64,000 nucleotides of DNA, taken from NCBI RefSeq assembly GCF_014297365.1, contig NZ_JACOQD010000001.1:496001-560000 (forward strand), written 5' to 3'. Numbering within the stretch: the stretch's first letter is position 1; each line of letters opens with the position of its first letter. The notes beneath the pieces are model-generated. The model searched no databases, had not been told where the DNA came from, and saw only the letters and a list, made by a program, of their open reading frames with translations. Both the position numbers and the translations under genes were made by a program. Below, piece after piece: positions 1-64,000 of the stretch. This DNA comes from Winogradskyella echinorum. Lineage in GTDB: Bacteria > Bacteroidota > Bacteroidia > Flavobacteriales > Flavobacteriaceae.

Positions 1-741
1 GATATGAGAACCACATCAGGAACTGATGATTTTATTGAAGGTAGAAGTAGTACAGTAAACTATAAGCTAAAATTATCGCTTACCAATTCTGAAATCTATA
101 CTACAAGTTTTTATTTTAATTCTAATGCTAGTTTAGGCTTAGATCCTGGTTATGATGCAGCAACTTTTGATGGATTTGGTGATAGTTATAAGCTATATTC
201 TCATTTAGTTGAAAACAATGAAGGAAGAAACATGACAATTCAGGCACTTGGAGAAGATGATATTAATAATGTTATTATTCCATTGGGAGTTAACTCTAAC
301 CAAGGTGAACAAATAACTTTTAGTATTAGTGAAACCTCTTTGCCTAGTACTATTAATGTTTATTTAGAAGATAATGTTAACAATACAACAACCTTACTAA
401 ACTCGAGTGACTATACCTTAACATTAAACCAAAATACAAGTGGCACTGGTCGTTTTTACTTACGTATAACAAATGGATTGTTATCAAACACTCTCAACAC
501 ATTAGATCATCTGAATATTTACAACAATCAAGAAAATAAGACTGTTGTGATTGAAGGTCAATTATCTGAGAATACTATTACAAAAATATACGATCTACAA
601 GGTAGAGTTGTAAACATTTCAACTTTATATACAACAGACACAACTCAATCTATAGATGTGAGTAATTTAAATACTGGCGTTTATGTTGTTCAACTTTCAA
701 ATAAATCACAACTGAAAACTCAAAAAATTATTATGAAATAA
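1..741 (+). CDS. Secreted protein with C-terminal type IX secretion sorting domain (5' end outside window)
   Basis: The reading frame is open at the left window edge, so this is the last 247 codons or so of a larger secreted protein. The final 70 residues have the pattern of a Por/T9SS type A sorting domain: a KIYDLQGRVV strand, a DVSNLNTGVYVVQL segment and a basic KTQKIIMK end. In this family the domain directs export across the outer membrane by the type IX system and is then removed. The part upstream of it is Asn/Thr-rich and beta-strand-like, as in adhesins or surface proteins. No catalytic motif is visible, so the function of the main body cannot be given. An internal Met at position 4 is not a credible start. 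Confidence 0.85.
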   Translation, partial: DMRTTSGTDDFIEGRSSTVNYKLKLSLTNSEIYTTSFYFNSNASLGLDPGYDAATFDGFGDSYKLYSHLVENNEGRNMTIQALGEDDINNVIIPLGVNSNQGEQITFSISETSLPSTINVYLEDNVNNTTTLLNSSDYTLTLNQNTSGTGRFYLRITNGLLSNTLNTLDHLNIYNNQENKTVVIEGQLSENTITKIYDLQGRVVNISTLYTTDTTQSIDVSNLNTGVYVVQLSNKSQLKTQKIIMK

Positions 742-762
742 TCTTAAAGACATATTTTATTG

Positions 763-797
763 AAAAATGCACTAAATTATTTTCGTGCATTTTTTTA
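763..797 (+). terminator. Rho-independent terminator after the T9SS protein gene
   Basis: A 10-bp stem (AAAAATGCAC pairing with GTGCATTTTT) around a 12-nt loop is followed by a run of T. It starts 21 bp after the stop codon of the secreted protein gene. Confidence 0.8.
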
Positions 798-1322
798 TTT
801 TATGCTTAGACTAATCAATAGTTATGTGACTTAAATAAAGAAAAAGTGTCATATACATAAGTAAATAAATTAAATTGACTAGCATCACATTAAATGCTAA
901 CTAAGATAAAAAACGACTAATTGTAACTACATCTATTTTGTATAATACCAATACATTATAGAGAATACAAATTTTTATATTTTGAAGATTATATTATTTA
1001 GTAAATATTTTACAAAGTAGAATTCAAAATTATTATTTTTAAAATCATCAGAATTAATTTTAATAAATGAAAAATTAAATAGAAGATTTGTATTGCATTT
1101 CATCTAGAAAAATGGAAAAAACAAACCATTTATTATAAAATTACGTATATAATAATGATAAAGTTTGTTTTCATAAAATTTAAATCCTAAATATTAGGAG
1201 CATTTCGTCGAAAACAACACTATTTAAAGGGTAAAAACGATTTTTAATGTAAACCTTTTCGTATTTTACTTCATTAAATAAATTATTTTATTATTTTTGA
1301 ACTCAAATCTAGGGCTAAAGCC
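798..1322. other. 525-bp AT-rich intergenic region without genes
   Basis: Both strands hold only very short open frames with no recognisable product. The stretch is extremely AT-rich. Nothing in it resembles a tRNA, an insertion sequence or a decayed gene. The only candidate signal is a -7-like box near its right end, listed separately. Confidence 0.6.
1292..1299 (+). promoter_or_regulatory. Possible Bacteroidota -7 box for the peptide-kinase cassette
   Basis: TATTTTTG fits the Bacteroidota -7 consensus TAnnTTTG and lies 23 bp before the ATG of the small peptide gene. No TTTG -33 element sits at the expected 19-20 bp spacing, so this is a weak call. Confidence 0.3.
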
Positions 1323-1484
1323 ATGAAGAAAGAAAACAACTTAGATAAAATCACTCGTAAAGAAGCCATAAAAAAAATGGGGAAATACGCTGCATTAACT
1401 GCTGTAGGAACATTCGTGATTTTAAATCCGCTTAAAGCACAATCGTCATCACCACCAGATCCAGGAGGAGACCCATTCGATTAA
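1323..1484 (+). CDS. 53-residue leader-like peptide, candidate substrate of the adjacent kinase
   Basis: The open frame begins ATG AAG AAA GAA and encodes 53 residues. It has a basic N-terminus (TRKEAIKKMGKY, from about residue 11), a hydrophobic stretch at about residues 24-36, then LNPLKAQ and a 13-residue tail SSSPPDPGGDPFD with three serines, several prolines and acidic residues. The layout suggests an export or leader segment followed by a short mature peptide, with a possible signal-peptidase-like site after KAQ. It lies 15 bp before the HPr-kinase-like gene and in the same frame, separated by one TAA. I infer that it is the precursor modified by the two downstream proteins. A plain small membrane peptide is the alternative. 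There is no direct evidence of processing. Confidence 0.6.
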   Translation: MKKENNLDKITRKEAIKKMGKYAALTAVGTFVILNPLKAQSSSPPDPGGDPFD

Positions 1485-1499
1485 TTCTTAAATTTTATT

Positions 1500-2630
1500 T
1501 TGAACAATAGCTTAGCACCAACATATGAAAGACAGATTGGTGAGCATTGGGTATTATGGTACTCAAAGTCTAATAGTTATAGTGTCGTTGAGTCCTCATT
1601 CAAAAATTATTTAGACTCTTACTTAAAAGCCGAAACTATCGGTGACTTTAAAAGAGATTGTAATATAGATTCTTTAGAAGTTGAAGCGATAGCATCAACA
1701 ATTAATAATTATCTTAAAGACTGCAATATTTCTATTGCCCCATCAATAGATGAACATGTATCTATCGATACTTCTTATCGTAATATTATAAAGCAATATT
1801 TTATAAAAGGTAAATCTATTAATATTTATTTTTGTTCAGAAAAAGTTCTAAAAACAATACATCCTGCCATAGCACATCTGGAGATTGATACAAGTAATTC
1901 TGCTGAAACAATTTTTGATATTTACCTCAAAGATGAGCAATTATATTTATTTAAAGATCAACAATTAATAACCAAAGCCGCAAAAAAAGATTATCATCTT
2001 ATACAGGGTAAATTTATAATGCAATTACTTTGTAATATTCATAATAATAGAGAAGGTAATTGGATTAGTACTTTTCATGGTTCTACAATAACAGATGGTA
2101 AATCTTCAATACTTTTTATTGGTAAATCTGGCAAAGGAAAAAGTACTTTGTGCGCGTTGTTAGCGGCTAATGGATATAATCTTCTTGCCGATGATGTTTC
2201 GCCAATGCTTTCGAAAAACAAATGCATTTATCATAACCCTTCAGCAATATCAATAAAAGAGGGTGCTTTTAATTTACTACAACCACTAGTTGATAATTTT
2301 AATGCATTGCCTAATATTCAATTTAACAAAGCAAAAGGTCTAATAAAGTACTTACCATGTAAAAACCCGAAAAAAGATTATTACCCTAGTAATACGGTTG
2401 TTATGGTAAATTATAAAAGCGAATCGGAAACTATTTTAGAGGATATATCTGTTAAAACTATGTTAGAAACATTAATTCCGGAATCGTGGCTATCACCAAA
2501 CCCTTTGCATGCTCGGCAATTTTTAGATTGGTTAGAAACACTGAATCTCTATAAATTAACCTATAGCGATACTGATAAAGTGACCTTAAAAATTTCGGAA
2601 TTATTCCAAGAACTTAATAAAAACTTATAA
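1500..2630 (+). CDS. HPr kinase-like P-loop protein (peptide or protein serine kinase candidate)
   Basis: 376 residues from a TTG start; no in-frame ATG lies near the N-terminus. The C-terminal half carries a Walker A loop GKSGKGKST (residues 208-216) and an ADDV motif (aspartates 231-232), which together mark the HprK/serine-kinase-like fold. A conserved-looking histidine-containing segment STFHGSTI precedes the loop. The N-terminal third (about residues 15-75) has strands followed by a helical stretch that could be a PqqD-like peptide-binding domain, but this is only a pattern impression. Related kinases in lasso-peptide clusters phosphorylate a precursor serine. Here the serine-bearing small peptide is immediately upstream. 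HPr itself is an unlikely substrate because no PTS genes are nearby. Confidence 0.7.
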   Translation: MNNSLAPTYERQIGEHWVLWYSKSNSYSVVESSFKNYLDSYLKAETIGDFKRDCNIDSLEVEAIASTINNYLKDCNISIAPSIDEHVSIDTSYRNIIKQYFIKGKSINIYFCSEKVLKTIHPAIAHLEIDTSNSAETIFDIYLKDEQLYLFKDQQLITKAAKKDYHLIQGKFIMQLLCNIHNNREGNWISTFHGSTITDGKSSILFIGKSGKGKSTLCALLAANGYNLLADDVSPMLSKNKCIYHNPSAISIKEGAFNLLQPLVDNFNALPNIQFNKAKGLIKYLPCKNPKKDYYPSNTVVMVNYKSESETILEDISVKTMLETLIPESWLSPNPLHARQFLDWLETLNLYKLTYSDTDKVTLKISELFQELNKNL

Positions 2631-2662
2631 TAATACTATATTAGTATTTTAGACAACTATCA

Positions 2663-3724
2663 ATGGGTAATCTTGCTATTACATATCAACATATTGCAGA
2701 TATCCTAAGTTTTAATACTCCAACCGAACAATTAGAGCAGACACTTAGTAGACAATCTTTTAATTGGGATGCCATTGTTATTGAAGGTAGCAAACATTTA
2801 ATTTTACCGGCTATTTATTGTAGGTTAAAGGCCAAACAACTGTTGCATTTACTACCTAAAGAGTTAAATAACTATTTAGAAGAAATTACTTCTATCAACA
2901 GAAACAGAAATATAGCCATATTACAACAAGTACATTCCATTTCTCAATTGTTTAATCAACATAGTATTAATCATGTATTTTTAAAAGGCTCCGCTTTATT
3001 GGTTTTTGGTTGTTTTAATGATAATGCAGAACGTATGATAGGTGATATAGATGTTTTAGTTACTACAAACGATCTAGAAAAAGCGTACAATTTATTAACA
3101 AAAAATCATTATGTACCAATAGATCAAACCATAGGACATCAATATTTTGAGCATAAGCACCTTCCAAGATTGAAAACTAAACATGAAATATGCGCAGTAG
3201 AAGTGCATGAAAAACTATTTACGTCTTTCACCTATAATGAACTTAAAAGTAATAATCTTTTAAACAAAAAAACAAACTTAAACTACATAGACATACCTTC
3301 TCAAAAACATCTATTAATGCATAACATTCTCAATTATCAAATCAATGATAAAGGGGCTTTATTTAATAGTATAAATTTTCGTTCAGCTTATGACACCTTA
3401 TGTTTATTGCGGAATTATGTTAATGAAGATGTTCCATGGTATTCCACTAAAATCTTCAGTCGTTATTTTAACAATCTAAGCCTTTTTTTTAAAGATGACC
3501 AAATAACCAATAAGGGCAACAAAAACATTTTCACATCTTTCTATTTGTTTAAATTAAAGCATCTTAGATTTTATAAATTTTGGAATAAAATATTAGTAAT
3601 TAGTAATTTTACACCGATTTTTATAAAACGTTTCTACTATTTTATATTTAACAATTCTTATAGAAAGTCGATAATAAAGGACAGAAAGAGAGTTTCCAGC
3701 CTTTTTAAGTCCATTTTTAAGTGA
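2663..3724 (+). CDS. Nucleotidyltransferase-fold protein (NTP_transf_5 type)
   Basis: 353 residues. The segment FLKGSALL (about 106-113) followed by RMIGDIDVLV (about 124-133) matches the KG...GDIDxLV pattern of uncharacterised nucleotidyltransferases, with D128 and D130 as likely metal ligands. The C-terminal third is basic and aromatic (many K, F and Y) with no recognisable domain. The gene follows the kinase gene by 32 bp, in a gap holding a small AATACTA/TAGTATT hairpin, and the two are probably co-transcribed. Proteins of this fold occur beside HprK-like kinases in peptide-tailoring clusters, where they may act on a phosphorylated peptide. That role is inferred here. The reaction and donor are unknown. 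Confidence 0.7.
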   Translation: MGNLAITYQHIADILSFNTPTEQLEQTLSRQSFNWDAIVIEGSKHLILPAIYCRLKAKQLLHLLPKELNNYLEEITSINRNRNIAILQQVHSISQLFNQHSINHVFLKGSALLVFGCFNDNAERMIGDIDVLVTTNDLEKAYNLLTKNHYVPIDQTIGHQYFEHKHLPRLKTKHEICAVEVHEKLFTSFTYNELKSNNLLNKKTNLNYIDIPSQKHLLMHNILNYQINDKGALFNSINFRSAYDTLCLLRNYVNEDVPWYSTKIFSRYFNNLSLFFKDDQITNKGNKNIFTSFYLFKLKHLRFYKFWNKILVISNFTPIFIKRFYYFIFNNSYRKSIIKDRKRVSSLFKSIFK

Positions 3725-3769
3725 ATTTATCTTTTTTTGCGTATTTAATCTAATAACTTTACTTCAATA

Positions 3770-3800
3770 TTTGTTTTATAATTCATAAAGTTTAACTTTG
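3770..3800 (+). promoter_or_regulatory. Consensus Bacteroidota promoter for the 3818 gene
   Basis: TTTG at 3770-3773, a 19-bp spacer, and TAACTTTG at 3793-3800 match the Bacteroidota primary sigma consensus in both sequence and spacing. The ATG follows 17 bp later, which leaves a very short leader. The promoter separates this gene from the upstream kinase cassette. Confidence 0.8.
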
Positions 3801-3817
3801 GGCAAAATGATTTTAGC

Positions 3818-4387
3818 ATGAAAAAATTAGTTTTAATATTAACATTAGTAGCATTTAGCTTATCATCATATGCTCAAAGAAATAATAAGGATTGGTTATT
3901 AAGTATTGGTTTAAACTCAGTTAATAGTTTAGGATCTAGATCACCAATTTTCCATCCAGAAAGATGGGTGAACCAGTTCCCTCTTTCAGCAGCAGTAGAA
4001 TTTAACTGGAGTGATGATTTTGCTGTAGAACAATCTTTAACATTTAATGGCTTTACTGAAGATGATGAAATTGATGGTGCTGATTTAAAGAAAGATTATA
4101 ACTATATATCGTTAGACACACATGTTAAATACTACTTTGGAAAATATATATTTTCTAGACGTGTAGATTGGATTGATTTATACGTTAACGGTGGGTTAGG
4201 ATTCTTTCATATAGATGAAACTAATATTTCTGCAAATCTAGGTGGTGGAGTTCTTTTTTGGCTAAACAAAACTAGAACTTTTGGTTTAAGAACTCAAGTC
4301 ATCGGTAAATTTGCTTTTAATCATAAGGATAGTGGCTTAGACAACAACCATTATCAATACCATTTACAAGCAGTATTTAAATTATAG
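3818..4387 (+). CDS. Small outer-membrane beta-barrel protein
   Basis: 189 residues with a clear signal peptide (MKKLVLILTLVAFSLSSYAQ, cleavage after AQ). The mature part alternates polar and hydrophobic residues and has typical strand segments such as AAVEFNWSDDFAVEQSLTF, LYVNGGLGFFHI and LGGGVLFWL. It ends with aromatic/hydrophobic FKL, the usual last strand of an outer-membrane barrel. The size suggests an eight-strand OmpW/OmpA-like barrel. It has its own promoter and a shared terminator, so it is a single-gene unit. No ligand or enzymatic role can be assigned. Confidence 0.75.
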   Translation: MKKLVLILTLVAFSLSSYAQRNNKDWLLSIGLNSVNSLGSRSPIFHPERWVNQFPLSAAVEFNWSDDFAVEQSLTFNGFTEDDEIDGADLKKDYNYISLDTHVKYYFGKYIFSRRVDWIDLYVNGGLGFFHIDETNISANLGGGVLFWLNKTRTFGLRTQVIGKFAFNHKDSGLDNNHYQYHLQAVFKL

Positions 4388-4411
4388 ATAGATACAATAT
4401 TCACTCATAAT

Positions 4412-4441
4412 AAAAGAGGCTAACAATTGTGAGCCTCTTTT
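4412..4441. terminator. Bidirectional terminator between convergent genes
   Basis: AAAAGAGGCT (4412-4421) pairs perfectly with AGCCTCTTTT (4432-4441) around a 10-nt loop. The A-run and T-run at the ends serve both the barrel protein gene on the plus strand and the decarboxylase gene on the minus strand. Confidence 0.85.
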
Positions 4442-4469
4442 ATTTTTTAGCAGTATTCTGTAATTACAA

Positions 4470-5411
4470 TTACTCTTTCAATAAATTATCAAAATAATCT
4501 ACAGTATATTTAAGTCCTTCTTTTAGGTTAATTTTAGGCTCCCAACCACCAAGTTCTTTCTTAGCTAAACTAATATCTGGTTGGCGTTGCATAGGATCAT
4601 CTTGTGGTAACGGCAAATAGGTGATTTTAGATTTAGACCCAACTATATCAACCACCTCCTTTGCTAACTCTAGCATAGTAAATTCTACTGGGTTTCCTAT
4701 ATTAACCGGACCAATTAAACTATCTCTACTATTCATCATTCGATGTGTACCTTCAATTAAATCATCAACATACTGAAAACTTCGAGTTTGTTTTCCTTCA
4801 CCAAAAATTGTAATATCCTCTCCTTTTAAAGCCTGCACAATAAAATTTGAAACTACCCTACCATCTTGAGGATGCATTCTTGGTCCATATGTATTAAAAA
4901 TACGGATGATTTTAATTTTAACTTCGTTTTGGTTATGATAGTCCATAAACAATGTTTCTGCACAGCGTTTTCCTTCATCGTAACATGATCTTAAACCAAT
5001 AGGGTTTACATTTCCCCAATAACTTTCAGGTTGCGGATGTACAGTAGGGTCACCATAAACTTCACTTGTAGAAGCCTGTAAAATTTTTGCACCAACACGT
5101 TTAGCTAAACCTAACATGTTTATAGCACCCATTACTGATGTTTTTACAGTTTTAATGGGATTATATTGATAATGAACCGGTGAAGCAGGACATGCCAAAT
5201 TATAGATTTCATCTACTTCTACCATATAAGGATTTGTAATATCATGTCGGACTAACTCAAAATAATGATGATCCATTAAATGTTCAATATTACGCTTAGA
5301 ACCTGTAAAATAATTATCTAAACAAATAACTTCGTTACCTTCATTTAATAATCGTTCGCACAAATGGGAACCTACAAAACCAGCACCACCAGTAACCAAT
5401 ATTCTTTTCAT
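4470..5411 (-). CDS. uxs: UDP-glucuronate decarboxylase (UDP-xylose synthase)
   Basis: 313 residues of an extended short-chain dehydrogenase. The NAD-binding motif GGAGFVGSH is at residues 8-16, and the catalytic pair Y144 and K148 lies in the segment CYDEGKR. The stretches [14 protein letters not shown] and [13 protein letters not shown] are characteristic of the UXS branch rather than of GalE or RmlB. The enzyme oxidises UDP-glucuronate at C4, decarboxylates it and re-reduces it to UDP-xylose for exopolysaccharide or glycan synthesis. It stands alone, with no glycosyltransferases or UDP-glucose dehydrogenase next to it, so its product must feed a pathway encoded elsewhere. The length is normal for the family. 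Confidence 0.9.
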
Positions 5412-5459
5412 ATTTTTACTACAATTAAGGTTTAAAAATAATACTTTATTTCATAGCTA

Positions 5460-6326
5460 TTAGTATCCAGCAAAATTAAAATTAAGCATTTGCTTCAAGT
5501 AGTAATATAGCTTAGGAAATTGATTTTTAAACTCTAATGGAGTCTCTATAAAATTCTCTAATATCACAGCAAAAAATTCAAATTGATTGGTATATGCATA
5601 AGCTCTAAAGTATTTAGATGCAATTAACTTCTGTCTTACAGCTTCATGGTTTTGCAAATAACTTGTTAATCTATCAAACCCTTCATTAAAAATTAAACTA
5701 CTAATATCATCGTTATTAGCTGCATTTAAATGTATCGCATGCCCAAACTCATGTATACCTAAATTAAGGTTGTCATCTCCTATTTTATAACCATATTTAA
5801 AGTCTTCCCATGAAAATACTATAGCTTTTAACTGCGGATTAGTTTCACCCTTATGAAATACTTCATTTGTTTTAGAATAATAAGCTTTAGGATAAACAAT
5901 AACCTTGTCAATTAAATCGATTTTATATTTTCTAAATCCAAACGTTAACATTATTGCTGTAGCAGAAATTAAAACTTTCATTTCTTCGCTTACTACTAAT
6001 CCTTCTCTACCAATAAATTGTTTATGATTAATAAATGATACTACTCTATGCTGAAATACTTGCTTTTCTTTTTCTTTAAGTCTTTGATAAAATAAAAATT
6101 CTCTTTCTAGAATTTTCATTTGCTCATTTGAAACTTTTTTCAAGAACAATCCATAATTTAATAAAAAAGGCTTGTGATATTTAAGAGCATACATTTGCTC
6201 AAAATAGAAGAAAAAACGGCTAAGTACAACTAAAGTCATACCAACAAAAAAGATTACTAATAAAATGAACTTTAGAGTTGGATTCATTACAGAGGATTGG
6301 GTTTCCTGAAGATAGATTAAGATCAT
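5460..6326 (-). CDS. MtfA-type zinc metallopeptidase
   Basis: 288 residues. An N-terminal membrane helix (about 18-40) is followed by a soluble domain with the zinc motif HEFGH at residues 192-196 and a downstream [15 protein letters not shown] / [14 protein letters not shown] region. That region probably supplies the third ligand, as in MtfA (DUF980) peptidases. In Escherichia coli MtfA binds the repressor Mlc, but here the membrane anchor suggests a different partner. An alternative start is Met14 (6287, MNPTLKF), which fits the helix better. The gene is transcribed alone, behind the tRNA-Arg terminator. Confidence 0.8.
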
Positions 6327-6441
6327 GGCTAAATATAGAAAGAAAATACTTAATTATGTCTGGTAGATTTAATCCAAAAGAAAAGCCAAAATTTAAGATA
6401 ACTATACATCATCTAATCTCTGTTTTGACAATATTATAAAC

Positions 6442-6475
6442 AAAAAAAATGCTCAAGCAAACTTGGCATTTTTTT
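6442..6475 (-). terminator. Terminator after tRNA-Arg
   Basis: A hairpin (AATGC, one bulged T, CAAG, loop CAAA, CTTG, GCATT) is flanked by A-runs and T-runs. On the minus strand it follows the tRNA-Arg gene by about 20 bp and ends in a U-run. Confidence 0.75.
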
Positions 6476-6493
6476 GTTATTACTATTTATTCG

Positions 6494-6567
6494 TGACCTC
6501 GAGAGGATTCGAACCTCCAACCCTCAGAGCCGAAATCTGATATTCTATCCAGTTGAACTACGAGGCC
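6494..6567 (-). tRNA. tRNA-Arg (anticodon TCG)
   Basis: On the minus strand an acceptor stem GGCCTCG/CGAGGTC (one G-U pair), an anticodon stem TCAGA/TCTGA with loop TTTCGGC, and a T-arm with loop TTCGAAT form a complete 74-nt cloverleaf. The anticodon is TCG (arginine, CGA codons). CCA is not encoded. The gene begins 7 bp after the yqeY stop codon and is probably transcribed with it. Confidence 0.92.
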
Positions 6568-6574
6568 ATATTTG

Positions 6575-7024
6575 CTATGACAACTTAGCCTTAACTATCG
6601 TTGAAATAGTTTTACCATCTGCTTGCCCAGCTAATTCTTTACTAACAATTCCCATTACTTTACCCATATCTTTCATACCCTCGGCACCAACCTGATCTAT
6701 GGTCATAACAACCACTTTCTCAATCTCTTCTTCACTCAATGCTTCTGGTAAAAATTGGCTAATAATTTCTGCTTGATCTATTTCTGGTAAAGCTAAATCC
6801 TTGCGGTCTTGTTCTAAAAATATCGCCGCACTATCTTTTCGTTGCTTTACCATTTTAGATAGAATTTTTATTTCTTGTTCTTCAGTTAATTCTTCTTGAG
6901 AACCAGAAGATGTTTGAGCTAATAATATCTCAGATTTTACAGCTCTTAATGCTGCCAATGCTGTTTGATCTTTTTCTTTCATTGCCGCTTTCATAGCGGT
7001 CATTATATCATCTTTTAAGCTCAT
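6575..7024 (-). CDS. GatB/YqeY domain protein
   Basis: 149 residues starting MSLKDDIMTAMKAAMKEKD. This is a complete YqeY-type protein, with helical N-terminal sequence ALRAVKSEIL and C-terminal GMKDMGKVMGIVSKELAGQADG. The domain is related to the C-terminal tRNA-binding tail of GatB, and a link to tRNA amidation or quality control is assumed for the family but not proven. The frame stays open upstream to 7156, but that extension runs through the ftsZ terminator and this gene's own promoter, so 7024 is the real start. tRNA-Arg follows directly. Confidence 0.88.
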   Translation of the reverse strand: MSLKDDIMTAMKAAMKEKDQTALAALRAVKSEILLAQTSSGSQEELTEEQEIKILSKMVKQRKDSAAIFLEQDRKDLALPEIDQAEIISQFLPEALSEEEIEKVVVMTIDQVGAEGMKDMGKVMGIVSKELAGQADGKTISTIVKAKLS

Positions 7025-7047
7025 AATTCTCTTTTTTATTAGAAAAG

Positions 7048-7077
7048 CGAAGATACTAAAAAAGTTTCCATGACAAA
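7048..7077 (-). promoter_or_regulatory. Probable promoter of yqeY-tRNA-Arg
   Basis: Read on the minus strand, TTTG (7077-7074), an 18-bp spacer and TATCTTCG (7055-7048) approximate the Bacteroidota consensus with one mismatch in the -7 box. It lies 23 bp before the chosen start codon of yqeY. Confidence 0.5.
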
Positions 7078-7115
7078 TACCATAAATCCAATCAATACAA
7101 TAAATTAATAACAAC

Positions 7116-7150
7116 AAAAAGCCCAAAAAGTTGGAGTGGCTTTTTGGGCT
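7116..7150 (-). terminator. Terminator of the dcw operon, after ftsZ
   Basis: A perfect 11-bp stem (AGCCCAAAAAG with CTTTTTGGGCT) around a 9-nt loop begins 37 bp after the ftsZ stop and runs into a T-rich tract on the minus strand. Confidence 0.88.
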
Positions 7151-7187
7151 AGACAATAATGTGTTAACACTAAACTTAAATTTGCTA

Positions 7188-9122
7188 TTAATCTACGTTA
7201 TCGTGTAAAAATGAATTATTACTTCTTAATTGAATATCATCGTTTTCGTCTGTACCGACGGACATTCTTGAAGCGTTGGTTTCTGATGAATGCTGTGCAT
7301 CCTCTAAATTAACACCTTGTCTTTTGTAAGCAGGCTCCTTTTCGATTTCATCTATTTTTGCATTATTAAATTTATAGTTGAAATCTTTCATTTTTTTTCT
7401 TCGCTCATCTGCACGAGCTATAAGTAATTCTGAAATTGGACTATTCATTGGATCAATTTCATCTTGAATAATATCTTCGGTTTCTTCAACTGGTATTACT
7501 TTCTTTTCAAAAACGATTTCTTCTTTAACCTTAGTTTCTTCAGAATTAGAATTCATTGAAGATTCAAAAGTTTTAAAATCATCTAAAGCATAGCGTTTCT
7601 CTCCTTCTTCATTAACTTCAGTAACCGAAATTATTTCAATAGGCTCATTAACATCAATATCCTTTACATCGTCGTCTAAACTAAAGAACATTTTTTCTTC
7701 ACTTGAGTTTTGTTTTTCAATTTCTTTTGGCTCATTACTAGATAAAGGCAAATCAAAAGTTAATGTTATTTGCTCTTCTTCTGGCTCATTTTCAATAGTC
7801 TCCGCTTTATTTTCAATAGGTGTAATGATAAAATCTTCTGGTTGAACTTCTTCTTGAGATTTAGTATCTAATACTTCATCATATACCACATTCATATTAC
7901 GTAGAAACTCTGTTGTTGTAATTAAATCCATTTCAGAATTCTTTTCAACCTTAATTTCTACCTCTTCCTCTTCATCAAGTAAGGTATGACGGACTATTGG
8001 CGTCTCTTTTTCATCTTCTAAAACAATATCTGGTGTTATAATCGCAGGCTCTTTGTCTGTTGTACTAATTTCCTCGCTTACCTCACCTAATGCATGAATA
8101 ACTTTTTTAGTCTCAGTATTAGAAATTTCATTTTGCTGATCGATATCGAATCCTGTTGCAATAATTGTTACAGAAATAGATTCTTGTAAAGATTCATCTT
8201 CACCAACACCCATAATTATATTAGCACCATGACCTGCTTCATTCTGAATATGATCATTGATTTCACCGATTTCATCAATTGTAATTTCTTGTGAGCCAGA
8301 AACGATTAATAATAATACATTTTTTGCTCCTGTAATTTTATTATCATTAAGTAATGGCGAATCTAAAGCTTTCATAATAGCCTCTTGTGCTCTGGTTTGT
8401 CCAGATGCTGAAGCTGATCCCATTATAGCAGTTCCACTGTTACTTAATACTGTTTTAGCATCACGTAAATCTATATTTTGCGTGTAGTGATGAGTTATTA
8501 CCTCTGCAATACCTCTAGATGCTGTAGATAAGACCTCATCTGCTTTTGAGAAACCAGCTTTAAAACCAAGATTTCCATAAACCTCTCTAAGTTTATTATT
8601 ATTTATAACAACTAAAGAATCTACATGCTGACGTAATTTCTCAATTCCACGTTGTGCTTGTTCGTTACGCATTTTTCCTTCAAACTGAAAAGGCATAGTT
8701 ACAATACCAACAGTAAGAATATCTAACTCTTTTGCCATTTTAGCTATAATTGGCGCAGCACCTGTTCCAGTACCACCACCCATTCCTGCTGTAATAAATA
8801 CCATTTTAGTATTGGTATCTAGCATTCTACGGATGTCCTCTAAACTTTCTACAGCTGCTTCTTCACCAACATCTGGATTTGCACCAGCTCCCAAACCTTC
8901 GGTTAAATTAACACCTAATTGTATTTTGTTTGGCACACCACTGTTTTGAAGTGCTTGTGCATCGGTATTACAAATCACAAAATCTACACCTTTAATACCT
9001 TGTTGAAACATGTGATTTATAGCATTGCTACCTCCTCCGCCAACACCAATTACTTTGATGACATTAGATTGGTGCTTTGGCAAATCGAAGGAAATGTTTC
9101 CAAATTCATTGTTCTTGCTCAT
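7188..9122 (-). CDS. ftsZ: Cell division GTPase FtsZ
   Basis: 644 residues. The tubulin-type GTPase domain occupies about residues 15-330, with VIGVGGGGSNA near the start and the G-box GGGTGTGA at 115-122. It polymerises at midcell into the Z-ring. About 310 residues follow: a long acidic, Glu/Val/Ile-rich linker and a conserved-looking end NNSFLHDNVD, far longer than the short tails of E. coli or Bacillus FtsZ. Long tails are usual in flavobacteria. The gene is last in the dcw operon, 121 bp after ftsA, with a palindrome in the gap and a strong terminator behind. Confidence 0.97.
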   Translation of the reverse strand: MSKNNEFGNISFDLPKHQSNVIKVIGVGGGGSNAINHMFQQGIKGVDFVICNTDAQALQNSGVPNKIQLGVNLTEGLGAGANPDVGEEAAVESLEDIRRMLDTNTKMVFITAGMGGGTGTGAAPIIAKMAKELDILTVGIVTMPFQFEGKMRNEQAQRGIEKLRQHVDSLVVINNNKLREVYGNLGFKAGFSKADEVLSTASRGIAEVITHHYTQNIDLRDAKTVLSNSGTAIMGSASASGQTRAQEAIMKALDSPLLNDNKITGAKNVLLLIVSGSQEITIDEIGEINDHIQNEAGHGANIIMGVGEDESLQESISVTIIATGFDIDQQNEISNTETKKVIHALGEVSEEISTTDKEPAIITPDIVLEDEKETPIVRHTLLDEEEEVEIKVEKNSEMDLITTTEFLRNMNVVYDEVLDTKSQEEVQPEDFIITPIENKAETIENEPEEEQITLTFDLPLSSNEPKEIEKQNSSEEKMFFSLDDDVKDIDVNEPIEIISVTEVNEEGEKRYALDDFKTFESSMNSNSEETKVKEEIVFEKKVIPVEETEDIIQDEIDPMNSPISELLIARADERRKKMKDFNYKFNNAKIDEIEKEPAYKRQGVNLEDAQHSSETNASRMSVGTDENDDIQLRSNNSFLHDNVD

Positions 9123-9208
9123 ATTGTTTGTGATTACGGGATTTTATATATTTTGATTAATTAATTTTATTTTTCAATGGTCTATGTCTCAGCACTGGCT
9201 CTTTGTTA

Positions 9209-9229
9209 AAATTGTCCACTGGACAATTT
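9209..9229. repeat. Perfect palindrome between ftsA and ftsZ
   Basis: AAATTGTCC (9209-9217), a 3-nt centre and GGACAATTT (9221-9229) form a perfect 9-bp stem. It has no T-run, so it is not a typical terminator. It could be a dispersed repeat or an mRNA processing or stability element between the two genes. Confidence 0.65.
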
Positions 9230-9243
9230 CTTTACACTCAGCC

Positions 9244-10572
9244 CTATTCTGCGTTATCTAAAAACTCTTTAACACGTTCGGTTAACTTATCTAAAAACGA
9301 ACGACGTTCTTTTATTGGTTCTTCTACTACAACTTCTGGTTGAGCTTCCATGGTTTGTTCTGCTTGGTTTTCAATTACCATTTCCTCTACATCTTCTACT
9401 CGCTTTCTTTCCTGGCGTTTTAAACCATCCATTACTAATCCTACTGCTGTAGCAAATAAAGGACTTGCAATATCCTCATCACTATCTCCTGCTAAATGCT
9501 CATTAGGATATCCTATTCTAGTATCCATTCCTGTAATGTATTCTACTAACTGTTTTAAATGCTTTAACTGACTTCCACCACCAGTTAATACAATACCTGC
9601 AATTAGTTTTTTCTTTTGCTCTTCGTGGCCATAATTTTTTATTTCCACATATACTTGTTCTATTATCTCAACGACTCTAGCATGTATGATTTTAGACAAA
9701 TTCTTTAGAGTAATTTCTTTAGGCTCTCTACCTCTTAATCCAGGAATAGAAACAATCTCATTATCCTTATTCTCACCTGGCCATGCAGATCCAAATTTTA
9801 TTTTTAAAAGCTCTGCTTGTTTTTCAATAATTGAGCAGCCTTCTTTTATGTCTTCGGTAATAACATTTCCACCAAAAGGAATCACCGCTGTATGACGAAT
9901 AATTCCATCTTTAAACACAGCTAAATCTGTAGTTCCACCTCCTATATCTATTAGAGCAACACCAGCTTCTTTTTCTTCTCTGCTTAATACCGCATTTGCA
10001 GATGCCAGAGGTTCTAAGGTTATACCTTCGAGTTCTAAACCAGAACTTTTAATACATCTTCCTATATTTCTGATTGATGATACTTGCCCAACAACTACAT
10101 GAAAATTAGCCTCAAGTCGCCCTCCATACATACCAATTGGTTCTGTAATTTCGGCTTGACCATCTATCTTAAATTCTTGTGGTAAAACATGAATAATTTC
10201 TTCACCAGGAAGCATAACCAGCTTATGTACTTGATTGATTAATCGATCAATATCACTTTCATCTATAACCATTTCAGAATTAGCTCTGGTAATATAATCG
10301 CTATGTTGCAAACTACGAATATGCTGACCTGCTATACCCACAGTAACATCGGTAATTTTTTCTGATGCTGCAGCTTCGGCTTCTTGCACAGCCTGTTGAA
10401 TGGATTGAATTGTTTGTGTAATATTATTAACTACACCACGATGCACACCCATACTTTTGGATTTACCTACACCTAAGATTTCAACTTTATCGTATTCATT
10501 TTTGCGACCAATCATGGCCACAATTTTTGTGGTTCCTATATCTAAACCTACCGAAATATTATTGTTTTCCAT
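9244..10572 (-). CDS. ftsA: Cell division protein FtsA
   Basis: 442 residues of the actin-like ATPase family: phosphate-1 motif SVGLDIGTTKIVAMIG at the N-terminus, the inserted SHS2/1C region around residues 85-165, phosphate-2 ALIDIGGGTTDLAVF and adenosine motif IVLTGGGSQL. The C-terminus ends in an amphipathic helix (RRSFLDKLTERVKEFL), the membrane-targeting sequence that tethers FtsZ filaments. A short Glu-rich linker precedes that helix. It lies 3 bp downstream of ftsQ, the normal order. Confidence 0.96.
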   Translation of the reverse strand: MENNNISVGLDIGTTKIVAMIGRKNEYDKVEILGVGKSKSMGVHRGVVNNITQTIQSIQQAVQEAEAAASEKITDVTVGIAGQHIRSLQHSDYITRANSEMVIDESDIDRLINQVHKLVMLPGEEIIHVLPQEFKIDGQAEITEPIGMYGGRLEANFHVVVGQVSSIRNIGRCIKSSGLELEGITLEPLASANAVLSREEKEAGVALIDIGGGTTDLAVFKDGIIRHTAVIPFGGNVITEDIKEGCSIIEKQAELLKIKFGSAWPGENKDNEIVSIPGLRGREPKEITLKNLSKIIHARVVEIIEQVYVEIKNYGHEEQKKKLIAGIVLTGGGSQLKHLKQLVEYITGMDTRIGYPNEHLAGDSDEDIASPLFATAVGLVMDGLKRQERKRVEDVEEMVIENQAEQTMEAQPEVVVEEPIKERRSFLDKLTERVKEFLDNAE

Positions 10573-10575
10573 AGT

Positions 10576-11295
10576 CTACTTTTTGGTGCATATAACTTGT
10601 TTATCAAACTTTAGATTAACTATTTTATAGCTTTCTAAAATTTTATCTTTTATCGCTTTTTGGTAAAAAGCTTTAAAATTATTTATCTTCTTTTCTAGTT
10701 TTTTTAAAGTTCCTAAATGAACAGTAAAATCACTCTTTCGTATTTTAAAATCAATGGTTTTATCGTCATTCTGACGAATTTCAATGACATGCTTTTTTAA
10801 GAATTCATCTTCATCTACAGCCTTAGCAAATTGATAAACTGTTTCGAGCTTATCTTTCTTAATATTACCTGTAACGAGCGGTACTCTTGCAGAATAATTA
10901 GAAGACAAAGGCATAAATGAACCTTCATCATCTATATAATATGATGCATTAGTATGAACTCTTGCAATAGGTCGTTTTTGCTCAATTTCTGCTGAAAGCT
11001 CACCATTTACTGACATAAACACTTCTGCTTCCTTTATCATTGGATTAGAATTTAGGGCAATTTCTAATTCGTTCAAATCTATAATTTCTTTGGGCTGTTC
11101 TGTAACGGGTTGCTGATTTTGTATTAACAATTTACTAACAGTCGCTTCTGTAATGAATAATTTATTTTCTCCTATAAATTCTATATTAGGTTCAGCCACT
11201 GTTCTATTATTGTTTCTATGGTTTGAAAACGCAAACAAACCACCAACAATAATTAGTAAAACAATGATTTTTATATAGTTATAATTAATTCGCAA
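10576..11295 (-). CDS. ftsQ: Cell division protein FtsQ/DivIB
   Basis: 239 residues. One N-terminal membrane helix (about 8-23, IKIIVLLIIVGGLFAF) is followed by a periplasmic part with a POTRA-like region (EIALNSNPMIKEAEVFMSVNGELSAEIEQKRPIARVH) typical of FtsQ. It bridges early and late divisome components. Overall similarity to E. coli FtsQ is low, as is usual in Bacteroidota, so the call rests on the POTRA segment and on its place between murC and ftsA. The start overlaps the end of murC by 11 bp. Confidence 0.9.
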   Translation of the reverse strand: MRINYNYIKIIVLLIIVGGLFAFSNHRNNNRTVAEPNIEFIGENKLFITEATVSKLLIQNQQPVTEQPKEIIDLNELEIALNSNPMIKEAEVFMSVNGELSAEIEQKRPIARVHTNASYYIDDEGSFMPLSSNYSARVPLVTGNIKKDKLETVYQFAKAVDEDEFLKKHVIEIRQNDDKTIDFKIRKSDFTVHLGTLKKLEKKINNFKAFYQKAIKDKILESYKIVNLKFDKQVICTKK

Positions 11296-12637
11296 CGTTA
11301 AAAGCCTCTTTAATATGTTTTACTTCTTCTCCAATATCTCCTGCTCCTATAGTTAATACTATTTGAGCATCAGAATTTTTTATTTCTCCAATTATTTTAG
11401 ATTTCTCTATTAGTTTTTTATTAGGATTTTCAATTTTACTAAATAACCAATTTGAGGTCACACCTTCTATTGGCAATTCTCTCGCAGGATAAATATCCAA
11501 CAGCAAAAGTTCATCGAATTTTGAGAGACTTTCGGCAAAGCCATCAACAAAATCTCTTGTCCTAGTAAATAAGTGCGGCTGAAAAATAGCGAGTACCTTT
11601 TTATTAGGATACATTTCTCTTACAGCCTGATGTACCGCATTAATTTCTTCTGGATGGTGTGCATAATCATCAATAAAAACAAATTCATCAGTTTTTATTT
11701 GATATGTAAATCTGCGTTTAACACCTTTATAAGATGCTAAACCCTTGGCGAGCTGATCGTTAGGGCAACCGTAGGTTACAGCCATCGCCAAGGCAATTAT
11801 TGCATTCGACAAATTATGTCTACCTGGTAGGTTAAATTTAAAATCTTTGTATATACCATCTGGTGTTTGCATATCAAACACGTAACTTCCATTTTCTATC
11901 CTTATATTTTGAGCACTATAATCTGAATCATCTTCAATTCCATAAGTAATACCATCTAATGACAATCCATTTCTTACAAACAATTTTCCATTAGGTTTAA
12001 TACATTCTGAAAAATCTTTAAACGTTTTAGCTAATTCTGATGCGTCACCATAAATATCTAAATGATCTGCATCCATTGATGTGATACAGGCAAGATCTGG
12101 AGATAAGGTTAAGAACGAACGATCGAACTCATCAGCTTCTACGACTGTAACTTCAGTACCGTTAATTATTAAGTTTGAATTGTAATTCTCACTTATTCCA
12201 CCTAAAAATACAGTAACAGGAACGTTACACACATTTAGCAAATGGCCCAATATACTTGTTGTAGTTGTTTTACCATGTGTACCTGCTACCGCCAAACAAG
12301 TTGTTTGTTTTGTAATTTCCCCTAAAACTGCCGAACGTTTTAAAACAATAAATCCATTATTCTTGAAATAATTAAACTCTGAATGTGAATTTGGAATCGC
12401 TGGCGTATAAACCACAAGTGTTGTTTTAGGATTCAAAAACGCACTATCAATCTGTTTTATATCATCATTAAAATGAACTGATACTCCTAAACCTTCAAGA
12501 GTTTTGGTAATTTCGGTTGGTGTTTTATCATATCCTGCAACACGCTTGCCATTAGCTACAAAATAACGTGCAAGAGCACTCATTCCGATACCTCCAATAC
12601 CAATAAAATAAACGTTATGTACGGAATCTAAATTCAT
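11285..12637 (-). CDS. murC: UDP-N-acetylmuramate--L-alanine ligase
   Basis: 450 residues, the usual length. The N-terminal Rossmann motif is [13 protein letters not shown], the ATP-binding loop GTHGKTTTT is at about 119-127, and [16 protein letters not shown], a [10 protein letters not shown] motif and the C-terminal GAGDIG are all present. It adds the first amino acid of the stem peptide in the cytoplasm. It overlaps murG by 4 bp (ATGA) and ftsQ by 11 bp, so translation is probably coupled. Confidence 0.97.
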
Positions 12638-13731
12638 TGTTTTTTTAATAGCTTTTCTACTTCGTCAACAATATCATTTGTAGCATTTACTAACGCTAAT
12701 GCTTCAATCTTTTCACTTAATTCTTTCCTCTTTTCATCGTTTTCAATTAAATCTGAAAACTGATTTTTAAATTCCGAATCTAAATCACGCTCTCTAATTA
12801 AAATTGCTGCATTTTTATCTGCAATCGCTTTAGCATTTTTAGTCTGATGATCCTCTGCCACATTAGGAGAAGGAATAAATATTACAGGCTTGCCAACAAT
12901 GCATAATTCTGATACAGAAATTGCACCTGCCCTAGAAATGATAACATCAGCTGCCGCATAAGCCATATCCATATTATTTAAAAACGCATGAACTTGCACA
13001 TTAGCTAACTCATTATACTGCTTATACTGGTCATAATATAGCTTTCCGCATTGCCAAATAACTTGCACGTTTTGTTCTTCAAAAATTTCAATATTCGCTT
13101 CAATAAGTTGGTTTATTCTTCTCGCACCTAAACTGCCTCCTAAGACTAAAAGTGTATACTTACTATGGATTTGTAAAAAGACATCTTTACCTTCTAAATG
13201 CTTACTCTTAACCTCCAATAAGTCCTTTCTAATCGGATTTCCTGTTAGTCTTATTTTTTCTTTTGGAAAAAACTTCTCTAAACCTTCATAAGCCACGCAA
13301 ATTGTATTCACCTTTTTTCCCAATAACTTATTCGTAATTCCTGGATAAGAATTTTGCTCTTGGATTAAACTTGGAATTTTCTTTGTTGTTGCCATTTGTA
13401 ATAATGGACCACTTGCAAAGCCACCAGTACCTATAACAACATCTGGATTAAATGTTTTTATTATTCTTTTTGAACGCCATAAACTTGAGACTAACTTAAA
13501 TGGAAAAGCTAAGTTCTTTAAAGTTAGTTTGCGTTGAATACCAGAAATCCATAAACCTTCAATCTTATAACCAGCTTGTGGAACTTTATCCATTTCCATT
13601 CGGTCTGATGCACCAACGAATAAAAATTCAGCATCAGGATAACGCGATTTTAATTCGTCAGCAATTGCAACAGCAGGATATATATGTCCTCCTGTTCCTC
13701 CACCTGATAATATGAATTTATAATTACTCAT
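12634..13731 (-). CDS. murG: Lipid II synthase MurG
   Basis: 365 residues of a GT-B glycosyltransferase: glycine-rich GGGTGGH at residues 10-16, GTGGFASGP, the second G-loop [12 protein letters not shown] and a UDP-GlcNAc-binding [12 protein letters not shown] segment. It transfers GlcNAc to lipid I at the inner face of the membrane. It lies directly after ftsW with no gap and overlaps murC by 4 bp. Confidence 0.97.
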
Positions 13732-14946
13732 TTATATGGTTTCACTTAATATATCCAATGGGTTCTCCTCAGATGCTTCTTGTCCTTTTATCTCTTCGCG
13801 TTTTGCACTAACACTTAGTATTATTCCTATAGCTAAACAGGTCATCCAAATAGATGTACCACCACTACTTATTAAGGGTAAAGTTTGACCAGTAACTGGA
13901 AACAATTCTACTGCAACAGCCATATTAATTAATGCCTGAAACACGATAGGTAAACCAACACCAAGCACTAATAGCTTACCAAAAACGGTATCTGATTTCT
14001 GTGATACAATAACAATTCTAAACAATAACCACGAATAAAGAACTAAAAGAAACAAACCACCTATTAGCCCATATTCTTCTATAATAATTGCAAAGATGAA
14101 ATCTGAAGAAGATTGTGGCAAAAGGTTTTTCTGTACACTTTTTCCTGGTCCTACGCCTTTTATTCCGCCAGATGCTATGGCTGTCTTCGCTCTTTCTATT
14201 TGATAATCAGCTTCTGTATCTTCGCCATTTGAAAAATTTTCAATTCTACTCATCCAAGTATCAATACGATTAGGCATAACTTCTGGAAATGCTTTCGCAA
14301 CCAAAATAAACATTGCGAAGGCAGCTAAACCTATACCAATAACAATCAGTAAATGTTTTATTGGGTAACCACCAATAAAAGCTAGCATCATAATCATGGT
14401 GAAAATAATAGCTGTTGTAGAGAAATTTGCTGGTAATATTAAAACCAAAATCAAAAAAATTGGTGCCCATAATGGTAAAATAGACTCTTTAAAGGAGATT
14501 GTTTTTTCTCTAACCTTTGAAAGATATCTTGCCACATAAACCATTAAAACAACTGCAGCAAGTGTTGATGTTTGAAAGGACATATTTACAATTGGAATCT
14601 GAATCCAACGACTCGCATTTGCACCATCAATTGTTGTTCCTTGAAGCATTGTCACTAGTAGAAGTACAAATACTATTGGAATCATTATCATTGATAAGCC
14701 TCTAAAATATTTATAAGGTACTTTGTGTACTCCATACATAATTGCAAATCCTAAAGCTAAATGCATAAAATGCTTAATAAAAAAAGAAAAGGTATTACCG
14801 ATACCACCTACATAAGCTAAGTTACTCGCAGCACTATACACTGGCAAAAAAGAAAATATAGCTAAGAGTGTAGCTATAGCCCAAATGGCTCTATCCCCTT
14901 TTATTTGTGTAAACATGTTCCCCATAGTCCTTTGGACATTTCCCAA
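13732..14946 (-). CDS. ftsW: Lipid II polymerase FtsW (SEDS family)
   Basis: 404 residues with about ten membrane helices. Signature stretches are LPAVYSAA-like FLPVYSAASNLAYVG near the N-terminus and, near the C-terminus, FPVTGQTLPLISSGGTS. SEDS proteins polymerise septal glycan together with FtsI. The first 10 residues (MGNVQRTMGN) look repetitive and atypical, and a start at Met11 (14916, MFTQIKGDRAIW) is also plausible. An 85-bp gap containing a small dispersed repeat separates it from murD. Confidence 0.94.
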   Translation of the reverse strand: MGNVQRTMGNMFTQIKGDRAIWAIATLLAIFSFLPVYSAASNLAYVGGIGNTFSFFIKHFMHLALGFAIMYGVHKVPYKYFRGLSMIMIPIVFVLLLVTMLQGTTIDGANASRWIQIPIVNMSFQTSTLAAVVLMVYVARYLSKVREKTISFKESILPLWAPIFLILVLILPANFSTTAIIFTMIMMLAFIGGYPIKHLLIVIGIGLAAFAMFILVAKAFPEVMPNRIDTWMSRIENFSNGEDTEADYQIERAKTAIASGGIKGVGPGKSVQKNLLPQSSSDFIFAIIIEEYGLIGGLFLLVLYSWLLFRIVIVSQKSDTVFGKLLVLGVGLPIVFQALINMAVAVELFPVTGQTLPLISSGGTSIWMTCLAIGIILSVSAKREEIKGQEASEENPLDILSETI

Positions 14947-14994
14947 AATGGAAAAATTTATTAGATTAATTAATCTCTAGTTCTGCCTCAACAG

Positions 14995-15030
14995 TTTCTT
15001 CCCTTTGGGAAGATTAAGATGAGCTTCTCT
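14995..15030 (+). repeat. Short dispersed repeat after murD
   Basis: The segment reads TTTCTTCCCTTTGGGAAG followed by ATTAAGATGAGCTTCTCT. It is a diverged copy, in opposite orientation, of the element found inside the 5' end of murD (16353-16395). Both share CTTCCCTT, a short GG(T)GAAG-like turn and the GCTTCT end. The two copies bracket murD. Confidence 0.55.
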
Positions 15031-15031
15031 T

Positions 15032-16426
15032 TTACAAGTTTCTTACAGCATTTTTAAATTGACGCCCTCTATCTTCATAATTTTCGAATAAATCGAAACT
15101 TGCACAAGCAGGTGATAACAAAACATTGTCACCAGCATCTGCTACTTTGTACGCTATCTTAACTGCTTCGCTCATATATTGTGTTTCTATAATAACATCA
15201 ACCATATTTCCGAAAGCCTCAAATAACTTTGCATTATCAACCCCAAGACAGATAATAGCTTTTACCTTTTCATTTACAAACGGAAACAATTCTTTATAAT
15301 CATTGCCTTTATCCACACCACCAACTATCCAAACCGTAGGTGCATCCATACTTTCTAATGCAAAATATGTTGCATTAACATTTGTTGCTTTAGAGTCATT
15401 GATGTATTGCACTTTGTTTATTTTAAGTACATGCTCCAAACGGTGCTCTACACCTTGAAAATTCTCTAAACTCTCTCTAATAGTTTGTTTTCTAATTTTA
15501 AGTAAATGCGCCACAGTTGAAGCTGCCATTGCATTCTTAACGTTATGTTTTCCCTCTAATGCTAAATTTTCTGTTGGCATAATTATCTGGTTATTATCTA
15601 TTGTTATTATTATATTATTATTATCTAAATATGCACCTTGCTCAATAACTTTGGTTAATGAAAAAGGTAATTTTTGAGATTGAATTGTATTGTTTTTTAA
15701 CCACTCTTGTATTACTTCATCATCGGCATCATATATGAAATAATCATCTTGGGTTTGGTTTTCTACAATTCTGAATTTTGAAGCGATATAGTTTTCAAAC
15801 TTATAATCATAGCGATCTAAATGATCTGGTGTAATATTTGTTAGTATTGCAATTTTTGGTTTAAAATCTATGATGTCATCTAACTGAAAACTACTGATCT
15901 CTAAGACATAGTTCTCATGATTCTTTTCTAGAATCTGTTTTGCAAAACTGTCTCCAATATTTCCAGCTAGTCCAACATCTAAATCTGTTTTCAACAAATG
16001 ATGTGTTAATGTTGCTGTTATAGTTTTACCATTACTTCCTGTTATTGCCACTAAAGTTGCATCGGTATATTTTGAAGCAAACTCAATTTCAGAAACAACA
16101 GTTATACCTGCATTACGAATTTGTTTTACTAAATCTACTTTTTCTGGAATCCCAGGACTTTTCATAATGATATCTGCATTCAGAATTTTTGATTCTGTAT
16201 GTTGCTGATCTTCAAATTCAATCTCATTATTTAAAAGAACGTCTTTATACTTTTCTTGAATCTTTCCTTTATCAGACACAAATACTTCGTATCCTTTTGC
16301 TTTTCCCAAAAGCGCAGTACCAACTCCACTTTCTCCACCTCCAAGAATCACTAGAAGCCCCTTCCTAAATCCTTCACCAGAAGGGAAGGACTTCTCACTT
16401 TGCAGGTTATTCTTCTTGTCTTTCAT
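15032..16426 (-). CDS. murD: UDP-N-acetylmuramoyl-L-alanine--D-glutamate ligase
   Basis: 464 residues. LVILGGGESGVGTALLGKAKG (nucleotide-binding fold) begins only at about residue 25. The ATP loop ITGSNGKT is at 128-135, and NITPDHLDRY, NDSKATN and SPACASFDLF match MurD. It adds D-glutamate to UDP-MurNAc-L-Ala. The first 23 residues (MKDKKNNLQS then EKSFPSGEGFRKG) are not typical of the family, where the Rossmann strand starts almost at Met1. They are encoded by a short dispersed repeat that has entered the 5' end and stayed in frame. The enzyme otherwise looks intact. Confidence 0.95.
   Translation of the reverse strand: MKDKKNNLQSEKSFPSGEGFRKGLLVILGGGESGVGTALLGKAKGYEVFVSDKGKIQEKYKDVLLNNEIEFEDQQHTESKILNADIIMKSPGIPEKVDLVKQIRNAGITVVSEIEFASKYTDATLVAITGSNGKTITATLTHHLLKTDLDVGLAGNIGDSFAKQILEKNHENYVLEISSFQLDDIIDFKPKIAILTNITPDHLDRYDYKFENYIASKFRIVENQTQDDYFIYDADDEVIQEWLKNNTIQSQKLPFSLTKVIEQGAYLDNNNIIITIDNNQIIMPTENLALEGKHNVKNAMAASTVAHLLKIRKQTIRESLENFQGVEHRLEHVLKINKVQYINDSKATNVNATYFALESMDAPTVWIVGGVDKGNDYKELFPFVNEKVKAIICLGVDNAKLFEAFGNMVDVIIETQYMSEAVKIAYKVADAGDNVLLSPACASFDLFENYEDRGRQFKNAVRNL
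16353..16395 (-). repeat. Dispersed repeat forming the 5' codons of murD
   Basis: A 43-bp segment begins AGAAG and ends CTTCT when read on the minus strand and contains an imperfect CCTTCCCTTC ... GAAGGATTTAGGAAGG arrangement. It encodes residues 11-24 of the murD product. A diverged inverted copy lies at 14995-15030. Confidence 0.55.
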
Positions 16427-16438
16427 TCACTTCTTTCT

Positions 16439-16541
16439 GTCATTCCTGCAAAGGCAGGAATCTACTTTACAACTACTTCTATTTTGGATTCCTGCTTTAC
16501 GCTACCGCTATAGCTTTAGCGCACACGGTCGCAGGAATGAC
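16439..16541. repeat. Nested palindromic repeat between murD and mraY
   Basis: The outer arms GTCATTCCTGC (16439-16449) and GCAGGAATGAC (16531-16541) are perfect inverted repeats. Inner arms GCAGGAATC (16454-16462) and GATTCCTGC (16487-16495) form a second pair, and each outer arm can also pair with its nearby inner arm. A third hairpin-like tract (CGCTACCGCTATAGCTTTAGCG) lies inside. The element fills almost all of the 121-bp gap in an otherwise tightly packed operon and is of the REP or MITE-like type. Confidence 0.75.
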
Positions 16542-16547
16542 AAATAT

Positions 16548-17789
16548 TTACCTAATCTTCAGGGTTACTATTGATATTATGGCTAATAGAATTCCAATAA
16601 TCCAAAAGCGTGTTACTATTTTACTTTCGTGATATCCTGATTTTTGATAATGATGATGCAAAGGCGACATTTTGAAAATGCGTCGTCCCTCACCATATTT
16701 TTTTCTTGTGTATTTAAAATAGCTCACCTGTAACATCACGGATAAATTCTCCGCTAAGAAAATGCCGCATAGCACTGGTATTAACCATTCTTTTCTAACA
16801 GCAATTGCAATAACGGCTATAATACCACCTATTGTTAAACTACCTGTATCACCCATAAACACCTGTGCTGGATAAGCGTTATACCATAGAAATCCGACTA
16901 AGGCTCCTACAAATGCCGCAATGTAAATGGTGATTTCTTCAACCTTCGGTATGTACATAATATCCAAGTATTCCGAGAAAATAATGTTACCAGAAATCCA
17001 TGCAAATATTCCTAATGTTAAAACTACAATTGCTGATGTACCTGCTGCGAGACCGTCTATTCCATCTGTTAGATTAGCTCCATTTGAGACTGCCGTGACA
17101 ATTATAATTGTTACCAGAATAAAAATTACCCAAGCATATTTTTCTAACCCTGGACTAATCCATGTAATTAAATCTGAATAATCAAACTCGTTATTTTTAA
17201 CAAATGGAATTGTTGTTTTGGTAGATTTCTCTTCCACGTCAAACAACTTAGCTGCTGGTAAATCTGGATTTTCAGCTAACAATACTTTTTGTTCATGAAT
17301 TGGTAATTTTTCTTTTATGGTCACATCTTTATGAAAGAATAATGTAGCACCAACTATAATCCCTAAACCAACTTGACCAAGCACTTTGAATTTACCTTTT
17401 AAACCTTCTTTATCATTTTTAAATTTTTTGATATAATCATCAATAAACCCAATTGTACCCATCCAAAGGGTCGTTACAATAAGAAGAATGATGTAAATAT
17501 TTTCAAGCTTAGCTAAAAGTAATACAGGAATTAACGTTGCAAGGATGATTATGATTCCTCCCATTGTTGGAGTACCCGCTTTTTCTACTTGTCCCTCTAA
17601 ACCTAAATCACGAATGGTTTCACCAACTTGTTGTTTTTGCAAAAATCGAATGATACGTTTTCCAAAAATGGTAGAAATTAACAATGACAATATTATTGCC
17701 ATAGCTGCTCTAAAGGTTAAGAAACCAAATAGTGACGCTCCAGGAAATTGGAATTGTTGTTCTAAATATTCAAATAAATAATACAGCAT
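16548..17789 (-). CDS. mraY: Phospho-N-acetylmuramoyl-pentapeptide transferase
   Basis: 413 residues with about ten membrane helices. The active-site sequence [13 protein letters not shown] (DDxxK), [15 protein letters not shown] and the C-terminal MSPLHHHYQ histidine motif are all present. It transfers phospho-MurNAc-pentapeptide to undecaprenyl phosphate to form lipid I. About 60 extra residues after the first cytoplasmic loop (around 155-215) explain the greater length than E. coli MraY (about 360) and are common in Bacteroidota. It follows murE by 4 bp. Confidence 0.96.
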
Positions 17790-17793
17790 CTAT

Positions 17794-19257
17794 CTATTTT
17801 TGTAATTGTTTTAAAAATTCTTGAACCGTTTTATAATCATCAAAATCAAAGCGTTCGCCTTTAATTTCTTGGTAGGTTTCATGCCCTTTACCAGCAATTA
17901 GAATAATATCTTTTGCTTCTGCCATTTGGCAAGCTGTTTTAATGGCCTGCTTTCTATTTGTAATCGACAAGGTTTTTTTAAAATTCTGTGGCTCTACCCC
18001 CTTTTCCATATCCTCGATTATGGTTTCTGGCACTTCACTTCGTGGGTTATCACTGGTAAAAATTGCTTTGGTACTCAAAGCCGAAGCGATATGTGCCATT
18101 TTTGGACGCTTTGTTTTATCTCTATCGCCACCACAACCAATAACCGTAATTAAGGCTTCATTTTTAGTCCTTATGTTATTGATAGTTTCAAGCACATTCT
18201 TTAAAGCATCAGGTGTGTGCGCATAATCTACAATAGCAGTAATTTTTTCATCAGAAATGAAGTACTGAAAACGTCCAGACACATTTTCGAGTTCACTAAT
18301 AAGTCTTAAAATTTCATCTTTTTCTAATCCTAATAATTCAGCTGATCCATAAATAGCCAAAATATTATACGCATTAAAACTTCCTATTAATCTTGTCCAA
18401 AGCTCACTATCATTTACTTTTAATAAAAGTCCACTGAATTCATTTTCTAAAATTTGCGCTCTATAATCTGCATAATTCTTTAAAGCGTAAGTGTATTTTT
18501 TGGCTTGGGTATTTTGAAACATTACCAAGCCATTTTTATCATCCATATTAGATAATGCAAAAGCATCTTTTGGTAATTGATCAAAGAACCTTTTTTTAAC
18601 ATCCCTATATTCGGCAAACGTTTCATGGTAATCTAAATGATCGTGAGACAGATTAGTAAAAATTCCACCAGCAAAGCGTAAACCCTCTGTTCTGCATTGA
18701 TGAATGCCATGCGAACTCACTTCCATAAAACAGAACTCCACACCTTCATCATTCATCTGTTTTAAATACTTGTTAATCACCAAAGAATCTGGTGTTGTAT
18801 GTGTAGCCTTATAAGTAGTATCATCTACCATAATCTTAACTGTAGACAACAATCCAACTTTATAGCCTGCTTTTTTAAAGAGTTGATACAACAAACTTGA
18901 TACTGTAGTTTTTCCATTTGTACCAGTAACACCTACTAACTTTAAATTTGCAGAAGGGTGTTCATAAAAATTAGCTGCCATATAAGCTAATGCCTGATTA
19001 GAATTTGCTACTTCTATATAAGCCACACCATCTTTAAGAAGATCTGGAAGCTTTTCGCATATTATTGCAGTTGCACCAGCTTCAATTACATTGTCAATAT
19101 ATTTATGCCCATCAGTTACGGTTCCAGCAATAGCTACAAATACATCATTAGTTTGAATTTTCCTTGAGTCGAATTCAATCTTATTAACAGTAATGCTTGT
19201 GCTACCTACAACAGCATTAATAGTAACCTTATACAATATGTCTTTTAATATCATCAT
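17794..19257 (-). CDS. murE: UDP-MurNAc-tripeptide synthetase (meso-diaminopimelate-adding)
   Basis: 487 residues. The ATP loop GVTGTNGKTTVSS, NLSHDHLDYHETF, DYAHTPDAL and the specificity motif DNPR (in FTSDNPRSE) are visible. DNPR indicates that the third residue added is meso-diaminopimelate and not lysine, so the peptidoglycan should be of the DAP type. It overlaps the preceding transpeptidase gene by 4 bp. Confidence 0.96.
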   Translation of the reverse strand: MMILKDILYKVTINAVVGSTSITVNKIEFDSRKIQTNDVFVAIAGTVTDGHKYIDNVIEAGATAIICEKLPDLLKDGVAYIEVANSNQALAYMAANFYEHPSANLKLVGVTGTNGKTTVSSLLYQLFKKAGYKVGLLSTVKIMVDDTTYKATHTTPDSLVINKYLKQMNDEGVEFCFMEVSSHGIHQCRTEGLRFAGGIFTNLSHDHLDYHETFAEYRDVKKRFFDQLPKDAFALSNMDDKNGLVMFQNTQAKKYTYALKNYADYRAQILENEFSGLLLKVNDSELWTRLIGSFNAYNILAIYGSAELLGLEKDEILRLISELENVSGRFQYFISDEKITAIVDYAHTPDALKNVLETINNIRTKNEALITVIGCGGDRDKTKRPKMAHIASALSTKAIFTSDNPRSEVPETIIEDMEKGVEPQNFKKTLSITNRKQAIKTACQMAEAKDIILIAGKGHETYQEIKGERFDFDDYKTVQEFLKQLQK

Positions 19258-21266
19258 GATGCGTCTAAAACAATTGTTTGATTGGTTTTTAACTTTTGAT
19301 GTCTTTCAATGGATTGCTTTTTTACAGTTCCACTGCCATTCAATTTCACCTTAACCTTAACTTGTAAATTTTCAAGTAGCGCAATAGCATCCATTGCTGG
19401 CATACCGACAACACTTGGCATTAACTCTTTATATTTACGTGCATTTTCGTAGTAATCTTCAAAATCTTTATTCACTAAATTATTTTTGAAGTCTAAAGTT
19501 TTAACTTCATCTATAATTGGTGTATCTGTATATATTTTTTGAGCAATTCTTTTAAAAACCGGACCAGAAACATCGGCACCGTAATAACCAACTTCTGTAC
19601 TTGGTTTATGAATAACCACGATGCATGAGTATTTTGGATTATCGGCAGGGAAATAACCTGCAAAAGAAGAGATGTATTTTTTATCTTTATTCCACTTTTC
19701 AAAATTTGCATAATCCGTTCTAGCTGTTCCTGTTTTACCAGCCATAGAAAAGGTCTCAGAATACATACGTTCACCTGTTCCTCGGATTATTACATTTTTT
19801 AGAATGTCTTGAATTTCAGCTAAGGTTTTATCTGTACAGATTTTATCAACTAGCACTTCTTTTTTAAATACTTCAATTTCTTTATCAAAAGACTTTACCG
19901 ATTTTATAAAACGCGGTTTAATTAATTCACCATTATTAGCTATAGCATTGTAAAATGCCAAGGTTTGCAACGGTGTTATAGTAAGATTGTAACCATAAGC
20001 CATTGACGGCAAGGCATTTCTACTCCAGTTTGCAGCTCCAGGCTCAGGAATATCCGGAATTCCCTCTCCCATTATTGGAATATCTAAAGAATCATTGAGC
20101 TTCCAACGTTTTAGGTGCTTTATAAACTTCTTAGGTTGCTTAGCATAATTTTCATCAATGATTGTGGCCAAACCAATATTAGACGACACCTCTAAAGCTC
20201 GAGCAACTGAAATCTCTCCAAACCCATTACCCGAATCGTTAATAGGACGACCATAAAACATCTTTCTACCTTTTTTTGTGTCAACAATTGTAGAAGTATC
20301 CACTACTTTATCCTCTAACGCAGCCATTAAAGCCATTACCTTAAAGGTTGAGCCAGGTTCATGAGATTCGTAAACGGCATAATTACGCTTTTCATAATAA
20401 GTCCCTTTTGAGGTTATAGCTAAATTGGCAATAGCCTTAACCTCGCCTGTTTTTACATCCATCACCACAACACAACCGTGTTCTGCTTGGTACTTTTCTA
20501 ACTGACCTAACAGTGAATGATGCGCTATATCCTGAATATTAACATCTATAGTTGTATAAACATCATAACCGTCTTTTGGCTCTATTTGATCAAAATCGGC
20601 AATTGGCTTCCATTGTCCATTACCTATTTTTTGCTTAAGGCGTTTTCCGCTTTTTCCTCTTAAATATTTCTCTCCAAAAGCACCATCAATACCAGCTCTA
20701 GTAACATTACTATCTTTATCAAAACGTTCATAACCAATAGAACGCGATGCTATTTCGCCCATAGGATGTTCACGTCTTGTAGTCTGCTCAACAATTAATC
20801 CACCTTTAATTGCACCAAGGTTTAATAGTGGGAAATTGCGCATTCTTATGTAATCGGAATAACTAATATTACGTGCTAGTAAGAAATATCTATTCTTATT
20901 CTCTCTAGCTTTTCTAATCACATTTTTATAATAAGATGCTGGTTTCCCTTTGTACGCATGAAGCGAATCTGCCAATGCACCTAGAAGCTCATCAAACAAA
21001 GCTTGCTTAGCCTGAATTGCATCAATTCTTATATCGTATTTTGGAATAGACGTTGCTAATAAGCTTCCATCAGCCGAATATACATTTCCGCGGTTAGCAG
21101 GTATTGGAAAGTCCTTTATGGTACGTTTTTCAGCTAATGCCCTGTATTCATCGCCTTGAATAAATTGAATGGTACATAGCTTAAACACCACAGCCAAAGC
21201 AAAGACAAACATGCAGCCTGCCACGAAGTACAATCTGTTTAATATGTGAGTTTCTGTTGTTGCCAA
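19254..21266 (-). CDS. ftsI: Division transpeptidase FtsI (class B penicillin-binding protein)
   Basis: 670 residues. An N-terminal membrane helix (about 11-32) is followed by a dimerisation/pedestal domain with IPANRGNVYSADGSLLATS, and a transpeptidase domain with the active-site motifs STFK (306-309), SSN (361-363) and KTG (511-513). About 60 C-terminal residues (from MPSVVGMPAMDAIALL) form a PASTA-like domain, which E. coli FtsI lacks but Bacteroidota enzymes have. It cross-links septal peptidoglycan with FtsW and is the target of beta-lactams. Confidence 0.95.
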   Translation of the reverse strand: MATTETHILNRLYFVAGCMFVFALAVVFKLCTIQFIQGDEYRALAEKRTIKDFPIPANRGNVYSADGSLLATSIPKYDIRIDAIQAKQALFDELLGALADSLHAYKGKPASYYKNVIRKARENKNRYFLLARNISYSDYIRMRNFPLLNLGAIKGGLIVEQTTRREHPMGEIASRSIGYERFDKDSNVTRAGIDGAFGEKYLRGKSGKRLKQKIGNGQWKPIADFDQIEPKDGYDVYTTIDVNIQDIAHHSLLGQLEKYQAEHGCVVVMDVKTGEVKAIANLAITSKGTYYEKRNYAVYESHEPGSTFKVMALMAALEDKVVDTSTIVDTKKGRKMFYGRPINDSGNGFGEISVARALEVSSNIGLATIIDENYAKQPKKFIKHLKRWKLNDSLDIPIMGEGIPDIPEPGAANWSRNALPSMAYGYNLTITPLQTLAFYNAIANNGELIKPRFIKSVKSFDKEIEVFKKEVLVDKICTDKTLAEIQDILKNVIIRGTGERMYSETFSMAGKTGTARTDYANFEKWNKDKKYISSFAGYFPADNPKYSCIVVIHKPSTEVGYYGADVSGPVFKRIAQKIYTDTPIIDEVKTLDFKNNLVNKDFEDYYENARKYKELMPSVVGMPAMDAIALLENLQVKVKVKLNGSGTVKKQSIERHQKLKTNQTIVLDAS

Positions 21267-21360
21267 AGTCTATTGCTCTTGTGATTTTACTCGATAATCG
21301 AGATTTTAATACCATTAAGACTAATAAAAATCCTAACTTATTTTTTTATTTATACAAACC

Positions 21361-21678
21361 CTACTTTGAGGTTCTTACTACTATTTTTGTTGGCGGATTT
21401 AAAGAAATCTCAATACCTTTTTCCTTCATTTCTGCCTCTACAAAAGATTCTTTTTTTAGACGCATTAACTTCCCTCTTTTATCCACAAATGCCGAACGCA
21501 ATTCCTTAACTTCATTAGTTAACTTTGCAATCTCATACACCTTTTTATCTGCACTATGTGAGCTCGCAATCATTATAATCGCTAGGACTGAAATAAAAAT
21601 GATGATGCGCCAATTTTTAAACGAATCATCACTGATTAGAAACTTTCCACGTAATATGCTGTAGATGTTTTTCTTCAT
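21361..21678 (-). CDS. ftsL: FtsL-like divisome membrane protein
   Basis: 105 residues with a short cytoplasmic N-terminus, a single membrane helix (WRIIIFISVLAIIMIASS, about 23-40) and a helical, charged periplasmic part (VYEIAKLTNEVKELRSAFVD) suited to a coiled coil. Sequence identity to known FtsL is weak, and the assignment rests on topology, size and position between rsmH and ftsI. It overlaps rsmH by 4 bp. Confidence 0.85.
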   Translation of the reverse strand: MKKNIYSILRGKFLISDDSFKNWRIIIFISVLAIIMIASSHSADKKVYEIAKLTNEVKELRSAFVDKRGKLMRLKKESFVEAEMKEKGIEISLNPPTKIVVRTSK

Positions 21679-22583
21679 ATCTTTTCAGCAACTCGAAGCT
21701 TTGCACTTCTTGCTCTATTATTGACTTTTATTTCTGATTGTGATGGAATTATCAGTTTACCTACTTTCTTTAAAGGCACTTCAAAATTCCCAAACATATC
21801 GCGCTCTGGCTCACCTTCAAACAAACCATTTCTAATAAAGCGTTTTACTAATCTATCTTCTAAAGAATGGTAGGATATAAAACTTAATCTCCCACCTTTC
21901 TTTAAAATTTCTGGTGTTTGAAGCAATAACTCTTTTAATACTTCAATCTCCTGATTCACTTCAATTCTAATCGCTTGATAGATTTGAGCTAAAACCTTGT
22001 TTTCTTTTTGATGATTTAAAAAGGGTTTTAAAACCGCTTTTAATTGCTCGCTTGTTTTTATCTCCTCTTTCACTCTTTCTGCGACAATAACTCTTGCCAT
22101 TGCTGGCGCTTGTCTTAACTCACCATACTGTAAAAGCACATTTTTTATTCGCTCCTCAGAGTAATTATTCACCACCTCAAAGGCAGACAATTTATTATCC
22201 TGATTCATGCGCATGTCTAAATCGGCTTCAAAGCGTGTAGAAAAACCACGTTCTGCAACATCAAATTGATGTGATGACACACCGAAGTCCGCCAATACAC
22301 CATCAACCTCCTTAACACCATAAAATCTTAAGAACCTTTTTATATATCTAAAATTCTCATTTATGAGAACAAATCGATCATCTTCAATAGCATTAGCTAA
22401 TGCATCTTTATCTTGATCGAATGCATATAATTTTCCTTTTGGACCAAGCCTTGATAATATCTCTTTGCTATGACCACCACCACCGAAAGTGACATCTACA
22501 TAAACACCATTAGGTTGAATATCTAAACCATCAACAGTTTCTTTTAGTAATACCGCATTATGATAATCCATTGTCATCTTCAT
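21675..22583 (-). CDS. rsmH: 16S rRNA (cytosine-1402-N4)-methyltransferase
   Basis: 302 residues. The SAM-binding motif VYVDVTFGGGGHSKEIL is followed by AFDQDKDA, DGVLADFGVSSHQFD, GFSTRFEADLDMRM and FISYHSLEDRLVKRF, the standard RsmH/MraW set. It methylates C1402 in the decoding centre. The start may be at Met5 (22571, MDYHNAVLL). The gene overlaps the mraZ end by up to 26 bp. Position two in the dcw operon is the usual one. Confidence 0.96.
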   Translation of the reverse strand: MKMTMDYHNAVLLKETVDGLDIQPNGVYVDVTFGGGGHSKEILSRLGPKGKLYAFDQDKDALANAIEDDRFVLINENFRYIKRFLRFYGVKEVDGVLADFGVSSHQFDVAERGFSTRFEADLDMRMNQDNKLSAFEVVNNYSEERIKNVLLQYGELRQAPAMARVIVAERVKEEIKTSEQLKAVLKPFLNHQKENKVLAQIYQAIRIEVNQEIEVLKELLLQTPEILKKGGRLSFISYHSLEDRLVKRFIRNGLFEGEPERDMFGNFEVPLKKVGKLIIPSQSEIKVNNRARSAKLRVAEKI

Positions 22584-23028
22584 CTTGTCCCATTACTTCT
22601 TCTGCAAGGTCAGCAAAGTCTGATGCAGCATCGTCAATAGCTTGTTCATATTTATCCTTATCCCAGATTTCAATAATATTAACTGCAGAAGCCAACACCA
22701 CTTGCTTTGAAATACCAGAAAAACTGATTAGATCTTTAGGAATCAATAGTCGCCCAGCATTATCAACTTCAACCATTTTAACTCCAGCTGTAAAACGTCT
22801 TATAAAATCGTTATTTTTCTTCTTAAACCGATTAAGCTTATTCACCTTCTGCATCATTGCATTCCACTCAGACATTGGATATAATTCTAAACACGGTTGA
22901 AAAACAGCACGCTTCAACACAAAACCATCCTGCAAAGCACCTGCTAACTGTTTCTTTAAAACAGCCGGAATCATTAGTCTTCCCTTGACATCAGCTTTAC
23001 ACTCGTATGTTCCTATGAATGAATTCAA
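22558..23028 (-). CDS. mraZ: Transcriptional regulator MraZ
   Basis: 156 residues from a TTG start: MNSFIGTYECKADVKGRLMIPAALKK-like (here AVLKKQL) and a second SpoVT/AbrB-type half with VEVDNAGRLLIPKDL. MraZ forms rings and controls its own dcw operon through phased TGGG-type repeats. The frame also stays open to a GTG at 23085, but that codon lies inside the operator repeats listed next, so the shorter start is preferred. The length matches family members (about 150). Confidence 0.92.
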   Translation of the reverse strand: MNSFIGTYECKADVKGRLMIPAVLKKQLAGALQDGFVLKRAVFQPCLELYPMSEWNAMMQKVNKLNRFKKKNNDFIRRFTAGVKMVEVDNAGRLLIPKDLISFSGISKQVVLASAVNIIEIWDKDKYEQAIDDAASDFADLAEEVMGQDEDDNGLS

Positions 23029-23080
23029 CGTATTTGTTTTACCACTTAAACGATTAAGATTCAAATATATTGAAAAAAAC

Positions 23081-23105
23081 ACCACTTTTTACCACATACT
23101 CCCAC
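23081..23105 (-). promoter_or_regulatory. MraZ operator: three repeats with a 10-bp period
   Basis: On the minus strand GTGGG, GTGGT and GTGGT occur at 23105-23101, 23095-23091 and 23085-23081, each separated by exactly 5 bp. This matches the known MraZ site architecture of TGGGN repeats with 5-bp spacers. It lies about 50 bp upstream of the preferred mraZ start and should mediate autoregulation of the whole division operon. Confidence 0.75.
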
Positions 23106-23442
23106 TTTTGTTAATAAGTTTTGTATTTATATTTTTTCAAATCAAAAAGAAGTCAATGAAATTGATATTTATGAAAGATTTTTAAAGTGGTAATTATTAA
23201 CAATGATCTGTTTTAAATTTTTCGTTTGGAAACATCGAAAAATGATAGATATATTTTTATTCAAAAGGATTTAGTTATATTTATTCAGTAGAAATTAAAT
23301 TTGTTTTAAAAAACAACAAAATTTAATTTTACATCAGTAACCACTTCGTTAGTCCATGTTTTTGTTTCATTTATTTTTATCAATTTATAAATGAAAAAAA
23401 TCATGTACTTTTGTTTTCAACACTAAAAGCACCAACTTATAG
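23106..23442. other. Divergent intergenic region between mraZ and a hydrolase gene
   Basis: This 337-bp AT-rich region separates the dcw operon from the plus-strand hydrolase. No open frame in it is convincing. It must carry the dcw promoter, but I could not find a good TTTG/TAnnTTTG pair on the minus strand. A plus-strand -7 box near the right end is listed separately. Confidence 0.55.
23406..23413 (+). promoter_or_regulatory. -7 box of the hydrolase-engB transcript
   Basis: TACTTTTG fits TAnnTTTG exactly and lies 29 bp before the ATG at 23443. The -33 region (ATTTATA) only partly fits TTTG. Confidence 0.45.
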
Positions 23443-24207
23443 ATGACACACCTTTTAAAAAAAGAAAAGGATTATAGATATATTGAAGTAGGAGAAGGAA
23501 CACCAATTATTGTGTTGCACGGATTGATGGGTGGACTCAGTAATTTTGATGCTGTAACTAATTTTTTTAGTACAAATGGATATAAGGTTATTATACCAGA
23601 ACTCCCTATTTACACCATGTCTCTGTTAAAAACTAACGTAAAAAGCTTTGCCAATTACCTCAAAGAATTTATTGAATTTAAAGGTTTGGAAGAAGTCATT
23701 TTATTAGGAAATTCTTTAGGCGGACACATTGGTTTGTACCATACAAAATTATATCCAGAAAAGGTTAAATCACTAATCATTACTGGTAGTTCTGGACTAT
23801 ATGAAAGTGCCATGGGAGGTGGATATACAAAACGCAGTGATTACGAAGTTATAAAGAAAAAAGCACAAGATGTCTTTTATGATCCTGAGGTTGCTACTAA
23901 AGAAATCGTTGACGAAGTTTACGAAACAGTTAATAACAGAAATAAGCTTATAAAAACCTTAGCTATTGCTAAAAGTGCTATTAGACACAATATGGCTAAA
24001 GACTTACCAAAAATGCACACACCAACTTGCATTATTTGGGGTAAAAACGATAATGTAACACCTCCTGAAGTTGCAGAAGAGTTCCATCAATTATTACCAG
24101 ATTCTGACTTGTTTTGGATTGATAAATGTGGCCATGCCGCCATGATGGAACACCCAGAGGAGTTCAACAAAATTCTTAAAGGGTGGTTAGAATCTAAAGG
24201 CTTTTAA
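23443..24207 (+). CDS. Alpha/beta-hydrolase
   Basis: 254 residues, cytoplasmic (no signal peptide). The oxyanion segment is HGLMGGLSNF, the nucleophile elbow GNSLGG has S91, the acid lies in WGKNDNVTPP, and the catalytic histidine in CGHAAMMEHPEEF. These make a complete catalytic triad of the MhpC/BioH-like branch. The substrate cannot be predicted. It lies 52 bp upstream of engB on the same strand, an arrangement I recall from other flavobacteria, and the two probably share a transcript. Confidence 0.85.
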   Translation: MTHLLKKEKDYRYIEVGEGTPIIVLHGLMGGLSNFDAVTNFFSTNGYKVIIPELPIYTMSLLKTNVKSFANYLKEFIEFKGLEEVILLGNSLGGHIGLYHTKLYPEKVKSLIITGSSGLYESAMGGGYTKRSDYEVIKKKAQDVFYDPEVATKEIVDEVYETVNNRNKLIKTLAIAKSAIRHNMAKDLPKMHTPTCIIWGKNDNVTPPEVAEEFHQLLPDSDLFWIDKCGHAAMMEHPEEFNKILKGWLESKGF

Positions 24208-24259
24208 AGTATACCACTAAGTTTAATTAAATAAGACTCTTGCTTCTGCAGGAAGTATC

Positions 24260-24874
24260 ATGAAAATAAAATCAGCTGAATTTGTAGTTAGTAATTCTGA
24301 AGTGGCAAAATGCCCTAAGAACAACTTGCCAGAATATGCTTTTATAGGACGAAGTAATGTTGGTAAATCTTCGTTAATAAATATGCTAACAGACAGAAAG
24401 AGTTTAGCAAAAACATCTGGACGACCTGGAAAAACTCAACTAATTAATCACTTTATAATTAATGATAGTTGGTACTTAGTTGATTTACCTGGTTATGGTT
24501 ATGCACGTGTTTCAAAAACTTCGAAAAAGAAATTTCAAAAGTTTATTACCAATTATTTTGAAAAACGACAACAACTTATTTCGGCATTTGTATTAGTAGA
24601 TATTAGACATAAACCTCAGCCTATTGATTTAGAATTTATGCAATATTTAGGTGAAAGCGGCATTCCGTTTGGTATTATATTTACTAAAGCAGATAAGCTA
24701 AAACCTATGGCTATAGACCGTCATGTTAATGAATATTGCGAAGAGTTATTAAAAACATGGGAAGAAATTCCTCAATATTTTGTAACCTCATCATCTAAGC
24801 ATATCGGCAAAGAAGATGTTCTAGATTTTATTGGAAATATAAATGAAGAAATAGAGCAATTGAAGAATCAATAA
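24260..24874 (+). CDS. engB: Ribosome biogenesis GTPase EngB/YsxC
   Basis: 204 residues. G1 loop GRSNVGKSS (30-38), switch G2 GRPGKTQ, G3 DLPGYGYA, G4 TKAD and G5 TSSSK are all present. It is an essential GTPase for large ribosomal subunit assembly. The length is normal. It is convergent with the small membrane protein gene at 24888, only 13 bp away, and no obvious terminator hairpin separates them. Confidence 0.96.
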   Translation: MKIKSAEFVVSNSEVAKCPKNNLPEYAFIGRSNVGKSSLINMLTDRKSLAKTSGRPGKTQLINHFIINDSWYLVDLPGYGYARVSKTSKKKFQKFITNYFEKRQQLISAFVLVDIRHKPQPIDLEFMQYLGESGIPFGIIFTKADKLKPMAIDRHVNEYCEELLKTWEEIPQYFVTSSSKHIGKEDVLDFIGNINEEIEQLKNQ

Positions 24875-24887
24875 AATAAACTTTATT

Positions 24888-25064
24888 TTAATTTTCACCT
24901 TCTTTTTTCTGCAAAACGTTAATTAACACTATCCCTAAAACACCACCAATAAGAGCTCTTATAACGCTTCCCATTTTTGGAAATTCCATAGAAAATCCTG
25001 AATCTAATAACAAGCTAGACACTACAAATACTAGTAAAAAAATTATCTGACCCTTTCTATTCAT
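24888..25064 (-). CDS. 58-residue membrane protein
   Basis: On the minus strand an ATG at 25064 opens a 58-codon frame starting MNRKGQIIFLLVF. It has two hydrophobic segments (about 7-24 and 33-51) and a charged end KKEGEN. It follows the ABC permease gene by 17 bp in the same direction. No family is recognised. The hydrophobic-basic-hydrophobic pattern and tight spacing support a real gene. Confidence 0.55.
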   Translation of the reverse strand: MNRKGQIIFLLVFVVSSLLLDSGFSMEFPKMGSVIRALIGGVLGIVLINVLQKKEGEN

Positions 25065-25081
25065 AATTAAATATTTTGTTT

Positions 25082-26176
25082 TTAAGTTTTTACATCCAAA
25101 GCATCTCTCAAGGCATTACCAACCAACATAAATGCCATTACCAGCAACATAATACAAAAGCCAGGTATTAATGCTAAATACGGTTTACCTAAAATGATAT
25201 AATTATAGTGGTCTTTTATCATAGCACCCCAACTTGCCATTGGTGGTTGCGCACCTATTCCTAAAAAACTTAATCCGCTTTCTATTAGAATTGCAGCTGC
25301 AAAATTAGCGGCAGATATAACAATTAAAGGCCCGAATATGTTTGGTAAGATATGTTTTGTTACAATTCTATAATCATTATAACCTAACGCTTTAGCGGCA
25401 GTTACATATTGCATTTCCTTTGCACTTATTATCTGTCCTCTCACTACTCTAGCGACTTCCACCCACATCGTTAAACCTACAGCAATAAACACTTGCCAAA
25501 ATCCCTTACCTAAAGCTAAAGTAATTGCAATTACCAATAACAAAGTCGGTATTGACCATGTAATATTAATGATCCACATAATAAAAGCATCCACTTTTCC
25601 TCCATAATAACCCGCTAAACTTCCCATTAAAAGACCAACTAATAATGAAATAAAAACAGCCACAAAACCTATAAAAAAGGAAATACGGGAGCCAATTAAA
25701 ATTCGACTTAAGTAATCTCTACCATATTTATCTGTACCGAAAATAAAGTTTCTATTATCTATGTATTCTTTATAATCCTTTTCAGGAAACTTACTTAATG
25801 CAATCTGTTTCTCTAAGCCTTGTAAACCATCAGAAGTATATTCTATATAAGTTAAAATACCATCATTAACTTTATAAGACTGAATAGGGATTTCTGTATC
25901 GGTATTCTCTTCACCAAAAAATAATTGAGACATAAAATTTTGATCAGATTCTATGCCTGAAGGAATGGTAAGCATCTGCACTTCGAAACCTGGTGATTTT
26001 GAATGGATAGACAAATGCATTTGATTTGCATTTTTTGAAGCATCTGGCGCAAATAAATATGCAAAAATTGAAAGGAGACCAATACAACCAATTATACTTA
26101 TACTAAAAACGCCCCAAAAGTTTTTTTTAAACTTTTGAAGCGCTAATCTTGTAAGTGAATTATTTTGGTTTCCCAT
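25082..26176 (-). CDS. ABC transporter permease, peptide/nickel (OppC/DppC) type
   Basis: 364 residues. An N-terminal helix is followed by a periplasmic loop of about 100 residues, then five more helices. The permease EAA-like loop is VRGQIISAKEMQYVTAAKALGYNDYRIVTKHILPN, matched by the coupling-helix pattern of OppC. The long periplasmic insertion between helix 1 and the permease domain is typical of Bacteroidota members. No ATPase, partner permease or binding protein is nearby, so the transporter must be assembled with subunits encoded elsewhere. It lies 8 bp after the protease gene. Confidence 0.88.
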   Translation of the reverse strand: MGNQNNSLTRLALQKFKKNFWGVFSISIIGCIGLLSIFAYLFAPDASKNANQMHLSIHSKSPGFEVQMLTIPSGIESDQNFMSQLFFGEENTDTEIPIQSYKVNDGILTYIEYTSDGLQGLEKQIALSKFPEKDYKEYIDNRNFIFGTDKYGRDYLSRILIGSRISFFIGFVAVFISLLVGLLMGSLAGYYGGKVDAFIMWIINITWSIPTLLLVIAITLALGKGFWQVFIAVGLTMWVEVARVVRGQIISAKEMQYVTAAKALGYNDYRIVTKHILPNIFGPLIVISAANFAAAILIESGLSFLGIGAQPPMASWGAMIKDHYNYIILGKPYLALIPGFCIMLLVMAFMLVGNALRDALDVKT

Positions 26177-26184
26177 TTATAGTT

Positions 26185-28362
26185 TTAATTCTTCACTGAA
26201 TTTGCTACTTTGTTTTTAATAGCATAAGTCATTTTTAAATCGTTAAGCACATTTAATGCTTCTTCTATATATACATCTTTAGCTAAAGCAAGATGCCAAC
26301 GTTTACGCTTTTCTTTTAAGATAGAATCACTATCCATTAACTTCATCTCATATGGCAGAGAGTTAAATGTTAAGTTTGTTTGATATTCTGATAGCTTAGA
26401 AAAACGTTTTGCTTCCTCTTCATTCAATTCCATTTGTTTTTTATATTCATTGTAGTTTAATGAATATAACTCTTGGTCTCTTATTTTCTTCACCCATTTT
26501 GCATTAGCATCAATTAGCTTTAACTGCTCATTGGCAGCCATTCTAGCTTTACTTTTACTAATTGTAGTATCATAATCGAAATAATTTTCCCAAACATTAT
26601 AATCTGCAGCATCAATTTTATCCCATGGTAATGGATTATCCTGATCTTTTTCACCAATATTTATATAACTATAACGATCTGGTACAACCACATCACTTTT
26701 AACACCTTCTAACTGCGTAGAACCACCATTAATTCTATAAAATTTCTGAGTAGTAAACTTTAGCGCTCCCATGTCACCATTAGTATTGTTGCGTACCATG
26801 GTATTTAAATCTAGTACATTTTGAACTGTTCCCTTACCATAAGTTTGCTTGCTACCTATTACAATACCACGTTTATAATCTTGCATTGCTGCCGCTAAAA
26901 TTTCAGATGCAGATGCCGACAATTCGTTTACTAAAATTACCAAAGGACCATCCCATACAATAGCTTTATCTCTATCTCTTAAAACTTGCTTGGATTCTCC
27001 AGCACCTTTAACTTGTACTACTGGACCTTCTTCAATAAATAAACCTGCGATATCAACAACCGTTTGTAGAGAACCACCACCGTTGTTTCTCAAATCTAAT
27101 ACTAAACCTTGCACCCCTTGTTCTTTTAGACGCAAAATTTCTTGCTTAATATCTGAAGCTGCATTTCTTTTATTATAATCTTCGAAATTAATATAGAACT
27201 TAGGTAAATTGATAATTCCAAAGGTTTTTCCATCTTTTTCTACGGTAGAAGATTTTGCATAAGTCTCTTCTAACTCAACAATATCTCTAGTTATAGAAAT
27301 ATCTTCAATAGTACCATCAACTTTTTTCAATGTTAATGTAACTACTGTTCCTTTAGGACCTTTAATAAATTTAATAGCATCATCTAAACGCATACCAACA
27401 ATATTAACTGGCTCTTCTTCATCTTCTTGTTTTACCTTAAGAATTTGATCACCTACTTCTAGCTCATTAGCTCTCCATGCTGGACCTCCACTAATAATTT
27501 CGTTAACCATAATGCCATCTACTTTCTTCTGTAAACGTGCTCCAATTCCTTCAAAATTACCAGACATATCTCTATCAAAACGTTCTTTGTCTTCTGGTGC
27601 AAAATAAAATGTATGAGGATCAAACCCTTCTACAATAGCGTTTATGTATACAGAAAACCAATCTGTACGTCGTCTGTCATCTATATAATCATAAAGCTCA
27701 TCTAACGAACGCTTAGTTGCTAATCTTGCCTCAACTTCGACCTCTTTTAAGGATTTTTTATCCTTGGATTTTTGTTTTTTCTTTTCAGAAGAAAACACAC
27801 TTTCTGGAAGATTATTATTTTCAAGATTAGAATCGCGCTGAGCAATAGCATCATCATAATTTGCAATTGTCGAAAACTTAAGTTGTTGTCTCCAACGTTC
27901 TTTCATTTCTTTTTTACTGCTAACATAATCTAACTTTTCATAGTCTGCAGAATAGGCTTCATCCTTTGTAAAATCGAAAGGCTTTTCTAAAATTTGGGCA
28001 TAAATCTTTTTCGATTCATCGATACGTTGAAGTAATCTTTGGTGCGTAAGATTAAAAAAAGTAACATCGTGCACTTTAATTTGATCGTCTAAAAGATTTT
28101 TGTATGCTTCAAATTCTTTAATATCTGACGCATAAAAATAACGTTTAAATGGATCAATGTTATTTAAATAATCCTCAAAAACATTTGCCGAAAAATCATC
28201 GTTTATATCTTGCGGATTAAAATGTGCCTGATCTAAAAGATAAGTAATCAACTGAATTAACAATTTATCTTTATCCGGATCCTCAAACTTTTTATTTGTA
28301 AAACTACATGAGGCAAAGGCTATTAATAATGCTAGTAGTAAAAATTTATAATTCCCTTTCAT
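26185..28362 (-). CDS. prc: Carboxy-terminal processing protease (Prc/Tsp, family S41)
   Basis: 725 residues with a lipoprotein-like signal (LLLALLIAFASC, Cys at about 19). An N-terminal helical domain is followed by a PDZ domain (GIGARLQKKVDGIMVNEI ... GPAWRANELEVGDQIL) and an S41 domain with LVLDLRNNGGGSLQTVVDIAGLFI, NELSASASEILAAAMQDY (nucleophile Ser) and KQTYGKGTVQ (general-base Lys). A C-terminal DUF3340-like helical domain follows. It degrades or trims envelope proteins in the periplasm. Its leader sequence is tandemly duplicated (see the repeat at 28360). Confidence 0.93.
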   Translation of the reverse strand: MKGNYKFLLLALLIAFASCSFTNKKFEDPDKDKLLIQLITYLLDQAHFNPQDINDDFSANVFEDYLNNIDPFKRYFYASDIKEFEAYKNLLDDQIKVHDVTFFNLTHQRLLQRIDESKKIYAQILEKPFDFTKDEAYSADYEKLDYVSSKKEMKERWRQQLKFSTIANYDDAIAQRDSNLENNNLPESVFSSEKKKQKSKDKKSLKEVEVEARLATKRSLDELYDYIDDRRRTDWFSVYINAIVEGFDPHTFYFAPEDKERFDRDMSGNFEGIGARLQKKVDGIMVNEIISGGPAWRANELEVGDQILKVKQEDEEEPVNIVGMRLDDAIKFIKGPKGTVVTLTLKKVDGTIEDISITRDIVELEETYAKSSTVEKDGKTFGIINLPKFYINFEDYNKRNAASDIKQEILRLKEQGVQGLVLDLRNNGGGSLQTVVDIAGLFIEEGPVVQVKGAGESKQVLRDRDKAIVWDGPLVILVNELSASASEILAAAMQDYKRGIVIGSKQTYGKGTVQNVLDLNTMVRNNTNGDMGALKFTTQKFYRINGGSTQLEGVKSDVVVPDRYSYINIGEKDQDNPLPWDKIDAADYNVWENYFDYDTTISKSKARMAANEQLKLIDANAKWVKKIRDQELYSLNYNEYKKQMELNEEEAKRFSKLSEYQTNLTFNSLPYEMKLMDSDSILKEKRKRWHLALAKDVYIEEALNVLNDLKMTYAIKNKVANSVKN

Positions 28363-28536
28363 TTTTTCTTTTTTATTTATTTGTAGGTAAAAATGTGTTC
28401 GCCTTTATAATTCCATATTCAATTAATACTAGTTATTAGGCTCGGTTCATTTTTTCTTTTTTATTTATTTGTAGGTAAAATGTATTCGCAACAATCTTGA
28501 AACTTAATTTGAATACCAATCCATCGCTCGGTTCAT
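28360..28536. repeat. Tandem repeat (about 87-bp unit) of the prc leader
   Basis: Two copies of a 33-bp identical block start at 28360 and 28448 and include the prc start codon and its upstream ACCTACAAATAAATAAAAAA-like leader (minus strand). The block is followed by a similar TGTRTTCGC. GCTCGGTTCAT recurs at 28440 and 28526, so the unit is 86-88 bp. A third, diverged copy of the leader lies around 28549-28571. The second copy contains an ATG followed after three codons by a stop. Confidence 0.8.
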
Positions 28537-28704
28537 ATTCATAATGTTCATTATTCTTTTAATTGTAGGTTTTCAATTTTTCACTAAAATAGAAGAAAAA
28601 ACCGTGCCATAAAAAAACATGGCACTAATTTTTTGTTAAAGCGCACATTATCGATAAAACGCAAGCTTTTTTAGTATTTTTACAACCAATTAATCATTTT
28701 TTAG
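28537..28704. other. Rest of the prc-surE divergent region, with a hairpin
   Basis: GTGCCAT (28604-28610) and ATGGCAC (28619-28625) form a 7-bp stem around eight bases, with a T-tract after it on the plus strand. It could terminate a short leader transcript reading toward surE. No gene is seen here. Confidence 0.5.
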
Positions 28705-29478
28705 ATGTCTAAACGTCCTTTAATTCTTGTTACCAATGATGATGGCATTACAGCACCAGGAATAAGAACCCTAATTTCTGTAATGAATACTATTGGTGAT
28801 GTAGTAGTAGTTGCACCAGATAGCCCACAAAGTGCTATGGGACACGCTATAACCATCAATTCTACTTTACATATTGAAAAAGTAACCATTGATGGCAAGC
28901 AACCCGAATATAGTTGTTCTGGTACACCTGCAGATTGTGTAAAATTAGCTGTAAATGAAATTTTAGATAGACGACCAGATATCTGTGTTTCTGGCATTAA
29001 TCACGGCTCTAATTCTTCTATAAATGTAATTTATTCCGGAACCATGAGTGCTGCTTTAGAGGCTGGTATAGAAGGGATTCCTGCCATAGGATTTTCACTT
29101 TTGGATTATAATTGGAATGCTAATTTTGAACATAGCAAGTCATTTATTAAAACCATTACTAAACAAGTTTTAGAACATGGATTACCAGATGGTGTGGTAT
29201 TGAATGTGAATATACCGAATCTTGAAAAAAAGGCTATAAAAGGCATCAAAGTTTGCCGACAAGCACGTGCCAATTGGAAAGAAGAATTTGATAAACGCAC
29301 CAATCCAATGGGTCGCGATTATTATTGGCTTACTGGTAAGTTTGTAAATATGGATAATGGTGAAGACACAGACGAATGGGCTTTAGAAAATGGTTATATC
29401 TCCGTGGTACCTGTTCAGTTTGATTTGACTGCGCATCACACCATTCAGAATTTAAATACATGGAAATTAAATGAATAA
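28705..29478 (+). CDS. surE: 5'/3'-nucleotidase SurE
   Basis: 257 residues. Metal and active-site motif TNDDGITAPG (10-19), the PDSPQSAMGHAIT loop, CSGTPADCVKLAV and SGINHGSNSSINVIYSGTMSAALE are characteristic. It is a nucleoside monophosphate phosphatase linked to stationary-phase survival. It overlaps the next small gene by 8 bp and heads a surE, membrane protein, lpxB operon. Confidence 0.96.
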   Translation: MSKRPLILVTNDDGITAPGIRTLISVMNTIGDVVVVAPDSPQSAMGHAITINSTLHIEKVTIDGKQPEYSCSGTPADCVKLAVNEILDRRPDICVSGINHGSNSSINVIYSGTMSAALEAGIEGIPAIGFSLLDYNWNANFEHSKSFIKTITKQVLEHGLPDGVVLNVNIPNLEKKAIKGIKVCRQARANWKEEFDKRTNPMGRDYYWLTGKFVNMDNGEDTDEWALENGYISVVPVQFDLTAHHTIQNLNTWKLNE

Positions 29479-29761
29479 TAAAAAAGAAATTTTAATTGGT
29501 TTTATCGTAGGACTCATAGCTGCGGCATTTGGTCTAATTTTAGCAATTCAAATTTTTGGTAAATCTGATGATTGGGGAACTGTTTTTAAACAAGCTATAA
29601 ACGAAGGTTTTTTAACTAAACTTATGAGTATAGGCGCGTTGATTAATCTTGGTACTTTTTTCTTATTTCTAAAAAAGAACAAAGACAACAGAGCGAAAGG
29701 AGTTCTCATTGCCACTGTATTAATATTAATTTCTACAATGATTATAAAAAACATGAACTAA
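29471..29761 (+). CDS. Small three-helix membrane protein between surE and lpxB
   Basis: 96 residues with three hydrophobic segments (about 7-29, 50-68 and 76-92) and basic loops (KKNKDNRAKG). It overlaps surE by 8 bp and lpxB by 1 bp (TAATG), which supports coupled translation. I know no function. Its position suggests an envelope-related role with LpxB. Confidence 0.75.
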   Translation: MNNKKEILIGFIVGLIAAAFGLILAIQIFGKSDDWGTVFKQAINEGFLTKLMSIGALINLGTFFLFLKKNKDNRAKGVLIATVLILISTMIIKNMN

Positions 29762-30879
29762 TGAAGTATTATATCATTGCTGGTGAAGCTTCAGGCGATT
29801 TGCATGGTTCTAATCTTATGAAGGCCTTGTTGAAACAAGATGAGAAGGCTGATATTAGATTTTGGGGTGGTGATTTAATGCAATCTGTTGGTGGTGAATT
29901 GGTAATGCATTATAAAGAACGTCAGTTTATGGGTTTTGCAGAGGTGATTATGAACCTCAGAAAAATTACAAAACATATAAAATTCTGTAAAGCTGATATT
30001 GAAAAATTTCAGCCAGATGTGATTATTTTTATTGATAATTCGGGTTTTAATCTTCGTATTGCCAAATGGGCAAAAGAGCAGAAATTTAAAACGCATTATT
30101 ACATTTCACCACAAGTTTGGGCTTCTAGAGCTGGTCGTGTAGAAAAAATAAAACGCGATATTGATGCGATGTACTGCATCCTTCCGTTTGAAAAAGAATT
30201 TTATAAAAAATACGGTTATGAGGTTCATTTTGTGGGACATCCACTTATTGATGCTATTGCAGATCGACCTCAAGTTGAAGAAAATGACTTTAGAAAAACT
30301 CACAATCTTAGCGATAAACCTATTATAGCTCTGCTACCTGGAAGTCGAAAACAAGAAATCACTAAAATGCTTGGAGTAATGCTAAGCATTGTCAATGATT
30401 TTAAAGATTATCAATTTGTTATTGCCGGAGCGCCTAGTCAAGATTTTAGTTTTTACCAAAGTTTTATAAAACAAGATAATGTGGCTTTTATATCTAATAA
30501 AACTTATGATTTATTAAGTATATCTACTGCCGCTTTGGTAACTTCTGGAACTGCTACATTAGAAACAGCTTTGTTTAAAGTTCCGCAAGTGGTTTGCTAT
30601 AAGGCGAATGCTATTTCTTACCAAATAGCGAAACGTATTATTACTTTAAAATTTATTTCATTGGTGAATTTAATAATGGATCGAGAAGTCGTTACCGAAC
30701 TTATCCAAGGAGATTTAAACAAAAACCGTCTTAAAAAAGAATTGACTGCCATATTAGAATCTAATAAACGTGAGCAACTGTTTTTAGATTACTATGAATT
30801 AGAAAAACAACTTGGTGGCAGAGGTGCTAGTGACAAGGCTGCCGAATTGATTGTTTCACAAATCTCAAATAACCTATAG
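29761..30879 (+). CDS. lpxB: Lipid A disaccharide synthase
   Basis: 372 residues: N-terminal IIAGEASGDLHGSNLMKAL, FIDNSGFNLRIAKWAK, YYISPQVWASRAGRVEKIKRDIDAMYCILPFEKEFY, FVGHPLID, LLPGSRKQEI and TSGTATLETALFKVPQVV cover the whole GT19 enzyme. It joins UDP-2,3-diacyl-GlcN to lipid X in lipid A synthesis. The length is normal. Confidence 0.96.
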   Translation: MKYYIIAGEASGDLHGSNLMKALLKQDEKADIRFWGGDLMQSVGGELVMHYKERQFMGFAEVIMNLRKITKHIKFCKADIEKFQPDVIIFIDNSGFNLRIAKWAKEQKFKTHYYISPQVWASRAGRVEKIKRDIDAMYCILPFEKEFYKKYGYEVHFVGHPLIDAIADRPQVEENDFRKTHNLSDKPIIALLPGSRKQEITKMLGVMLSIVNDFKDYQFVIAGAPSQDFSFYQSFIKQDNVAFISNKTYDLLSISTAALVTSGTATLETALFKVPQVVCYKANAISYQIAKRIITLKFISLVNLIMDREVVTELIQGDLNKNRLKKELTAILESNKREQLFLDYYELEKQLGGRGASDKAAELIVSQISNNL

Positions 30880-30930
30880 AAATTCCAAATAACAAACAAC
30901 TAAATTCCAAAAGCAATAGCCAAATCACAA

Positions 30931-31440
30931 ATGAAACAAATATTACCCTTTATCTTTTTAATCCTATTAGTTTGCAGTTGTAAATCGAAAAAAAGCTATT
31001 CGAGTAAAAAAAGACAGACACACACTGTTAAGGTAAATACTTCAGCCAAACCTTCAGAAGAAGCTGAATCTATCGTGAAATTTGCTAAAACATTTGATGG
31101 CACCCGTTACAAATATGGAGGCACTACAAAGCGTGGTATGGATTGTTCTGGCTTAATTTACACCAGCTTTAAGGAACATAACGTTAACCTACCTAGAACC
31201 ACAGCAGGATTGCAAGGCACAGGCGATTGGATAGACCTAAAAGAAGTAAATGTTGGCGATTTGGTCTTTTTTGCAACCAAGAAAAATAGCAGAAAAGTAA
31301 ACCATGTTGGTATCGTTACTAATGTTAGGGCTGGCAACATAGAATTTATACATGCGTCTAGTAGCAGAGGCGTTATGGTGTCTTCTCTAGCTGAAAAGTA
31401 TTGGTATTTTGCTTTTGTGCAGGCTCGTAGGGTTTTGTAA
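30931..31440 (+). CDS. NlpC/P60 (C40) cell-wall hydrolase lipoprotein
   Basis: 169 residues. A signal peptide with a lipobox-like end (LLVCSC, Cys about 17) is followed by a basic stretch and an NlpC/P60 domain with catalytic C72 (in GMDCSG), H125 (in NHVGIV) and H141 (in IEFIHAS). Family members cut the D-Glu to DAP bond in peptidoglycan peptides, in agreement with the DAP-type MurE here. It follows lpxB by 51 bp and may belong to that transcript. Confidence 0.9.
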   Translation: MKQILPFIFLILLVCSCKSKKSYSSKKRQTHTVKVNTSAKPSEEAESIVKFAKTFDGTRYKYGGTTKRGMDCSGLIYTSFKEHNVNLPRTTAGLQGTGDWIDLKEVNVGDLVFFATKKNSRKVNHVGIVTNVRAGNIEFIHASSSRGVMVSSLAEKYWYFAFVQARRVL

Positions 31441-31444
31441 ATCT

Positions 31445-32014
31445 TTAATAAACCCCTTTCTCTATTTTAAACTCGCCATTTCCAAAAATTGATAATGTAA
31501 TCCCTCCATGGATATTAAAACTTTCTGGCACAAAATCTTTATCATTTATAATAATTTCACCTGTACTATCTCTTACTTTAATATGTTTAGGCTTGTCCAA
31601 ATAAGGTTTCATTAACTTTTTAAGTTTTCGCTTTATTCTTTTCTTATATTTCGGTTGCTCTAACATATCTGACCAAAGGTCATATATTAATACAAGCTTG
31701 CCTTCAATATAACAATAATACCTTGGACATATCATTCTATCTATCTCAGGACGATAGTACTGATCTTTTATAGAAATTTTGTATCTAAGCTCATCACCTT
31801 TGGTCTGTTTATTCACGTATTTATATCTCAATTCTACATAACCTCTATTCTCAAATACACTTTTTTTCTTTTTTGTACTACTAATAAATTTCTTTATTTG
31901 AGTTATCAAAATAGTATCTTGTAGTTCAATTTTATCTATACTAAAGTTTTGACTAAAAGCTTGCTGCATCATGATTATTAATAGAACACTAAGTACACTT
32001 TTCATAATTATCAA
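31445..32014 (-). CDS. Secreted protein of unknown function
   Basis: 189 residues with a signal peptide (from Met4, MKSVLSVLLIIMMQQAFSQ, cleavage after SQ). The mature part is very basic (KKRIKRKLKKLMK, DKPKHIKVRD) and contains a cysteine pair in RMICPRYYCYIEG. No domain is recognised. It is convergent with the NlpC/P60 gene (4 bp apart) and divergent from comEC (32 bp). I cannot assign a role. Confidence 0.7.
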   Translation of the reverse strand: MIIMKSVLSVLLIIMMQQAFSQNFSIDKIELQDTILITQIKKFISSTKKKKSVFENRGYVELRYKYVNKQTKGDELRYKISIKDQYYRPEIDRMICPRYYCYIEGKLVLIYDLWSDMLEQPKYKKRIKRKLKKLMKPYLDKPKHIKVRDSTGEIIINDKDFVPESFNIHGGITLSIFGNGEFKIEKGVY

Positions 32015-32046
32015 TTAATTAATTTTTATATTAGTAACTAACATTC

Positions 32047-34074
32047 ATGAAGTTACTAAATTTCACCATCATAAAGCTAACCATTTGTTTGGTTATTGGA
32101 ATTGTATTAGCGCATTATTTTAATATCAATTTCAATATTGTTTTATACACAACAATTGGTTCAGTTATTCTACTTAGCATTTACTGGTTTTTACTGAGAA
32201 AGAAAATAGACAGACTACCATATTTTGGTTTATTGACGTACATTTCTATGATTTGTATAGGTATCACGTCTTACAACCTCCAAGATGAAAAACTACGAAC
32301 AATCCATTATTCTCATCTACGTGCTGAAAATTCTAATGCGATTGTTTTCAAAATTAAAGAACGACTTAAGCCAGACCTTTACAACAATAAATATATCGTT
32401 TCCGTAAAGTCATTTAATAATGAAAAAGCCACTGGTCAATTACTGATTAATATTAAACGAGATAGTTTAACAAAATCATTTAATGTTGATGATGTATTAT
32501 TCACCTCTACAGCATTAAAGGGTATTCAGAAGCCATTAAATCCGCATCAATTTGATTACAGCAAATATTTAGAATTGAAACAAGTTTACCATCAGTTATA
32601 CTTAAAACAAGATGAGTTATTACTGCTTTCAGATTCTAAAACTACTATTTATGGTTATGCTGATAACTTGAGAACTACTATTAACGAAAAACTAATAGAA
32701 GCCGGATTCAAAAAAGATGCACTTAGTATTATGAATGCGCTATTACTTGGTCAGCGTCAAACTATTGACAAAACGATTTATAATAACTATGTAAATTCTG
32801 GTACCATACATATTCTTGCAGTTTCTGGCCTTCATGTTGGTATTTTATTACTAATTCTTAATTTTCTTTTTCGTCCACTACTCTATCTTAAACATGGACG
32901 CTTTTTAAGACCACTTGTTATTGTTATTCTGCTTTGGTTATTTGCCATAATTGCGGGTTTATCTCCTTCTGTAACGAGAGCAGTGGCTATGTTTAGCATT
33001 ATAAGTATTGCCATGCATTTAAAACGACCAACCAATATTTATAACACCTTGGTTATTTCGGCATTTATAATTCTTTTGTTTAAACCTACTTTTCTGTTCG
33101 AAGTTGGTTTTCAAATGAGTTATTTAGCAGTTTTAGGTATTGTTAGCGTGCAACCAATTATTTATAAACTCTGGAAACCAAAGTATTGGATAATTGATAA
33201 ACCTTGGCAGATTTTTACAGTGACCTTGTCCGCACAAGTAGGAGTTGTACCAATAAGTCTATTTTACTTTCATCAATTCCCTGGACTGTTCTTTATTTCT
33301 AATATTGTTGTGATTCCGTTTTTAGGTTTAATCCTCGGTTTTGGTTTATTAATAATTGTTTTAGTCTTACTGAATATATTACCCAACTTTATGGTCATTA
33401 CTTATAGTTACATTATAGATAGCTTAAATAGCTTTATTGCTTGGGTTGCTCAGTTTGAAGATTTTCTGCTTAGAGATATTCCGTTTACGATACTACAAGT
33501 TATATGTTCTTATTTTATAATTATTGGATTTGTCCAAGTTTATAAGTATAAAACTTTTAAATGGGTAGCCATGAGTTTGTTTGGTATTATCTGTTTTCAA
33601 GGCATATCCTTTTATAACATTAACAAAACACAAAATGATGTCTTTATTGTCTTTAATAAAAGTCGTTTTTCTATAATAGGACAAAAAGAAAATGAGAAAC
33701 TTATGGTGCATCATAATCTCGATTCTTTAAAACAAACAACCGATAATGTTATAAAAAACTTCAAAGTCGGTGAATCTATAGAACGTGTTACTTCTGATAG
33801 TTTACAATCTGTATATCAATTCAACAATAAAACTATTTTAGTGGTAGATAGCTTAGGAGTATACAATGGACTTAGCTTTAATCCCAATTCTGTTTTATTA
33901 AGAAACTCACCAAGATTAAATCTCAATCGTCTAATTGATAGTTTAAAACCAAAACAAATTATTGCAGATGCTAGCAACTATAAATCTTATGTAAAACGCT
34001 GGAAAGCAACTTGCGAGCATAAAAAAATCCCTTTCCATTATACTAATGAAAAGGGAGCTTATATTTTAAAATAA
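32047..34074 (+). CDS. comEC: ComEC/Rec2-type DNA uptake channel protein
   Basis: 675 residues. An N-terminal pair of helices and an OB-like DUF4131 region (about 30-190) are followed by the Competence domain (about 225-500) with LLLGQRQTIDKTIYNNYVNSGTIHILAVSGLHVGIL and FEVGFQMSYLAVLGIV. The C-terminal metallo-beta-lactamase-like part is short and lacks an HxHxDH motif, as in many Bacteroidota proteins. It forms the inner-membrane channel for single-stranded DNA in transformation. No other competence gene is in the window. Confidence 0.9.
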   Translation: MKLLNFTIIKLTICLVIGIVLAHYFNINFNIVLYTTIGSVILLSIYWFLLRKKIDRLPYFGLLTYISMICIGITSYNLQDEKLRTIHYSHLRAENSNAIVFKIKERLKPDLYNNKYIVSVKSFNNEKATGQLLINIKRDSLTKSFNVDDVLFTSTALKGIQKPLNPHQFDYSKYLELKQVYHQLYLKQDELLLLSDSKTTIYGYADNLRTTINEKLIEAGFKKDALSIMNALLLGQRQTIDKTIYNNYVNSGTIHILAVSGLHVGILLLILNFLFRPLLYLKHGRFLRPLVIVILLWLFAIIAGLSPSVTRAVAMFSIISIAMHLKRPTNIYNTLVISAFIILLFKPTFLFEVGFQMSYLAVLGIVSVQPIIYKLWKPKYWIIDKPWQIFTVTLSAQVGVVPISLFYFHQFPGLFFISNIVVIPFLGLILGFGLLIIVLVLLNILPNFMVITYSYIIDSLNSFIAWVAQFEDFLLRDIPFTILQVICSYFIIIGFVQVYKYKTFKWVAMSLFGIICFQGISFYNINKTQNDVFIVFNKSRFSIIGQKENEKLMVHHNLDSLKQTTDNVIKNFKVGESIERVTSDSLQSVYQFNNKTILVVDSLGVYNGLSFNPNSVLLRNSPRLNLNRLIDSLKPKQIIADASNYKSYVKRWKATCEHKKIPFHYTNEKGAYILK

Positions 34075-34191
34075 CTAAACTGTCAGCTCAAATTTTTTAT
34101 AAAAGAAAAAATATCAAGAACAAGGAATTCTATTCTCGATACAATTTTTCTAAACTAAGGTTTATAAAAATCACTCGAATTGACGAATTTT

Positions 34192-34752
34192 TTACTCTTT
34201 AAACGTTGGCTTAAAGGATTTGTAATATTCGTTAAACTGTTCTTGTGTTTTCATATCCTTGTATTTATCACTTTTAAATAGCTTTAAATACAACTCTAAT
34301 TGCTGTGGTTTTAGATAACCCGTAACTGGCGTAATAAAATTAGCTTCTTCATCAAAAAACACCATCGTTGGGTATGCTCTTACATTAAGAAATCTTGAAA
34401 ACTCATGCGCGCTATTTCTTCTATTAGCTTTGGTGGCATCATATTTTGGGTTTCCAAAGGTTTTATCTTTATACGTTACCGAATCATTGCCCTCTGCATT
34501 AAACTTTACAGCATAATAATGTTCATTTATATAATTTGCCACATCTGCATTACCGAAAGTATTTTTATCTAGCATCTTACATGGACCACACCAGTTGGTA
34601 TAAACATCCATAATTATCTTTTTTGGTGCTGTTTTCTGAAGCTCAATAGCTTCTTCTATTGTAATCCAATTTATCTTTCCTTCTGTTTCTTTTTCAGCAG
34701 GTTTAAAAGAAGCTAATAGAAGTATAACAAATAAATATCCTAGTTTTTTCAT
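34192..34752 (-). CDS. Secreted thioredoxin-like protein
   Basis: 186 residues from MKKLGYLFVILLLASFKPA, a signal peptide. The frame stays open to 34818, but the extension would put 22 residues before the signal peptide and is rejected. A thioredoxin domain carries WCGPCK (Cys55 and Cys58 in this numbering) and the cis-proline stretch NVRAYPTMVFF. It probably acts as a periplasmic thiol reductant or disulfide exchanger. It stands alone, convergent with comEC. Confidence 0.85.
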   Translation of the reverse strand: MKKLGYLFVILLLASFKPAEKETEGKINWITIEEAIELQKTAPKKIIMDVYTNWCGPCKMLDKNTFGNADVANYINEHYYAVKFNAEGNDSVTYKDKTFGNPKYDATKANRRNSAHEFSRFLNVRAYPTMVFFDEEANFITPVTGYLKPQQLELYLKLFKSDKYKDMKTQEQFNEYYKSFKPTFKE

Positions 34753-34876
34753 TTGAAGATTTATATTTTTTAATAAGGTTAAATGTAATTCGTCAATAAA
34801 CATTTTTAGTAGTTTCATATAACTACATTCCTCATTTTATAACTGATTTGTTGCAAAATTCACGCCCAACTTACAA

Positions 34877-34902
34877 AAAATGCTCCTTTTTAGGAGCATT
34901 TT
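34877..34902 (-). terminator. Terminator after the POT transporter gene
   Basis: AAAATGCTCC pairs perfectly with GGAGCATTTT around a 6-nt loop, with A-runs and T-runs at its ends, 33 bp downstream of the transporter stop codon. Confidence 0.85.
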
Positions 34903-34934
34903 AAGTTATTTTAACGGTTAAAACTGTTCTGACC

Positions 34935-36524
34935 TTAATCTATTCCATGCATTTTACGTTTTAACATTGGATTTAATAAGAACATTATTACAGCAGCAGC
35001 AATAGGTATAATAGTAAATATTAAAAAGAATGTAGTTAAACCATGCTCTTCCATTATAGGATCCATGTAACTACCAGTAAAACCACCTAATAGGTTGGCA
35101 AAGAAATTTGCAGTAAACCAAATACCAAACATCATACTTACTAATTTAACAGGTGCTAACTTACTTACATAAGATAATCCTACTGGTGACACACATAATT
35201 CCCCCATAGTATGAAGAAAATAAGCTACCACTAAATACATTAAACTCACTGAAGCTGTTTTTGCACCATCTGGAATGCCTGCAGAACCATAAGCCAATGC
35301 TGCGAATCCTAAACCAACTAGTAATAATCCTATAGCAAATTTAATTGGACCAGAAGGGTTGAATTTACTTTCCCATACTTTAGAAAATAATGGAGCAAAC
35401 AAAATAATAAATAACGAGTTTAACACAGAAAACCAAGAGGCTGGCACTTCAGTTGTATCTGCTTGAAATTCTCTATTTAACATCCAAATTACAATACCCC
35501 AAATAATCACAAAACTTGCAGCTAATAATATATTGGCTAATGCATATTTTTTAAATGTTTGTTTAAATAACATAGCTAACACCCATGTAATAACTATCAT
35601 AGGGACTACGGTTATAATTGTATTAACAATTTTAAAAGTTGTAGCAGCACTACCTTCAAGGGCTCTATCAGTGTAATCAGCTGCAAAAATGGTCATAGAA
35701 CCACCTGCTTGTTCAAAAGCCCACCAAAAGAAAATTACGAACAATGAAAATATACCAATAACAAATAGTCGATCTTTTACTACCTTAGAATTCTCAGCTT
35801 CTTCAATAACATCCTCAACATTATCTTCTATTTTTTCTATACTATCTTCAATTACATCATCAAAATCTTCAGTTTGCTTAGGTGACAAACCTATTTTACC
35901 AAATATACTTTGAGTGAAATAAAATTGTAACATCCCTAAAAACATAAAAATACCAGCAAGTCCAAAACCATAATGCCATCCTACTTTTTCACCTACATAA
36001 CCACATAAAAGAATTCCTAAAAATGCACCAGCATTAATACCCATATAAAATATGGTATAACCAGCATCTTTCTCTTTTCCCTGAGATTTATATAATTGAC
36101 CAACCATTGAAGAAATGTTTGGCTTAAAAAAACCATTACCGATAATTAATAATGTTAAACCAGCATAAAAGAATATTGATGTCATTCCTTCTAGAGCCAT
36201 TGCCGCATGTCCTAAAGTCATTATGAAAGCCCCAAGAACGACAGCTCTTCGATAGCCCATAAATTTATCCGCAATAAATCCTCCGATAATTGGTGTTATA
36301 TAAACTAAACCTGTGTACCATCCATAAAGAACTAATGCATCTGCTCTTGTCCATTCCCATCCTCCATCTAGAACTGTCGATACTAAAAACAGAACAAGTA
36401 ATGCGCGCATTCCATAATAAGAAAAACGTTCCCACATTTCAGTAAAGAATAGAACAAACAGACCTGCTGGATGTCCTAAAACGGTTTTTTGGTTCTCAGC
36501 TGAACCGCCAAATTTAAATTCCAT
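34935..36524 (-). CDS. POT-family proton-coupled di/tripeptide transporter
   Basis: 529 residues with about 14 membrane helices. Family motifs: FFTEMWERFSYYGMRALLVLFL (ExxERFxYY) in helix 1, GGFIADKFMGYRRAVVLGA between helices 2 and 3, and FYMGINAGAFLG in helix 5. An acidic stretch of about 45 residues after helix 6 is the cytoplasmic loop. It imports di- and tripeptides with protons. It lies 21 bp after the dipeptidyl peptidase IV gene, so the pair can release dipeptides outside and take them up. Confidence 0.94.
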   Translation of the reverse strand: MEFKFGGSAENQKTVLGHPAGLFVLFFTEMWERFSYYGMRALLVLFLVSTVLDGGWEWTRADALVLYGWYTGLVYITPIIGGFIADKFMGYRRAVVLGAFIMTLGHAAMALEGMTSIFFYAGLTLLIIGNGFFKPNISSMVGQLYKSQGKEKDAGYTIFYMGINAGAFLGILLCGYVGEKVGWHYGFGLAGIFMFLGMLQFYFTQSIFGKIGLSPKQTEDFDDVIEDSIEKIEDNVEDVIEEAENSKVVKDRLFVIGIFSLFVIFFWWAFEQAGGSMTIFAADYTDRALEGSAATTFKIVNTIITVVPMIVITWVLAMLFKQTFKKYALANILLAASFVIIWGIVIWMLNREFQADTTEVPASWFSVLNSLFIILFAPLFSKVWESKFNPSGPIKFAIGLLLVGLGFAALAYGSAGIPDGAKTASVSLMYLVVAYFLHTMGELCVSPVGLSYVSKLAPVKLVSMMFGIWFTANFFANLLGGFTGSYMDPIMEEHGLTTFFLIFTIIPIAAAVIMFLLNPMLKRKMHGID

Positions 36525-36545
36525 ATATATAATTATTTAGTTAGT

Positions 36546-38777
36546 TTAACCTTTAATTTTAGATGAAACCTCTTCCTTTTTATCATTTTTCTCTAGCTTA
36601 TCACCTAAAGTTTTATTGATAAAATTGGTCATCTTTTTGTATAAATGCAAGCGTGTGTTTCCACCATAAATACCATGATTTTTATCTGGATAGATCATCC
36701 ATTCAAACTGTTTATCTGTTTGAATCAATGCCTCTACCATACGCATGGTATTTTGTAAATGCACATTATCATCACCTGAACCATGAATTAGCAAGAAATC
36801 ACCTTTAAGTTTATCTACATGATTTATTGGTGAGTTTTCATCATAACCACTTGGGTTTTCTTGTGGAGTCGTCATATAGCGCTCAGTGTAAATAGTATCG
36901 TAGAATCTCCAGCTTGTAACGGGCGCTACAGCAATTGCCATTTTAAAGACATCATTTCCCTTAAACAAGGCATTACTACTCATAAAACCTCCGTAACTCC
37001 ATCCCCAAATTCCCATTCTGGTTTCATCTATATAAGGTAAAGCTCCTAATTTCTTCGCTGCTGCAATTTGATCTTCAACTTCGTATTTACCTAATTCGTT
37101 TTGCGTTACTTTTTTAAAGTCTGCCCCTTTAAACCCAGTTCCTCTGCCATCTACACAAGCTACAATATAGCCTTGCTGTGCTAGCATTTGGTACCAGTAA
37201 TCATTTGCACTATTCCAACGATTAGCAACTTGCTGAGAACCTGGCCCAGAATATTGATACATAAATAAAGGATATTCTTTATTCTCATCAAAATCCGCAG
37301 GTTTAATCATCCACATATTTAGTTCATTACCATTAACATTTATAGTGCTAAACTCTTTCTTGGAGGTTACATAATCAGCAACTTTTTTTGATAATCTATC
37401 GTTATCTTTTATGCTTTTTACAACGTTACCAGACTTAGAACTATTTAAGGTATATTCTGGCGGAGATGTAGCACTAGAATGTGTATTAATAAAATAGGTG
37501 AAGTCTGCACTAAATGATGCGCTATTAGTACCATCCGTTTTAGTTAAGCGCTTTTTGTTTTTACCATTCAACTTAATGGAATAAACATCTCTATTTATAG
37601 AACCATTTTCTACCGACTGGTAATAAATAGTTTTTTCTTTTTCATTAAAACCATAATAATTAGTCACCTCCCAATCACCTTTAGTTATTTGATTTATTAG
37701 TTTTCCATTGTTATCATAGTGATAAATATGGTTGTAGCCATCCTTTTCACTCGTCCAAATAAAACTATTATCCTTTAAAAAAGTTAGGTTAAATGTTACA
37801 TCTACGTAGGCTTTATCTTTTTCGGCTAAAACCAAATCAGATGTCATGTCTTTAGTGTTAATCATCCAAAGGTCTAATTCATTTTGATGACGATTCATAT
37901 ACTGTGCACTTAAGACATTGGCATCTTTAGTCCATTTTATTCTAGGTATGTAGAAATCGTTATATGCCTTATCAACTTTTAGTATTTTGGTTTTATTAGC
38001 ATTTAAATCATATAAGTGCAGAGATACTTTTGAATTCGCTTCTCCTGCTTTTGGATATTTAAACACTTGTTGAGTTTGATATAAATCTGAACCAAAAACA
38101 TCCATAGAAAACTCAGGAACTTCTGACTCATCAAAACGAATAAAAGCAATTTTATTGCTATCTGCATTCCAATCGAAAGCTCTTACAAAACTAAATTCCT
38201 CCTCATAAACCCAATCCGTGATACCATTAATAATTTTATTCTTTTCACCATCATTGGTAATTTGCTCAACATTACCAGAACTTAGGTCTTTAACATATAG
38301 ATTATTTTGATAACCGTAAGCTACTTTAGTTGCATCTGGTGATAAAGTTGGTTCTTGCACCAAGTCATCAGAAACCTTTGTCACTTTTTTTAAAGCGATA
38401 TCATAAACATAATATTCACCTAAAGTAGAACGTCTAAAAACTGGTTTAGAATTGGTAGTTAAAATTATTTTAGACTCATCTTCACTAAAACTATAATCAA
38501 AAAAACCTTGAATTTCTGCTATATCTGCAGAAGACACCAAGGTTTTTACTTTTTCTAAGGTTTTATAATCGTAAATATCGATAGTAGAAGTTCTACTTTG
38601 CCTATCAAAATTTAGAACTGAGTACTGCTTTCCATTTTTCATAGAATGTAGGGCTTGCATCCCTTCAGTTCTAAATGATCCACTCCATATATCTTGAAGC
38701 GTAATTTGTTTGTCTTGACAATAAACTAATGTAGTTGTTAAAAAGCCAATAATGGCAATGAAGTGTCTCAATTTCAT
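36546..38777 (-). CDS. Dipeptidyl peptidase IV (S9B prolyl oligopeptidase family)
   Basis: 743 residues with a signal peptide ending about YC-Q. The N-terminal beta-propeller (about 30-480) includes GITDWVYEEEFSF, the Glu pair that binds the substrate N-terminus in DPP-IV. The alpha/beta-hydrolase domain has nucleophile S594 in GWSYGGF, Asp in HGSGDDNVH and His in DKNHGIYGG. It removes X-Pro or X-Ala dipeptides from peptides in the periplasm. It is first in an operon with the POT transporter. Confidence 0.94.
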   Translation of the reverse strand: MKLRHFIAIIGFLTTTLVYCQDKQITLQDIWSGSFRTEGMQALHSMKNGKQYSVLNFDRQSRTSTIDIYDYKTLEKVKTLVSSADIAEIQGFFDYSFSEDESKIILTTNSKPVFRRSTLGEYYVYDIALKKVTKVSDDLVQEPTLSPDATKVAYGYQNNLYVKDLSSGNVEQITNDGEKNKIINGITDWVYEEEFSFVRAFDWNADSNKIAFIRFDESEVPEFSMDVFGSDLYQTQQVFKYPKAGEANSKVSLHLYDLNANKTKILKVDKAYNDFYIPRIKWTKDANVLSAQYMNRHQNELDLWMINTKDMTSDLVLAEKDKAYVDVTFNLTFLKDNSFIWTSEKDGYNHIYHYDNNGKLINQITKGDWEVTNYYGFNEKEKTIYYQSVENGSINRDVYSIKLNGKNKKRLTKTDGTNSASFSADFTYFINTHSSATSPPEYTLNSSKSGNVVKSIKDNDRLSKKVADYVTSKKEFSTINVNGNELNMWMIKPADFDENKEYPLFMYQYSGPGSQQVANRWNSANDYWYQMLAQQGYIVACVDGRGTGFKGADFKKVTQNELGKYEVEDQIAAAKKLGALPYIDETRMGIWGWSYGGFMSSNALFKGNDVFKMAIAVAPVTSWRFYDTIYTERYMTTPQENPSGYDENSPINHVDKLKGDFLLIHGSGDDNVHLQNTMRMVEALIQTDKQFEWMIYPDKNHGIYGGNTRLHLYKKMTNFINKTLGDKLEKNDKKEEVSSKIKG

Positions 38778-38991
38778 ACGTTTCTTGTTGTTATTTTAAT
38801 TCATGGTTATATAGAACGTTCTCATTAGCAATATTTAACGCATTAATGCTAAAATCTATGAATGTTTTATATATCTCATTTTTCAATATAGCAATGCCAA
38901 GTTTACTAAAAATAATGCAAAAAACAGATATTATTAACAGTAAATCCGCAATTATTAGTTGTTATGCCACACTTTTTATGCCAATCCTAAG

Positions 38992-38999
38992 TATCTTTG
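38992..38999 (+). promoter_or_regulatory. -7 box of the HMG-CoA reductase transcript
   Basis: TATCTTTG fits TAnnTTTG exactly. The -33 position is only T-rich. The box overlaps an upstream ATG (38997), so translation must start later, at 39021, 21 bp after the box. Confidence 0.6.
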
Positions 39000-39020
39000 T
39001 GTTTTAAAACTAAAAATAAT

Positions 39021-40322
39021 ATGCCAAACGCTATTTCTGGCTTTTCTAAGCTTAGTAAATCTGAAAAGATTGAATGGTTATTAGATTCATATTTCACCAA
39101 TAAAGAAGCCGCAAGAATGCTGGTTAAACAATATTGGAATTCTAACGAACAACTTCAGAAATTACATGACGAGTTTATAGAAAATACGATTACTAATTAC
39201 TACTTACCACTTGGTGTTGCTCCAAATTTTAAAATCAACGATAGGTTATACACAATACCAATGGCCATAGAAGAAAGCTCTGTGGTAGCGGCTGCTAGTA
39301 AAGCAGCAAAGTTTTGGCTAAATAGAGGTGGTTTTAAGGCAGAAGTAATTTCAACCACTAAAATTGGGCAAGTTCACTTTATATACAAAGGTGATTTTAA
39401 CCAACTAAAGACTTTTTTCGAAAACGTAAAGTTCAAACTAATTTCTGATACTGCTGATATTACCAAGAATATGGAACGTCGTGGTGGTGGTATTGTAGAT
39501 ATAGAATTAAAAAATAAGTCTGACGATTTAGATAATTATTACCAACTACATGCAACTTTTGAAACTTTGGATGCTATGGGTGCGAATTTTATTAATTCGT
39601 GTTTAGAGCAATTTGCAACCACATTTAAGTCGGAAGCTGAGAAAAATTTAGAAGGTGATTTAAGCATAGTTATGAGTATACTATCTAACTATGTCCCTAA
39701 TTGTTTAGTTAAAGCGGAAGTGTCTTGTAAAATAGAAGATTTAAAAAGTAAAGACATTTCTAAGCCTGAAGTATTTGCAAAAAAATTTAAGCAAGCTGTT
39801 AATATAGCAGAAGTAGAACCATATAGAGCTGTAACCCATAATAAAGGGATAATGAATGGTATTGACGCTGTTGTTTTAGCAACTGGAAATGATTTTAGAG
39901 CAGTAGAAGCCGGAGTACATGCTTATGCAGCAAGAAATGGCAAATATTCAAGCTTAACACATTGTTCTATTGATAATGATACTTTTAGATTTTGGATTGA
40001 AATTCCGTTAGCTTTGGGTACGGTTGGAGGTTTAACGAGCCTACATCCATTGGTGAAATTTTCGTTAGAATTGCTCGAAAAACCTGCAGCAAAAGATTTA
40101 ATGCAGATTGTTGCTGTTGCAGGACTCGCTCAGAATTTCGCTGCTTTAAAATCCTTAACTACAACAGGAATACAAGAAGGGCATATGAAAATGCACTTAA
40201 TGAATATTTTAAATCAATTTGAAGCCACTACAAAAGAGAAAACTCAAATTGTAGAACATTTTAAAACCAATATAGTGACGCATAGTGCAGTTGTTGAAGC
40301 TATAGAAAATTTAAGAAAATAA
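39021..40322 (+). CDS. HMG-CoA reductase (class II-like)
   Basis: 433 residues from MPNAISGFSKLS. ENTITNYYLPLGVAPNF and IPMAIEESSVVAAASKAAKFW match the ENVIG/substrate region, DAMGANFINSC the HMG-CoA-binding site, and LGTVGGLTSLHPLVK the nucleotide-binding GTVGG region. There is no membrane anchor, as in class II bacterial enzymes. It makes mevalonate from HMG-CoA. Together with the GHMP kinase downstream it shows that this organism uses the mevalonate route to isoprenoids. The kinase gene is separated from it by the GIY-YIG insertion. Confidence 0.93.
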   Translation: MPNAISGFSKLSKSEKIEWLLDSYFTNKEAARMLVKQYWNSNEQLQKLHDEFIENTITNYYLPLGVAPNFKINDRLYTIPMAIEESSVVAAASKAAKFWLNRGGFKAEVISTTKIGQVHFIYKGDFNQLKTFFENVKFKLISDTADITKNMERRGGGIVDIELKNKSDDLDNYYQLHATFETLDAMGANFINSCLEQFATTFKSEAEKNLEGDLSIVMSILSNYVPNCLVKAEVSCKIEDLKSKDISKPEVFAKKFKQAVNIAEVEPYRAVTHNKGIMNGIDAVVLATGNDFRAVEAGVHAYAARNGKYSSLTHCSIDNDTFRFWIEIPLALGTVGGLTSLHPLVKFSLELLEKPAAKDLMQIVAVAGLAQNFAALKSLTTTGIQEGHMKMHLMNILNQFEATTKEKTQIVEHFKTNIVTHSAVVEAIENLRK

Positions 40323-40335
40323 GTGACAATACTCT

Positions 40336-40361
40336 GGTGGCTGAGCGTAGTCGAAGTCACG
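40336..40361 (-). repeat. Left inverted-repeat copy flanking the GIY-YIG gene
   Basis: GGTGGCTGAGCGTAGTCGA at 40336-40354 is the exact reverse complement of 40678-40696. With the following AGTCAC it also forms its own imperfect hairpin (GTGGCT ... AGTCAC). It lies in the gap between the reductase and nuclease genes. Confidence 0.85.
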
Positions 40362-40372
40362 TTAAAACATAG

Positions 40373-40741
40373 ATGCCAAAAGGATACGTTTACATACTAG
40401 AATGTTCAGATGGATCGTACTATACAGGAAGTACTATAGATATAGATTTGCGTATAGAACAACATAATAACGGACAAGGTGCAAATCACACAAAAAAGCG
40501 TTTGCCTGTTCAACTCATTTATCTTGAAGAATTTCAAAGAATTGATGACGCATTTTATAGAGAGAAACAAATTCAAGGTTGGAGTAGAAAAAAGAAAGAA
40601 GCGCTTATTGAGAATAAATTTGAAGAATTAAATAAACTATCGGAATGTAAAAATGATAGTCATTACAAAATGTGGCTTCGACTACGCTCAGCCACCGAAA
40701 ATCGACTAAGTTCAGCCACCAAAGACAATTCAATAAAATGA
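40373..40741 (+). CDS. GIY-YIG endonuclease-family protein
   Basis: 122 residues. The single domain (about 4-80) has VYI (6-8) and YTG (17-19) in place of GIY and YIG, then R27, H31 and a conserved Glu in FYREKQIQGW, so the catalytic set looks intact. Stand-alone proteins of this UvrC/SLX1-like branch are common in flavobacteria and their role is unknown. From about residue 100 the C-terminus (WLRLRSATENRLSSATK) is encoded by repeat DNA shared with the left flank. It overlaps the kinase gene by 4 bp (ATGA). Confidence 0.88.
   Translation: MPKGYVYILECSDGSYYTGSTIDIDLRIEQHNNGQGANHTKKRLPVQLIYLEEFQRIDDAFYREKQIQGWSRKKKEALIENKFEELNKLSECKNDSHYKMWLRLRSATENRLSSATKDNSIK
40672..40720 (+). repeat. Right repeat copies, overlapping the 3' end of the GIY-YIG gene
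   Basis: TCGACTACGCTCAGCCACC (40678-40696) is the exact inverted partner of the left copy. A second direct copy with two mismatches, TCGACTAAGTTCAGCCACC, lies at 40702-40720. GTGGCT (40672-40677) and AGCCAC give the first copy its own hairpin. Confidence 0.85.
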
Positions 40742-41670
40742 CAATCAGTTCAAAGAAATTAAGAAGCAACGGCAAATTACTACTTACTGGAGAATATGTT
40801 GTATTAGATGGCGCAAAAGCACTTGCCATACCAACTAAATATGGTCAGAGCTTAAAGGTTGAAACCAATGACTTAAACACTATAGTTTGGAAAAGTTTTA
40901 ATGAATTAGGTGAGATTTGGTTTGAGGATGTATTCTTAATTAAAAAGGCTTCTAACCGACTAAGTTTAAAAGCTAAAAACTATACCGAAATTTCTAAAAG
41001 ACTTATTCAAATTTTAAAAGCAACTTATAACTTAAATCCTGAGTTTTTAAATTCTAACCAAGGTTATAATATTACAACACATCAAGATTTTAATAGACTT
41101 TGGGGATTAGGCACCTCATCAACGCTTGTTAATAATATTGCAAATTGGGCAAATGTTGACGCCTACAAACTTTTAGAAAAAACATTTAAAGGTAGTGGAT
41201 ACGATATTGCTTGTGCTCAAAATAATACACCGATAACCTATCTATTAAGATATAGCCAGAAACCGTTAGTTGAAGCAGTTAGCTTCAGTCCTGCTTTTAA
41301 GGCACAACTCTACTTTGTTTATCTTAACCAAAAACAAAATAGTAGAGATGGAATAGCTGCATATAAAAAAAATGCTAAAGTTGATACTGAAGTAATAAAT
41401 AAGATAAATACTATTACTAATGCAATTATTTCTTGTGAATCACTTTCAGAATTTGAAGCACTTATCGAAACCCACGAGGAAATAATTTCTAATCTCATTA
41501 AACAAAAGACCATAAAATCTCGACTTTTTAAAGACTTTAATGGCAGTATAAAAAGTTTAGGTGCTTGGGGAGGTGACTTTGTTTTGGTGACTTCTAAGAC
41601 TAATCCTACAGACTACTTTAATGATAAAGGATTTGATACTGTGATTCCTTACACTGAAATGGTACTTTGA
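40738..41670 (+). CDS. GHMP kinase, GYDIA family (mevalonate pathway)
   Basis: 310 residues from MTISSKKLRSNGKLLLTGEY. N-terminal GEYVVLDGAKALAIPT, the ATP loop GLGTSSTLVNNIA, the family name motif GSGYDIACAQ and the C-terminal GAWGGDFVLV are visible. GHMP kinases phosphorylate small metabolites. The pairing with HMG-CoA reductase indicates mevalonate or phosphomevalonate as substrate, but which one cannot be read from sequence. A longer frame from a GTG at 40672 lies in repeat DNA and is rejected as the start. Confidence 0.9.
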   Translation: MTISSKKLRSNGKLLLTGEYVVLDGAKALAIPTKYGQSLKVETNDLNTIVWKSFNELGEIWFEDVFLIKKASNRLSLKAKNYTEISKRLIQILKATYNLNPEFLNSNQGYNITTHQDFNRLWGLGTSSTLVNNIANWANVDAYKLLEKTFKGSGYDIACAQNNTPITYLLRYSQKPLVEAVSFSPAFKAQLYFVYLNQKQNSRDGIAAYKKNAKVDTEVINKINTITNAIISCESLSEFEALIETHEEIISNLIKQKTIKSRLFKDFNGSIKSLGAWGGDFVLVTSKTNPTDYFNDKGFDTVIPYTEMVL

Positions 41671-41716
41671 TTAAACTCTTAAATGCTGAAACAAGTACAG
41701 CATGCATAAAAATAAA

Positions 41717-41745
41717 AATGGCTTCACATTTCTGTAAAGCCATTT
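41717..41745. terminator. Bidirectional terminator between the GHMP kinase and ppiD
   Basis: AAATGGCTT and AAGCCATTT form a 9-bp perfect stem around an 11-nt loop between two convergent genes, with A-runs and T-runs outside. Confidence 0.8.
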
Positions 41746-41770
41746 CTTTTTATTCTTTATTTAAAGCTAA

Positions 41771-43918
41771 TTAGTAAACTGTTTTAGCTCTATTATCTTC
41801 TATATCAGCGGCTTTTTCTAAAGCTTGGTATACTTTACCTTGTACTATATTTTTACGCTGAGAATTTAATCTATTGATAATCGCTGCATAGTTATCTAGC
41901 TTTGTAGCCTCATTTACTTTAGTCACTTCAATTACATACACACCTTTTTCACCATCAATTGGCTTTGAGGTTGCTCCTTGTGCAAGACCAAATGCAGCAC
42001 CAACAACCTTAGGCTCTACACCTGCTCCAGAAAGCGTTGTATTTTTTATAGTAAGTGCAGCTGCCGTTCTTGGACTCTGTCCATTATTTTTGGCAATATC
42101 ATCGACTGTAGTTGCTGTAATTTTTGATCTAATCATTTCAGCTTTTTTCTCCTTTCTTATTTCCGGTATTGCAGTAATTGATGCGTTTTCAACACTCATT
42201 AGACCTTCTGGTCTTTTCTCTACAAGCTTAGCAACAATAAATCCAAAACCAGAAATTGAGAAGTTTTTGTATTCTCCAGTGTCTGTATCTTCATCAAATG
42301 CCCAACGTACTACCTCTCTCTGGCTTCCCAGACCAGGAATGTTTTCATCTAATTCTTTAAAGGTAATCGGCTTTACAGTTAACTCACGCTCAGCAGCTAA
42401 AGCATTAAAATCTCCTTCTTTTATAGCGATCTCAAACTTAGACATTTTATTAAAAACTTCATTAAGCGTTTCTTCAGAAGGTTCAATTTTATCTGCCAAT
42501 GTTGCTACTTTAATAGCTTTGTTAAAACTCTTTTGCTCTAATATTTCAATTATATGAAAACCAAAAGATGTTCCTACAACATCTATATCTCCTGTTTTAT
42601 TATCAAAAGAATAGGCTTTAAATTCTGGAGCCATACCTGCATTGTATGCAAATTCTAATTCACCATCGTTTTCATTACTTACTTTATCCGAAGATAATTC
42701 AAGTAAATCCATAAACTTAGTACCACTCTTTATTTTAGCTAAAATGCTATCGGCCATTTTCTTTGCTTCATCAACAGTCCTTGTAACATCTGGACCTGCA
42801 TTAGAGGCACCAGCAAAAGGCACTAAAATATGACGCACATTTACCGTATCTGGTAATTGCTTTATCGCAATTACTTTAGATAATTTAAAATATTCACCAT
42901 CTTTATATGGACCAAAATAATCGTTAACATTTAGATTCATCAATGTATCTTTAGCAACAGCAGGTAATTGAGCTGCTCTTAAAAACGAATCATTATAATT
43001 AATGTCTGAATTTATATTGATGAAATCTTCGATGTTAGTTGTAGAATCGAAACCTAAAATTGTGTCAGTACTCTTACTACTTTCATTCCACTCAGCTCTA
43101 TTATTCTTTAAAGCTAATAAACCAGCTTTAATCTTATCCTCGTCTGCTTTAGAAGCTTCTTCTTTAAACTCTACATAAACAATTTCTCTAGTTTCATCTA
43201 CCTTAAACTTTTCCTCATTCTTCTTCATGTAAGAACTAATGTCGCTTTTAGAAACTTGCACTAAGCTATCTGCTATACTTGTGTATGGCACTTGCACATA
43301 ACGAATATCTACCGTTTTAGCATCACCAAAATATTCATCTTCAGCTTCAGATATTGTAGCACTCACACCAGCTTTAATCATATTGTAATATGTTTGCTGA
43401 ATTGCATTTGCAGCAATAGTCTGCTCATTGTTTGTCCAACTATCATAATTCACTACAAAGTTTCCAAGTGGTGCAGTTTCACCATTTAAATCTTTTAAGT
43501 TTGCTATAAATGCATTTAATCGATTCACGTCAAAATTACCATTTGCATCCTGAAATTCCGGATATGATGAAAAACTAGTTTTTAATAAATCTCGCATTTC
43601 ATCTTTTTCAACAGATAAGCCTAATGCTTCAAACTCAGACTCTAAAATAATCTTACGAAGTTCTTGATTATAGACTACATTCATTGCTTGCGTAGACGTT
43701 TGTCTTCCGCCAGCTCTGTCTTGATAGTTTTTTACTTTTTGTTGAAAATCTAAACGGTTAATATCTTTTCCGTTAATGGTTGCAACAACATCTTGAGATT
43801 CTCCAGAAAATGCTGTAGAATTTTTGAATAAATCCCCAATTACGAATGAAAATAACGCTAATGCTATTACTAATATTAGTATCAGTGAACGTTGTCTAAT
43901 TTTATTTAAAACTGCCAT
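41771..43918 (-). CDS. ppiD: Membrane-anchored peptidyl-prolyl isomerase/chaperone PpiD
   Basis: 715 residues from MAVLNKIRQRSLILILVIALALFSFVIG-like N-terminus: a short cytoplasmic end and one membrane helix. The SurA-type N-terminal chaperone domain follows (INGKDINRLDFQQKVKNYQDRAG), then a parvulin domain (VNVRHILVPFAGASNAG ... FGFHIIEI). A second divergent parvulin-like region follows at about 500-640. It helps fold outer-membrane and periplasmic proteins. The frame runs open to 43978, but the start at 43918 directly precedes the anchor and is preferred. Confidence 0.9.
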   Translation of the reverse strand: MAVLNKIRQRSLILILVIALALFSFVIGDLFKNSTAFSGESQDVVATINGKDINRLDFQQKVKNYQDRAGGRQTSTQAMNVVYNQELRKIILESEFEALGLSVEKDEMRDLLKTSFSSYPEFQDANGNFDVNRLNAFIANLKDLNGETAPLGNFVVNYDSWTNNEQTIAANAIQQTYYNMIKAGVSATISEAEDEYFGDAKTVDIRYVQVPYTSIADSLVQVSKSDISSYMKKNEEKFKVDETREIVYVEFKEEASKADEDKIKAGLLALKNNRAEWNESSKSTDTILGFDSTTNIEDFININSDINYNDSFLRAAQLPAVAKDTLMNLNVNDYFGPYKDGEYFKLSKVIAIKQLPDTVNVRHILVPFAGASNAGPDVTRTVDEAKKMADSILAKIKSGTKFMDLLELSSDKVSNENDGELEFAYNAGMAPEFKAYSFDNKTGDIDVVGTSFGFHIIEILEQKSFNKAIKVATLADKIEPSEETLNEVFNKMSKFEIAIKEGDFNALAAERELTVKPITFKELDENIPGLGSQREVVRWAFDEDTDTGEYKNFSISGFGFIVAKLVEKRPEGLMSVENASITAIPEIRKEKKAEMIRSKITATTVDDIAKNNGQSPRTAAALTIKNTTLSGAGVEPKVVGAAFGLAQGATSKPIDGEKGVYVIEVTKVNEATKLDNYAAIINRLNSQRKNIVQGKVYQALEKAADIEDNRAKTVY

Positions 43919-44021
43919 AGTCCTTTTTGTATGTGTATTTGGTATAAATAAGTCTGCGAAAATAGTACTTTCTAGCAAATTAAAAAAGGAGAAGCTTAGT
44001 TTTTATAAGCGTTTAACTCAA

Positions 44022-45311
44022 TTAATCTATTTCAAGAATTTTTAGAAGTACAACATCTATTTTCGTTGAAGAAACTTCCTCTATAGTAAACTTAAAGTTC
44101 TCAATAAGTACGTCTTCATTTTCCTGAGGGATTTCTTCTGTTGCATTAACAATTAAGCCTCCTAAAGTTTCATAGTTTTCGCCTTCGGGTAGATTTAATT
44201 TATAGGTTTCGTTGATGTAATCCACTTCTAATCGTGCAGAAAACTTATAGGTATTTTCATTGATATGTTCTTCAATTAGCTCAACTGTATCATGTTCATC
44301 TTCTATTTCTCCAAATAGTTCTTCAATAATATCTTCAACAGTCATAATACCAGATGTACCTCCATATTCATCAATAACTACAGCCATACTTCGACGCTTC
44401 TTAGTTAAAATATTAAGTACATCTTTAATAAGAATTGTTTCGGGTACAAAACCAACCGGAATAATAATAGACTTTATCGTTTTTGGCTTTTTAAAAAGCT
44501 CAAATGAATGTACGTAACCTAAAATATCATCGATAGTATCTTTATAAACTATAATTTTTGTTCGGCCTGTTTCAATAAATAACTGTCGTAAATTTTCGAT
44601 ACTATCCGAAATATCCACTGCAGTAATTTCAGTACGAGGCACCATAACCTCTCGTGCTTTAACTTCTGAAAATTCGAGCGCATTTTGAAAAATCTGAATT
44701 TCTGTATCCACATCCTCATGGTCTTCAACAGATTCCATTTGCTCACTAATGTAATTACCAAGTTCAACCTTGGTCATTGCTAAAACAGCATCTTCACCTT
44801 TAGCTCTAAACACATATTTTAAAACTGCATCTGAAATCCAAATGACAAAATCTGAAACCCATGAAAACAGCACATAAAATATATATGTAGGAAATGCTAA
44901 AATCTTCATCAATGAATTAGCATAAATTTGAAAAAACACTTTTGGTAAAAACTCTGCAGTGATTAATATAACAAGAGTAGAAATTATAGTTTGTGTTAGT
45001 AATTGTAAATCACCAAATAAATAAGATAAAGCTCTACTATCTGATGGCAGCATGGTATTAAACCAGCGCATTAATACATCGCCCATTTTAAAACCATATA
45101 TAACCAATGCTATATTGTTACCTATAAGCATGGTTGCAATATACTTTGATGGCTTAGCTGTAAGCTTTTCGAGTATTTTACCTAAAAAATCCCCTTGCTT
45201 TTTTTCTAATTCAATATGAATTTTATTGGAAGACACATAAGCAATTTCCATACCCGAAAAAAAGGCTGAAAGTATAAGCATGCCTATAATAATGACTATA
45301 TCGGCAGTCAT
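44022..45311 (-). CDS. CNNM/CorC (HlyC)-type membrane protein
   Basis: 429 residues. An N-terminal DUF21 membrane domain (about 1-165, four hydrophobic segments, LSAFFSGMEIAYVSSNKI and MLIGNNIALVIYG) is followed by two CBS domains (about 195-320, MVPRTEITAVD and VVIDEYGGTSGIMTVEDIIEELFGEI) and a C-terminal CorC_HlyC FAD-fold domain. Such proteins are proposed magnesium or cobalt transporters. Related flavobacterial GldE is linked to gliding, but I cannot separate the two here. It precedes a 63-residue gene by 3 bp in the operon. Confidence 0.9.
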   Translation of the reverse strand: MTADIVIIIGMLILSAFFSGMEIAYVSSNKIHIELEKKQGDFLGKILEKLTAKPSKYIATMLIGNNIALVIYGFKMGDVLMRWFNTMLPSDSRALSYLFGDLQLLTQTIISTLVILITAEFLPKVFFQIYANSLMKILAFPTYIFYVLFSWVSDFVIWISDAVLKYVFRAKGEDAVLAMTKVELGNYISEQMESVEDHEDVDTEIQIFQNALEFSEVKAREVMVPRTEITAVDISDSIENLRQLFIETGRTKIIVYKDTIDDILGYVHSFELFKKPKTIKSIIIPVGFVPETILIKDVLNILTKKRRSMAVVIDEYGGTSGIMTVEDIIEELFGEIEDEHDTVELIEEHINENTYKFSARLEVDYINETYKLNLPEGENYETLGGLIVNATEEIPQENEDVLIENFKFTIEEVSSTKIDVVLLKILEID

Positions 45312-45314
45312 AAA

Positions 45315-45506
45315 TTATTTTTGGTTACGGTCTTCTATCTTTTTTCTGAAACGTTTTCTAAAGAAAAACATAAAAATTGCTAAAGCTGTAAAAAGCAATG
45401 ACATGTAAGCTCTATTTCTATCAACTGACCAGTTAGTAATAGCATCCCAAAGAAATAATGCAGCAAAAATAATATAAGCGTACTGAAAGAATTTTAGAAG
45501 TTTCAT
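45315..45506 (-). CDS. Small two-helix membrane protein
   Basis: 63 residues with hydrophobic segments at about 8-22 and 35-50 and a strongly basic tail (FRKRFRKKIEDRNQK). It lies 3 bp upstream of the CNNM-type gene and 36 bp downstream of lptC, so it is part of the same operon. No function is known to me. The position is consistent with an envelope role. Confidence 0.75.
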   Translation of the reverse strand: MKLLKFFQYAYIIFAALFLWDAITNWSVDRNRAYMSLLFTALAIFMFFFRKRFRKKIEDRNQK

Positions 45507-45542
45507 TTATTAGAAGTAAGATTTATTTCTAAACAAAGGTAA

Positions 45543-46112
45543 TCAATTATCGAGTTCAAAATCACCACCCATTTCATGAATTTGGTATTTCTTGAATGTT
45601 TTATCCGAATCAAAGCCATAGCCATAGGTCTGAGTAGTTGGTCCTTTAAAAGTAAAACGTTTATTGGTAAAAACCCATTCTAGCTTTTCGTTATAGAACA
45701 ATTGATGCGTTCGTAAAGTATCTCCACTGTAGGTAGCAACTACTACTTCATCTCTTAAATCTATAATTCCAGTTTCTGTATAATAAATGGCGTAACGAGA
45801 GGTTATTGTTGTTTTATTATTGTCTTCGTCATAGACTATGAGCTCAATACCATTAGGAAACTCTGAAAAAGCAAAATCTCTATTAGAGTAATCTAACATT
45901 TTGGGACTTAAAAGGTTTGCTACAAGTCTTACGGCAGTATCTTCTTTAGTCTCTGTATATTTTAAATCAATGTTTTCGGCTTCACCTATAGGTTGGTTTT
46001 GAAGAACACCTATTTTCTGTACCTCATCAAAATCGTTTTTACACGAAAAAAACAAAGTCACAACAATTGCTGTGACTATGTTTTTTATAATATGTAAATT
46101 ACGTTTTGTCAT
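45543..46112 (-). CDS. lptC: LPS export protein LptC
   Basis: 189 residues from MTKRNLHIIKNIVTAIVVTLFFSC, a lipoprotein-like N-terminus with Cys24. The jellyroll-type beta domain has TETGIIDLRDEVVVATYSGDTLRTHQLFYNEKLEWVFTNKRF, characteristic of LptC/OstA. In most bacteria LptC is a membrane-anchored bridge that passes LPS from LptBFG to LptA. Here the Cys suggests a lipid anchor. It begins with a 1-bp overlap (TAATG) with the TPR gene. The longer frame to 46151 overlaps that gene and is rejected. Confidence 0.85.
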   Translation of the reverse strand: MTKRNLHIIKNIVTAIVVTLFFSCKNDFDEVQKIGVLQNQPIGEAENIDLKYTETKEDTAVRLVANLLSPKMLDYSNRDFAFSEFPNGIELIVYDEDNNKTTITSRYAIYYTETGIIDLRDEVVVATYSGDTLRTHQLFYNEKLEWVFTNKRFTFKGPTTQTYGYGFDSDKTFKKYQIHEMGGDFELDN

Positions 46113-47473
46113 TAATTTTTTGGGACAGTAACTGAACGCTGAATCCAACATCCTATTTTAATTGTCTCACCTGCACACGTACAGTTAAAAATTTCTGATT
46201 TACTCGGTGCACTAGCTCTATAGCTCGCAGCTGTCTGAGCAGCAGCCTTTCTTAAACGACCATCTACTCTACCAGCTTTTTCTGCTTCTATTGCAGCTAA
46301 CCAAAATACTGCTCTTTTATTAAAGTTAGTATCTCCACAGTTATTAGCACTCTTAGCATACATATTTGCAATTTGTAAATATGGTGAGCCATCTGAAGGG
46401 TTAAGTTTTAAAGCTTCCATGTAATATTGTCTCGCTTTACCATAACTTCCTCTTTTCTTAAAGTCTTGCGCTAACTTCTTATAAAGTTTTGCCTTTTTTA
46501 AAGGATCTGTTTCTAACTTAATTGTTTGGTCAAAATATTTTTGTTCATCAGTTAATAAGTATAGGTAGAAAGCAGTATCTGCACTTGGCTCAATACTATT
46601 CTTTTGTTCTACTAACTTTAAGAATAAAGGATCTTCTTTACATCCTTTAGCATACATACGGTTCATTGCACGTTGTAACCAAACTCCATTGTTTTTATTT
46701 TCTTCAAAATCTTTTTGGTAAAGTGGTATTAAAACTTCACATGTAGCTCTTTTACCTAATTTCTGATCCATACTAGAGGTTACTTTTTCATAAGCCTCTA
46801 AATTAGCTTCATAATTATTCTTTCTACTCACTTCCTTTTTAGATAAGGTCGTACCAGCTTCTTCTTTTTCTACTAACTTATTAAGTTTTTCGGTATAGCT
46901 TTTTTCTGCACCTTCAATAACTTCAATCACATCATCATACTTATCGAACATTTCTTGAGCTGTTTTTTTACCGGCATCAAACAAATCTACTATAAGAGAA
47001 AAATAAGTATATAATCCTTGTGCACTTGTAAAATTAGTAACATCCTTCTTATATGCTTCATCAAACATATTATATAACTGATCATCAGTTTTATTTAAGT
47101 CTTTTCTATACTTATAAGCCAAATTAGCTTTGTCAGCTAAAACTTCACCCAAAGGATATTTTGAAGCAAAGTGCTCTCTAGCTTGATCCCAAAGTAATAG
47201 TAAGTCGTTAATATGAGCTATTTTTTCTGCACCAGTTGACTTATCAATTTTGTGTTTTAAAATTTTCTCGCCGTAAGCATAAATTGCTCTATTGAATTTA
47301 GGACATTTTTCTCGTACTATTTTCCAAGGACCATAAGCGTCATCATACCTTTTGCTTTTATAATAACCATCAAAAAGTGATAGGTTATTCATACATTCTT
47401 CATCTTGCTGAGCAAAACCTATGTTACAACTCACAAAAAGTGCCAGTAATAGTATAGTAATTCTCGTCTTCAT
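46112..47473 (-). CDS. Periplasmic TPR protein
   Basis: 453 residues with a signal peptide ending in FAQ. The sequence is helical throughout. A clear TPR (GSYGKARQYYMEALKLNPSDGSPYLQIANMYA) lies around residues 340-375. The C-terminal part has cysteines in FNCTCAGETIKIGCWIQ, possibly a disulfide-stabilised end. It lies between an outer-membrane barrel gene and lptC in one operon, so a scaffold role in the outer-membrane or LPS machinery is a reasonable inference. No enzymatic motif is seen. Confidence 0.82.
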   Translation of the reverse strand: MKTRITILLLALFVSCNIGFAQQDEECMNNLSLFDGYYKSKRYDDAYGPWKIVREKCPKFNRAIYAYGEKILKHKIDKSTGAEKIAHINDLLLLWDQAREHFASKYPLGEVLADKANLAYKYRKDLNKTDDQLYNMFDEAYKKDVTNFTSAQGLYTYFSLIVDLFDAGKKTAQEMFDKYDDVIEVIEGAEKSYTEKLNKLVEKEEAGTTLSKKEVSRKNNYEANLEAYEKVTSSMDQKLGKRATCEVLIPLYQKDFEENKNNGVWLQRAMNRMYAKGCKEDPLFLKLVEQKNSIEPSADTAFYLYLLTDEQKYFDQTIKLETDPLKKAKLYKKLAQDFKKRGSYGKARQYYMEALKLNPSDGSPYLQIANMYAKSANNCGDTNFNKRAVFWLAAIEAEKAGRVDGRLRKAAAQTAASYRASAPSKSEIFNCTCAGETIKIGCWIQRSVTVPKN

Positions 47474-47487
47474 CTTAATTATTATTG

Positions 47488-48810
47488 TTAGTTATACTTC
47501 CTTTTTTCAAACCATCTAGAGTTCAAAGATAAACTTACGTTGAAGTTTATAAAATTCTCTTTGATTAAATTTTGTTTAGTTGTTCCGCGTTGTCCAAATT
47601 CTAAGCCTAAATTAGCATTAGAAAACAAATTCCTCTTTCCAACTGGTAAACCTAGACCAAAAGATATGCCAAACTCTTTAATTGGTTCATCTTTTATTAC
47701 TAAACCAGTATTTGAAAAGTTAAATCCTGCTCTATATACTACACGTTTTAAATAGCCAGAAAAGGCATTATACTGGGGAATATAGAAACCACCTACTGAC
47801 AATTGAGATGAATTCTCAAAGGTTGAAATTTGGTTACTAAATATTGGATTAGAAAAATCCGCAGTATTCATAAGCGTATATTCTGTACCAACAAACCAAG
47901 AATTTGGTTTACCCAGACCAACACCAAAAGCTAAACGAGATGGCATGGTTAAATCAGTATTTCTTAAATTATTAGATTCTAAATCTGCTTCAATTCTGCT
48001 AGATACTGCAATAACATCTCTAGAGATGGCATCTAAAGAGACTGTAGAAAATACACGTTCGTTCTCAGATGACAAATTAGTTTCGGGTGCATATGTGGCC
48101 GTTGCAGACAACTCCAACTCATCTGTTATCTTATCTTTAAATGCTAATCCAAAGTTTAAACTCAATCCACTTAAGTCTGACCTATTATACTCTCTAGTTT
48201 GGTATTGAGCTAAATCTCCTTCTGTAGTATATTCTAAAGCAATTGCCGTATTTTGAATATTTCCAAAATTGTAACTAATATCAACACCTGCATTAAGATT
48301 ATCAGAAATTTGGTAGCCAAAACCAGCAAATACTCTATTAATTCCGCCTTCACCTCGATAGCGATTTATTAAATCATTATCATCATTTACATCATCGAGT
48401 TTATAACCAACTGAAGTATATGGTACCAATCCAAAACCAAAACCAAATCTTCCTATTGGTACTGATAAAGCTAAATAATCGAATGTTGAGCTATTAGCTT
48501 TACCCTCACCAAAATCACTTTTTAAAGTAGCGCTAGATGATGCTCCAGCGACGGTAAACTTTACGGGTCTGCTTTCGCCTTTAAAAACTGGCCCACTCAA
48601 AGATTTACCAGCATAAGCTGCAGGATTTCTAAGGTTAACATGGATACTATCTAAGTATACACCAATACCTCCCATACTACGATTTTCTACTGTACCCTTA
48701 AATTTAAGACTACCCAAACCATAAAAAGAATAAGGCGATGTGGTTCCTTGTTGTGCAAAAGCACTAGAACTGAGAATTGTAATACAAATTACAATGAGTC
48801 GTTTTATCAT
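47488..48810 (-). CDS. Outer-membrane beta-barrel protein (FadL/OmpP1-like)
   Basis: 440 residues with signal peptide MIKRLIVICITILSSSAFAQ. The mature start SPYSFYGLGSLKFKGTVENRSMGGIGV and the LALSVPIGRFGFGFGLVPYTSVGY region are the flavobacterial version of a FadL-like barrel. Alternating strands continue to the end. The cargo is unknown. It overlaps coaX by 1 bp and precedes the TPR gene by 14 bp, forming the chain coaX, barrel, TPR protein, lptC. Confidence 0.8.
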   Translation of the reverse strand: MIKRLIVICITILSSSAFAQQGTTSPYSFYGLGSLKFKGTVENRSMGGIGVYLDSIHVNLRNPAAYAGKSLSGPVFKGESRPVKFTVAGASSSATLKSDFGEGKANSSTFDYLALSVPIGRFGFGFGLVPYTSVGYKLDDVNDDNDLINRYRGEGGINRVFAGFGYQISDNLNAGVDISYNFGNIQNTAIALEYTTEGDLAQYQTREYNRSDLSGLSLNFGLAFKDKITDELELSATATYAPETNLSSENERVFSTVSLDAISRDVIAVSSRIEADLESNNLRNTDLTMPSRLAFGVGLGKPNSWFVGTEYTLMNTADFSNPIFSNQISTFENSSQLSVGGFYIPQYNAFSGYLKRVVYRAGFNFSNTGLVIKDEPIKEFGISFGLGLPVGKRNLFSNANLGLEFGQRGTTKQNLIKENFINFNVSLSLNSRWFEKRKYN

Positions 48811-49538
48811 TATTTTGAATTAAAATCTAGAATAAAATTTAAACCTCCCAAAAGGAAATTTGAATTCGCAAATATGCTATTTTTTAATTGGTTTGACAAA
48901 AATTTGGCATCTCCTCCTGTTAAAATAACTGTTAAATCTGGGTATTTTAACTGATATTGGTCAACAACACCATCAATTTCCTTAATTACTCCAAATACAA
49001 CACCAGAATGAATCGATGATTCTGTAGAGTTTCCAATTATTGTTTTTGGTTGGTTTGTATCTAATAACGGAAGATTTGCCGTTAAATTATTTAAGCTTTT
49101 ATATCTCAGCCTAATACCTGGTGAAATTGCTCCACCTAAGTAATCGTTTTTGTCTGTTATAAAGTCGTAAGTAATACATGTACCAGCATCTATAATCAAA
49201 ACATTTTTATCTGGAAATTGATTTACAGAGGCACTTACCAACGCTATACGATCAACTCCTAAAGTTTTTGGTGTTTTATAAGAATTTTTAAAAGGTAATT
49301 TTGTTTTATAACTTAACTCAATAACATCTATATCCTCTTTAATAATCTCAATCTGACTTTTTGATAACCGCCCAACTGAAGAAATAATTGCAGATTTAAT
49401 ATTGGGAAACTCTGTTTTTAAGACTTGATATTGTTTTTTAAATTCTGAAAGCTCAAAACTAATTTTATGGATAAGATCTGCATTTTTATATACGGCAAAC
49501 TTTACAAAGGTATTCCCAACATCTACAATAAGATTCAT
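48810..49538 (-). CDS. coaX: Type III pantothenate kinase
   Basis: 242 residues from MNLIVDVGNTFVKFAVY. The ASKHA-fold phosphate-1 motif DVGNT (6-10), TLGVDRIALVSA, IDAGTCITYDF and VILTGGDAKFL are all present. It phosphorylates pantothenate as the first step of coenzyme A synthesis. The frame is open to 49559, but the seven extra residues (MCNNKLF) are not family-like. It is the first gene of the envelope operon. TAAATTTG on the minus strand at 49621-49614 may be its -7 box. Confidence 0.93.
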   Translation of the reverse strand: MNLIVDVGNTFVKFAVYKNADLIHKISFELSEFKKQYQVLKTEFPNIKSAIISSVGRLSKSQIEIIKEDIDVIELSYKTKLPFKNSYKTPKTLGVDRIALVSASVNQFPDKNVLIIDAGTCITYDFITDKNDYLGGAISPGIRLRYKSLNNLTANLPLLDTNQPKTIIGNSTESSIHSGVVFGVIKEIDGVVDQYQLKYPDLTVILTGGDAKFLSNQLKNSIFANSNFLLGGLNFILDFNSK

Positions 49539-49646
49539 AAATAATTTATTATTACACAAAACAAGCTATAAACTCATTTCTATTAAGCTCATTTTAAGGC
49601 TTATTTAGTGTTGCAAATTTATAAAATCAAATTTTACTAATTTCTT

Positions 49647-49677
49647 TTTGTGAATAATAAAAATGAGTATATATTTG
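49647..49677 (+). promoter_or_regulatory. Consensus promoter of tRNA-Phe
   Basis: TTTG (49647-49650), a 19-bp spacer and TATATTTG (49670-49677) match the Bacteroidota consensus exactly. The tRNA begins 21 bp after the -7 box. Confidence 0.85.
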
Positions 49678-49698
49678 CATCCGCTTAATTAAGCAATT

Positions 49699-49774
49699 GG
49701 TGCCTTAGCTCAGTTGGTAGAGCAAAGGACTGAAAATCCTTGTGTCCCTGGTTCGATTCCTGGAGGCACCACCA
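49699..49774 (+). tRNA. tRNA-Phe (anticodon GAA)
   Basis: 76 nt with acceptor stem GGTGCCT/AGGCACC, D-loop AGCTCAGTTGGTAGAGC, anticodon stem AAGGA/TCCTT with loop CTGAAAA, T-arm CCTGGTTCGATTCCTGG, discriminator A and an encoded CCA end. The anticodon GAA reads phenylalanine codons. Confidence 0.96.
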
Positions 49775-49776
49775 TC

Positions 49777-49807
49777 AAAAACCCGATTCAGTTGAATCGG
49801 GTTTTTT
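49777..49807 (+). terminator. Terminator after tRNA-Phe
   Basis: AAAACCCGATTCA pairs with TGAATCGGGTTTT around GT and is followed by T residues. A closely related hairpin lies at 51056-51084 on the other side of the next gene. Confidence 0.9.
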
Positions 49808-49959
49808 GGTTTTTAGGTATATCTTCATAGATAACGTGTAATTTTTTGTAAGTAAAATACCGAAAAACAGTCGTTTCAACGTTTTTTCAGTTAAAATCTT
49901 AATTAGAGATAATTTTTTTTCTAGTTTTCTGTAGCCAAATCTTTAAAACTTTATCTACC

Positions 49960-51006
49960 ATGAAAAATTTACGATGGCTTTCAGCAGTCATACTATGTCT
50001 AGTATTTGCATGTGAAACCGATCCGGATGAAACATCTGATCCTCTACAAACCTACTATATTTATAATCTAAATCAACAATTTTCAACTACTGAATCCTTC
50101 ATAATAGATTTTGAAGACTTTAATGCAGGTGACATTGTATCTGAAATATTTATAACAGATCCTTTTGAAAATGCTCTAGTCGCTGGCATAACAATGGCAT
50201 TTCCAAATAGTAATGCTGCCATGATTTTTGATTCATCAAATCCTACGGGAGGAGATTTTGATATCGGCACTCCTAATGAAATTTATGGAGGACCAGGAAT
50301 TGGAAATGGTGGTGCTAGTAACGATACAGCATTGGGCAATGTTTTAATTCTTTCTGAAGATTTAGATTCTAACGATCCTGATGATATTTTTGAGATAGGT
50401 GCCAGTTTTCTATTTGATTTTAGTAGTAATCACAATGTAACCTTAAAAACCTTTGATATCTTAGATATTGAAGAATCCTCTAATCCTACAGTTGTAAATT
50501 TATATGATATTGAAGAAAATATTCTATTCACCAAAGTTTTGAACTCTGGTGGTGACAATTCAAAAATGACTGTAGATTTAGAAAACACAAATGGTGTTGC
50601 ATTTATGGAAATTATAATGAATAGTTCTGGCGCCATAGACAATATCGCTTTAGAATTAGAAACTGAAAAACCATGTTCTGAATGTAATAGTGGAATCTCT
50701 GAACTAACATTTGAATATACAGGAGATACTCAACAAGCACCAATACGGATTGAAAACTTAAATGGAGAAGTAATTTTTGAAGCTGCACTCAACACAAATG
50801 AAGAATTTACTATTACTATTGATGAAACAGATGGCACCTTTGAGAGTGACATTGTTCTATATGTAGAAAATGAGCAAGTTGCTTTTTTAGATATGGACTG
50901 CTATCAAGTAATTGGTCCAGGATATATTATACCATATTTAGAAATTGTTTCAGGATTAACTCAAACAGGAGATCAACTATGTCCTGTTGAAGTATCAATA
51001 GGATAG
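49960..51006 (+). CDS. Lipoprotein with a C-terminal domain found in secreted Bacteroidota proteins
   Basis: 348 residues. The signal peptide ends in a lipobox (LCLVFAC, Cys at about 19), followed by an acidic stretch (ETDPDETSDP). Residues 45-230 form a beta-rich region (IIDFEDFNAGDIVSE, IFEIGASFLFDFS) resembling domains that bind carbohydrate or protein on the surface. From about 240, CSECNSGISELTFEYTGD ... LDMDCYQVIGPGYI resembles DUF7467, a small cysteine-containing beta domain of secreted proteins. It is a lone gene with its own hairpins on both sides. The role is unknown. Confidence 0.7.
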   Translation: MKNLRWLSAVILCLVFACETDPDETSDPLQTYYIYNLNQQFSTTESFIIDFEDFNAGDIVSEIFITDPFENALVAGITMAFPNSNAAMIFDSSNPTGGDFDIGTPNEIYGGPGIGNGGASNDTALGNVLILSEDLDSNDPDDIFEIGASFLFDFSSNHNVTLKTFDILDIEESSNPTVVNLYDIEENILFTKVLNSGGDNSKMTVDLENTNGVAFMEIIMNSSGAIDNIALELETEKPCSECNSGISELTFEYTGDTQQAPIRIENLNGEVIFEAALNTNEEFTITIDETDGTFESDIVLYVENEQVAFLDMDCYQVIGPGYIIPYLEIVSGLTQTGDQLCPVEVSIG

Positions 51007-51055
51007 TTTTACTTTAGCGCTAAATCTTTACGCAATTGAATTAAATAATCAACAT

Positions 51056-51084
51056 AAAAAACCCGATTCAAACGAATCGGGTTT
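51056..51084. terminator. Bidirectional terminator between the lipoprotein and symporter genes
   Basis: AAACCCGATTC pairs with GAATCGGGTTT around AAAC, with A-runs and T-runs outside. The arms are the same as those of the tRNA-Phe terminator, with a different loop. Confidence 0.85.
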
Positions 51085-51113
51085 ATTGTTTATTTAAATA
51101 TTCTAAATAATAA

Positions 51114-52490
51114 TTATTCCCAAAAACCTTCTATTTCTTCGAGCGATTTTCCTTTTGTTTCTGGAATGAACTTATAAGTAACAAATACAATAACTAAGAT
51201 AAATACAATAAATATATAATAAGGTAATGAACCATTCCAGGTAGCACTATTGTTTAAATCACTTCCCATTACTACCGGAAAAGAATGAGAAACTACATAA
51301 TTGGCTGCCCATTGTGCGGCTACTGCCACTGACATGGCAACACTTCTAATTTTATTTGGAAACATTTCTGACAGTAATACCCAAACCACAGGACCCATTG
51401 ATAAAGCGAATGATGCAATAAATAATAATACACCTATTAAAGATAATAGACCAACACTATTGGTTTGAAGTGTAATCGCTAAAAGTAAAAACCCAAGAAT
51501 CATTCCAACAGAACCAATATAAAGTAATGGTTTTCTACCAAATTTATCTACAGTAAACATGGCTACAAAAGTGAATACCAAATTGACAAAGGCTAACAAT
51601 ATTTGCTGTGCTAAGACATCTTCTTTTCCAAAGCCAAGTGCTTTTTCAAAAATATCTGCTCCGTAATATAAAACTGCATTAATACCTGTAAACTGCTGTA
51701 AAACTGAAAGAACAGTTCCTATTGCAACAATAACTAATATTGCTTTTGCAAAAAAGTTGACTCTGGTACCATTGTTAATCTCATTTAAGGATTCTTTTAT
51801 TCGCTCCATTTCTTGAGAGGCTACTTCTTCACCATTAATTTTTTTTAAGATTGCCAAAGCTTCTTCATCTTTACCCTTGAGAGCTAACCATCTAGGACTT
51901 TTCGGCACTATAAACAATAGGATTAAAAATAAAACACTAGGCACTAATTCGGACCAAAACATACGTCTCCAACCAAATTCTATATTTTCAGTTTCGCTTA
52001 AATCATTTCCAATGAAATAGGTCGCTAGGAAAACTACAAAGAATCCAATAACAATTGCTAATTGATAATAAGTGACCATGCGTCCTCTGATATTTGAAGG
52101 TGCAATTTCTGCAATATACATTGGCGCATTCATAGATGCTACACCAATACCTAAACCACCAATAATCCTAAATGCTACCAACATGCTAACAGATTGAGGA
52201 AATATCTCTGGCAAACCAGATCCATAAGCAGAAACTGTAAAAAATACAGCTGAAATTATCAAGGACCACTTTCTTCCTATTTTAATACTTAAAGGACCAG
52301 CAATTATTGCACCTGCCAAACATCCTAATAGTGCACTTCCTACAACCCAACCTTTTAAACCATCACTTAAATTAAAATATTCTGTAAGATAAAATTGTGC
52401 TCCATTTATAACACCTGTATCGTAACCAAACAGTAAACCTCCTAAAGCAGAAACTGCGGCTATTAATAATAAGAAAGTACCTTTTTTCAT
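51114..52490 (-). CDS. Sugar:proton symporter (MFS sugar porter family)
   Basis: 458 residues with 12 membrane helices. Sugar porter signatures: GYDTGVINGAQ in helix 1, RIGGLGIGVASMNAPMYIAEIAPSNIRGRMVTYYQL (the RxxGR motif), PKSPRWLALKGKDEEAL at the central loop, QQFTGINAVLYYGADIF in helix 7 and PETKGKSLEEIE at the end. XylE, GalP and AraE belong here. Which pentose or hexose is carried cannot be fixed from these motifs. It probably imports monosaccharides released by the neighbouring hydrolases. Confidence 0.92.
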   Translation of the reverse strand: MKKGTFLLLIAAVSALGGLLFGYDTGVINGAQFYLTEYFNLSDGLKGWVVGSALLGCLAGAIIAGPLSIKIGRKWSLIISAVFFTVSAYGSGLPEIFPQSVSMLVAFRIIGGLGIGVASMNAPMYIAEIAPSNIRGRMVTYYQLAIVIGFFVVFLATYFIGNDLSETENIEFGWRRMFWSELVPSVLFLILLFIVPKSPRWLALKGKDEEALAILKKINGEEVASQEMERIKESLNEINNGTRVNFFAKAILVIVAIGTVLSVLQQFTGINAVLYYGADIFEKALGFGKEDVLAQQILLAFVNLVFTFVAMFTVDKFGRKPLLYIGSVGMILGFLLLAITLQTNSVGLLSLIGVLLFIASFALSMGPVVWVLLSEMFPNKIRSVAMSVAVAAQWAANYVVSHSFPVVMGSDLNNSATWNGSLPYYIFIVFILVIVFVTYKFIPETKGKSLEEIEGFWE

Positions 52491-52550
52491 TTTTTTTGAT
52501 TTTATAACATTAAATAAGTACTGTTAATTCACTATAATCTAAACGAATGC

Positions 52551-53372
52551 CTATAAACTAAAATTGATAAATACTGGCAAATGATCCGAAGGATAATGTA
52601 AATTCCAATTATCACTTAGAACGGCATATTTTTTCACTTCTAAGCCATCACTTACAAAAGCATAATCAATACGTCTTGTCACTGGTCTATCAAAATGAAA
52701 TCCGTTATAGGTTCCTTCTGGGCCAAAAGTGACTTCAGCAACTTCTTTCGAATCTTTCAGTTCAGTTTTGATGTGCTTTATACTCTCATGGCTAGGCTCC
52801 ATATTAAAATCTCCTGTTAAGATTACAGGATAATTGTCTATGTTTAGTTCCTTAATTTTTTTAATAATTAATGTAGCACTGTTTTTTCTAGCTTCTTTTC
52901 CTACATGATCAAAGTGCGTATTAAATACCCAAAATTGTTTACCAGAAACATTATCTTTTAACAAAACATACGTACACACTCTATTACAAACTGCATCCCA
53001 ACCCATACCAACTTTTTCTGGTGTTTGCGACAACCAAAAGGTGTTAGATTTAACAACCGTAAACTTTTCTTTTTTATAGAAAATAGCAGAATATTCTCCT
53101 TGGTCTTTTCCGTCGTCTCTTCCTAGTCCTACAAAACTATAATCTACCAAAAGACTATCTATATCTTTCATTTGATTAGGCATAGCTTCTTGTACACCCA
53201 AAACATCAGGTTCGTAAAACTTAATTTGATTGGTAAAAAAAGGTTTTCTGTTTGTCCAACTATTTTCGCCTTCAATAGGGTAGTCTAGTTTAATATTATA
53301 GGACATTACTGAAAAATCTTGGGCAAATCCAAAACTTGAAACAGTAAGAACAAGGATTAAAATATATTTCAT
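52551..53372 (-). CDS. Secreted endonuclease/exonuclease/phosphatase-family protein
   Basis: 273 residues with a signal peptide (MKYILILVLTVSSFGFAQ). The family set is complete: FSVMSYNIKLD, LGVQEAM (metal-binding Glu), FNTHFDHVG, LTGDFNMEP, RRIDYAFVSDGL and the final YPSDHLPVF histidine. The fold covers nucleases and phosphodiesterases. Proteins of this kind often sit in Bacteroidota sugar clusters with unknown substrates, and a phosphoester or sugar-phosphate target is only a guess. It lies 60 bp before the symporter gene. Confidence 0.88.
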   Translation of the reverse strand: MKYILILVLTVSSFGFAQDFSVMSYNIKLDYPIEGENSWTNRKPFFTNQIKFYEPDVLGVQEAMPNQMKDIDSLLVDYSFVGLGRDDGKDQGEYSAIFYKKEKFTVVKSNTFWLSQTPEKVGMGWDAVCNRVCTYVLLKDNVSGKQFWVFNTHFDHVGKEARKNSATLIIKKIKELNIDNYPVILTGDFNMEPSHESIKHIKTELKDSKEVAEVTFGPEGTYNGFHFDRPVTRRIDYAFVSDGLEVKKYAVLSDNWNLHYPSDHLPVFINFSL

Positions 53373-53401
53373 CTTATTTAAATTTATTCTGCAAATGAAA
53401 T

Positions 53402-53453
53402 ATAGGTCTCTTTATTTATTTAAATATAAAAGTCTATAAATAAAGAGACCTAT
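53402..53453 (-). terminator. Long inverted repeat, terminator after the DUF4886 gene
   Basis: ATAGGTCTCTTTATTTAT (53402-53419) and ATAAATAAAGAGACCTAT (53436-53453) are perfect 18-bp arms separated by 16 nt. They begin 15 bp after the stop codon of the DUF4886 gene and lie before the nuclease-family gene, so the symporter part of the cluster is probably transcribed separately or at a lower level. Confidence 0.75.
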
Positions 53454-53467
53454 TTCATAATTTATCT

Positions 53468-55234
53468 CTATTGAGGTGCTATTTTCATTGCGTTTATGTA
53501 ATAAAACTGATTGCCGTTGGTATTAGCATCACCAGCTGAAACTCTTAAAGTTATTTTTCCGTTTGCATCTGGCTGTACATTCGAAATACAAACAGTGTTA
53601 GTTGCATTATTTGCAGCATCTAAATTAGCAGATTGCTCAGTAGCACCAATAACAGTATATTTTGTATCTCTATTATCACTTACACCATTTCTTGAACCAA
53701 AGAAACAAAACTCATAAGTATCATTAGACTCAAAACCAGTGAACTCTATAACACTTTCTTCAAGCGGTGGGTTTGAACCCCAAGCAAGTGCATGAGAATA
53801 AAAATTAGAACGTGAAACTGAATCATCCATATTAAAATCCGTTGTAGATGAACCTGCTCCAGATGTATTATTTATACCTCTAAATCTAGCAGTTGTAGTT
53901 GCAGTTACACCTGTAAAATCACCATTTGAATATAAAATATTTGGAATACCACCACCATCTAAATGGCTTGTATACGCATTCCATCCATCAGGATTATCTG
54001 AGCTTGAAAAATTAATAAATACAGGTTCAGAAATAATTCCATTTCCTCCTGGGTTTTCATAATCAACTAAAATAGTAATTTCATTAGGGTTTAAAGCAGC
54101 TTCGTGTGCAGCTTGTTGTGCCAATCCTTGATAATAATCTGATATTCCATCTGGCTCATAAGAATTTCCAATTACAGACTCACCAAATAACATCTCATAC
54201 CACGTACAGGATGCTGTGTATTTACCCAAATCATTTAAGTGATATCCATCACGCGTAAAACCATCTCCTAAAAAACTGGTTCTTCCATTTTGAATAGCAG
54301 TTGCTGCCGGTATAACCATAGTCGTAGGAATTAAATTTTCTGCTAAAGTATATGCATCAATAATTCCATTAAACATTGTCATTTGATCATTATTATAATT
54401 TGCAAAACCAGAATGAGTTGAGTTTTGAGCATAGGCCCAAGTTTTATGCAATATATACTTAGTACACGGATTAGGATTATGACCTCTTACAATGTTATAT
54501 AAACTTGGAAGTGGATTTATAAATGTATCAAAAAGTCCAGATTCATAACTCGCTTGTTGGAAACTAATATAATCCCAATTTTCATCTGCAACAGCTTCAG
54601 AAATTGAAAAATTTGAAGTAACAGTACGTGTACCATCTAAGTCTATTTTTCTGTAGCTATAGTTATTAGAATCACTTGATGCACTCGAAAGGTGCGTATC
54701 TAAATTTGCACCACCAATATACATGTTCCCTACCACTACTTGCTTGCCTTCCGCATTAGCTAATCCCCAAAAATAAGCTTCCAAAGCATCTTCTGAAAAA
54801 CTATTACCAATAGCCAAGATCTTAAGAATACCATCACTTTCATCGTCTATAATTACTTGAACAGATGCCGAAACTTCTCCGTCATCAGATGCTAAAGTTA
54901 AGGTAACATTCCCTTCTGCAATTGTTTGAACAGTTACTGCAAACGTTAAAGGCTCTACTGTAAAATCTACTAATTCAGCAGGTTGAGCCGTCCAAGTATA
55001 GTTTTTTGCCGGAAAAATAACATTATTAAATTCTGGAACAATCCTATACTCACAACCAGACGTCAACGTTATACTATTTGGTACTAAGGCTTCAGTTTCT
55101 ACATTTAAAGTTTCTTCACTACCTAAAGGTGTGATATCATCTTCTTCTGTACAAGAATTAAAATTGATCAAAAAGAAGACGCACAAACAAAATTGCGCCA
55201 ACTTCATAAATTTACTGGTTGTTAGATTTTTCAT
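53468..55234 (-). CDS. DUF4886 (SGNH hydrolase-like) lipoprotein of the polysaccharide cluster
   Basis: 588 residues. The lipoprotein signal (FFLINFNSC, Cys about 28) is preceded by a short N-terminus, and Met10 may be the start. Residues 40-135 form an Ig-like domain. The DUF4886 domain (about 135-365) has the nucleophile motif GNSFSEDALE and DGYHLNDLGKY with the Asp-His pair, an SGNH-type catalytic set. Residues 390-588 are a galactose-binding or jelly-roll-like beta domain (FTGFESNDTYEFCFFGSR), perhaps carbohydrate-binding. An esterase activity on a decorated polysaccharide is inferred, and no substrate is known. Confidence 0.8.
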   Translation of the reverse strand: MKNLTTSKFMKLAQFCLCVFFLINFNSCTEEDDITPLGSEETLNVETEALVPNSITLTSGCEYRIVPEFNNVIFPAKNYTWTAQPAELVDFTVEPLTFAVTVQTIAEGNVTLTLASDDGEVSASVQVIIDDESDGILKILAIGNSFSEDALEAYFWGLANAEGKQVVVGNMYIGGANLDTHLSSASSDSNNYSYRKIDLDGTRTVTSNFSISEAVADENWDYISFQQASYESGLFDTFINPLPSLYNIVRGHNPNPCTKYILHKTWAYAQNSTHSGFANYNNDQMTMFNGIIDAYTLAENLIPTTMVIPAATAIQNGRTSFLGDGFTRDGYHLNDLGKYTASCTWYEMLFGESVIGNSYEPDGISDYYQGLAQQAAHEAALNPNEITILVDYENPGGNGIISEPVFINFSSSDNPDGWNAYTSHLDGGGIPNILYSNGDFTGVTATTTARFRGINNTSGAGSSTTDFNMDDSVSRSNFYSHALAWGSNPPLEESVIEFTGFESNDTYEFCFFGSRNGVSDNRDTKYTVIGATEQSANLDAANNATNTVCISNVQPDANGKITLRVSAGDANTNGNQFYYINAMKIAPQ

Positions 55235-55315
55235 AATTATATTTATTTAGTTAATATTTAATTCTAACTCCAATTGAAATCATTGCTAACAATTGAGTTA
55301 AAATATGCTTCATTA

Positions 55316-57163
55316 TTATTCAATAAAAATTACATCGCTCAGTTCTGATATCCCGTTTTCATTGTACGCTTCAATCGTAAAATAATATGGTGTATCTCTA
55401 TCTAAACAACGCATAAAATGTGAATTGGTATCATACACTTGCCATGATTGATAGAGTTTATCTGGTGCAATTCCCCAGCGAATGTTATACCCTTGTGCGC
55501 CTTCAACTTTATCCCAAGAAAATGAGACGTCTCTTCGGTCTTTTTCACGATTAATTTTGAAATTAGACACTTTGTTTGGCACTTCGCCTAAACCAAGCCC
55601 AAAGACTCTAACTTCAGACATTGCGAAGTTATTTCCTGGTACTTTTACATTGTTATATCTAACATATTTTGCTTTTACTGGCTTGTCTAAAACGAGATAT
55701 GCATTTGGTGCATCAATTTCGCTTTGACTTCTATCCACAACGGTTTTCCAGTTTTTACCATCTTCGGAAGTTTCAATAGTAAATTGATGTTTTAATCCTT
55801 CAACACGTGTGTAAATGCCTGATTCGTGATCGTGATAATTTAGTTGAATGGCGTAAACAGTTCCTTCATTTAATAATTCAATAGTTATCCATTGCTTATC
55901 ATCATTGGCTTCGGCAACCCAAAAAGTTTTAGGGTTTTCATCGGTTAACACCTTAGATGCTATTTGTCCATCAGCATTCATTTCTGTTGGGATTTCTTTT
56001 ACTTCAACCTCATCATCATTAGACGTGAATTTCATTATTTGTTGAAGCGAAGATGATACTCTAACATTTCCTTTATAAGACAATAACATCCAACCGTTAT
56101 GCTCGCCTGCTTTTGTAGGATGACTCGGTGCAAAACGCGGGTAATCGCCGTAAGACGTATTACTATACATTAATCCATCCTCGTCAAAATAGGTAGGAAA
56201 CATACATAAACGACGTTCCCACTGTGCATTAGAGGCTAACGCCATTGTTGCAAAATGCCAATATTGACCATTAGTTTGCTTTACAGTAATGCCGTGTCCT
56301 GCACCATTTGTAAATCCGCCAGGTTTAAAACTCATGGGATTATTTTTCATGTATGTAAATGGTCCTGTTGGTGTATCACCAATATATACGCCATCTGCAT
56401 AAACATTAAATTGTGTTCCTGGTGCTGCGTATTGCAAATAGTATTTTCCGTTGTGTTTGGTCATTGACGCTCCTTCCATATAACCTTCTTTTAAGGTTGG
56501 ATGAAAGTTGTTTTCACCAAATCTTTCCCAACCGTGTTTTTCTTCATCAAGATTTATCAGCTCTTTTCGCTCTCCAGTTTCTAAAAAACGATCGTCTTTA
56601 TTCAGCATTTTTACACGAATAGGATGCACATTAGAAGAGCCCCAATACAGATAAGCTTTTCCGTCGTCATCAATAAACAATTCGGAATCTTGTATGTTGT
56701 TTGAAATGGAAGCGGTTGGTGTCCACGTTCCTTTTTTAGGATCATCTGTATACAAAATACTTCCATAACCAGCAGGATCGCCAGCAAAATACACTAAGGA
56801 ATCTTTATAATTAAATGCTGTTGGTGCGTTGCTGCCCTCAAAAAACCATTGTTGTGGTTTAATGAATTTCCAATTGACTAAATCTTTAGAATGCCAATAC
56901 CCAAATGAACGTGTGACGAACATATAATATTCGCCTTTAAACTCAATAACTGCAGGATCTGCACCAGAACGATACGATTGATTTCTGCTAGAATTATACA
57001 CCATATAAGTGTAATCAATATCTAGTGGATTGATATAGGTTTGTTGATCTGAAACGGTTTCAGATAAGTCTTTTGATATTGAATTTTCATCTGCATTCTT
57101 TTTGTTTTCTTTGTTACAAGAAAACAGAAATGCTATAGTGAATAGAAAAATGAACTTTTTCAT
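55316..57163 (-). CDS. GH43-type glycoside hydrolase with discoidin and FN3-like domains
   Basis: 615 residues. Lipobox LFSC with Cys16. The five-bladed propeller domain has the catalytic base D69 (GADPAVIEFKGEYY), an Asp in IQDSELFIDDDGKAYLYWG and an acid Glu in GYMEGASM. An F5/8 type C-like domain (about 405-525, TFWVAEANDDKQWITIELL and YVRYNNVKVPG) and a C-terminal FN3-like domain (about 530-615) follow. The family removes arabinose, xylose or galactose residues from side chains. Which one applies cannot be read here. It lies 2 bp after the sulfatase gene. Confidence 0.88.
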   Translation of the reverse strand: MKKFIFLFTIAFLFSCNKENKKNADENSISKDLSETVSDQQTYINPLDIDYTYMVYNSSRNQSYRSGADPAVIEFKGEYYMFVTRSFGYWHSKDLVNWKFIKPQQWFFEGSNAPTAFNYKDSLVYFAGDPAGYGSILYTDDPKKGTWTPTASISNNIQDSELFIDDDGKAYLYWGSSNVHPIRVKMLNKDDRFLETGERKELINLDEEKHGWERFGENNFHPTLKEGYMEGASMTKHNGKYYLQYAAPGTQFNVYADGVYIGDTPTGPFTYMKNNPMSFKPGGFTNGAGHGITVKQTNGQYWHFATMALASNAQWERRLCMFPTYFDEDGLMYSNTSYGDYPRFAPSHPTKAGEHNGWMLLSYKGNVRVSSSLQQIMKFTSNDDEVEVKEIPTEMNADGQIASKVLTDENPKTFWVAEANDDKQWITIELLNEGTVYAIQLNYHDHESGIYTRVEGLKHQFTIETSEDGKNWKTVVDRSQSEIDAPNAYLVLDKPVKAKYVRYNNVKVPGNNFAMSEVRVFGLGLGEVPNKVSNFKINREKDRRDVSFSWDKVEGAQGYNIRWGIAPDKLYQSWQVYDTNSHFMRCLDRDTPYYFTIEAYNENGISELSDVIFIE

Positions 57164-57165
57164 GT

Positions 57166-58860
57166 TTATATTTTAGTGTCTTTATCTGTTTCTGGATTAT
57201 AAGAAGTGCCTGTATGACCTCTTAATCTTTCAAATTGCTTGTAAGCACGTTCTACTTGCTGCTTTGGTGCTTGCTTAAATTCTTCATCGGTGACCTTATA
57301 TTGTTTTTGAAGCTCTGCCAACTGAGTTCTTAGTTCAGCTTCAATTTCGTCATATTCTGGATTATCGATTTGGTTATTTATTTCTTTTGGGTCTTCCTCT
57401 AAATCATATAATTCCCAAGTATTAATATCATCAAAAAAATGCATGAGTTTATAGCGCTTAGTTCTAATTCCGTAATGCTTCTTCACCATGTGAAATGCAG
57501 GATAATCGTAATAGTGATAATACACAGCATCTCTAAAATCATCTGTTTCATCAAATGTTTTTTCTAAAAGTGGTCGCAAGGATTTACCTTGCATATCTTC
57601 AGGAATTTCAGCTTGTGCATAGTCTAAAAAGGTTTCTGCAAAATCGAGGTTCTGAGTTAAATCCTCTATCACAGTTCCTGGCTTTATTGCATTCGGATAT
57701 TTTACTAATAACGGCATTGCTAATGATTCTTCGTACATGTAACGTTTGTCAAACCAGCCTTTTTCTCCCAGATAAAATCCTTGATCTGTAGTATAAATCA
57801 CAATGGTGTTTTCTGCTAATCCGTTTTTTTCAAGATAGTCTAACACACGACCAACACCTTCATCAACCGAAGCAATGGTGGCTAAGTATTCTTGTAGATA
57901 GCGTTGTCCTTTCCATTCGGCTAATGCTTTTCCAGATAAATTAGCATCATGAAACGCATCATTCTTTGCTCGATAGGCCTTGTCCCAAGCTAAACGCTGC
58001 TCTGGTGACATACGCTCAAAATCGGTGGTCCAAGGATTCCAAGCTAATTCTGGATTACCTTTTGTTTTAGTCATTTTTAAATCATGACCTTCATACATGT
58101 CTTTATAAATGGTTTGCAATTGTTGTTGAGAGCCTAAAGAACCTTCATGATTGGTGAAATAAGTATCTGGTAATGGAAATTTTATAGAATCGTATTTATT
58201 GGCATGTCGCAAAGCTGGCATCCAATTTCTGTGTGGCGCTTTGTGCTGTAACATGAGCATAAATGGCTGATCAGCATCTTTTACTTTTTTTAGATACGTT
58301 AAGCCTTCTTCAGTAATAATATCGGTTGCGTAACCTTCAATCCTGGTTGTATCTGCAAGCTTTGTAGTTTCATTTAATGCTATAAAATCTGGGTTGTAAT
58401 AATTACCTTGATCTTTTAAAATATTCCAATAGTCATAGCCTTCCGGATTACCATGTAAATGCCATTTCCCAATCATTGCAGTATTGTAACCTGCTTTTTG
58501 AAGCAGTTTAGGAAACGTTTGTTGGCTACCATCAAAACGGTTACCGTTCATTTTAAAACCGTTAACGTGACTAAACTTTCCTGTTAGTATCACAGCACGA
58601 CTTGGACCACAAATAGAATTGGTGCAAAAGTTGTTTTTAAAGAGCGCACCTTCATTGGCAATCCTGTCAATATTTGGCGTTGGTGCTAGTTGACCAATAG
58701 GATGACCGTATGCACTAATGGCTTGTTCAGCATGATCGTCTGCCATAATAAAAACGATGTTTGGTCGCTTTTTTGGCACATCAACATTATCTTGCTTTTT
58801 TTCCTCTTTACAAGACTGAAAAAACAAAAGACATATTAATATTACTGAACTATATCGCAT
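57166..58860 (-). CDS. Formylglycine-dependent sulfatase (family S1)
   Basis: 564 residues. Lipobox FQSC, Cys17. The metal Asp pair lies in FIMADDHAEQ, and the modified cysteine C84 is in the motif CGPSRAVILTG (CxPSR), so an anaerobic/aerobic maturase must act on it. HKAPHRNW and TTDQGFYLGEKGWFDKRYMYEESLAMPLLV supply the remaining metal and substrate residues. It hydrolyses sulfate esters on a polysaccharide. The S1 subfamily cannot be decided by eye. It overlaps the esterase gene by 1 bp. Confidence 0.93.
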   Translation of the reverse strand: MRYSSVILICLLFFQSCKEEKKQDNVDVPKKRPNIVFIMADDHAEQAISAYGHPIGQLAPTPNIDRIANEGALFKNNFCTNSICGPSRAVILTGKFSHVNGFKMNGNRFDGSQQTFPKLLQKAGYNTAMIGKWHLHGNPEGYDYWNILKDQGNYYNPDFIALNETTKLADTTRIEGYATDIITEEGLTYLKKVKDADQPFMLMLQHKAPHRNWMPALRHANKYDSIKFPLPDTYFTNHEGSLGSQQQLQTIYKDMYEGHDLKMTKTKGNPELAWNPWTTDFERMSPEQRLAWDKAYRAKNDAFHDANLSGKALAEWKGQRYLQEYLATIASVDEGVGRVLDYLEKNGLAENTIVIYTTDQGFYLGEKGWFDKRYMYEESLAMPLLVKYPNAIKPGTVIEDLTQNLDFAETFLDYAQAEIPEDMQGKSLRPLLEKTFDETDDFRDAVYYHYYDYPAFHMVKKHYGIRTKRYKLMHFFDDINTWELYDLEEDPKEINNQIDNPEYDEIEAELRTQLAELQKQYKVTDEEFKQAPKQQVERAYKQFERLRGHTGTSYNPETDKDTKI

Positions 58861-59747
58861 TACTGTTTCGTTTTTATGATTTTAGTTTGAACGACTTCGT
58901 CATTAAGCACTGTGCGTTTAAAAAAGTTGAACACAATATCTAATTCTTCATAAGGAATTCTGGAAATTTCGTGACGTGCATCTTTCACAATATTGAAATA
59001 GAAAGACGTCTCAAATTCCTCTAGTTTATCGGCTATAATTTTAGAACCATCCAACATTATATAACCGTCTTTGGTTGGTGCACAGTAATGGTGTGGTGCA
59101 TTTCCATAAGGTACCAATTGGTCTTTTGTTCCGTGATATAAGACGGTTGGCACAGCATTTTCTGGCGACATATAACTCGCATCGACAATAGCACCAGCAC
59201 ACGAAAATGCACCGGCAAATTTTACATTACTGTAATCTTCGGCATTATCCACAAAATACTCGCGCATAAACACTGCATTTAGGATACCTTCGGCACCAGC
59301 ACTACTGCCACCAGCAATGATTTTTGTAGTATCGATTTGAAGCTCATTAGCGTGCTCAACCACATATTTTGCTGCATCCATATAATCGATGGCAGCTTGC
59401 TTAAAGGTTTCTAACTTTTCATCTTTACTACAATCGCAACCAAAACCTGTTTTTGTACCTTTTCTTAGTAGACGATACGAAATGGATATACCAATATAAT
59501 TCTGCTCTTTAGCAGCATATTTCACTAAATTTTCATCATCTATATAATCTCTGTGACCAACTGCAAATCCACCACCATGCATCCAAAGCAAAACTGGTAA
59601 CGTATCTGTTTTTTTGATATTTTTTGGTGTGTAAACATCCAACATTAAAGTGTCTTTTCCTTTTATGGAATACGTGTAAGTCGCTTTATTTTGTGCTGAG
59701 AGTGTAAACACAAACAAGAATACAAATAGGTTTATTACAAATTTCAT
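58860..59747 (-). CDS. Secreted alpha/beta-hydrolase, esterase/lipase (HSL-like) type
   Basis: 295 residues with a signal peptide ending LSAQ. The oxyanion motif WMHGGGFAVGHRD, nucleophile elbow GGSSAGAEG, and a histidine in DARHEIS give an intact hydrolase triad. Cysteines in FGCDCSKDE are unusual and may form a disulfide. In polysaccharide clusters such enzymes remove acetyl or other esters, which is the inferred role. It directly follows GH2 with no gap. Confidence 0.87.
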   Translation of the reverse strand: MKFVINLFVFLFVFTLSAQNKATYTYSIKGKDTLMLDVYTPKNIKKTDTLPVLLWMHGGGFAVGHRDYIDDENLVKYAAKEQNYIGISISYRLLRKGTKTGFGCDCSKDEKLETFKQAAIDYMDAAKYVVEHANELQIDTTKIIAGGSSAGAEGILNAVFMREYFVDNAEDYSNVKFAGAFSCAGAIVDASYMSPENAVPTVLYHGTKDQLVPYGNAPHHYCAPTKDGYIMLDGSKIIADKLEEFETSFYFNIVKDARHEISRIPYEELDIVFNFFKRTVLNDEVVQTKIIKTKQ

Positions 59748-62354
59748 TTAGTCTAGTTTTTCAATTAAAATTCCACTAATTACCGCTTTATCTTCAATGG
59801 CTTTAAGATTAATAGTAAGTCCTTCTGAAGTATTTACATTAATCTCTGAACTTATCTCAACACCATATTTTTCTGGATATTGCTCTGCTAAATTCAAGTT
59901 CTTTTCTATTAAATTATCATTTATATAGATGTCAAAAATGCGCTGCTTTTTATTAATTTCTGAAGTACTTCTAGAAAGGTTATAAATGTTTTCGGTTGGC
60001 TTTATATGAGGTTCAACGAAGTATAACGCGACTTGATAATTACCTTCAGGCACGTCTACTTTATACTCGTTACAACCTTCTAATAAAGTTTGAAACAATG
60101 GCTCTGCATTGGTGTTTTTAATATTATGTGGCAGACCTTGATTTTTGTCTTTGGTTATACCGAAAGCTGTACCATTTTTATACCCAAACCATCCTTTTTT
60201 ATACGCTTGATCTGGCACAAACGTAATGTTTTGCTCTTCATCATAAAAGTTGAAATGTGCACCTATATTTACACCAAAACGTTTAAAATTCTTAAAATCA
60301 AATGTTTCAATTCGATTAACTTTCATTCTTTTTTCTTCGGAAATAATTTCAGTTGAAACTTTTATAGTATTGTCACCATTTGTGAAAGGCATATTGACGG
60401 AAACAACACCGTTTTCAACTTTAAAATCGCCTAAACTGTTACCATTCAAACTTACATTTATGTCTTTTAAATTAGAATAGATTTGAATTGGAAACGTATC
60501 ATCTTCTAAAACCGTTAACTGGCTCAAATAATCTGTTGCAATATGAATAAAAGGCACACCATCATCTAAAACCGATTTGTACCAATAGTAAATATCCTTA
60601 GTTGTTCGGTCATATTGCACCAATCCTTTTTGATTAACGTGTGGAATGGCATCACCTCGGAATTCTGAACCAAAATCGGCAAAATTCCACGCTGTCATTC
60701 CAGTCATGAAAGATCTGTTTGTAATCTGCTTGTAATAAGATTGATGCAATTTTGCTTGATAATTTGTAGAAAAATCGAACTTTTTAGGTGTTTTTGTAAA
60801 AATTCTAACGTCTGCTCCTGGACCATATTCTGAAAGCAACATTGAGCGTTTTGGATACCGCTGATGTTGGTCGTCTAAGAATTTACCTAAATCCTCAATT
60901 TGCGCATCGTACCAACCGAAATAGAGATTCCAGCCAAAAATCATGGGTAAATCGGCAATTCCAGTCTCGTTATATACTTCGTTTAAATGACCAGCCATAA
61001 CCGTAATATGATTTGGTGCTAGTTTTCGGGTTAAATCTTCAAGCTCTCTTGCTAGCTTTAATGATGTTATTTTTAAATCTTCCTTTTCTTTTTCGGTTGA
61101 TTTATTATCGAAAGCCCAACGTAGAAAAATCTCATTCATATAACCAAACATTACCACGCTTGGATAGTTGTAATATTGTTTGATGTGCTCATTTTGCATA
61201 GTATGAGAAACTTCAAAAAATGTATCGGAATCGGTTACTTTATTTACTATTGGAATTTCTGTCCAGACTAAAATACCGAGTTCATCACAAAGCTTATATA
61301 ATTCTCTAGCGTGCGGATAATGTGCAAACCGAATGACATTTGCACCCATATTTTTTATAATATGAATGTCTTTCTTTTGCAGTTCAATTGGTACTGCATT
61401 ACCATAATCTTTATAATCTTGATGACGATTAACTCCAATTAATTTTATTGGTTTTCCGTTGAGGAAAAAGCCTTTTTCTGGGTCTACACTTGCCCAACGA
61501 AAACCTAAATTGGAATGCTTTTGGTCTAAAATGGTTCCATTTTTATCTGTTAGAGTGATGACTAATTTGTATAGGTATGGGTAATCAGGCGACCATAATT
61601 TTGGATTTTTAATCTCTGGATAGTCGAATTCAACAATTTTGGTTTCGTTAGCTTTTAACTTTAAACCTTGATGATCTTCTCTAATAATTTCACCTTCTTC
61701 ATCAAGTATTTTAAGATCTAAATGTGTGTTTGCTTTGTCTTCAAAATTATCAATTAACACTTTGACCTTAACACCAGCTTTTTCTTTGGAAACATTGTAA
61801 TAATCAATGTAAAATCCATCAGACGCAAAATCCTTTAAACTAAAATGTTGTTTTGGGACGTTTATTAATTCAACATCGCGATAAATACCACCATAAAAGG
61901 TAAAATCGGCATCTAAAGGCGGAATATTGTCATTATGAGAATTATCAACTACAACTTCAATTAAATTGTACGAATCAAAGTTTAAAAGCGAAGTGATTTC
62001 AACATTAAAAGCTGTGTAACCACCTTTGTGATTAGTGACTTCTTTTCCGTTTACAAAAACGGTTGCTTCTTGATTAACTGCATTAAATTTTAACCAGAAA
62101 ATTTGGTCTTCATCTTTAGAAGACACAAAGATTTGCTTCTTGTAATAACCTAAGCCACGACGGTAACCAGACTCATCATCAAATGCGTCTCTAGCATTCC
62201 AAGTATGAGGAATATTAACAGTTTGCCAATGGGTTTTATCTTCAGAATACTGCCAACCCGAATTAATGATTTTGGACTGGGCGTGACTTAAAAAAAAGGA
62301 AGCCACACACGCCATAAAAGCTAGGGATAACGTCTTGTATTTTATGTGTGGCAT
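59748..62354 (-). CDS. Glycoside hydrolase family 2 enzyme
   Basis: 868 residues with a signal peptide ending SHAQ. Sugar-binding, Ig-like and TIM-barrel domains of GH2 follow in order (about 30-170, 170-285, 285-600). The acid/base is E408 in FGYMNEIF and the nucleophile E509 in LLSEYG. GVNRHQDYKDYGNA and IRFAHYPHA are family signatures. The last 170 residues hold a malectin-like domain (YQVALYFVEPHI). Beta-galactosidase, beta-glucuronidase or a mannosidase are all possible; the sequence does not settle it. Confidence 0.92.
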   Translation of the reverse strand: MPHIKYKTLSLAFMACVASFFLSHAQSKIINSGWQYSEDKTHWQTVNIPHTWNARDAFDDESGYRRGLGYYKKQIFVSSKDEDQIFWLKFNAVNQEATVFVNGKEVTNHKGGYTAFNVEITSLLNFDSYNLIEVVVDNSHNDNIPPLDADFTFYGGIYRDVELINVPKQHFSLKDFASDGFYIDYYNVSKEKAGVKVKVLIDNFEDKANTHLDLKILDEEGEIIREDHQGLKLKANETKIVEFDYPEIKNPKLWSPDYPYLYKLVITLTDKNGTILDQKHSNLGFRWASVDPEKGFFLNGKPIKLIGVNRHQDYKDYGNAVPIELQKKDIHIIKNMGANVIRFAHYPHARELYKLCDELGILVWTEIPIVNKVTDSDTFFEVSHTMQNEHIKQYYNYPSVVMFGYMNEIFLRWAFDNKSTEKEKEDLKITSLKLARELEDLTRKLAPNHITVMAGHLNEVYNETGIADLPMIFGWNLYFGWYDAQIEDLGKFLDDQHQRYPKRSMLLSEYGPGADVRIFTKTPKKFDFSTNYQAKLHQSYYKQITNRSFMTGMTAWNFADFGSEFRGDAIPHVNQKGLVQYDRTTKDIYYWYKSVLDDGVPFIHIATDYLSQLTVLEDDTFPIQIYSNLKDINVSLNGNSLGDFKVENGVVSVNMPFTNGDNTIKVSTEIISEEKRMKVNRIETFDFKNFKRFGVNIGAHFNFYDEEQNITFVPDQAYKKGWFGYKNGTAFGITKDKNQGLPHNIKNTNAEPLFQTLLEGCNEYKVDVPEGNYQVALYFVEPHIKPTENIYNLSRSTSEINKKQRIFDIYINDNLIEKNLNLAEQYPEKYGVEISSEINVNTSEGLTINLKAIEDKAVISGILIEKLD

Positions 62355-62366
62355 AATAATTAGCTA

Positions 62367-64000
62367 TTAATCTAAAAGTTTGAATGAATTTTCGAAAGGA
62401 ACATCTGAATTTGTACCGATAGCGACTTGAAATTCACCCGGTTCTGCAACAAATTCTAAACTAGAGTTATAAAATTTTAAATCTTCAACGGAAATATTAA
62501 ATGTTACCGTTTCTGTTTCACCCTTTTTTATAAATATTTTCTTAAAACCTTTAAGTTCCTTTACTGGTCTTGTCACTGTGCCAACCATATCTCTAATGTA
62601 AAGCTGAGCAACTTCTTTTCCATCGTAGTCACCAGTGTTTGTTATATCAACAGAGACAGTAACTATGTCGTTTTGAGACATCGACGTTTTATCAATTTTA
62701 AGCTTACTATATTCAAAAGTGGTGTAGCTTAATCCAAAACCAAATGGATATAATGGTTCGTTACGAACATCTAAATAATTGGTTTTAAATTTCTCAAATT
62801 TACCTTCCGAATTGCTTAGTGGACGACCTGTGTTTTTATGATTGTAGAATAACGGTACCTGACCAACATTTCTTGGAAATGTTGCTGTTAACTTACCAGA
62901 TGGGTTTACATCTCCAAACAACACATCTGAAATGGATAAACCAGCTTCGCTACCAGGAAACCAAACATTAAGAATTGCCGGAACAGTTTCACTCTCTTCA
63001 ACTAACGTTAAAGGTCTACCAGTAAACAGTACTAAAACAACCGGTTTTCCTGTTTTTAATAATGCTTGCAACAAATCTTTTTGAACTTGTGGTATGCCAA
63101 TATCTGTTCGACTACTACTTTCACCGCTAAACTCTGCCGATTCACCAATAGTAGCTACAATAACATCAGATTTTTTAGCAACTGATAATGCTTCATTTAG
63201 CATTTGTTGATCTGTTCTTCCATCTCGAGGAATGGTTTTACCAAACATTGTAGAACGCTGTTCTAATTCTAAATCGTAATCGATATTACTACCTTTTGCA
63301 TACAATAAATTAACATCCTTGCCAACAGTTTGCTGTAAACCATCCCACACCGAAATACAACTTTCGTGATCAGTAGACACTGACCAGGTACCTGCCATAT
63401 TGTTACTAGCTTTTGCTAAGGGGCCAATTACTGCAATGGTGCCAGATTTTTTAAGTGGCAAAATCTGATTATCATTTTTTAGTAATACTGATGATTCTGC
63501 ACCCACAATACGTGCATAATCACGATTTTCCTTCGTGTAAGTATCATTTTTAGCACGTTCTTCACTACAATATTTGTATGGATCGTCAAATAAACCCAAT
63601 TGATATTTTGCTGTTAATACACGTGCTACCGCCTTATCTATATCATCCATTGAAACCCTACCTTGGTCTAAGGCACCTTTAAGATCTTTGATATAAGATG
63701 CATTTATATTAGCAGCATCACCAGCCATATCCATATCTAATCCTGCTTTTAAAGCTAAAGATGTTACATCGAATTCGTCACCCATACCATGCGCACGCAT
63801 TTCGTATATTCCAGTGTAATCAGATACTACAAATCCATCAAATCCCCAATCATCGCGCAACAAATCGGTTAATAACCATTTGTTACCTGTTGCAGGAATT
63901 CCATCTATTTCATTAAACGATGCCATTACCGAACCTACACCTTCTTCTACAGCAGCTTTATAAGGTGGTAAATATTCGTTATACATTCTAATCCGACTCA
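62367..64000 (-). CDS. Glycoside hydrolase family 3 enzyme (5' end outside window)
   Basis: The frame is open at the right window edge, and the visible part is the last 540 codons or so. It starts within the (beta/alpha)8 domain, at a segment ending MYNEYLPPYKAAVEEGVGSVM. The nucleophile is the Asp in GFDGFVVSDYTGI. The alpha/beta-sandwich domain and a C-terminal FnIII-like domain (KLKIDKTSMSQNDIVTVSVDI) follow, as in BglX-type beta-glucosidases or beta-xylosidases. It ends 12 bp before GH2. Met at 63986 is internal, not the start. Confidence 0.9.
   Translation of the reverse strand, partial: SRIRMYNEYLPPYKAAVEEGVGSVMASFNEIDGIPATGNKWLLTDLLRDDWGFDGFVVSDYTGIYEMRAHGMGDEFDVTSLALKAGLDMDMAGDAANINASYIKDLKGALDQGRVSMDDIDKAVARVLTAKYQLGLFDDPYKYCSEERAKNDTYTKENRDYARIVGAESSVLLKNDNQILPLKKSGTIAVIGPLAKASNNMAGTWSVSTDHESCISVWDGLQQTVGKDVNLLYAKGSNIDYDLELEQRSTMFGKTIPRDGRTDQQMLNEALSVAKKSDVIVATIGESAEFSGESSSRTDIGIPQVQKDLLQALLKTGKPVVLVLFTGRPLTLVEESETVPAILNVWFPGSEAGLSISDVLFGDVNPSGKLTATFPRNVGQVPLFYNHKNTGRPLSNSEGKFEKFKTNYLDVRNEPLYPFGFGLSYTTFEYSKLKIDKTSMSQNDIVTVSVDITNTGDYDGKEVAQLYIRDMVGTVTRPVKELKGFKKIFIKKGETETVTFNISVEDLKFYNSSLEFVAEPGEFQVAIGTNSDVPFENSFKLLD

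Follow-up and report, generated by a model that had tools for sequence, protein, structure and literature searches.

A conserved small peptide gene, an HprK-like kinase and an NTP_transf_5 protein beside a PNP-less class of T9SS cargo in Winogradskyella and related genera

In a 64,000-nucleotide stretch of the Winogradskyella echinorum genome (the window), a short peptide gene, an HprK-related kinase gene and a gene for a nucleotidyltransferase-fold protein follow a gene for a T9SS type A cargo protein, and this arrangement recurs in other genera of the family. The cargo proteins that accompany the peptide have a pre-CTD domain of their own and a CTD without the usual PNP motif, and their presence tracks that of kinase and peptide across genomes. 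Together these observations suggest that a modified small peptide serves a branch of protein secretion. We consider it fairly likely that the kinase and the third enzyme act on the peptide, and that the peptide works with this class of cargo.

The peptide gene and its distribution

The earlier note had placed three genes between positions 1323 and 3724, and all three frames were found there on the + strand: the peptide (1323-1484, 53 aa), the kinase (1500-2630) and the NTP_transf_5 protein (2663-3724). These genes are correct, but the interval omits the T9SS cargo gene that ends at position 741 and is part of the system. Residues 1-40 of the peptide form a signal-peptide-like leader (1323..1442) with a TRKEA motif, a conserved hydrophobic stretch and an NPLKAQ end; the core, SSSPPDPGGDPFD, with its stop occupies 1443..1484 and contains the predicted acceptor Ser43 (codon 1449-1451). 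The kinase frame opens with TTG 15 bp past the peptide stop and carries the motifs GKSGKGKST and ADD, and the third frame encodes GDIDVLV. Across loci L001-L029 the first candidate start of the kinase is TTG in 28 cases and GTG in 1, with an earlier start possible in L006 and L023, where no in-frame stop lies within 10 codons upstream; outside the genus the start codons are a mix of ATG, TTG and GTG. A weak kinase start 3′ of the peptide gene would yield less enzyme than substrate in the window's genus. Positions 3818..4387 (+) encode a small outer-membrane beta-barrel protein (PF13505, E 8.7e-7), a possible, non-core member of the system; among 34 compared regions its blast cluster was present in 17, and not always directly 3′ of the cassette.

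According to the earlier note, its reading would fail if the small frame were not conserved upstream of kinase homologues or if its codons were free of purifying selection. In the genome search, a peptide with a leader resembling ITRKEAIKKMGKYAALTAVGTFVILNPLKAQ was found directly 5′ of the kinase at all 30 loci of the genus (29 genomes), and in other genera of the family (Flavobacteriaceae) the same position is occupied in most kinase loci. Purifying selection is evident as well: for fifteen 53-aa orthologues aligned without gaps, pN/pS is 0.105 over the leader and 0.354 over the core, rows with compensating indels inflating the core value. We conclude that the peptide is a real gene and not a chance frame. 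Family databases returned no convincing match to it; its consensus (n = 37) reads ITRKEAIKKMGKYAALTAxGTFxILNPxKAQ.

Among 74 distinct peptide frames, the third residue past the end of the leader, at a fixed spacing from it, is Ser 70 times and Thr once, a recount that added three exceptions to an earlier tally of Ser 52 and Thr 1 among 53. The exceptions are a Tyr in genome G341 and frames in G353 and G210 that stop before the position. G341 and G353 have no kinase match, so that a lost acceptor fits no further need of it; given that G210 has a kinase although its peptide frame ends before the Ser, and that G195 and G333 retain the Ser with the kinase match absent, we take this as a hint only. 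In its shape the leader resembles a Tat signal (T-R-K-x-A-[IL]-x-K, the first Arg invariant, with a basic residue before the cleavage site). The twin arginine of a Tat signal peptide is absent, none of 53 peptides having RR (R-K in 49, R-N in 3, R-Q in 1), which speaks against a Tat signal peptide, and export may run by Sec or by Tat; TatC is encoded in all 55 genomes tested, with the system present or absent, and is uninformative about the export route.

A kinase search of 60 genomes gave matches in the window's own genome, in 28 of the 36 further genomes of the genus, and in none of the 23 genomes that represent other families of the order; the same 28 genomes carry both kinase and peptide, and the other 8 carry neither. 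Among 299 genomes of the family, a strong kinase (E < 1e-50) is present in 29, a strong peptide (E < 1e-10) in 32, both in 28 and either in 33 (Fisher 5.5e-34, which ignores shared ancestry and overstates the significance). Although 44 of these genomes reach kinase E <= 0.001, those not counted match a short P-loop stretch, and weak peptide matches in G064 and G240 (E about 0.01) were likewise left uncounted. In G107, the sole genome with the kinase alone, the gene lies at base 24 of a contig, and the four peptide-only genomes (G195, G333, G341 and G353) are 82-92% complete, G195 and G333, whose peptides are normal, being 84 and 82% complete.

Across 345 genomes of the phylum, strong kinase and strong peptide occur in the same five, all from the window's family; kinase matches were obtained in 163 genomes, 5 of them beyond 1e-50, and the remaining matches, among those listed, are confined to part of residues 155-321. 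Of 395 genomes of the class, three have the peptide, again all of this family. A scan of genome contigs gave, among the matches listed, one weak Acidobacteria locus, which was not used.

The kinase and the NTP_transf_5 protein

The best family match of the kinase is TIGR04352 (HprK_rel_A; E 3.2e-13), yet at 49.4 bits against a cut-off of 200; the match leaves the N-terminal part uncovered, and all 42 relatives match the model at E up to 1. By sequence, the closest solved structure is HPr kinase 1ko7 (E 1e-5). In an AlphaFold2 model (mean pLDDT 94.6), residues 80-376 (1737..2630, +) adopt a predicted HprK/PEPCK fold, matched in a structure search by PEPCK 1ayl (Z 14.0, rmsd 5.3, 285 aligned) and by 1ko7 (Z 12.6, rmsd 2.8, 131 aligned). 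All 42 kinase sequences share H193, K214, D231 and D232, and His-Lys-Asp-Asp is, in the available part of the published account, the catalytic set of lasso-tailoring HprK-like kinases (PMC9266682). The invariant residues and the modelled fold both fit the HPr-kinase-like protein that the earlier note had recognised.

Residues 1-79 (1500..1736, +) are modelled as beta-beta-beta-alpha-alpha-alpha, which is the topology of PqqD/RRE domains, and the TIGR04352 family is associated with a PqqD-family protein. W20, S24, N25 and Y27 of this domain are nearly invariant, and the structure search with the whole kinase returned PEPCK/HprK matches covering residues 80-376 and not 1-79. Comparison with PqqD by hhalign aligned the matching elements, weakly (probability 4.8%, score 16.7 against a maximum of 12.8 among 150 column shuffles), and Pfam gave nearly nothing, with PF05402 (PqqD) matching the domain in 1 of 42 members (E 0.047). 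The N-terminus may thus be a fused RRE/PqqD-like domain and a candidate for leader binding: the predicted topology fits the PqqD-like domain suggested before, whereas the sequence comparisons add little to it.

The third protein (2663..3724, +) belongs to PF14907, NTP_transf_5 (E 8.8e-31), and has a nucleotidyltransferase core at about residues 79-285. D128, D130 and E180, corresponding to GD-x-D and a third acidic residue, are invariant in 22 of 22 sequences. Its model (pLDDT 91.6) matches the minimal nucleotidyltransferases LnuA 4fo1 (Z 12.4, rmsd 3.1, 144 aligned), ANT(2'')-Ia (Z 11.7) and MenT1 (Z 11.6) and, at a lower level, FKRP (Z 8.8, rmsd 4.1, 139 aligned), a sugar-phosphate transferase; a sequence search against the PDB gave nothing useful. 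Model and invariant residues agree with the nucleotidyltransferase fold proposed for this protein, and a member of its cluster is present in 29 of 33 regions with a clear kinase.

A PNP-less T9SS cargo class paired with the peptide

The first 741 positions of the window (1..741, +) are the 3′ end of a gene for a 1474-aa T9SS type A cargo protein whose start lies upstream. They include the end of a pre-CTD domain that we call A5, reaching to about position 468 (A5 match G000:C1:495161-496468), and a PNP-less CTD at about 517-738 (TIGR04183, E 2.9e-9; L061:7317-11738). The window's two upstream proteins score 36.8 bits (this one) and 42.4 bits against TIGR04183, where the cut-off is 23.

With the upstream gene defined as the nearest same-strand gene of 150 aa or more, a T9SS-CTD gene is immediately upstream of the peptide in 48 of 52 testable cases (56 peptide ORFs less 1 duplicate, L139 being the same as L075, and 3 at contig ends), and of the 46 pairs with a direct count, 21 have <=30 bp between cargo and peptide. 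TIGR04183 is matched by every one of the 46 distinct upstream products (E up to 0.01); 49 C-termini were scanned, and the three without a match are the known exceptions to the pairing. Exceptions comprise L130 and L134, where the peptide lies behind folD (confirmed), and L127 and L075, which have no cargo gene directly upstream. Because the window's genome (G000) has 65 CTD proteins, adjacency of this kind would be expected by chance at a few per cent. The earlier note had read the genes as a modification cassette; with cargo upstream in nearly every testable case, they do not form a free-standing natural-product cluster.

Comparison of 34 regions, each up to 20 kb long, showed the same series of genes (T9SS protein, peptide, kinase, NTP_transf_5) in one genus after another, between outer flanks that vary. 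Three loci (L076, L084 and L091) have two cargo-plus-peptide units 5′ of one kinase and nucleotidyltransferase, and the gene order differs in L086. In genomes G440 and G653, six peptides each adjoin T9SS proteins at several sites, and a single kinase and nucleotidyltransferase pair lies elsewhere in the genome.

A5 spans about 430 residues, and Pfam returned nothing convincing for it (best 5.7e-4, in 1 of 21 members). It is carried by 47 of 48 upstream cargo proteins, the one partner without it being a 305-aa protein at L091. The model was built from 21 peptide-adjacent proteins, which match by construction, but this does not apply to G440, G653 or the negative genomes, and A5 is present in 24 of 24 cargo proteins from loci outside the build set. 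At a threshold of E <= 1e-30, applied even where the search ran at 1e-10 so that G186 (1e-29) and G007 (1e-21) count as negative, A5 was present in every genome that has kinase and peptide (51 of 51) and in 2 of the 35 that lack them. The two are G009, with 13 A5 matches (9 beyond 1e-30), and G015, with two; either such cargo can occur independently of the system, or these assemblies miss it. Six of the eight A5 matches in G440, which is outside the build set, lie directly 5′ of its six peptides. G000 has eight strong A5 matches against one peptide, and hence the pairing is not one to one.

T9SS type A cargo usually has a YPNP-like motif at the start of the CTD. PNP occurs in the last 95 residues of 0 of 46 partners, counted without L072|10680 and L176|5918, where another peptide lies in between, and in 0 of 7 further A5 proteins of G000; in contrast, it is present in 36 of 37 non-A5 CTDs of that genome among the matches listed (from 65 in all, the weakest missing). 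NF033708, the model for type C, is also matched by 35 of the 49 C-termini scanned, with type A matched by more, and by sequence the cargo CTD may lie between known T9SS types. The partners thus share the TIGR04183 CTD with T9SS type A cargo and differ from it in their own pre-CTD domain and the missing PNP; it is in this sense that they are a class of their own, and not as a proven new sorting type.

Relation to known systems and a proposed pathway

The earlier note had raised the possibility of an undescribed system. For the enzymes this needs a limit: LPPs (linear polyphosphorylated peptides), reported in May 2026, are linear Bacillota peptides on which an HprK-like kinase acts and whose clusters also encode an NTP transferase (PMC13381572). 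The T9SS pairing is the part that our literature searches did not return. In the available part of the LPP report, LppK phosphorylates S3 of a core that starts with A-Q-S once a signal-peptidase-like enzyme has cut the precursor, removal of lppN causes no visible change, and the biological roles of LPPs are stated as unknown (PMC13381572). For the lasso peptide pseudomycoidin, the portion available describes phosphorylation of a Ser by PsmK and addition of one or two hexoses by PsmN, annotated as a nucleotidyltransferase (PMC9266682). PadeK/ThcoK, PsmK/PsmN and LppK all act on a precursor Ser at the bench, as these partial sources have it (PMC9266682, PMC13381572).

The system described here resembles LPPs, as far as the available text describes them, in its linear precursor, HprK-like kinase and NTP transferase and in a Ser close behind a signal-peptidase-type site; many of the peptides read AQS at the place that matches the LPP core start. 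It differs in several respects. No SpI-like peptidase or MsbA-like transporter was found by NCBIfam among the ten neighbours at L061, and no cluster of either was recognised by eye in the 34 compared regions; nor is there a discrete RRE gene among the ten neighbours, where a small divergent one could escape the scan. The LPP leader given there, YxxPxVLxHQxIxFETxxS, is unrelated to that of this peptide (PMC13381572), LPP hosts are Bacillota, and a T9SS cargo partner belongs only to the system described here. With paeninodin/ThcoK and PsmK/PsmN it shares a His-Lys-Asp-Asp kinase and a nucleotidyltransferase-like partner, but the predicted acceptor Ser is near the core start here and the acceptor is C-terminal in the lasso peptides of the available account (PMC9266682). 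As the earlier note had observed, lasso cyclase, B protein and transporter were all absent from the ten neighbours, about 12 kb upstream to 6 kb downstream (NCBIfam, 1e-5), and a lasso peptide cluster was rejected for want of a macrolactam cyclase or B protein among them. A defence or phage system was also rejected (PADLOC best 0.0095; no match in PHROGs).

We conclude that the system is neither an LPP, having another leader and no SpI or transporter gene that could be found, nor a lasso peptide; by analogy, its chemistry probably belongs to the known kind in which an HprK-like kinase and an NTP transferase act on a ribosomal peptide, and the T9SS link is its new part. A full-text literature search for T9SS with HprK, RiPP and related terms returned no paper naming the pairing, and no paper, some being judged by their listing, that describes a modified peptide as a secretion or surface factor.

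By analogy with the LPP and pseudomycoidin precedents, Ser43 would be phosphorylated and then extended by the NTP_transf_5 protein. We infer a leader that would double as a tag read by the enzymes and as a signal peptide, with the core, and its one fixed Ser, beginning just past the signal-peptidase-like site. The kinase, probably gripping the leader by its beta3-alpha3 N-domain, would phosphorylate Ser43 in the cytoplasm, and the NTP_transf_5 enzyme would extend the phosphate with a sugar, a sugar-phosphate or a nucleotide. The leader would carry the peptide across the inner membrane via the general export machinery, the general signal peptidase standing in, again by analogy, for the special peptidase of LPPs. 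The product, of about 10-13 residues in most cases and up to about 55 in a few, would then act with the PNP-less T9SS cargo as a bound partner, a folding or docking factor, or an anchor. That this phosphorylated and decorated ribosomal peptide serves a separate PNP-less T9SS branch as its dedicated cofactor or anchor, and that the whole is a RiPP-like pathway wired to a secretion system and not to a natural product, is a possibility that we advance tentatively.

In judging the claim that the peptide is the enzymes' substrate and works with the A5 cargo, we counted in its favour the linked and unlinked co-occurrence, the cargo adjacency, the presence of A5, the loci with two cargo-plus-peptide units before one enzyme pair, the fixed Ser, the invariant His-Lys-Asp-Asp set, the bench precedents and the AQS shared with the LPP core start. 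Counted against it were the bias of the A5 build set, G009 and G015, G195 and G333, G210, the mismatch in G000, the exceptional loci L130, L134, L127 and L075, the weak PqqD comparison, and the published removal of lppN without visible change.

A secreted phospho(glyco)peptide natural product or signal, with the T9SS protein as its surface receptor, immunity or binding protein, would account for an enzyme pair of the same kind as in lasso and LPP clusters, at least as these are partly available to us (PMC9266682, PMC13381572), and for short, Pro/Gly-rich cores encoded next to the cargo. However, the six paralogues of one genome are nearly identical in the core, as competing toxins would not be, the ten scanned neighbours include no dedicated transporter or protease, and the excess of A5 proteins over peptides in G000 sits poorly with it; we regard this explanation as unlikely.

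It is also distinctly improbable that the two enzymes have a target other than the peptide (the cargo, a lipid or a sugar), with the peptide as an uncleaved inner-membrane helper of the enzymes or of T9SS. The hydrophobic stretch of plain signal peptides is usually less conserved than that of this leader, in which alignment shows strong conservation, above expectation, and the FKRP match of the nucleotidyltransferase model points the same way. Against this stand the Ser at its fixed spacing and the bench precedents of such kinases acting on peptides, and the cargo's N-terminal export signal, recognised by eye, would allow only brief contact with the kinase in the cytosol. Finally, a linked block that spreads as a unit, the peptide-cargo association being shared inheritance only, would suit the patchy presence in the family (29 of 299 genomes with a strong kinase) but is very hard to credit when cargo-peptide units and kinase-nucleotidyltransferase genes lie at separate places in G440 and G653 and L086 has another gene order.

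The system has a visible partner, an exported surface protein class that appears and disappears with it, which makes its role testable in culturable bacteria. The finding points to a subclass of T9SS cargo with its own pre-CTD domain and a CTD without PNP. If the reading that we prefer is true, in which the peptide is modified and works with the cargo, the job of such a peptide would lie in secretion or at the cell surface.

Transcription and translation starts in the cassette

In the window, 581 bp separate the peptide gene (1323-1484) from the T9SS cargo gene whose 3′ end lies before it, and this gap suggests that the peptide gene has its own transcription. The octamer TATTTTTG (1292-1299), which ends 23 bp before the peptide start, matches TAnnTTTG, the Bacteroidota consensus for the −7 element. 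The start candidate of the HprK-like kinase lies at 1500-1502, and the first such candidate in the same-genus loci is TTG in 28 of 29 cases and GTG in the other. A weak kinase start behind the peptide gene is a conserved and unusual feature (29/29 loci).

Variant loci in relatives

The peptides of two compared genomes, G341 (L135:6650-6745) and G353 (L137), either replace the fixed Ser, the predicted acceptor in the core, by Tyr or end before it; the genome search returned no kinase match in either. At L085 (G114:C14), a 295-residue protein starting MVLLIMAAGSGSRYGK and, by eye, sugar-nucleotidyltransferase-like follows the kinase in place of the NTP_transf_5 protein, and two peptides lie on other contigs. 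Five near-identical tandem ORFs (95-119 residues, MPFCYIIYSPQ...) at L127:1080-3003 in G182 look GIY-YIG-like by eye. In some other Bacteroidota (G359, G376 and G410; L182, L184 and L186), no more than about 1 kb separates PqqD-family genes from matches to HprK-like kinases, and these loci may be other kinase-type RiPP clusters.

Flanking genes

After the cassette lies a small outer-membrane beta-barrel gene (3818-4387), whose blast cluster is present in 17 of 34 regions. On the other side, the stretch G000:C1:490321-496741 of the window's own genome encodes cargo of the A5 class, bearing the ∼430-residue pre-CTD domain. TIGR04183, the type A CTD model, does not set the A5, PNP-less cargo class apart, and many A5 proteins also match NF033708, the type C model. 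A5 proteins form a class of T9SS cargo that combines a PNP-less CTD with its own pre-CTD domain.
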